A stretch of 21,428 nucleotides of DNA from a virus. Of this stretch, positions 1-21,428 are shown in pieces (positions within the stretch are counted from its first letter, which is position 1; every line of letters begins with the position of its first letter). Location: positions 1-21,428 of IMG/VR virus record IMGVR_UViG_3300008266_000583; one strand, given 5' to 3'. A program made the position numbers and the translations under genes. A model generated the notes under the pieces. The model did no database searches. It was not told where the DNA came from and saw only the letters and a list, made by a program, of their open reading frames with translations.

Positions 1-60
1 AGCACTTTTAGAGAACCAAGGATAACGGACTTAGGACCGTTGTAGTTTAGGCTACTTAGG

Positions 61-96
61 CCCCGATGAATTCGCTACTCATCGGGGTTCTTTTTT
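61..96 (+). terminator. Rho-independent terminator
   Basis: A perfect 9-bp stem (CCCCGATGA at 61-69 paired with TCATCGGGG at 79-87) closes a 9-nt loop and is followed by a T-rich tract at 88-96. It ends whatever unit lies upstream of the window and isolates the gene starting at 119, whose motif and start codon follow about 20 nt later. Confidence 0.9.
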
Positions 97-105
97 GTCT
101 ATTAG

Positions 106-116
106 AATATTTATTA
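106..116 (+). promoter_or_regulatory. Candidate phage late element, copy 1
   Basis: AATATTTATTA lies 2 nt before the ATG at 119, in the short gap after the terminator. The combination motif-CC-ATG is the same as at 10584-10599. That it is a gp55-dependent late promoter or a leader element is inference; the recurrence is seen directly. Confidence 0.5.
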
Positions 117-118
117 CC

Positions 119-1024
119 ATGATAAAACTGACTGACTTACTTAAAGAACTAGATATACGTAAAGGCAACCTAGGCCAAGCATTTGTTAATGATAATGAGT
201 TATGGGAAAGTTTCTTTTATAACTTTGATTTATACACTAAGTATCCTTTAAACTATGTTGCAAGTGGAAAACTAAATATTAATAGTGATATAGATGAGTC
301 TAAGTTGGAGTATAAAGAGTTATCTGAAGTAGGAGAGTATAAGCTAATAGAACCTACTGGTGTGGAAGGTACTACAAAATACCTAGTAAAACCATCTGCT
401 AAAACCTGGAAAGAATATATTGTTGGTTCTGTTGATGTAGAGGAAGTAAAAGGTAAGCCTTATGGGTTAGAAGGAGGACAGATTGTTTTAACATACATTA
501 GTAAACTTTATAGAGGTCAAGGTTTAGGTGCTTTAATGTACTACATGGTTTTAGTACACTATGGTAACCTTTTTTCTGATAACATCCTTTATGAAGGTTC
601 AAGAGCAGTTTGGACAAACAAAATCTATCCAGCCACTCAACTTGGAGGTTTCTTTGGAGTAGAAACAGGTGGGTTCTATGCTCCCTTAACTCTTGAGGAT
701 GCTAAGAATGATAAAATCATGGGAATGCAGGATATAGTCAGCTATGTAGCTAGTACTAATCCTAGTCCCCAAATGATAAAACTACAAAATTATTTAGATG
801 GTTTGTCATTAAGTAAAGGAGAATACGGAATATACACTTATGAAGGGTCAGGTGAAGAGTTTGATACAATGGTAGGTGAAAGCAATTCATTGGAAGAAGT
901 AATCAATGATGATAAAATGATTTACCATGATGTAGTAGCTAATGCTAAACCTGAAGCTATCCTGGTAAAGGCTAGTAATGTACTATTCATAGTAACTAAG
1001 GATTTAGACGTTATACCTGTTTAA
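119..1024 (+). CDS. GNAT-like acyltransferase-fold protein
   Basis: A 301-residue protein. ATG 119 is chosen because an in-frame TTG at 95 lies inside the terminator T tract, and the recurring AATATTTATTA motif sits just before 119. Residues 121-150 look like GNAT motif A: a beta strand (QIVLTYI), then YRGQGLG at 131-137, whose R/Q-G-x-G loop would hold the pyrophosphate of acetyl-CoA, then a hydrophobic helix. A later SRAVWTNKI (161-169) fits the following strand and helix. The N-terminal 100 and C-terminal 110 residues match nothing I recognise, so the protein is about twice the size of a simple GNAT domain. It stands alone, with a terminator upstream and about 100 nt downstream before the next gene. 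Substrate unknown; it could be a protein or small-molecule modifier, or a virion-packaged protein. GNAT fold moderately sure, activity unproven. Confidence 0.6.
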   Translation: MIKLTDLLKELDIRKGNLGQAFVNDNELWESFFYNFDLYTKYPLNYVASGKLNINSDIDESKLEYKELSEVGEYKLIEPTGVEGTTKYLVKPSAKTWKEYIVGSVDVEEVKGKPYGLEGGQIVLTYISKLYRGQGLGALMYYMVLVHYGNLFSDNILYEGSRAVWTNKIYPATQLGGFFGVETGGFYAPLTLEDAKNDKIMGMQDIVSYVASTNPSPQMIKLQNYLDGLSLSKGEYGIYTYEGSGEEFDTMVGESNSLEEVINDDKMIYHDVVANAKPEAILVKASNVLFIVTKDLDVIPV

Positions 1025-1067
1025 TTTTCAACGTTCTAGTGGATCTTCCACACTTCCCTCACCTCTT

Positions 1068-1098
1068 GCTTGGCTTCACAGGAAAAGGATGTTATATT
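1068..1098 (+). repeat. 31-nt direct repeat spanning a promoter, copy 1
   Basis: The block begins GCTTGGCTTCACAGG and ends GGATGTTATATT. It is identical over 31 nt to 1625-1655, while flanking bases differ (TCTT versus GGAG upstream; TAG versus CAG downstream). It covers both promoter boxes and the whole spacer, which is more conservation than sigma recognition alone requires. Confidence 0.9.
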
Positions 1099-1100
1099 TA
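1069..1100 (+). promoter_or_regulatory. Host-type (Bacteroidota sigma) promoter, repeat copy 1
   Basis: CTTG (1069-1072) is followed after 20 nt by TATATTTA (1093-1100), close to the Bacteroidota pattern TTTG-N19-21-TAnnTTTG. The predicted start falls around 1105, giving a short AT-rich leader before ATG 1123. The element lies in a 31-nt block (1068-1098) repeated exactly at 1625-1655. Confidence 0.75.
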
Positions 1101-1122
1101 GTCATAATTAAATAATTAGGAC

Positions 1123-1287
1123 ATGATAGCAACAGCAGCATATATTTGGATGGCATATTGCGCAGTATCACATGTACGCATTGATGCCAAAAAGAAAGGT
1201 GAAGATTTGTCACTCAAATCTCAAGGTATTTGGTATGCGCTTCAAATCATGTTCTATTGGATTTTGACATCATTATTTATCATATAA
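1123..1287 (+). CDS. Small membrane protein, 54 aa
   Basis: A 54-residue ORF that starts about 20 nt after the repeat promoter and ends 19 nt before the AT-hook gene. Two hydrophobic stretches, about residues 2-18 (rich in Ala/Tyr/Trp) and 36-54 (WYALQIMFYWILTSLFII), flank a basic and polar loop with DAKKKGED. This predicts a two-pass membrane hairpin, probably in the inner membrane. It has no Shine-Dalgarno sequence; AATTAGGAC precedes the ATG. I do not recognise the family. Promoter proximity and good codon structure argue that it is real. A role in host takeover or the cell envelope is only a guess. Confidence 0.6.
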   Translation: MIATAAYIWMAYCAVSHVRIDAKKKGEDLSLKSQGIWYALQIMFYWILTSLFII

Positions 1288-1306
1288 TTAAACACAAATA
1301 AAGGTT

Positions 1307-1618
1307 ATGGAACAAAAACGTCGAGGTCGCCCACCAGGAACGGGTAAAAAGAAAGAAGTAGAAATTCAATTGAATACAACTACTACAACAGAACCAAAGA
1401 AACGTGGTAGAAAAGCAGCAGAGAAACCACATATTGTGTTTCCTGATATGGTTTTAGAGGGGGAAATTGAAGGATCTACTGCTGAAAAGTTGAAATTCAT
1501 GGCAGTTCAAGTGAAACAAATGGACAAAACATTGGATTTAGAACCGTACAGAATGGATATTCGTATGAAAAAACACGACACTATTCAACGAATCTGTTAC
1601 TTGATTGAAAGTCTTTAA
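1307..1618 (+). CDS. AT-hook DNA-binding protein
   Basis: A 103-residue basic protein. Residues 4-13 (KRRGRPPGTG) form a classic AT-hook, with the GRP core that inserts in the minor groove of AT-rich DNA. A second, degenerate hook (KKRGRK) lies at 31-36. The linker is Thr-rich. The C-terminal half (about 43-103) looks helical and may be a dimerisation or partner-binding region I cannot name. The leader AATAAAGGTT before the ATG is shared with the DUF932-like gene at 1693. It is probably co-transcribed from the promoter at 1069. With an AT-rich genome and host, a nucleoid-associated or transcription-modulating role is plausible, but no target can be read from the sequence. Confidence 0.65.
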   Translation: MEQKRRGRPPGTGKKKEVEIQLNTTTTTEPKKRGRKAAEKPHIVFPDMVLEGEIEGSTAEKLKFMAVQVKQMDKTLDLEPYRMDIRMKKHDTIQRICYLIESL

Positions 1619-1624
1619 CAGGAG

Positions 1625-1655
1625 GCTTGGCTTCACAGGAAAAGGATGTTATATT
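1625..1655 (+). repeat. 31-nt direct repeat spanning a promoter, copy 2
   Basis: Exact copy of 1068-1098. Both copies stand in intergenic gaps before accessory genes and are followed by similar AT-rich leaders containing AATTAAATAA. This suggests a spread or maintained regulatory cassette. Confidence 0.9.
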
Positions 1656-1657
1656 CA
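1626..1657 (+). promoter_or_regulatory. Host-type (Bacteroidota sigma) promoter, repeat copy 2
   Basis: CTTG (1626-1629), 20-nt spacer, then TATATTCA (1650-1657). The architecture matches copy 1 at 1069-1100, with one change in the -7 box (C for T at 1656). It begins 8 nt after the stop of the AT-hook gene and would drive the DUF932-like gene at 1693 through a leader of about 30 nt. Confidence 0.7.
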
Positions 1658-1692
1658 GATATAAATTAATAATTAAATAAATAATAAAGGTT

Positions 1693-2493
1693 ATGTTAAA
1701 CATTGAAAGCAACACATTTTTGACAGAGTCAGAAATCAAAGACAAAGCAAAATCAATCTTCACAGCTAAAGGTGCTCCAGGCACTAGTGAAAAATACGCT
1801 CATATTTCAACCTTCCAAATCATTCAGGATATGGAGAAACTAGGTTGGGGAGTAGTTGATGCAAAAGAAGTACGTGCCCGCAAAGGTGATGGTTACCAAA
1901 AACATCTAGTTGTGTTCCGTAATAATGATATTGTCATTAATGGAGAAGATGGTGATCATGCTTACCCACAGATTCTATTAACTAATAGCCATGACGGTAA
2001 AAACGCATTTACTTTCACAGCTGGTTTGTTCCGTATGGTGTGTGAAAATGGTTTGGTTATTTGCTCTAAGGAGTTTGAGAATCTTAAGATTCGTCACTAC
2101 GGATATGATTTTGAAGAATTGAAAAACGTTATTGGTACAATGGTTGAAAAACTTCCACTGACAGTTGAGTCAATGAATCAATTCAAGAAAAAACAACTTC
2201 GTAAAGAACAAATTGCTGAGTTTGCTAAAAAAGCAGCAGCAATTCGATTTGGAGTTGAACAACTAGAAAACATTACAATTGATTTTGATGATTTGGTTAC
2301 ACCAACTCGCCCTGAAGATAGTGGTAATGATTTGTGGAGTGTATTTAATGTAGTTCAAGAGAAACTAGTACACGGTATGTTTGAATATACATCAGGTACT
2401 AAGTTGCGTAAAGCAAGAAAAATTAAGAACTTTAAACAAGACCTTGATTTGAATGCTAAATTATATGAACTTGCAGTTGAATATGCAGCTTAA
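1693..2493 (+). CDS. DUF932-like phage/plasmid protein
   Basis: A 266-residue protein resembling the DUF932 family found widely in phages and plasmids. The strongest signature is at about residues 93-130: an LLTNSHDGKNAF block, then FTAGLFRMVCENGLVICSKE, matching the family's N-S-H-D-G then G-x-x-R-x-x-C-x-N-G-L-V pattern. The N-terminal 60 residues would place the substrate or partner region. The C-terminal 100 residues are Lys- and Glu-rich and helical. The biochemical role of the family is not established. Transcription is likely from the host-type promoter at 1626-1657, and translation starts after AATAAAGGTT. The next gene overlaps its end by 11 nt, implying coupled expression. Confidence 0.75.
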   Translation: MLNIESNTFLTESEIKDKAKSIFTAKGAPGTSEKYAHISTFQIIQDMEKLGWGVVDAKEVRARKGDGYQKHLVVFRNNDIVINGEDGDHAYPQILLTNSHDGKNAFTFTAGLFRMVCENGLVICSKEFENLKIRHYGYDFEELKNVIGTMVEKLPLTVESMNQFKKKQLRKEQIAEFAKKAAAIRFGVEQLENITIDFDDLVTPTRPEDSGNDLWSVFNVVQEKLVHGMFEYTSGTKLRKARKIKNFKQDLDLNAKLYELAVEYAA

Positions 2494-2674
2494 TAGTAAA
2501 CAAGATTTACATCAGCTAATAAACAAAGAGCTGAATCTAGAACCAATTACCACCCACATAGACGAGTTGTGGGTGGTAGTTACTAGAACATTACATAAAG
2601 GAATTAATGTTTCTAAAGAGAACATTATTGATTATTATTTGACATGCTGTAAGTATGATAATCTAAAAGATTAA
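2483..2674 (+). CDS. Hypothetical 63-aa protein
   Basis: A 63-residue protein. I prefer ATG 2483 over the in-frame ATG 2453, because 2483 gives an 11-nt overlap with the DUF932-like gene instead of 41 nt. The protein is mixed helical and hydrophobic (HIDELWVVVTRTLHKGINV near residues 23-42) and has a vicinal CC pair near the C-terminus. No family is recognised. An 11-bp perfect hairpin (extended to 14 bp with one G-U pair) lies inside the coding sequence at 2545-2581. The gene ends 4 nt before the tRNA-Leu-like gene. Confidence 0.5.
   Translation: MQLNSKQDLHQLINKELNLEPITTHIDELWVVVTRTLHKGINVSKENIIDYYLTCCKYDNLKD
2545..2581 (+). other. Strong intragenic RNA hairpin
   Basis: TACCACCCACA (2548-2558) is the exact reverse complement of TGTGGGTGGTA (2568-2578), with a 9-nt loop. 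Three further pairs (A-T, A-T, T-G) extend the stem to 14 bp. No T tract follows, so it is not a standard terminator. It lies about 100 nt upstream of the tRNA cluster in the same transcript direction. Confidence 0.65.
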
Positions 2675-2678
2675 TTTA

Positions 2679-2820
2679 GGTCAAGTGGCGGAAGGGCCGG
2701 GACGTCCCGGCCGATAGTAGACGCGACAGATGGTTATAGCACTGTGGGTTAAAAAAAGGTTATTTAAACAGCCGGCCACTATAATGGCAGCCCGTGCAGG
2801 TTCAAATCCTGCCTTGACCA
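2679..2820 (+). tRNA. Atypical 142-nt tRNA-Leu-like gene
   Basis: The ends are tRNA: acceptor GGTCAAG (2679-2685) pairs fully with CTTGACC (2813-2819), discriminator A2820, and the T arm is GCAGG-TTCAAAT-CCTGC (2796-2812). TGGCGGAA near 2686 and TAGACGCG near 2718, plus GGG (2746-2748) and CCC (2791-2793) closing a variable arm, are class-II tRNA-Leu hallmarks. At 142 nt it is far longer than the usual 80-90. A GC-rich palindrome sits in the D loop (2695-2712), and 42 nt lie between the variable-arm GGG and CCC. The anticodon arm is unclear: ACAG (2726-2729) can pair with CTGT (2742-2745), but the enclosed 12 nt are not a normal 7-nt loop and contain no obvious Leu anticodon. It may be an insertion-broken tRNA, a tRNA with removable segments, or a tRNA-derived structured RNA. 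Confidence 0.6.
2695..2712. repeat. Perfect 18-bp GC-rich palindrome in a tRNA D loop
   Basis: GGCCGGGACGTCCCGGCC is its own exact reverse complement and is 16/18 G+C in a very AT-rich genome. It interrupts the D loop between GGCGGAA and the TAGACGC side of the Leu-type D arm. A related GC-rich fragment (CCGGCC, 2772-2777) lies in the expanded variable region and could pair with GGCCGG at 2695-2700. Confidence 0.85.
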
Positions 2821-2825
2821 CATAT

Positions 2826-2899
2826 GCTCCTATAGCTCAGCTGGATAGAGCAACAGATTTCTAATCTGTGGGTCTCAGGTTCGAATCCTGATAGGGGTA
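2826..2899 (+). tRNA. tRNA-Arg(UCU)
   Basis: Normal cloverleaf: acceptor GCTCCTA (2826-2832) with TAGGGGT (2892-2898, two G-U pairs), D arm with AGCTCAGCTGGATAGAGC, anticodon stem ACAGA/TCTGT around loop TTTCTAA (anticodon TCT, reads AGA), and T arm TCAGG-TTCGAAT-CCTGA. CCA is not encoded. It starts 5 nt after the tRNA-Leu-like gene, so the two are probably processed from one transcript. AGA appears to be the common Arg codon in the virion genes here, so the tRNA may support phage translation. Confidence 0.93.
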
Positions 2900-2904
2900 C
2901 TTGG

Positions 2905-2924
2905 TTTATAATATTTATTATAAA
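2905..2924. repeat. Perfect AT palindrome containing the late motif
   Basis: TTTATAATA (2905-2913) and TATTATAAA (2916-2924) are exact reverse complements separated by TT. The palindrome sits between tRNA-Arg and ATG 2934. It contains AATATTTATTA (2910-2920), the same element found before five other genes. It could be a symmetrical operator, or a weak hairpin downstream of the tRNAs. Confidence 0.6.
2910..2920 (+). promoter_or_regulatory. Candidate phage late element, copy 2
   Basis: AATATTTATTA lies 13 nt before ATG 2934. It is identical to the copies at 106 and 19802. Function as a late promoter is inferred from its recurrence and the gp55-like gene in the window. Confidence 0.45.
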
Positions 2925-2933
2925 CACACCATA

Positions 2934-3323
2934 ATGAAAATATTAACTGTGCTTCTAGCACTACTAATAAAGGTTTCATTATACTCTCAATACATCCCCA
3001 TAAACAAAAGATTTAATCAAGAAGAATATAGACTATTCATCCCAGGTCATAGTCGTATGGTTGTTGATTCACTCTATAGAACAGATCAACTTTATAAGAT
3101 TAAATTAATAGAGGAAGAAGACATCTATATCATCCAAAATAATGCTTTAAAGTTTGTTTGTGATCTTAGAACAGGAACAGCTGAAGTTTATTTTGGTGGA
3201 AAACTTGATAGTAAGTATGCTATTAAATTTTGGGATAGTTATAATTTCTTTGTAATTAGATTTCCTTTAGCTCGTACTTCATATCATTTCTTTAGAGTTT
3301 ATTCTCCAAATAAAGTTTGGTGA
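2934..3323 (+). CDS. Small secreted or envelope protein, 129 aa
   Basis: ATG 2934 is preferred; the longer frame would start at a TTG at 2901, abutting tRNA-Arg. The 129-residue product begins with a clear signal peptide: MK, a hydrophobic core (ILTVLLALLIKVSLY) and a probable cleavage after SQ near residue 19. The mature part (about 110 residues) is rich in Tyr, Phe, Arg and Leu, looks beta-rich, has one Cys and no lipobox. Sec export to the periplasm or outer surface is likely. No family is recognised. Its place between two tRNAs and its own motif suggest an independently expressed, perhaps acquired, gene. Candidate roles are superinfection exclusion, lysis (spanin-like) or envelope modification, none of them shown by the sequence. 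Confidence 0.65.
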   Translation: MKILTVLLALLIKVSLYSQYIPINKRFNQEEYRLFIPGHSRMVVDSLYRTDQLYKIKLIEEEDIYIIQNNALKFVCDLRTGTAEVYFGGKLDSKYAIKFWDSYNFFVIRFPLARTSYHFFRVYSPNKVW

Positions 3324-3347
3324 TCTAGAATTTATTTACTATATTTG
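3316..3347 (+). promoter_or_regulatory. Consensus Bacteroidota sigma promoter for tRNA-Met
   Basis: TTTG (3316-3319), exactly 20 nt, then TATATTTG (3340-3347): a full match to TTTG-N19-21-TAnnTTTG. The predicted start is within a few bases of the tRNA 5' end at 3357, so almost no leader is made. The -33 box overlaps the last codons of the secreted-protein gene. Confidence 0.85.
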
Positions 3348-3356
3348 TTCCAATCA

Positions 3357-3430
3357 GCACCTTTAGCTCAATTGGTTAGAGCAACTGACTCATAATCAGT
3401 AGGTCGCAGGTTCGATTCCTGCAAGGTGCA
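3357..3430 (+). tRNA. tRNA with CAU anticodon (Met, or Ile2)
   Basis: Acceptor GCACCTT (3357-3363) pairs perfectly with AAGGTGC (3423-3429), discriminator A3430, anticodon stem ACTGA/TCAGT, loop CTCATAA (anticodon CAT), T arm GCAGG-TTCGATT-CCTGC. The first acceptor pair is G-C, so it does not carry the initiator C1-A72 mismatch. It is elongator Met, or Ile2 reading AUA after lysidine modification. Sequence alone does not decide; the heavy use of ATA in the virion genes makes Ile2 attractive. Confidence 0.92.
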
Positions 3431-3453
3431 CTAAAAAGTAAGTTATTTGAAAT

Positions 3454-3460
3454 AAAGGAG
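3454..3460 (+). promoter_or_regulatory. Strong Shine-Dalgarno for gene 3470
   Basis: AAAGGAG lies 9 nt before ATG 3470. It stands out because most genes here have no Shine-Dalgarno sequence, as is usual in Bacteroidota. It implies either high translation or an origin outside that phylum. Confidence 0.6.
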
Positions 3461-3469
3461 AAACAAATT

Positions 3470-3787
3470 ATGGAAACAACATCTTTCGTTTTAGGTATGC
3501 TCTCGATTATTGCAGTTGCTTTTATGGCTGTGATTGTTTGGGGTATAGTTAAGATTAACAAATTAACATTTGAGTTAAAAGCTACTCACGAGTGGATAGA
3601 TAATGGTACTCGAGATAGGGATTATAATCTTCAACAAGTTTATAAAAAATTTGAAGATACAGATCGTCAAGTATCTTATGAATTTGAAAATGTTTATAGA
3701 CAAATTGCTGAGCAGCGTTCTTATACAGACTCACGATTTGATAAAGCAACAGGATCAACTGGGGCTAAACAATTAATTAAAGGATAA
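3470..3787 (+). CDS. Membrane-anchored coiled-coil protein, 105 aa
   Basis: A 105-residue protein with one transmembrane helix at about residues 6-29 (FVLGMLSIIAVAFMAVIVWG), followed by a polar, charged region (about 33-95) with heptad-like spacing and many Gln, Asp, Glu, Tyr and Arg (for example LQQVYKKFEDTDRQVSYEFE), consistent with a coiled coil. It resembles no family I can name. It follows tRNA-Met by 39 nt and is closed by a terminator, so it may be transcribed from the tRNA promoter as a tRNA-mRNA unit. Small membrane-anchored coiled coils in phages can serve lysis control or exclusion; neither is shown here. Confidence 0.7.
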   Translation: METTSFVLGMLSIIAVAFMAVIVWGIVKINKLTFELKATHEWIDNGTRDRDYNLQQVYKKFEDTDRQVSYEFENVYRQIAEQRSYTDSRFDKATGSTGAKQLIKG

Positions 3788-3809
3788 TAATAACTTAAAC
3801 TTACTTTTT

Positions 3810-3836
3810 AAAGCGGCTTTTAGCCGCTTTTTTTCT
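3810..3836 (+). terminator. Rho-independent terminator
   Basis: AAAGCGGC (3810-3817) pairs perfectly with GCCGCTTT (3823-3830) around a 5-nt loop, followed by TTTTCTT. It closes the tRNA-Met/3470 unit, 23 nt after the stop codon. Confidence 0.92.
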
Positions 3837-3915
3837 TGTTATATTACAATATGTATAAGGTATAAGTGATGTTATTAAATCCACTTAAAACCAGTTTTAA
3901 CCATATGTATAATGT

Positions 3916-4329
3916 ATGAATATTAACAAAATATTTAGTTTATTTAAGTCTCCTGAAGAACCTGAAGAGACAATATCACAGATAGACTTATCTGAAAGTC
4001 CTGTAATCTGGATAGGAATGTTTAAAAGATTAATTACTAACTATGAAACATTCGCTAAACAATTAATTAAATTTTTAGGTGATGCTAACCCAGATCTAGA
4101 TGTTAATGAAATTGAAAGAGTTAGTGGATATATGGTTTATGATAAAGCGTACAATCATCTATTTAAATTAGATATTACTAATCAAACACATCTTGATTGT
4201 ATTAACTTATACTCAGATGAGACATTCAAAAAAACATTAGACGCGGCTTTAGTATACTTTGAAAGTGTAGAGGAATATGAAAGATGTATATTCTTGAAAC
4301 AAATTCAAGACATAGTAAACCTCTCTTAA
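3916..4329 (+). CDS. Hypothetical 137-aa protein
   Basis: A 137-residue acidic, mainly helical protein. The N-terminal 25 residues carry a Pro/Glu stretch (SPEEPEE), followed by helices. The C-terminal block ALVYFESVEEYERCIFLKQIQDIV (about 110-133) has the Y/F-E-x-x-E-E-Y-E-x-C-x-x-L-K-x-I spacing reminiscent of a UVR helical hairpin; this likeness is weak and gives no function. It starts about 80 nt after a terminator. A TATATTAC box at 3840-3847 directly after that terminator may be its promoter, although its -33 box is poor. No clear terminator follows. Confidence 0.6.
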   Translation: MNINKIFSLFKSPEEPEETISQIDLSESPVIWIGMFKRLITNYETFAKQLIKFLGDANPDLDVNEIERVSGYMVYDKAYNHLFKLDITNQTHLDCINLYSDETFKKTLDAALVYFESVEEYERCIFLKQIQDIVNLS

Positions 4330-4335
4330 AAATAA

Positions 4336-4371
4336 TTTGGCCCCGTAATTTTCTTTTATTATTATATAATT
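4336..4371 (+). promoter_or_regulatory. Possible promoter with hairpin before the sigma operon
   Basis: TTTG (4336-4339), a 20-nt spacer and TATTATAT (4360-4367) fit the host promoter spacing with an imperfect -7 box. CGTAATT (4344-4350) and its exact complement AATTACG (from 4368) could pair and occlude the box. This is the only promoter-like sequence I see before the four-gene operon starting at 4448; the 118-nt gap holds nothing else recognisable. Confidence 0.4.
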
Positions 4372-4447
4372 ACGAGTTATAAGGAAAACATTAAAACGTA
4401 GAGATAAGAAACGTGATAATGTAATAACGTTACTAAAAAATAAATAT

Positions 4448-4651
4448 ATGAAACATAGAGACAGTATCTTACGTGAACTCAATAAAATTGAGGGACTAAC
4501 TAATCAACTTAACTTTATTGTTAACCAACAACAACCAATTGAAGAATATAAAGCTGCTCTAGAGCGCATTAGAGAATCAATTGAACAAGCTAGAGCTTAT
4601 GTTGAAAACGAGCCTGTTGATGGTTATGAATTAAATATTGCTGCACGATGA
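4448..4651 (+). CDS. Small coiled-coil protein, 67 aa
   Basis: A 67-residue, almost wholly helical protein (ILRELNKIEGLTNQLNFIV, then a break at NQQQP, then EEYKAALERIRESIEQARAYV), so probably a two-helix coiled-coil hairpin. It opens an operon: its stop overlaps the ATG of the HD-domain gene (ATGA at 4648-4651). No Shine-Dalgarno is present; an A-rich stretch (AAAAAATAAATAT) precedes the start. Function unknown. It may be a partner or assembly factor for the proteins encoded next to it. Confidence 0.6.
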   Translation: MKHRDSILRELNKIEGLTNQLNFIVNQQQPIEEYKAALERIRESIEQARAYVENEPVDGYELNIAAR

Positions 4652-5424
4652 AATTAACAGCAGAACAAATCCAAGACAATTGGAACAAATTTCTATCTAT
4701 CATTGATGAACATATCTCTGAACCTAGATGTTCTGAATTGAAAGCGTTTTATAAACAGTATGCAGAGCGTATTATGCTTATGCCTGCTTCTCATAAAAAA
4801 GAATATCATAATGCATTCCCAGGTGGTTATGTAGATCACGTATTACGAGTAGTACAGTGTGCTCTTAAACTAAATAAAGTTTGGGTAGATATGGGGGTTG
4901 ATACTTCAACATATACAGTTGAAGAATTAGTGTTTGCTGCTTTAAACCATGACTTAGGCAAAATGGGAGATGAACAAAATGAATCATACATCCCTCAGAC
5001 AGACCAATGGCGTAAAGAGAAATTAGGTGAAGATTATAAATTCAATGATCGACTTGAATATATGTCAGTACCAGATCGTGGATTACATTTACTCATGTCT
5101 CACGGTGTTACATTCTCCAGAAACGAAATGTTAGCAATTAAATTGCATGATGGTTTATATGATGATGCTAACAAGCCATACTTAATGTCTTGGTCACCAG
5201 AAACAAAACCACGTACTGCGTTAGTGTTTATTGTGCATCAAGCGGATTTAATGGCAGCACGTATTGAGTTCGAACAAGTGTGGATGCCTAAACTTAAAGG
5301 CGAAGTAACCCAAAATAACTCATCAAATTTCACAATTGAGAAGAACAAGAAAGCACCTGTTAAAACTAAAGCTTTAAGTAACATCAAGAGTGAAGGATTA
5401 AAAAGTTTACTAGATAATATATGA
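4648..5424 (+). CDS. HD-domain phosphohydrolase-like protein
   Basis: A 258-residue protein with the ordered metal ligands of the HD superfamily: H64 in GGYVDHVLRV, the H101-D102 doublet in ALNHDLGKMG, further His at 152 and 167 (SHGV, KLHDG), and D200 in VHQADLMAARIE. HD enzymes hydrolyse phosphomono- or diesters, commonly nucleotides. The H...HD...D set is complete, so it is probably catalytically competent. Residues 213-258 form a Lys-rich tail. Substrate is unknown; nucleotide turnover or signalling-nucleotide removal fits a phage. Its start and end each overlap neighbours by 4 nt (ATGA), so it is translationally coupled with the coiled-coil genes and the sigma factor. Confidence 0.75.
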   Translation: MKLTAEQIQDNWNKFLSIIDEHISEPRCSELKAFYKQYAERIMLMPASHKKEYHNAFPGGYVDHVLRVVQCALKLNKVWVDMGVDTSTYTVEELVFAALNHDLGKMGDEQNESYIPQTDQWRKEKLGEDYKFNDRLEYMSVPDRGLHLLMSHGVTFSRNEMLAIKLHDGLYDDANKPYLMSWSPETKPRTALVFIVHQADLMAARIEFEQVWMPKLKGEVTQNNSSNFTIEKNKKAPVKTKALSNIKSEGLKSLLDNI

Positions 5425-5696
5425 TAATAGCAATTGTTATATTAAGTATATTGGTTGTGATCTTAGGATACACAACCTTTAACTTACTTAGAAAAAATGA
5501 AAAACAAGAAGATATCCTTATGGGATACATGTCTTACTTAAACAAAGTATCTGATATAATTGAAATGTCAGATAAGAAACTTAAAGAAGTAGATGCAAGA
5601 GAATCATTTAAATCTGATGATGAGGTTGGTTTCTTTTTTGAATCTATTAAACAAATTCAAAGTGCTTTAAACCAATTCAATATTAAAAATCTATGA
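5421..5696 (+). CDS. Membrane-anchored coiled-coil protein, 91 aa
   Basis: A 91-residue protein with an N-terminal transmembrane helix (IIAIVILSILVVILGYTTF, about residues 2-20), a charged helical region (about 24-60) and a C-terminal segment with DARESFKSDDEVGFFFESI (about 57-75). The D-D-E-V-G-F-x-F motif is reminiscent of small proteins beside sigma genes in other T4-like phages of Bacteroidota, from memory only. Both ends overlap neighbours by ATGA. The context suggests co-expression with, and possibly membrane tethering related to, the HD protein or late sigma factor; this is inference. Confidence 0.65.
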   Translation: MIIAIVILSILVVILGYTTFNLLRKNEKQEDILMGYMSYLNKVSDIIEMSDKKLKEVDARESFKSDDEVGFFFESIKQIQSALNQFNIKNL

Positions 5697-6403
5697 GTGA
5701 AGTAGTGGTTAAACCTAAAACAAGTGGAATGTATTTCACTCAAGAAACAGAAAATGCTATTATTGAATATAATAATACTTTAGATTTTGAAGTAAGAAGT
5801 AGAATTTATAGTGATCGTATCCATTATGCTTTCTTTAAGTTAACAGAAAATATCATCCATACTTTTAAGTTTTACTACACTGAAGTAGACAATATTGAAG
5901 ACTTACAACATGAGGTAATTTCGTTTCTATTATCTAAAATTCATTTATTCAACCCAGAAAAGGGAGCTAAAGCATATTCATATTTTGGAACAATTGCTAA
6001 ACGTTATCTTATTATCTCCAATACTAAAAACTATAAAAAACGAGTAGATAAAGCCCCAGTTGAAGAATTAGAATCAGATGAAAGACATAGCTACAATATT
6101 GATGATACTCCTGTAAATCAAAAGTTAAATGTATTTATGGATCAATATGTTGATTATTGTACTAAAAATATTCATACATTGTTCCCTAAAGATGGGGATG
6201 CTAAAATAGCAGATGCAATTTTAGAGTTGTTCCGTAAAAGAGAAAGTATAGAGATTTTTAATAAAAAAGCATTATATATCTACATCCGAGAAATCATTGA
6301 TGCTAAAACACCTAAAATCACTAAAATAGCTAATAGACTTTATGATATATTTAAAGAGCACTATTATTTTTATTTAGAAAACGGGTATACAAATTTCCCA
6401 TAA
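5693..6403 (+). CDS. 55: gp55-like late sigma factor
   Basis: A 236-residue protein resembling T4 gp55, the sigma factor that directs host RNA polymerase to phage late promoters. Residues about 66-112 look like sigma-70 region 2: DNIEDLQHEVISFLL, then KIHLFNPEKGAKAYSYFGT, then IAKRYLIISNTKNYKKR. This is the helix, aromatic F-x-P-E-K, and A-Y-x-Y-x-x-x-I-A pattern of region 2.1-2.3 in gp55 homologues. No clear region 4 is present, as in gp55. The C-terminal 100 residues contain a possible helix-turn-helix (KTPKITKIANRLYDIFKEHY) and make it longer than T4 gp55 (about 185). It is last in a coupled operon and stands directly upstream of the virion module, whose genes carry the recurring ATATTTATAA element. 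Assignment by pattern, not alignment. Confidence 0.75.
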   Translation: MSEVVVKPKTSGMYFTQETENAIIEYNNTLDFEVRSRIYSDRIHYAFFKLTENIIHTFKFYYTEVDNIEDLQHEVISFLLSKIHLFNPEKGAKAYSYFGTIAKRYLIISNTKNYKKRVDKAPVEELESDERHSYNIDDTPVNQKLNVFMDQYVDYCTKNIHTLFPKDGDAKIADAILELFRKRESIEIFNKKALYIYIREIIDAKTPKITKIANRLYDIFKEHYYFYLENGYTNFP

Positions 6404-6405
6404 GT

Positions 6406-6415
6406 ATATTTATAA
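6406..6415 (+). promoter_or_regulatory. Candidate phage late element, copy 3
   Basis: ATATTTATAA begins 3 nt after the sigma stop and ends 13 nt before ATG 6429. It opens the virion module. Downstream CTAAATAAATACC separates it from the start codon. Confidence 0.55.
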
Positions 6416-6428
6416 CTAAATAAATACC

Positions 6429-6770
6429 ATGAATGGTTTAGATAATATTGTGTTTGGTGGTAAAAAATTTTCTGATATATTAGAGGAGATATACAATAAT
6501 CAAAAGAAAAAAGAAAAACAAATATCTGCTCTTATATCAGAACTTAAACCATTAGTAAATGAAATAGGAGATGCTACTTTAATTGTTCCTTTAATTAAAG
6601 AATACTTAGAAATAAGTGTTAAAAATGATGAACAATTAATTAAAATGGCTACTATCATTCAGCGTATTATGAGTAATAACGGAACTGCTGAAGGCGGTTT
6701 TGGTATTTCTGAAGAAGAAAAAGCTCAATTGCTAGCCGAAATAGACAAGTTTAAAGAAGGAGGTGAGTAA
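6429..6770 (+). CDS. Hypothetical helical protein, 113 aa
   Basis: A 113-residue, largely helical protein. KFSDILEEIYNNQKKKEKQI (about 13-32) is a charged amphipathic helix, followed by LIVPLIKEYLEISVKNDEQL and KMATIIQRIM, then a Gly-rich turn and an acidic tail (EEEKAQLLAEIDKFKEGGE). It is the first gene of the virion module and shares 1 nt with the spike gene (TAATG at 6768-6772), so expression is coupled. Likely a minor baseplate, assembly or chaperone protein, by position only; no family is recognised. Confidence 0.6.
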   Translation: MNGLDNIVFGGKKFSDILEEIYNNQKKKEKQISALISELKPLVNEIGDATLIVPLIKEYLEISVKNDEQLIKMATIIQRIMSNNGTAEGGFGISEEEKAQLLAEIDKFKEGGE

Positions 6771-8080
6771 TGAGTCTTGATATTAGATTTGGTTTTGGTA
6801 ATACCATTAAATATAATGCTCCTAAATTAGATGTAAAATCAGTAACATCAACTAGCACTATTATTTCTAGTAGAGTTAGAGATATTATATTAGATGATAC
6901 TCACGATAGATTTGATGAATTTGGAGGTTGGAATAGTATAGGAACAATTTTTATTGAACCTACACTCCAACCAGTTTTTTCTGATGTCATTCCACTTATC
7001 CCAGCTTATCCTGCTTTTCCTAATATAAAACAATATCCATTAATTAATGAGATAGTTCCTATAATATATTTAGCAGATCCTAATGTAACTGAAAATACCT
7101 CAGCTGTAGCAGCTTATTATTTACCCCCAATAAATGTTTGGAATAGTCAAGTACATAATGCTGTACCTTCTTCTGATATTACTCCTGAATTAGAAGATAA
7201 AGAATACCCATTAGTAGAAGCAGGGTCTGTTAGAAGAATAACAGATCAAGACACTAGTATAGAACTAGGAAATTATTTTAATGAAAATAATGTCTTAAAT
7301 AATTACCCTCTTTTACCATACGAAGGTGATATAATATATGAGGGTAGATACAGTAATTCTATTAGATTAGGTTCTACAGTTGATAATGATAAAGTATATT
7401 CTAATCTTTGGTCATCAGGTGCTGATGAAGAAGATTTTGGTAGTCCTATAATGATATTAAGAAATGGTCAATCTAATATAGGGAGAAATATTTTAGATTC
7501 TACTGAACCATGGGTACCTACCTTAGAAAACATTAATACAGATAAATCTTCTATTTACTTAACAGCTGGACAACAAATACCTCTAGTATTATCTAGTGAT
7601 AAATCAGACTCATACGCTTCAAATACAAATAATGTACCTACAGTTCAATACTATCCAGGAGATCAAATATTACTTAATTCAGGTCAATTAGTATTTAACT
7701 CTAAAGATGACAATATTGTTTTAAGTTCAAATAAATCAATACATTTATCAGCTAATACAACTCTTAACTTTGATGCTATTAATCAAATTACTTTAGCTGC
7801 TCCTAAAGTATATCTTGGATCATCATTTGGTACTGAAGGTATACAACTACAATCAGCAGTATTAGGAGAAGAATTAACTCAAGCACTTTTAACATTCATA
7901 CAGGCTGTAGAAGCTGCCGCTGAAGCAATGACAACAAATACAGCTATCATAGGCCCAGTAGCTACTTTAACTACAGCTGGTCCTATATTAAAATCAGCTT
8001 GTACTAATCTTAAAAATACTCTTAATAATAAAAGTATTCTTTCTAATCAAGTTTTTGTTAACAAAGGATCTAAAAGGTAA
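6770..8080 (+). CDS. 5: gp5-like baseplate spike protein with beta-helix
   Basis: A 436-residue protein resembling the gp5-type central spike of T4-like baseplates. Residues about 185-265 (EGDIIYEGRYSNSIRLGST, then ILRNGQ) look like an OB-fold-type region. Residues about 300-355 form short alternating strands (QILLNSGQLVFNSKDDNIVL, SSNKSIHLSANTTLNFDAI, TLAAPKVYLGS), the repeated beta pattern of the intertwined trimeric beta-helix that pierces the outer membrane. The T4 lysozyme domain is not evident. The C-terminal 75 residues are an Ala-rich helix region after the helix (ALLTFIQAVEAAAEAM), not the needle tip. It starts with a 1-nt overlap and is followed by a 52-nt gap. Assembly as a homotrimer at the baseplate centre is known for the family. 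Confidence 0.7.
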   Translation: MSLDIRFGFGNTIKYNAPKLDVKSVTSTSTIISSRVRDIILDDTHDRFDEFGGWNSIGTIFIEPTLQPVFSDVIPLIPAYPAFPNIKQYPLINEIVPIIYLADPNVTENTSAVAAYYLPPINVWNSQVHNAVPSSDITPELEDKEYPLVEAGSVRRITDQDTSIELGNYFNENNVLNNYPLLPYEGDIIYEGRYSNSIRLGSTVDNDKVYSNLWSSGADEEDFGSPIMILRNGQSNIGRNILDSTEPWVPTLENINTDKSSIYLTAGQQIPLVLSSDKSDSYASNTNNVPTVQYYPGDQILLNSGQLVFNSKDDNIVLSSNKSIHLSANTTLNFDAINQITLAAPKVYLGSSFGTEGIQLQSAVLGEELTQALLTFIQAVEAAAEAMTTNTAIIGPVATLTTAGPILKSACTNLKNTLNNKSILSNQVFVNKGSKR

Positions 8081-8132
8081 ATCTTACAATTTACATTGAT
8101 GAGTTTTTTATATAAAAAATAATTTTTAAAAT

Positions 8133-10580
8133 ATGAACCCACAATATGTTATTTTCGTCTCAGGATTAACCTCAGAAATATCCCACGAATCTCAAATAAA
8201 CGCATTTAAAAAAGGTTATAAAGAAGATAATTTTGTTAGCTTTAGATACACAGAAATTAATAATATAAACAACTTTATTAAAAATAATGTAGTTGAGGCT
8301 GTTATATTATTTAGTAAAGCATGTTCGCTTGCTCAACAAGTAAACATTGATAAATCAAAAATATATTGTGTTGAACCTTATAATTGTAATGTAGATAAAA
8401 TAAGATATAAAGGAATACCTGCTAAAAACATGTTTATACATTATAAAGCATGTGCTAGAGGAAAAGATGCTAAAGAAGGTGCAAATGACACTAGTAGTAG
8501 TAAAAGCCATATTACCGCTTTAACTGATTCAGTCATAAAAATTTTTAAAGGAAACTCTTCTACTCCTCCTCCCTCATCTTCATCAAATCAAACCACATTT
8601 TCAGGCAAAATAACAGATGATAAAGGACAACCAGTAGTTGGAGCAACAGTAAAAATAGATCCACCTAAAGAATACCCAGATACACCTTTTCAAAATTCAA
8701 CTGAAAGTGATGAGTTTAGAAAATGGTTATTAGAAAAATATCCTGAATATAAAACTAAACCAAAACCATATAATGTTGATCCTCCTCCACAACCGAAATC
8801 TATAAACACCCAAGCGTTAAAAAAAGCATGGGATGAAAAAGGAGCAGAATATGATTCTACAGCGGCTAATTCAACATTTGCCTCTAGAGGATACATAGAT
8901 GGGTGCCCTAAATCATGTGATCCACAGGAAGTATTTTCTACTATACCTCCAAGTTTTGATAGTCTTTATGAGGTTTTGTTTCAAAAAATCAAAACTTGTG
9001 GTACAGCATGTTCATCTGAAGATCTTTATGAAGTATTTAAAAAATCAGGAACAACAAAAATGAAAGGATATGCCGCATACACTGTATTTGAATGGTTTAT
9101 CAATCGTATTAGTTATATAAGAAACTATAGTGAAAAGTATAATAAATATATTAAAGATAAAGAAGATTTAATTGCTAAAGGAGAACCATATAATCCTTTA
9201 ACAGACCCTAATTTAGAAGAGCATCACCTATATTATACTAAAGACCCAATTCTTTACGCTGATCTAAGTATACCTGAAAATAAAACTTTTGTACTTAATG
9301 TTCTTGAGAATTATGATGAACCTGCTATTTGGATGAATGAAATACTTAATATATATCAAGCACCTTGGTATTTTGATTATGGTCCTGATAAGCCAACCCA
9401 AATTATTAAACGCCCTGGTGCTTCAGATACTAGCACAGAAACTGTAACTGATAAGGATGGTAATTGGGAGATAACAACTCCTACAACTTTTGATCCTCAA
9501 ACTTCAACTGTAACTATTTCTAAAGAAGGACATGAAATTAGAGAAGTAACTAATATTCAACAGACAGGAGGAGATATAACTGGAGGAACAGGGAAACAGT
9601 TTGATTCAATTAATATTACTATACCTCCTACTCCTGATCCTACAGCTACAGCTACTAATAAAGTTAATCAAGAAGTTTTAACTGAAGAAACTAATTTAAT
9701 TAAACAACAAGGTAATTCTGAACTTTCTGCTCAAGAAAAACTAGCCAATTCAGCTAATAATAAAAAAGAAGAACTTAAAAAAACAATTATTCCTTTTATT
9801 ATAAAACTATTAGCTTCTTTTGGTAATGTAGCTTTACAGGCTATTATTTCCAAAATACCTTTAGATAAAATTTTAGATCAAATTCAATGTCCTACCCAGG
9901 CTAAATTATTAGAATTAATAAATAAACGAAATAAATTAGTTAAACAAATAAATAATGTTTATAAAACAATCAATATTTTAACCAAAGCATTATCCATAAC
10001 TAATACAGCTATAACATCCATACAAGCTGGTATAACAGTAATAGAAGCTTTACCCTACCCAGCTACAGGTGTTCCTCCTCTTGGTTTACCTCCCTTAACT
10101 TCAGGTGTTATAGAAACAACAGGTAGTGGTAAAGATGCATTAAAAGAAGCATTAAAAAAAGCTAATGTTGTTATAAGTATTGTTACTTTATCTTTAGCTG
10201 CTTTTGGGACTATATTAGGTATAGTTTTAAGATTATTAAATAATTTAGATATTTTGATACAACAATGCGCTAATGAACAAGATGTACCTTTTGAAGCAAT
10301 TAATGATGAATTAAATATTTTTGTAAACCAATCAACAGGAATTAGTAACAGTACAGTAATACAAGCAACTCAAGAAGGTAATACTTATAAAAATTTTAAA
10401 TTAGAAATTAAACTTGATGAAGCAAGTACTAATAAATACCCACGTCGTTTTGCTCAAGCTTTAAATAGACAAGGAGTACCTGTGTTAAAAACAGATTCAT
10501 CATTTGCATCTGATCCACAAGTGTTACTTGACCAACTAAGATTCATTATAGATTCAAATCCTCAGTTAACAGCTGAATAA
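8133..10580 (+). CDS. Large virion protein with split carboxypeptidase-regulatory-like domain
   Basis: An 815-residue multidomain protein. Residues 1-135 look like an alpha/beta domain (YVIFVSGLTS, AVILFSKAC, KIYCVEPYN, NMFIHYKAC, then SHITALTDSV). Residues about 155-175 (FSGKITDDKGQPVVGATVKI) are the first half, and about 435-475 (TETVTDKDGNWEI, TVTISKEGHEI) the second half, of a CarboxypepD-regulatory-like beta sandwich. About 255 residues are inserted between them. The insert holds EFRKWLLEKYPEY with QALKKAWDEKGAEY (about 194-240), a motif pair seen in phage virion and lysozyme proteins, and two Cys-x3-Cys pairs (258/262, 289/293) that could bind a metal. Residues about 545-815 are helical with hydrophobic stretches (VISIVTLSLAAFGTILGIVL). 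It lies between spike and gp25, so a baseplate hub or wedge role is likely. No late element precedes it. Confidence 0.65.
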   Translation: MNPQYVIFVSGLTSEISHESQINAFKKGYKEDNFVSFRYTEINNINNFIKNNVVEAVILFSKACSLAQQVNIDKSKIYCVEPYNCNVDKIRYKGIPAKNMFIHYKACARGKDAKEGANDTSSSKSHITALTDSVIKIFKGNSSTPPPSSSSNQTTFSGKITDDKGQPVVGATVKIDPPKEYPDTPFQNSTESDEFRKWLLEKYPEYKTKPKPYNVDPPPQPKSINTQALKKAWDEKGAEYDSTAANSTFASRGYIDGCPKSCDPQEVFSTIPPSFDSLYEVLFQKIKTCGTACSSEDLYEVFKKSGTTKMKGYAAYTVFEWFINRISYIRNYSEKYNKYIKDKEDLIAKGEPYNPLTDPNLEEHHLYYTKDPILYADLSIPENKTFVLNVLENYDEPAIWMNEILNIYQAPWYFDYGPDKPTQIIKRPGASDTSTETVTDKDGNWEITTPTTFDPQTSTVTISKEGHEIREVTNIQQTGGDITGGTGKQFDSINITIPPTPDPTATATNKVNQEVLTEETNLIKQQGNSELSAQEKLANSANNKKEELKKTIIPFIIKLLASFGNVALQAIISKIPLDKILDQIQCPTQAKLLELINKRNKLVKQINNVYKTINILTKALSITNTAITSIQAGITVIEALPYPATGVPPLGLPPLTSGVIETTGSGKDALKEALKKANVVISIVTLSLAAFGTILGIVLRLLNNLDILIQQCANEQDVPFEAINDELNIFVNQSTGISNSTVIQATQEGNTYKNFKLEIKLDEASTNKYPRRFAQALNRQGVPVLKTDSSFASDPQVLLDQLRFIIDSNPQLTAE

Positions 10581-10583
10581 TCA

Positions 10584-10594
10584 AATATTTATAA
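10584..10594 (+). promoter_or_regulatory. Candidate phage late element, copy 4
   Basis: AATATTTATAA lies 2 nt before ATG 10597 in a 16-nt gap. The spacing is the same as for copy 1. If it were a -10 type box, transcription would begin at or past this ATG, so either the next Met (10609) is used on a nearly leaderless mRNA, or the element acts in translation or processing. Confidence 0.5.
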
Positions 10595-10596
10595 CC

Positions 10597-10947
10597 ATGA
10601 AAACAGATATGTTAAAAAAGTTAATTAAAGAAGCAGTTCGTGAAGCAATTCAAGAAGAAATTAAAGATATACTTCTTGAAGCTGTACGTTCTCCCAAAAC
10701 TGTAGTTACTGAAAATGCTGATCCTTTAGCTTTTAATATAAAGACTACATCAACTAATATCAACCCAGATATTAAACGTAACTTACGCAATATGATTGGA
10801 GGTGAATTTGACACTATGATAACTGCTAATTCATCACATGCTCAACCAACTTATACTCCTCCTCCTGTTAGCACAGTAGGTGAAGGTTCAAGTTTACCTG
10901 GTGGAGAAGTAAGTTTAGATCAAATAATGGGATTAATGACTAAATAA
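10597..10947 (+). CDS. Small virion-module protein, 116 aa
   Basis: A 116-residue protein. Residues 1-30 form one amphipathic charged helix (MLKKLIKEAVREAIQEEIKD), followed by an extended, Pro/Thr/Ser-rich region (about 60-105, with TYTPPPVS) and a short C-terminal helix. A second ATG at 10609 (residue 5) would keep the helix. It ends in TAATG, sharing 1 nt with gp25. The family is unknown. Position between large virion proteins suggests a small structural or assembly protein. Confidence 0.55.
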   Translation: MKTDMLKKLIKEAVREAIQEEIKDILLEAVRSPKTVVTENADPLAFNIKTTSTNINPDIKRNLRNMIGGEFDTMITANSSHAQPTYTPPPVSTVGEGSSLPGGEVSLDQIMGLMTK

Positions 10948-11414
10948 TGGCTATTAGATTACCAAATAAACATCCTTTAGATATAAATAAGCGAGTTGCT
11001 GTTGGGGTATCTATTCCTTTTAATGGTGTTCCAACCCAACCAAACAATGTATTATTTAGTGGTTCTACATTCCCAACTCCTGCTCCTTTAGGCAATTCAG
11101 TGTTTAATTCTACTTATACAACTGTAGACCAAATTAAATCAAATATAATTAATTATGTTTTAACAAATAAAGGAGAACGTGTTTTGAATCCTGATTTTGG
11201 TTCAAATTTAAGAAATTTTATATTTGAAAATACAACTGAATCAAATTTAAGAGCTCTAGAAATAAAATTAACTAATGATATTAAAAATAATTTTCCTAGT
11301 GTAAATGTAATATCATTAACATTAACACCATCTTATGAAGAAAATGCTATCCAATTAAATATAGTATATTCAATTTATGGTAGTAATGCTCAAAATATAC
11401 AAATAATATTTTAA
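10947..11414 (+). CDS. 25: gp25-like baseplate wedge protein
   Basis: A 155-residue protein with the GPW/gp25 domain at about residues 55-150. The key block is DQIKSNIINYVLTNKGERVL-NPDFGSNLRNFIFE (about 61-95), the family's I-x-x-L-L-T-x-x-G-E-R-x-x-x-P-x-F-G-S-x-L pattern, followed by a helix (LRALEIKLTNDIKN) and the strand pair VNVISLTLTPSYEE, AIQLNIVYSIYG. In T4-like phages, gp25 joins the gp6 ring to the sheath-initiation region of the baseplate. The N-terminal 50 residues are extended and Pro-rich. It is followed 2 nt later by gp6, the conserved order in many contractile-tail modules. Confidence 0.9.
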   Translation: MAIRLPNKHPLDINKRVAVGVSIPFNGVPTQPNNVLFSGSTFPTPAPLGNSVFNSTYTTVDQIKSNIINYVLTNKGERVLNPDFGSNLRNFIFENTTESNLRALEIKLTNDIKNNFPSVNVISLTLTPSYEENAIQLNIVYSIYGSNAQNIQIIF

Positions 11415-11416
11415 AT

Positions 11417-13291
11417 ATGGCCACTGAAAATAGAGATATAAAATATGTAAATAAAGATTTTGGTGAATTAAGAAATGCTCTTATTGAGTATACTAAAACT
11501 TATTTTCCTTCAACATATAATGACTTTTCCCCATCCTCTCCAGGTATGTTATTTTTGGAAATGTCTGCTTATGTAGGTGATATAATGTCATTTTATCTTG
11601 ATAATCAAATTCAAGAAAATTTCATTCAATTTACTCGCCAACAAAATAATCTCTATACTTTAGCTTATATGCTAGGTTACAGGCCTAAAGTAACAGGTGT
11701 AGCCACAGTAGATATTGATGTGTATCAACAAGTTCCTTCAATATTGTTAGGTGATACTTATGTACCTGATTATAATTATGCTATACAAATAGCTGAAAAT
11801 ACTTCTTTATCTTCAACCACAGTTGGTAACACAAATTTCTTAATTCAAGATCCTATTGATTTTTCATTCTCTAGTTCTACTGATCCTACACAAGTGACTG
11901 TATTAACTATTGATACCATTACCAACAACCCAGAATTTTATCTCCTTAAAAAAACTCGTAAAGCTATATCAGCTACCATACAAACTACAACATTTAATTT
12001 TGGATCAACTGAACGTTTTCAAACTATTGAGATAGATGATTCTAATATAATTCAAATATTAGATATAGTAGATAGTGATAGTAATGAATGGTATGAAGTG
12101 CCATATTTGGCTCAAGAAATGATATTTGACACTATTAAAAATACAAATCCAAATGATCCAAATACTTACACTGATGAAAGTGAAGTCCCATATTTATTAC
12201 AATTAAGAAAAGTACCTCGTAGATTTGTAACTCGTTTTACCTCTCCTACTACTCTTCAAATTCAATTTGGTGCTGGTACTAATACTCAAAATAATGATGA
12301 AGAAATCATCCCTAACTCAGATAATATTGGTTTAGGTTTACCATATAAACGTTCATTATTAACTACAGCGTTCTCACCAGCTAATTTTTTATATACTGAT
12401 ACTTATGGTATATCCCCAAGTAATACAACTTTAACAATTAGATACTTAACAGGTGGTGGTGTAACAGCTAATGTCCCGGCTAATGCTTTTAATACTATAG
12501 ATAACACATCAAATATTAAATTTCAAAATAATAATTTAGACCCAATCTTATCCCAAATAGTATTTAATTCTGTGGCTGCTCAAAATCCATTAGCTGCTAC
12601 TGGTGGACAAGATGGTGATTCTCCTGATGAAATAAGATTTAACTCTTTATCAACATTTGCTACTCAATTAAGAACTGTAACTCAAGATGATTATTTGGTT
12701 AGAGCTTTAAGTATGCCTCCTCAATATGGAACTATTTCAAAAGCATACATTGAACCACAAAAATTAGAAAACATTCTCCCAGGTGAGACTCCATCTATTT
12801 TAGATTTATATGTTTTAGCTTTTGATAATGACAAAAAATTAAAAAACGCCTCTATAGCTTTAAAACAAAATTTAAAAACATATTTATCTCAATATAGGGT
12901 TATTAATGATTCTATTAAAATTAAAGATGCTTTTATTATTAACATTGGAGTTGAATTTGATTTAATAATTCTCCCAGAGTATAACAATAATGAAGTAATA
13001 TTCAATTGTATTAAACAGTTACAAGACTATTTTAATATTGATAAATGGCAAATAAATGAACCTATTATATTAAGAGATTTATATATTTTGTTAGATAGAA
13101 TAGATGGTGTTCAAACTGTTAAAACTATTAATATTATTAATAAAGTAGGTGTTAATTTAGGTTACTCACCTTACGCTTATGATATCATGGGTGCTACTCA
13201 AAATAATATTATTTATCCTTCATTAGATCCTATGATTTTTGAAGTTAAATATCCTAATACAGATATAATAGGTCGTGTAGTACCTTTGTAA
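11417..13291 (+). CDS. 6: gp6-like (baseplate J type) wedge protein
   Basis: A 624-residue protein close in length to T4 gp6 (660). The N-terminus (YVNKDFGELRNALIEYTKTY, then SPSSPGMLFLEMSAYVGDIM and FYLDNQIQENF, residues about 10-75) is the conserved wedge region. The baseplate_J core follows with GGGVTANVPANAF (about 350-362), then GGQDGDSPDEIRFNSLSTFA, QLRTVTQDDYLVRAL (about 395-435). The C-terminal third has the ferredoxin-like repeats seen in gp6 (VINDSIKIKDAFIINIGVEF, then RDLYILLDRIDGVQTVKTI). gp6 dimers form the inner baseplate ring that controls sheath contraction. It follows gp25 by 2 nt, and its stop is 6 nt before the next late element. Confidence 0.9.
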   Translation: MATENRDIKYVNKDFGELRNALIEYTKTYFPSTYNDFSPSSPGMLFLEMSAYVGDIMSFYLDNQIQENFIQFTRQQNNLYTLAYMLGYRPKVTGVATVDIDVYQQVPSILLGDTYVPDYNYAIQIAENTSLSSTTVGNTNFLIQDPIDFSFSSSTDPTQVTVLTIDTITNNPEFYLLKKTRKAISATIQTTTFNFGSTERFQTIEIDDSNIIQILDIVDSDSNEWYEVPYLAQEMIFDTIKNTNPNDPNTYTDESEVPYLLQLRKVPRRFVTRFTSPTTLQIQFGAGTNTQNNDEEIIPNSDNIGLGLPYKRSLLTTAFSPANFLYTDTYGISPSNTTLTIRYLTGGGVTANVPANAFNTIDNTSNIKFQNNNLDPILSQIVFNSVAAQNPLAATGGQDGDSPDEIRFNSLSTFATQLRTVTQDDYLVRALSMPPQYGTISKAYIEPQKLENILPGETPSILDLYVLAFDNDKKLKNASIALKQNLKTYLSQYRVINDSIKIKDAFIINIGVEFDLIILPEYNNNEVIFNCIKQLQDYFNIDKWQINEPIILRDLYILLDRIDGVQTVKTINIINKVGVNLGYSPYAYDIMGATQNNIIYPSLDPMIFEVKYPNTDIIGRVVPL

Positions 13292-13296
13292 TTTTT

Positions 13297-13306
13297 ATAT
13301 TTATAA
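13297..13306 (+). promoter_or_regulatory. Candidate phage late element, copy 5
   Basis: ATATTTATAA lies in the 30-nt gap after gp6 and 15 nt before ATG 13322. It could start a second late transcript for the distal baseplate and fibre genes. Confidence 0.5.
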
Positions 13307-13321
13307 TTAAAACTAACTATC

Positions 13322-13657
13322 ATGGAAGGATTACAAGATAAATTAGATGAAACATATTTAGATGGTTCCCCTAAACGTTATGGTGATTTTGCTAAAAAAT
13401 ATGATGATTCATATCAATATTTAAAAACTCCTGAAGGAGCTATTAGAGGACAAGGTAATTTATTACAATTGTTTGAAAAGACAAAAGCTGATGGGTTATT
13501 AGATCCCCCACCATCTTCATATACAACTAAAATTGGATCAGAGGTTAAAACTCTTAATACTCCTGCTCCTTATAGCTCAAATAATACTTACTCAGACCAG
13601 TTTAGAGCTCAAGAAAATGAAATTTTATTAAACAGAACTATTGACGAGTTTATATAA
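13322..13657 (+). CDS. Small virion-module protein, 111 aa
   Basis: A 111-residue hydrophilic protein, rich in Asp, Lys, Tyr, Pro and Ser, with few hydrophobic stretches; mostly extended. It contains YGDFAKKYDDSYQYLKTPEG (about 20-39) and a C-terminal helix (FRAQENEILLNRTIDEF). It shares 1 nt (TAATG) with the next gene. No family is recognised. The profile suits a linker or assembly protein that becomes ordered on binding baseplate partners. Confidence 0.55.
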   Translation: MEGLQDKLDETYLDGSPKRYGDFAKKYDDSYQYLKTPEGAIRGQGNLLQLFEKTKADGLLDPPPSSYTTKIGSEVKTLNTPAPYSSNNTYSDQFRAQENEILLNRTIDEFI

Positions 13658-14778
13658 TGGCTATTTATAAAATATTTCCTACTAAAGATGCTACTATATA
13701 TTCATTATATCCAAGTAAAAACACTGGACTAGATGAAATATTAGAATCTTCTACTTCAATTATTAATGCTTCTGCTTTACCTCAAGCTAGTAGATTTTTA
13801 ATACAATTTGATTCTACTGAGATGAATAATCTTATTAATAATAAAATTAGTGGATCAAATTGGAAAGCATATTTTAGAGGATTTTTAGCTAATTTAGAAG
13901 GATTAAATTTAGACACTCAACTTGAATTTTACCCTATTTCAGGCTCTTGGAATATGGGAACAGGAAAATACAATTACAATCCTGAGATTCAAAATGGTGT
14001 TAGTTGGGGATGGAGATTATATTCTGGTAGTAATGCTTGGTCTACAAGTGGCTATTCTGTTAATGTTACTGCTTCATATAGTGGCACTTTAGGTGGAGGT
14101 AATTGGTATTATAGTTCTTCAAACACAACTGTTTTACCTATTTATTCAACTCAAAGTTTTGCTTATACTGAAACTGGTGATATCAACACTGATATTACTA
14201 ATATGGTTAAAGCGTGGTATAGTGGTACTATAGAAAATAATGGTTTAATAGCTAAACAAGCTGTTGAATTTGTTAATAGTGAAAACTATCAAATTAAAAT
14301 GCAGTTTTTCTCTAGAGACACCAATACTATCTACCCACCTCAATTAGAATTCAGATGGAGAGATTATATATTTAATACTGGTTCTTCTACCATTACTAAA
14401 TTATCAACTCCTATAGCTACTATATCTATTGATGATAATATAGGTGTGTTTTATCCTAAAAGTATAAACAAATTTAGAGTCAATAGTAGACCAACATACC
14501 CAGCTAGAGTTTTTCAAACTGCTTCTCTTTATACTACAAATTATTATTTACCAACTTCTTCATATTATTCAATAAAAGACTTGGATACTAATGAAGTTGT
14601 TGTAGATTTCGATGACCAATATACTCAATTAAGTGTTGATGAGCAAGGTAGTTATTTTACACTTTATATGAATGGTTTAGAACCTGAAAGATATTATAAA
14701 ATACTTATTAAAAGTATTATAAATGATTCAACAGTAGTTTTTGATAATAATTATTATTTTAAAGTTATAAATGGCTAA
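13657..14778 (+). CDS. DNRLRE-like fibrous virion protein
   Basis: A 373-residue beta-rich protein. Residues 1-200 fit a DNRLRE-type domain: the opening IFPTKDATIYSLYPSKNTGLDEI (a repeat of the family's P-x-x-D-A-x-I pattern), SRFLIQFD (about 46-53), and the closing TNMVKAWYSGTIENNGLIAK (about 181-200). The middle is rich in Ser, Gly, Trp and Tyr, like surface-exposed fibre domains. Residues about 270-373 look like a separate beta-sandwich (PARVFQTASLY, GSYFTLYMNGLEPERYYKIL, YYFKVING), perhaps fibronectin-III-like. DNRLRE domains occur in cell-surface and polysaccharide-related proteins, so receptor or glycan contact is a reasonable inference. It overlaps the next gene by 8 nt. Confidence 0.6.
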   Translation: MAIYKIFPTKDATIYSLYPSKNTGLDEILESSTSIINASALPQASRFLIQFDSTEMNNLINNKISGSNWKAYFRGFLANLEGLNLDTQLEFYPISGSWNMGTGKYNYNPEIQNGVSWGWRLYSGSNAWSTSGYSVNVTASYSGTLGGGNWYYSSSNTTVLPIYSTQSFAYTETGDINTDITNMVKAWYSGTIENNGLIAKQAVEFVNSENYQIKMQFFSRDTNTIYPPQLEFRWRDYIFNTGSSTITKLSTPIATISIDDNIGVFYPKSINKFRVNSRPTYPARVFQTASLYTTNYYLPTSSYYSIKDLDTNEVVVDFDDQYTQLSVDEQGSYFTLYMNGLEPERYYKILIKSIINDSTVVFDNNYYFKVING

Positions 14779-15139
14779 TTATTCTTTAAATAGAACAGTT
14801 TATAATAAAGAGGCTTATGAGAAAACAATTGATACTACTTTTTCTCAAGTATCAACCCCTCCTCCTCCTCTAGCAGATACTATTACAGTAACTGAATTTT
14901 TTGACCTTTATAATTCTATTTTTTACGATATACCTACCCAAGGAGATACTAATTCGCATGCTTATATAGTAGCTAAAAGTGGGGATTATATAAACGCTGA
15001 CCAAGTTAGTGAAGATGTTCAAGCGTTATTAGATGAAATAACTCTTTTAAGACAAGATTTACTAGCAGCTAATCAACAAATTGCTACCTTTCAAATATCA
15101 GCTAGTATACCAACTTCAATAAATACCCCAACAATATAA
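14771..15139 (+). CDS. Small virion-module coiled-coil protein, 122 aa
   Basis: A 122-residue protein. The N-terminus is basic and extended (SLNRTVYNKEAYEKTID), then a Pro-rich link (STPPPPLAD), then TVTEFFDLYNSIFYDIPTQG (about 39-58) and a helical heptad-like region (VQALLDEITLLRQDLLAANQQIATF, about 83-107). It overlaps the preceding gene by 8 nt and ends 1 nt before the next ATG, so it is translationally coupled. No family is recognised. A wedge connector or trimerising collar for the neighbouring large protein is plausible. Confidence 0.6.
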   Translation: MANYSLNRTVYNKEAYEKTIDTTFSQVSTPPPPLADTITVTEFFDLYNSIFYDIPTQGDTNSHAYIVAKSGDYINADQVSEDVQALLDEITLLRQDLLAANQQIATFQISASIPTSINTPTI

Positions 15140-15140
15140 T

Positions 15141-18100
15141 ATGGCTACTATTGTTACAAACATAGATCCAATAACTTTAGAGACTCAAATATACTCTCCT
15201 CAAGATGTATCCTTAATCCCTATTGATAATCTATCATCAAATTTTACTCCTTCAGTCAATTATATTGAATATAGTATTATATCTTCAAATGGATTATTTC
15301 AAATAACAGAGTATGATTTTATTAATTTTCAAGTAATTAATAACTCTTCACCAGCTGGTTCTTCTTTAATATATAATATTAATTTAGACCCTGAACAAGA
15401 TTTAATAACAAGAGGATTTACTAATGGTGAGTATAATGTAATATATAATTTTTTAAATAATGAATTAAACTCATCTCCTGATGAAAGAATTTTTTATATA
15501 AAAGAAATCTCTCCAGATAGAACTGAGTTAAAATTAAGTTCTAATGAATTAATCAATACAGATCTAGAAGCATTAGTTGATGAATTTAAACAAAAATTAA
15601 ATTCAAATCCTTTATACTTTCAAGATTTTTATCTTAATTTTGGTAATAATAATTTATTCATAGCTAATAATATATTAGTTGATACTTCTAAACTACAATA
15701 TGAAGTATTAATTAATTTATATGAACCGCTTCCTCCCCAATATAATCTAAAAGATACATTATGGATTGTTACTCAAGTAGCTGATCCTTTAGCCTTTAAT
15801 ATTCAATTTCAACCTGAAGTAATTATACCTATAATTACAAATCCAACTCTTAAAGGCCCCAACTTAAATTTAACTTTAAAAGATAAAATTAATAATTCAA
15901 GTAATTATATAAATTATGAACAATTATTAACTACCGGATTAGCTTCTTCTTATAATCAAATTCTTTCTTATTTAGAAGAAAAGAGCATAGAAATAGGTAT
16001 AGATTATACTGACTTTTCAAATTTTGTGCACTTTTCTTCAGCTCAATCTAGAATAGAAAATTTTTATTATAAAATTCAATTAATTGAACAATATAATGCT
16101 AATTTAACAACATTAATAACATCAACTTCATCTTCCATTTCAAGTAGTGTAACTATATTAGAAGAAAAAATATCTAATATAATTAAAAATTTTGATGGGT
16201 ATGAATATTATCTTTATTACACCTCAGGATCTAATGTTTATCCTAAAGGAACAGATGTGCCCCCATATGACTTAATGGCTAGTAATAGCCCACAAGCTAT
16301 GGCATGGTATAATGATCAAATAACTAGTGCTTCATCATATGATGCTACTAATAAAGATTATTTAATAAATACCATTCCTACTTATTTAATAGATGATCCT
16401 CAAAATGATCCATATAAAGTATTTGTTAATATGGTGGGTCAACATTATGATAATATTTGGGTTTATTATAAAGATGTGACTAATAGATATAATGGTGATA
16501 ATCGTTTAGATTATGGTATCTCTAAAGATTTAGTAGCAGATGCTTTAAGATCATTTGGTTTAAAAATATATCAAAATAATTTCTCCACAGATAATCTATT
16601 TAACGCATTTACTGGATTTAATTTTTATCCATCGGGTTCACCAAATGGTCTTGCTCTTAATGGTAATGTGTATATTACTAGTTCATATATTGATGAAGGA
16701 AATATAGGTTACTTCTTAGATGATTATATCTATATTCCTGGTGATCCAACTGAATTAATAACTAATTATGTTACTGCTTCTCAAGAAGCTTTATATACAC
16801 CTGTAGATGATGTTAATAAAGAAGTATATAAACGTTTATACCATAATTTACCTTTATTATTAAAACAAAAAGGTACAGTCGCTGGTTTAAGAAACCTTAT
16901 TAATGTTTATGGTATCCCTGACACTATTTTAAGAATTAGTGAGTTTGGCGGAAGAGACAGAGACACATCTACTTATGATCATTTCTATGAGAGATATAAT
17001 TTAGCTGCTCAAACAGGATCTGGAACTAATAAATATGTTGTAACTCCTTGGGATTTAAATACCAATTGGAATTCAACTGATGATATCCCTAGAGTTTTAC
17101 AATTTAGGTTTAAAACTAATGAGACACCTACTTCAAACACTCCATTCCAACAAGGTTTATGGTATTTGTATAGTTCTCCTTTTTTAGCCTCAGCAATATC
17201 CTTAACATATACAGGTTCTGGTTATTCAACAGCTTCATATGCCTACCCAGATTCAGGATCAAACTACTCTCCTGAATGGCAATATGCTAAACTAGATCTT
17301 ATACCAGATATAGTTAACAGTCCTAATACAAGTGCTAGTATATATTTACCATTTTATGATAACAATTGGTGGTCAGTAATGGTTAGTAGATTAGGATCTA
17401 CCCTTACTTTACACGCTGGAAATAAATTAGATTATAATGGGTATGATGGAAATGAAATTGGATTTTTAGCTTCTGCTTCTGCAGCCATGGGAGGATTTTG
17501 GGATTTATCAGGTGGCGTTAGTTATTTCTTTAATTCACTCTCTAACCCATATGGTATATTCACAGGAAATATTCAAGAAATTAGATATTGGACTATACCT
17601 CAAACTATAGACGCTTTTAAGGATTTCATAATGAACCCTAGCTCTACAGATATTTTCAATAATGAAACTGAGTTTTATGCTAATGCTTTAGCTTTTAGAT
17701 TACCATTAGGAAATGAACTTTACACTGGTTCAATTTCTATCCATCCTAAAATAACAGGATCATGGATCACTACTCAGTCTTTCGCTAGTGACAGTGATGC
17801 CTCTATAGGTAGTGGTATAGATTTTGTCTCTAACATAGAAACATTTTTCTTAGATTCTCCTATAGCTGGTTTACGTAATAGAGTAAATGATAAAATACAA
17901 ATTGTATCTTCAAGTCATCCATCAATAAATCTTCAATATACCCAATCTGGAAATACTTTAACACAATATAGAAGTATACAACAGCAGTATCCTTCACAAG
18001 GAAGTGAAACTCCTGATGTTAATATTTTAGAAGTTGCTTTTTCACCCCAAAATGAAATTGATGATGATATCATTTCATCACTAGGATACTTTAACATTGG

Positions 18101-19238
18101 AGAATACATTGGTGACCCAAGACAAACATATTACCCCAACTACCCAGACTTAAATTTAATAAGTCAAACATATTTTCAAAAATATATTGCCAATTATGAT
18201 CTTTTTGATTACATTAGGTTAATAAAGTTCTTTGACAATTCATTATTTAAAATGATTAAAGATTTTGTTCCTGCAAGAACAAATCTAAGATCAGGTATAG
18301 TTGTAAAACAACACTTATTAGAAAGAAGTAAATATCCTCAACCTCAAATGGAGTGGGAAGATGTTACTTATACTGGATCAATAGATACAGCTTTCTTTAC
18401 TGGTAGTACTGGAGGTACATTCAATGAGTTTAACACTGTATCTGATGGAACTATTTTACAATATATTGGTATAAATGGAACATTTACCCTAGGAACCTAC
18501 AAACCGATATTTTTTAGTACAGCTGGAACAAATGGTTCTATGGTAACCAATGGGTATTACAATGTTGTATCATCTGGTTCTAATGATATTAGACTAATTA
18601 TTCCTAACTATACAGGAAATACTATTTTCACATTTACTTCAAATCTTGGTACTCTTGAATATAATTTTGTGATATCATCATCTATAAATGGATTTAGTAC
18701 TCCTGTTGGAAAAGCATCAGGTGATCCTTCTGGGGAATATACATTTATTATAGGACCTTTATATGTGACTCCAAATGAGATTTTACAGCTCATGGTTTCT
18801 ACTAATTCTACTCTTCTTAATGCTGATTTACACGCTTATCCATATTCAAAACAAACATGGAAAGAATTAACATTAGGTCCTTCTGGTTCAACTTATTTAA
18901 TAAGAGAAGATCAACGTGAATTTTATAATGGTGAATTACCTGGAACAACCATTGAAGCATCAACAGGTGAATTAAACAATAAAAATGTATTTAAATACCC
19001 ATCAACTGAACTAGTAAATTATAGTATAGCTCTTTATCCTTCATATGGAGATTTTGGTGGAATTCCTTTTTCATCAACTTATTTCCTTAATAATTCTTTA
19101 GCTCCATTAGATGGCCAAATACTTTTATGGTATGATACAGGTAGTTCACTTAATAATGGATTAACACCGGGTGGTGGGGCAATACCTGGTGGCAGCACTG
19201 GCGGTGGTTCAACTCCATCACCTGGTAAAGGAGGATAA
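15141..19238 (+). CDS. Giant virion protein with lectin-like middle domain, 1365 aa
   Basis: The largest gene in the window. Residues 1-250 are beta-rich, 270-360 helical. Residues about 553-605 (VNKEVYKRLYHNLPLLLKQK, then GTVAGLRNLINVYGIP and ISEFGGRD) form a block I associate with large baseplate wedge proteins of T4-like phages. Residues about 648-815 look like a LamG/concanavalin-type jelly roll: RVLQFRFKTNE, YAKLDLIP, NWWSVMVSRLGSTLTLHAGN, then FTGNIQEIRYW. Another beta region spans 1060-1330, and the C-terminus (1341-1365) is a Gly/Ser/Pro tail (GGGAIPGGSTGGGS). Its place downstream of gp6 suggests a gp7-like peripheral wedge component combined with glycan binding. The role is inferred from layout and fold pattern. 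Confidence 0.65.
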   Translation: MATIVTNIDPITLETQIYSPQDVSLIPIDNLSSNFTPSVNYIEYSIISSNGLFQITEYDFINFQVINNSSPAGSSLIYNINLDPEQDLITRGFTNGEYNVIYNFLNNELNSSPDERIFYIKEISPDRTELKLSSNELINTDLEALVDEFKQKLNSNPLYFQDFYLNFGNNNLFIANNILVDTSKLQYEVLINLYEPLPPQYNLKDTLWIVTQVADPLAFNIQFQPEVIIPIITNPTLKGPNLNLTLKDKINNSSNYINYEQLLTTGLASSYNQILSYLEEKSIEIGIDYTDFSNFVHFSSAQSRIENFYYKIQLIEQYNANLTTLITSTSSSISSSVTILEEKISNIIKNFDGYEYYLYYTSGSNVYPKGTDVPPYDLMASNSPQAMAWYNDQITSASSYDATNKDYLINTIPTYLIDDPQNDPYKVFVNMVGQHYDNIWVYYKDVTNRYNGDNRLDYGISKDLVADALRSFGLKIYQNNFSTDNLFNAFTGFNFYPSGSPNGLALNGNVYITSSYIDEGNIGYFLDDYIYIPGDPTELITNYVTASQEALYTPVDDVNKEVYKRLYHNLPLLLKQKGTVAGLRNLINVYGIPDTILRISEFGGRDRDTSTYDHFYERYNLAAQTGSGTNKYVVTPWDLNTNWNSTDDIPRVLQFRFKTNETPTSNTPFQQGLWYLYSSPFLASAISLTYTGSGYSTASYAYPDSGSNYSPEWQYAKLDLIPDIVNSPNTSASIYLPFYDNNWWSVMVSRLGSTLTLHAGNKLDYNGYDGNEIGFLASASAAMGGFWDLSGGVSYFFNSLSNPYGIFTGNIQEIRYWTIPQTIDAFKDFIMNPSSTDIFNNETEFYANALAFRLPLGNELYTGSISIHPKITGSWITTQSFASDSDASIGSGIDFVSNIETFFLDSPIAGLRNRVNDKIQIVSSSHPSINLQYTQSGNTLTQYRSIQQQYPSQGSETPDVNILEVAFSPQNEIDDDIISSLGYFNIGEYIGDPRQTYYPNYPDLNLISQTYFQKYIANYDLFDYIRLIKFFDNSLFKMIKDFVPARTNLRSGIVVKQHLLERSKYPQPQMEWEDVTYTGSIDTAFFTGSTGGTFNEFNTVSDGTILQYIGINGTFTLGTYKPIFFSTAGTNGSMVTNGYYNVVSSGSNDIRLIIPNYTGNTIFTFTSNLGTLEYNFVISSSINGFSTPVGKASGDPSGEYTFIIGPLYVTPNEILQLMVSTNSTLLNADLHAYPYSKQTWKELTLGPSGSTYLIREDQREFYNGELPGTTIEASTGELNNKNVFKYPSTELVNYSIALYPSYGDFGGIPFSSTYFLNNSLAPLDGQILLWYDTGSSLNNGLTPGGGAIPGGSTGGGSTPSPGKGG

Positions 19239-19269
19239 TAATAATATGATTAATTTTTAATATAAAAAT

Positions 19270-19803
19270 ATGCCTACAAGCAATTATTTCAATCAAATAA
19301 CACAAGGTGTTAAATATGCTAAAATAGCCAGAATTGACCAAAATGGAAATGATAAATCAGCATATTTAGAACAACTTCAATCATTTATATTAACATATAG
19401 TGATGTAGGCTCTGTTCAATATTTTGTTAACTCTGTTCAAGAACAGTCAACTTATTATTTATTTGGCTTACAAGCTCAACCTATAACATCTTCTGGGGAT
19501 ACTACATTTGGTGATATTATTCTAACCAACACCTCTTCATTTATACCTAATCCTGAATTTTTAAATTTTGAATATAATGACTACAATCCATTATTTGGTA
19601 ACGCTAGTATTCCTCAATTTTCATTTAAATATTTAGATGTTGATTATGGAGCAGGAATGATTATTCCTCAAAATTTTGATCCAATCCTTGCAGGAACAGC
19701 AACCGCAGCTTCAGTTCAAGATTCAAATTACTCTTCAAGAGCTTGGTCTAATATTAGATATAACGGATCAAGAATAAGTTCACGTGATTTTAATATTATT
19801 TAA
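19270..19803 (+). CDS. Virion-module protein, 177 aa
   Basis: A 177-residue protein following the giant gene by 31 nt. The N-terminal 60 residues mix helix and strand (KYAKIARIDQNGNDKSAYLEQLQSFIL). The rest is extended and rich in Asn, Tyr, Ser and Phe (FLNFEYNDYNPLFGN, about 100-115), with a final SRAWSNIRYNGSRISSRDFN. The SRAW-x-x-x-R-Y-x-G-S-R pattern near the end is distinctive but I cannot assign it. No Shine-Dalgarno; the leader is TTTTTAATATAAAAAT. Probably a baseplate or tail-fibre attachment protein by position. Confidence 0.55.
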   Translation: MPTSNYFNQITQGVKYAKIARIDQNGNDKSAYLEQLQSFILTYSDVGSVQYFVNSVQEQSTYYLFGLQAQPITSSGDTTFGDIILTNTSSFIPNPEFLNFEYNDYNPLFGNASIPQFSFKYLDVDYGAGMIIPQNFDPILAGTATAASVQDSNYSSRAWSNIRYNGSRISSRDFNII

Positions 19804-19812
19804 TATTTATTA
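19802..19812 (+). promoter_or_regulatory. Candidate phage late element, copy 6
   Basis: AATATTTATTA overlaps the TAA stop of the 177-residue gene and lies 17 nt before ATG 19830. It is identical to the copies at 106 and 2910. Confidence 0.5.
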
Positions 19813-19829
19813 TATAGCAAATAAAGATT

Positions 19830-21428
19830 ATGGCCCAAGATTCTTATCAATTATTAAACAGTTATAAATACAATTTTGGTTCTGCAAATAGTCAACCTGT
19901 AGTAGAACAAAATCAAACATACATGGCCTTTTTTGATGGTGTAGGAGGAACAGGCCCTGAATTAATAGACCAAACTGCATACTTTATTAGGTATATAATC
20001 GATACTCAAGGTAATGTTGTTAATCCTGAACCTGCTAATAAAACATCTGACCCTCAAGCTACAGCCTTATATAATTTAATTAATAATTTTGAACCAGGCA
20101 AAAATGCTGTAATTAGATTAATAGGTAATGATCCTTTATCAACTACTAATCCAAATGATAATTTTTTAACAGGTATACATCCTATAACACATGTTGGTAG
20201 AATAGTGCCTATTTTAGTTACTGAAACTGGAAAAAATATTCAAGATTATGTGACTACTATGAGTTTCTCATACCCTTTCACTACATCACCTCCAGATATT
20301 TTTCTAACACCAAATGTCACTGCTGAGTTTCAAGCTTCATTTGGAAATCTAAACACTACTGAAGGGGGTTATGTAGATTTACCATACGCTACAACATTAA
20401 CTCAATATACTAACACTAATGTATGGACTAATAGTTCTCCTGAGTATATTATCAATAGTGGCTCAACTCAAACAAGTACTAGAATTAAAATTAGAGCTAA
20501 AATATATGTATCATCTTCAGTAGTGGGTGCATTTCAACCCACTCAAGATGGGCAAGAATTTGTAAACACATATTATGGAGGTGCTTTTAATTTACGGATA
20601 TTACAAAATAATAATGTAATTTTAGAAGGCCAACCAATAATTTATAATAAAGGCCAAGTATTAAGTCCAAGTACTTATAATTATATTAATGCTGGGTCAG
20701 GTGATGGTGATTATGAACTTACAACAGGTTGGATTGATTATTCAGCTAATGATGAATTTAAAATTCAATATAAAGTAGATAATGATAATAGTGGTTACCC
20801 ATTGCAAATAGTAGGAGCAGGTAGTGGAAAATATGAGAGTCGTGTTAGATTTATTCAAGAATATCAACCTGGTGTTTCTGGATCTACTTCCACTAGTGCA
20901 TCATTAATTAATGGAATCAATGCTGTTTATGTTAGTGGTGGATATTTTATAACAGGATCTACTACTAATTTATATAATGCCGATAATGGCGGAATTTCTG
21001 TTTTATTTTGTAATGAGGCTTTAAGTAATATTTACCAATTAAATAATACACAAAATCTTGACCTATCATCATCTTTAATGAATTTTTCTCCTATAACTAT
21101 CCCATTTGGTGATATTCAAGCTGGAGATTGGATTAGATTTGAATATAATAAAGATCAAGTTTATAATATAACTAAAGTTTTTTTTAATGAAACTACTGGA
21201 TATTTAATGTTAATTGTTACTCCTTCATTAAGTACTATCACTGGATTTGGAACTCAAACTATGAATTTAAATCATTTTGTAATTTACCGAGTTATAAATG
21301 ATGGAACATATGTGGTTTTAGATGTATTTAAACCTATAACAGGAAATAGTTTTACAGGTATAATTCAACCTGAATTTGTATCTAAAGAATTAATAGACAA
21401 TTATGATAAAATAATCACTGATTTAACA
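19830..21428 (+). CDS. Large virion protein, 3' end beyond window
   Basis: An open frame of 533 codons without a stop to the last base, so the protein is truncated by the window edge. It starts at ATG 19830 after GCAAATAAAGATT, with no other Met nearby. The sequence is beta-rich with many Asn, Thr, Ser, Gly and Tyr and only one Cys, typical of virion surface proteins. Visible stretches: YKYNFGSANSQPVVEQNQTY (about 12-31), a repeat-like alternation of short strands from 130 to 330, and GISVLFCNEALSNIYQL (about 390-406). No named domain is recognised. Its place at the distal end of the wedge genes and its own late element suggest a baseplate-to-fibre or receptor-contact protein. Confidence 0.65.
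   Translation, partial: MAQDSYQLLNSYKYNFGSANSQPVVEQNQTYMAFFDGVGGTGPELIDQTAYFIRYIIDTQGNVVNPEPANKTSDPQATALYNLINNFEPGKNAVIRLIGNDPLSTTNPNDNFLTGIHPITHVGRIVPILVTETGKNIQDYVTTMSFSYPFTTSPPDIFLTPNVTAEFQASFGNLNTTEGGYVDLPYATTLTQYTNTNVWTNSSPEYIINSGSTQTSTRIKIRAKIYVSSSVVGAFQPTQDGQEFVNTYYGGAFNLRILQNNNVILEGQPIIYNKGQVLSPSTYNYINAGSGDGDYELTTGWIDYSANDEFKIQYKVDNDNSGYPLQIVGAGSGKYESRVRFIQEYQPGVSGSTSTSASLINGINAVYVSGGYFITGSTTNLYNADNGGISVLFCNEALSNIYQLNNTQNLDLSSSLMNFSPITIPFGDIQAGDWIRFEYNKDQVYNITKVFFNETTGYLMLIVTPSLSTITGFGTQTMNLNHFVIYRVINDGTYVVLDVFKPITGNSFTGIIQPEFVSKELIDNYDKIITDLT

Follow-up and report, generated by a model that had tools for sequence, protein, structure and literature searches.

A transthyretin-like sandwich split by a nested insert in a putative modular tail-tip protein encoded beside viral baseplate genes

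A gene of IMG/VR virus record IMGVR_UViG_3300008266_000583 encodes a protein of 815 amino acids (an identical protein is also found in a second IMG/VR contig) in which the beginning and the end of what appears to be a single beta-sandwich lie far apart. Are these two parts the halves of one interrupted domain, what has been placed between them, and what might such a protein do in a phage particle? The window analysed here is the entire virus record (21,428 bases), and the features discussed are collected in Table 1. An initial annotation of the sequence had proposed a carboxypeptidase-regulatory-like domain split by a long insert, which could display a peptidoglycan- or glycan-contacting module from the baseplate.

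Table 1. Positions of the 815-residue product, its parts and the adjoining genes in the window
Feature	Residues	Position	Strand	Basis
Upstream spike-like protein (putative)		6770..8080	+	sequence, gene order
Whole ORF, putative modular tail-tip protein	1-815	8133..10580	+	sequence and relatives
Head, alpha/beta module, possibly cutinase-like hydrolase	1-140	8133..8552	+	alignment, model, aligner
Ser/Pro-rich linker	141-152	8553..8588	+	sequence
Sandwich, first half	153-178	8589..8666	+	profile, model, superposition
Insert, in loop between sandwich strands 2 and 3	179-432	8667..9428	+	alignment, loop lengths
FRKW...KKAW two-helix module	180-240	8670..8852	+	alignments; predicted helices 189-202, 227-240
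Four-Cys helical module (Cys258/262/289/293)	241-432	8853..9428	+	alignment, search, family count
Sandwich, second half	433-505	9429..9647	+	Pfam, profile, model, superposition
Conserved C-terminal helical region (presumed anchor) and small C-terminal alpha/beta part	506-815	9648..10577	+	alignment, relatives, model
gp25-like baseplate wedge protein		10947..11414	+	Pfam GPW_gp25 E 1e-7, phrog_261 E 3e-18
gp6-like baseplate wedge protein		11417..13291	+	phrog_10646 E 6.2e-13, phrog_219 E 2.3e-8

The baseplate setting assumed by the initial annotation agrees with the genes downstream, which are gp25-like and gp6-like. Both PHROGs matched by the second of these are labelled 'baseplate wedge subunit', and the name gp6 is suggested by the position of the gene. 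The product of the gene directly upstream had no family match in Pfam or PHROGs, but from its sequence and the gene order it looks like a spike. It is this gene order that points to the tail tip as the probable place of the 815-residue product. Elsewhere in the window we observed a DUF932 protein (1693-2493, E 1.6e-29), a tRNA-Arg (tct; 2826-2900) and a tRNA-Met (cat; 3357-3431), the latter overlapped by a minus-strand ORF (3376-3561) that is probably no gene; upstream of the tail genes, 5693-6403 has weak sigma-70 region 2 / late sigma factor-like matches.

A search with the conserved C-terminal part of the protein gave 396 places in viral contigs. The best 80 of these 396, together with six first loci and after removal of identical sequences, make up a family set of 62 distinct ORFs, including that of the window (loci are numbered with the prefix L). 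Eight members carry an FRKW motif: the window, L002, L003, L004, L006, L011, L012 and L015. Among the relatives collected is a protein of the Flavobacterium phage immuto (QQO92073.1; L008:11581-12696), which is annotated as DNA repair ATPase RecN. Despite this annotation, its C-terminal part (24% identity) and the place of its gene ahead of genes of gp25 and gp6 type agree with the tail-tip family; unlike the window protein it has only 371 a.a., and Pfam finds no sandwich or head in it.

The two strand motifs from which a split domain had been proposed are where the initial annotation put them, FSGKITDDKGQPVVGATVKI at residues 156-175 and TVTDKDGNWEI at residues 437-447. The Pfam family CarboxypepD_reg (PF13620) matches the window protein with a total E of 1.1e-6 over two stretches, the better of which aligns residues 430-481 with positions 25-73 of the 82-position profile. 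The score of 29.3 bits is below the curated cut-off of the family (32.3), and we therefore call the domain CarboxypepD_reg-like rather than a member of the family; among four close relatives scanned, L002 passes the cut-off (33.8 bits) and L003, L004 and L006 are below it. We made a sandwich profile from seven insert-free relatives, which it matches without interruption; the window protein is matched in two pieces: profile positions 7-34 align with residues 153-178 (a weak match, 4.0 bits, E 0.16) and positions 29-105 with residues 424-505 (21.7 bits). As these are two pieces of one profile, the break lies inside one domain. The profile likewise falls into two pieces in the seven other insert-bearing relatives; in four of them (L003, L006, L011 and L012) the first piece extends into the insert.

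The distance between the first strand motif and the TDxDG turn leads to the same place in the domain. It could be measured in 27 of the 62 ORFs of the set from the best 80 of the 396 places, the expressions used giving no value for the other 35: 30-31 residues in 10 ORFs, 35-99 in nine (35-66, and 99), 173-197 in six, 252 in L002 and 283 in the window, the longest loop among those measured. This series indicates stepwise growth of one and the same loop. A contiguous PF13620 domain has a short loop between strands 2 and 3, and it is here that the window protein departs from its insert-free homologues (283 versus 30-31 residues, and a profile in two pieces versus an unbroken one), as the initial annotation had led us to expect.

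An AlphaFold2 model of the full-length protein (20 sequences; mean pLDDT 58.2, pTM 0.38) is of modest confidence, and it cannot be taken as separate from the sequence comparison, as its input alignment itself lines up both halves. In this model the halves form one sandwich, which has the transthyretin-like fold of PF13620; the strands are at residues 153-161, 172-176, 435-438, 444-450, 459-463, 470-473 and 487-496, and the ten-residue blocks holding them have pLDDT values of 57-84. The initial annotation, which a model with the halves apart would have contradicted, thus passes this check. Foldseek with the full-length model gave no match at E <= 0.001. A second structure aligner superposed both halves together on human carboxypeptidase D (5aq0_B; Z 11.4, rmsd 2.0, 81 of 82 residues, 16% identity, model residues 154..501) and on the NTE domain of a SusC protein (9hfj; Z 11.4, rmsd 2.2, 80 of 80 residues, 29% identity, model residues 152..504). 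Both share the sandwich fold with the window protein; unlike it, their chains have only 82 and 80 residues and hence lack the long insert.

Could the halves nevertheless belong to two separate domains? The weak match of the first half alone, the modest confidence of the model and the pairing of the halves in the alignment behind it leave such a reading some room, but it does not explain why the profile is unbroken in insert-free relatives, nor why the halves together superpose on single transthyretin-like domains over 80-81 residues. We consider it very improbable, and rejected it on the profile break, the joint superposition and the loop lengths. One sandwich split by a nested insert of ∼254 residues is thus well supported by the sequence comparison and by the predicted model.

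The insert is a composite of two parts: an FRKW...KKAW helical pair and a four-Cys helical module. The initial annotation had recognized the motif pair (FRKW at residues 195-198, KKAWDEKG at 230-237) and the two C-x3-C pairs (Cys258/262 and Cys289/293) but had overlooked that they belong to distinct modules. Between residues 189 and 407 the AlphaFold2 model has helices only, followed by a hairpin at 412-426, and the insert as a whole is poorly modelled (pLDDT 33-73 in blocks). The two modules also differ in their occurrence. The FRKW...KKAW pair is found in eight of the 62 distinct ORFs of the family (window included; set from the best 80 of the 396 places) and is strongly conserved there: 36 of its 61 columns are invariant among the eight sequences, with a mean column identity of 87%. 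The four-Cys module is found in two of these eight members, the window and L002, and a search with it gave nothing beyond the virus of the window and L002. Conservation of the four cysteines, which had been suggested as a check, holds as far as the module goes: all four are kept in L002, which is otherwise 39% identical to the window in this module, but the module is present in these two proteins only. From this pair of sequences, either zinc binding or disulphides may be what the four Cys serve. The other six FRKW members have, instead of the Cys module, a segment of the type YEVKDQDGN...A..A before FRKW. By eye, a short segment Y-x-V-x-(D/N)-x-x-(G)...A-x-x-x-A can be seen before FRKW in L003, L004, L006, L011, L012 and L015, and also, at varied places, in L019, L026, L031, L046, L054 and L057.

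Searches for the FRKW module by sequence similarity found little. The 60-residue module of the window had no match by tblastn against phages, nor had the module of L099; a profile of the module gave a single match among solved structures (E 0.77), and a sequence search of solved structures gave none for the L003 protein and nothing better than E 0.39 for the window protein. With a DNA pattern for a variant, FRKWVN..YP, which does not include the second motif, we collected seven stretches, six of which have the second motif. A looser FRxW pattern matched 44 stretches; the second motif is present in 25 of them, versus 110 of 2095 control windows examined with the same fixed expression; five further stretches (L113, L116, L141, L142 and L143), module-like by eye or cut off, are outside the 25. 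We scanned 23 FRxW-type ORFs with Pfam (20 of the 25 with the second motif, plus L113, L116 and L142; mostly read from stop to stop) and found a wall-type domain in six of them: CHAP in L103, L118 and L139, Amidase_2 in L124, a TseH-like domain in L129 and LysM in L104. The other 17 have no wall-type domain: in 15 no domain passed the thresholds used, the sole exception being a tape-measure match below the cut-off in L099, and two have a SET match. Both ORFs with the SET-domain match (L113:798-2504 and L142:474-3203) contain an FRxWVN stretch.

In the four ORFs with CHAP or Amidase_2 (L103, L118, L139 and L124), which share the FRxWVN...A(W/Y) motif pair with the window protein, the module is found at the C-terminal end of the enzyme or close to it; in the window protein, by contrast, it is nested in a loop of the sandwich. 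Many endolysins have their binding domain at the C-terminus. The company of wall-type domains in six of the 23 ORFs makes it plausible that the FRKW module contacts peptidoglycan or another part of the wall.

Two other readings of the insert have to be weighed against wall contact, and we judge both unlikely. The insert may be an adhesin on the outside of the baseplate that binds a receptor or a surface glycan and is unrelated to the cell wall. Its variability, with two optional sub-modules that differ among the eight members, is what one would expect of a host-facing part; the FRKW core, on the other hand, is strongly conserved, within the family it always occurs with an N-terminal head, and outside the family it has the wall-type partners described above. 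Alternatively, the insert may be a structural spacer or contact element, in which growth of the loop is tolerated and none of the added modules takes part in binding. This would suit the stepwise loop lengths, the partly Pro/Thr-rich filler in the loops and the 17 of 23 scanned ORFs without a wall-type domain, but a mere spacer would hardly keep 36 of 61 columns invariant, nor would its motif pair be expected to recur as it does among the FRxW pattern matches relative to the control windows. Contact with the wall remains the reading that we carry further.

The initial annotation, which rightly saw the split domain, missed the exchangeable head at the N-terminus of the protein. A head is present in all eight FRKW members and is lysozyme-like in seven, the closest relatives of the window, where it has ∼215-225 residues; this lysozyme-like head is absent from the window. 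Among the four relatives scanned, L004 (E 7e-14) and L006 (E 6.6e-12) match the endolysin family phrog_90, and for the heads of L002 and L003 the only PHROGs matched are unnamed; the heads of the seven align with each other, and the other three are called lysozyme-like by their alignment with the scanned four. Compared with Pfam, the relatives' heads matched no family. A profile of the seven heads found 21 ORFs among 106 records, each of them a copy of one of the seven, and had no match in the window. As the window head also matches no endolysin or lysozyme family in PHROGs or Pfam, none of these searches shows it to be lysozyme-like. The other 54 of the 62 ORFs (set from the best 80 of the 396 places) have neither head type; five of these 54 are truncated at the N-terminus. 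These comparisons support an exchange of heads between the window and its seven closest relatives.

What, then, is the window head? Sequence searches (residues 1-118) found it only in its own virus among the viral contigs, with no match in the phages collection or in Pfam, and PHROGs gave nothing better than E 0.05; a DNA pattern searched on genome contigs gave 128 matches, none of which was confirmed. A DNA pattern made from its GIPAKN stretch gave seven stretches, including its own virus, L109 and L111 (which have the same protein) and L110; the other three proved not to be relatives of the head. The window head aligns with L109 at 32.8 bits and with L110 at 28.4 bits, and 26 positions are invariant in the three sequences, five of the 26 being fixed by the search pattern. 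Among the invariant positions are Ser61, Glu81 and His126, a candidate nucleophile, acid and histidine of a hydrolase; Glu81 would stand in the place of the Asp of cutinases.

In the full-length AlphaFold2 model nearly all of the head has pLDDT < 50; refolded with its two relatives it reached a pLDDT of 75.9 and a pTM of 0.75, with Ser61 right after a strand (53-60) and at the start of a helix. In the second aligner (VIA) cutinases make up 44 of the 50 rows listed for this model, mostly entries of one Fusarium enzyme, the best with Z 8.9 and rmsd 3.5 over 132 residues. The scores of folds unrelated to cutinases are close enough to count as a tie: Z 8.6 for a designed protein, 8.2 for PurE, 8.1-8.2 for LacI-type regulators and 8.0 for a receiver domain. 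Foldseek places flavodoxins first (E 4.3e-3) and an alpha/beta hydrolase ninth; the best match among viral models carries the name esterase D-like hydrolase (E 5.8e-3). From the sequence and the model we read the window head, at low to moderate confidence, as an alpha/beta module and possibly a small hydrolase, perhaps a cutinase-like one. A possible hydrolase head where close relatives have a lysozyme-like one is the point of more interest.

We give an even chance to the reading that the product is a modular tail-tip protein, associated with the spike or hub of a phage with a T4-like baseplate, that carries exchangeable envelope enzymes on a sandwich carrier. The conserved C-terminal helical part would anchor the protein, and the transthyretin/CarboxypepD_reg-like sandwich in its middle would serve as a presentation domain with one loop that tolerates insertions; in the FRKW clade this loop would hold the FRKW...KKAW module, together with the four-Cys module in two members. 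The N-terminus would bear the exchangeable head, lysozyme-like in seven relatives and a different alpha/beta module, perhaps a cutinase-like enzyme, in the window. On infection the head may act on the host envelope, with the inserted modules holding or guiding it against the wall. More doubtful, though conceivable, is that the tail-tip enzyme is a swappable cartridge in one fixed place on the split transthyretin-like carrier, a lysozyme in the close relatives and here an alpha/beta hydrolase that cleaves esters or amides and attacks a lipid or acylated component of the envelope instead of, or besides, peptidoglycan, the same cartridge being able to sit on the tip of the neighbouring spike too.

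Parts of this arrangement are known from other systems. In phage T4 the tail lysozyme of gp5 sits on the cell-puncturing beta-helical spike, and the likeness consists in a wall-cutting enzyme domain in the tail-tip complex beside the spike (PMC3004832); in gp5, however, the lysozyme occupies a central stretch of the spike chain itself (PMC3004832), whereas the head of the window is on a separate protein with a transthyretin-like sandwich and, by the searches described above, is not lysozyme-like. In VgrG proteins of type VI secretion systems (T6SS) that have DUF2345, a transthyretin-like domain binds the phospholipase Tle1, for whose effector group a GxSxG motif is named (PMC10433429, PMC6730261). 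In both cases a transthyretin-like domain near a gp5-like spike would present an envelope-active enzyme; the enzyme of the T6SS is a bound cargo and the transthyretin-like domain lies within VgrG itself (PMC10433429, PMC6730261), whereas in the window the head and the sandwich are one polypeptide, the gene adjoins a spike-like gene and the sandwich has an insert. Among the papers under an open licence, to which our literature search was limited and which do not suffice to establish absence, we found none on such an arrangement. Tail-tip enzymes help to decide which envelopes a phage breaches. A clade with one anchor and one carrier, and with varied heads and loop modules, would allow the chemistry of entry to be compared module by module, and it may offer a phage parallel to the transthyretin-like adaptor of VgrG; FRxW...AW is a recurrent module without a Pfam match of its own and a candidate for tests of wall binding.

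The exchange of modules extends to the genes next to the tail-tip gene. In L109 and L111 the head module forms the C-terminus of a spike-like protein, which over its main part shares 39% identity with the product of the upstream gene of the window; among the 56 distinct spike-type ORFs listed, this protein alone is extended at the C-terminus by more than a few residues. Between the spike gene and the gene of the C-terminal protein, 12 of the 53 loci with both genes visible have an extra reading frame (two of the 12 being the same frame). Six of the seven intervening frames scanned with Pfam have a CarboxypepD_reg match, only that of L036 being above the cut-off, and the corresponding gene of L111 had no Pfam match. 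With these sandwich-bearing frames, the interval appears to be one that repeatedly joins a sandwich with other modules: in L063:3975-4958 and L066:3949-4953, for example, a CarboxypepD_reg-type sandwich is fused to DUF5675 (E 1.7e-10 and 3.9e-13, respectively). Both fusion genes contain a HAGSSENSS.GCI stretch.
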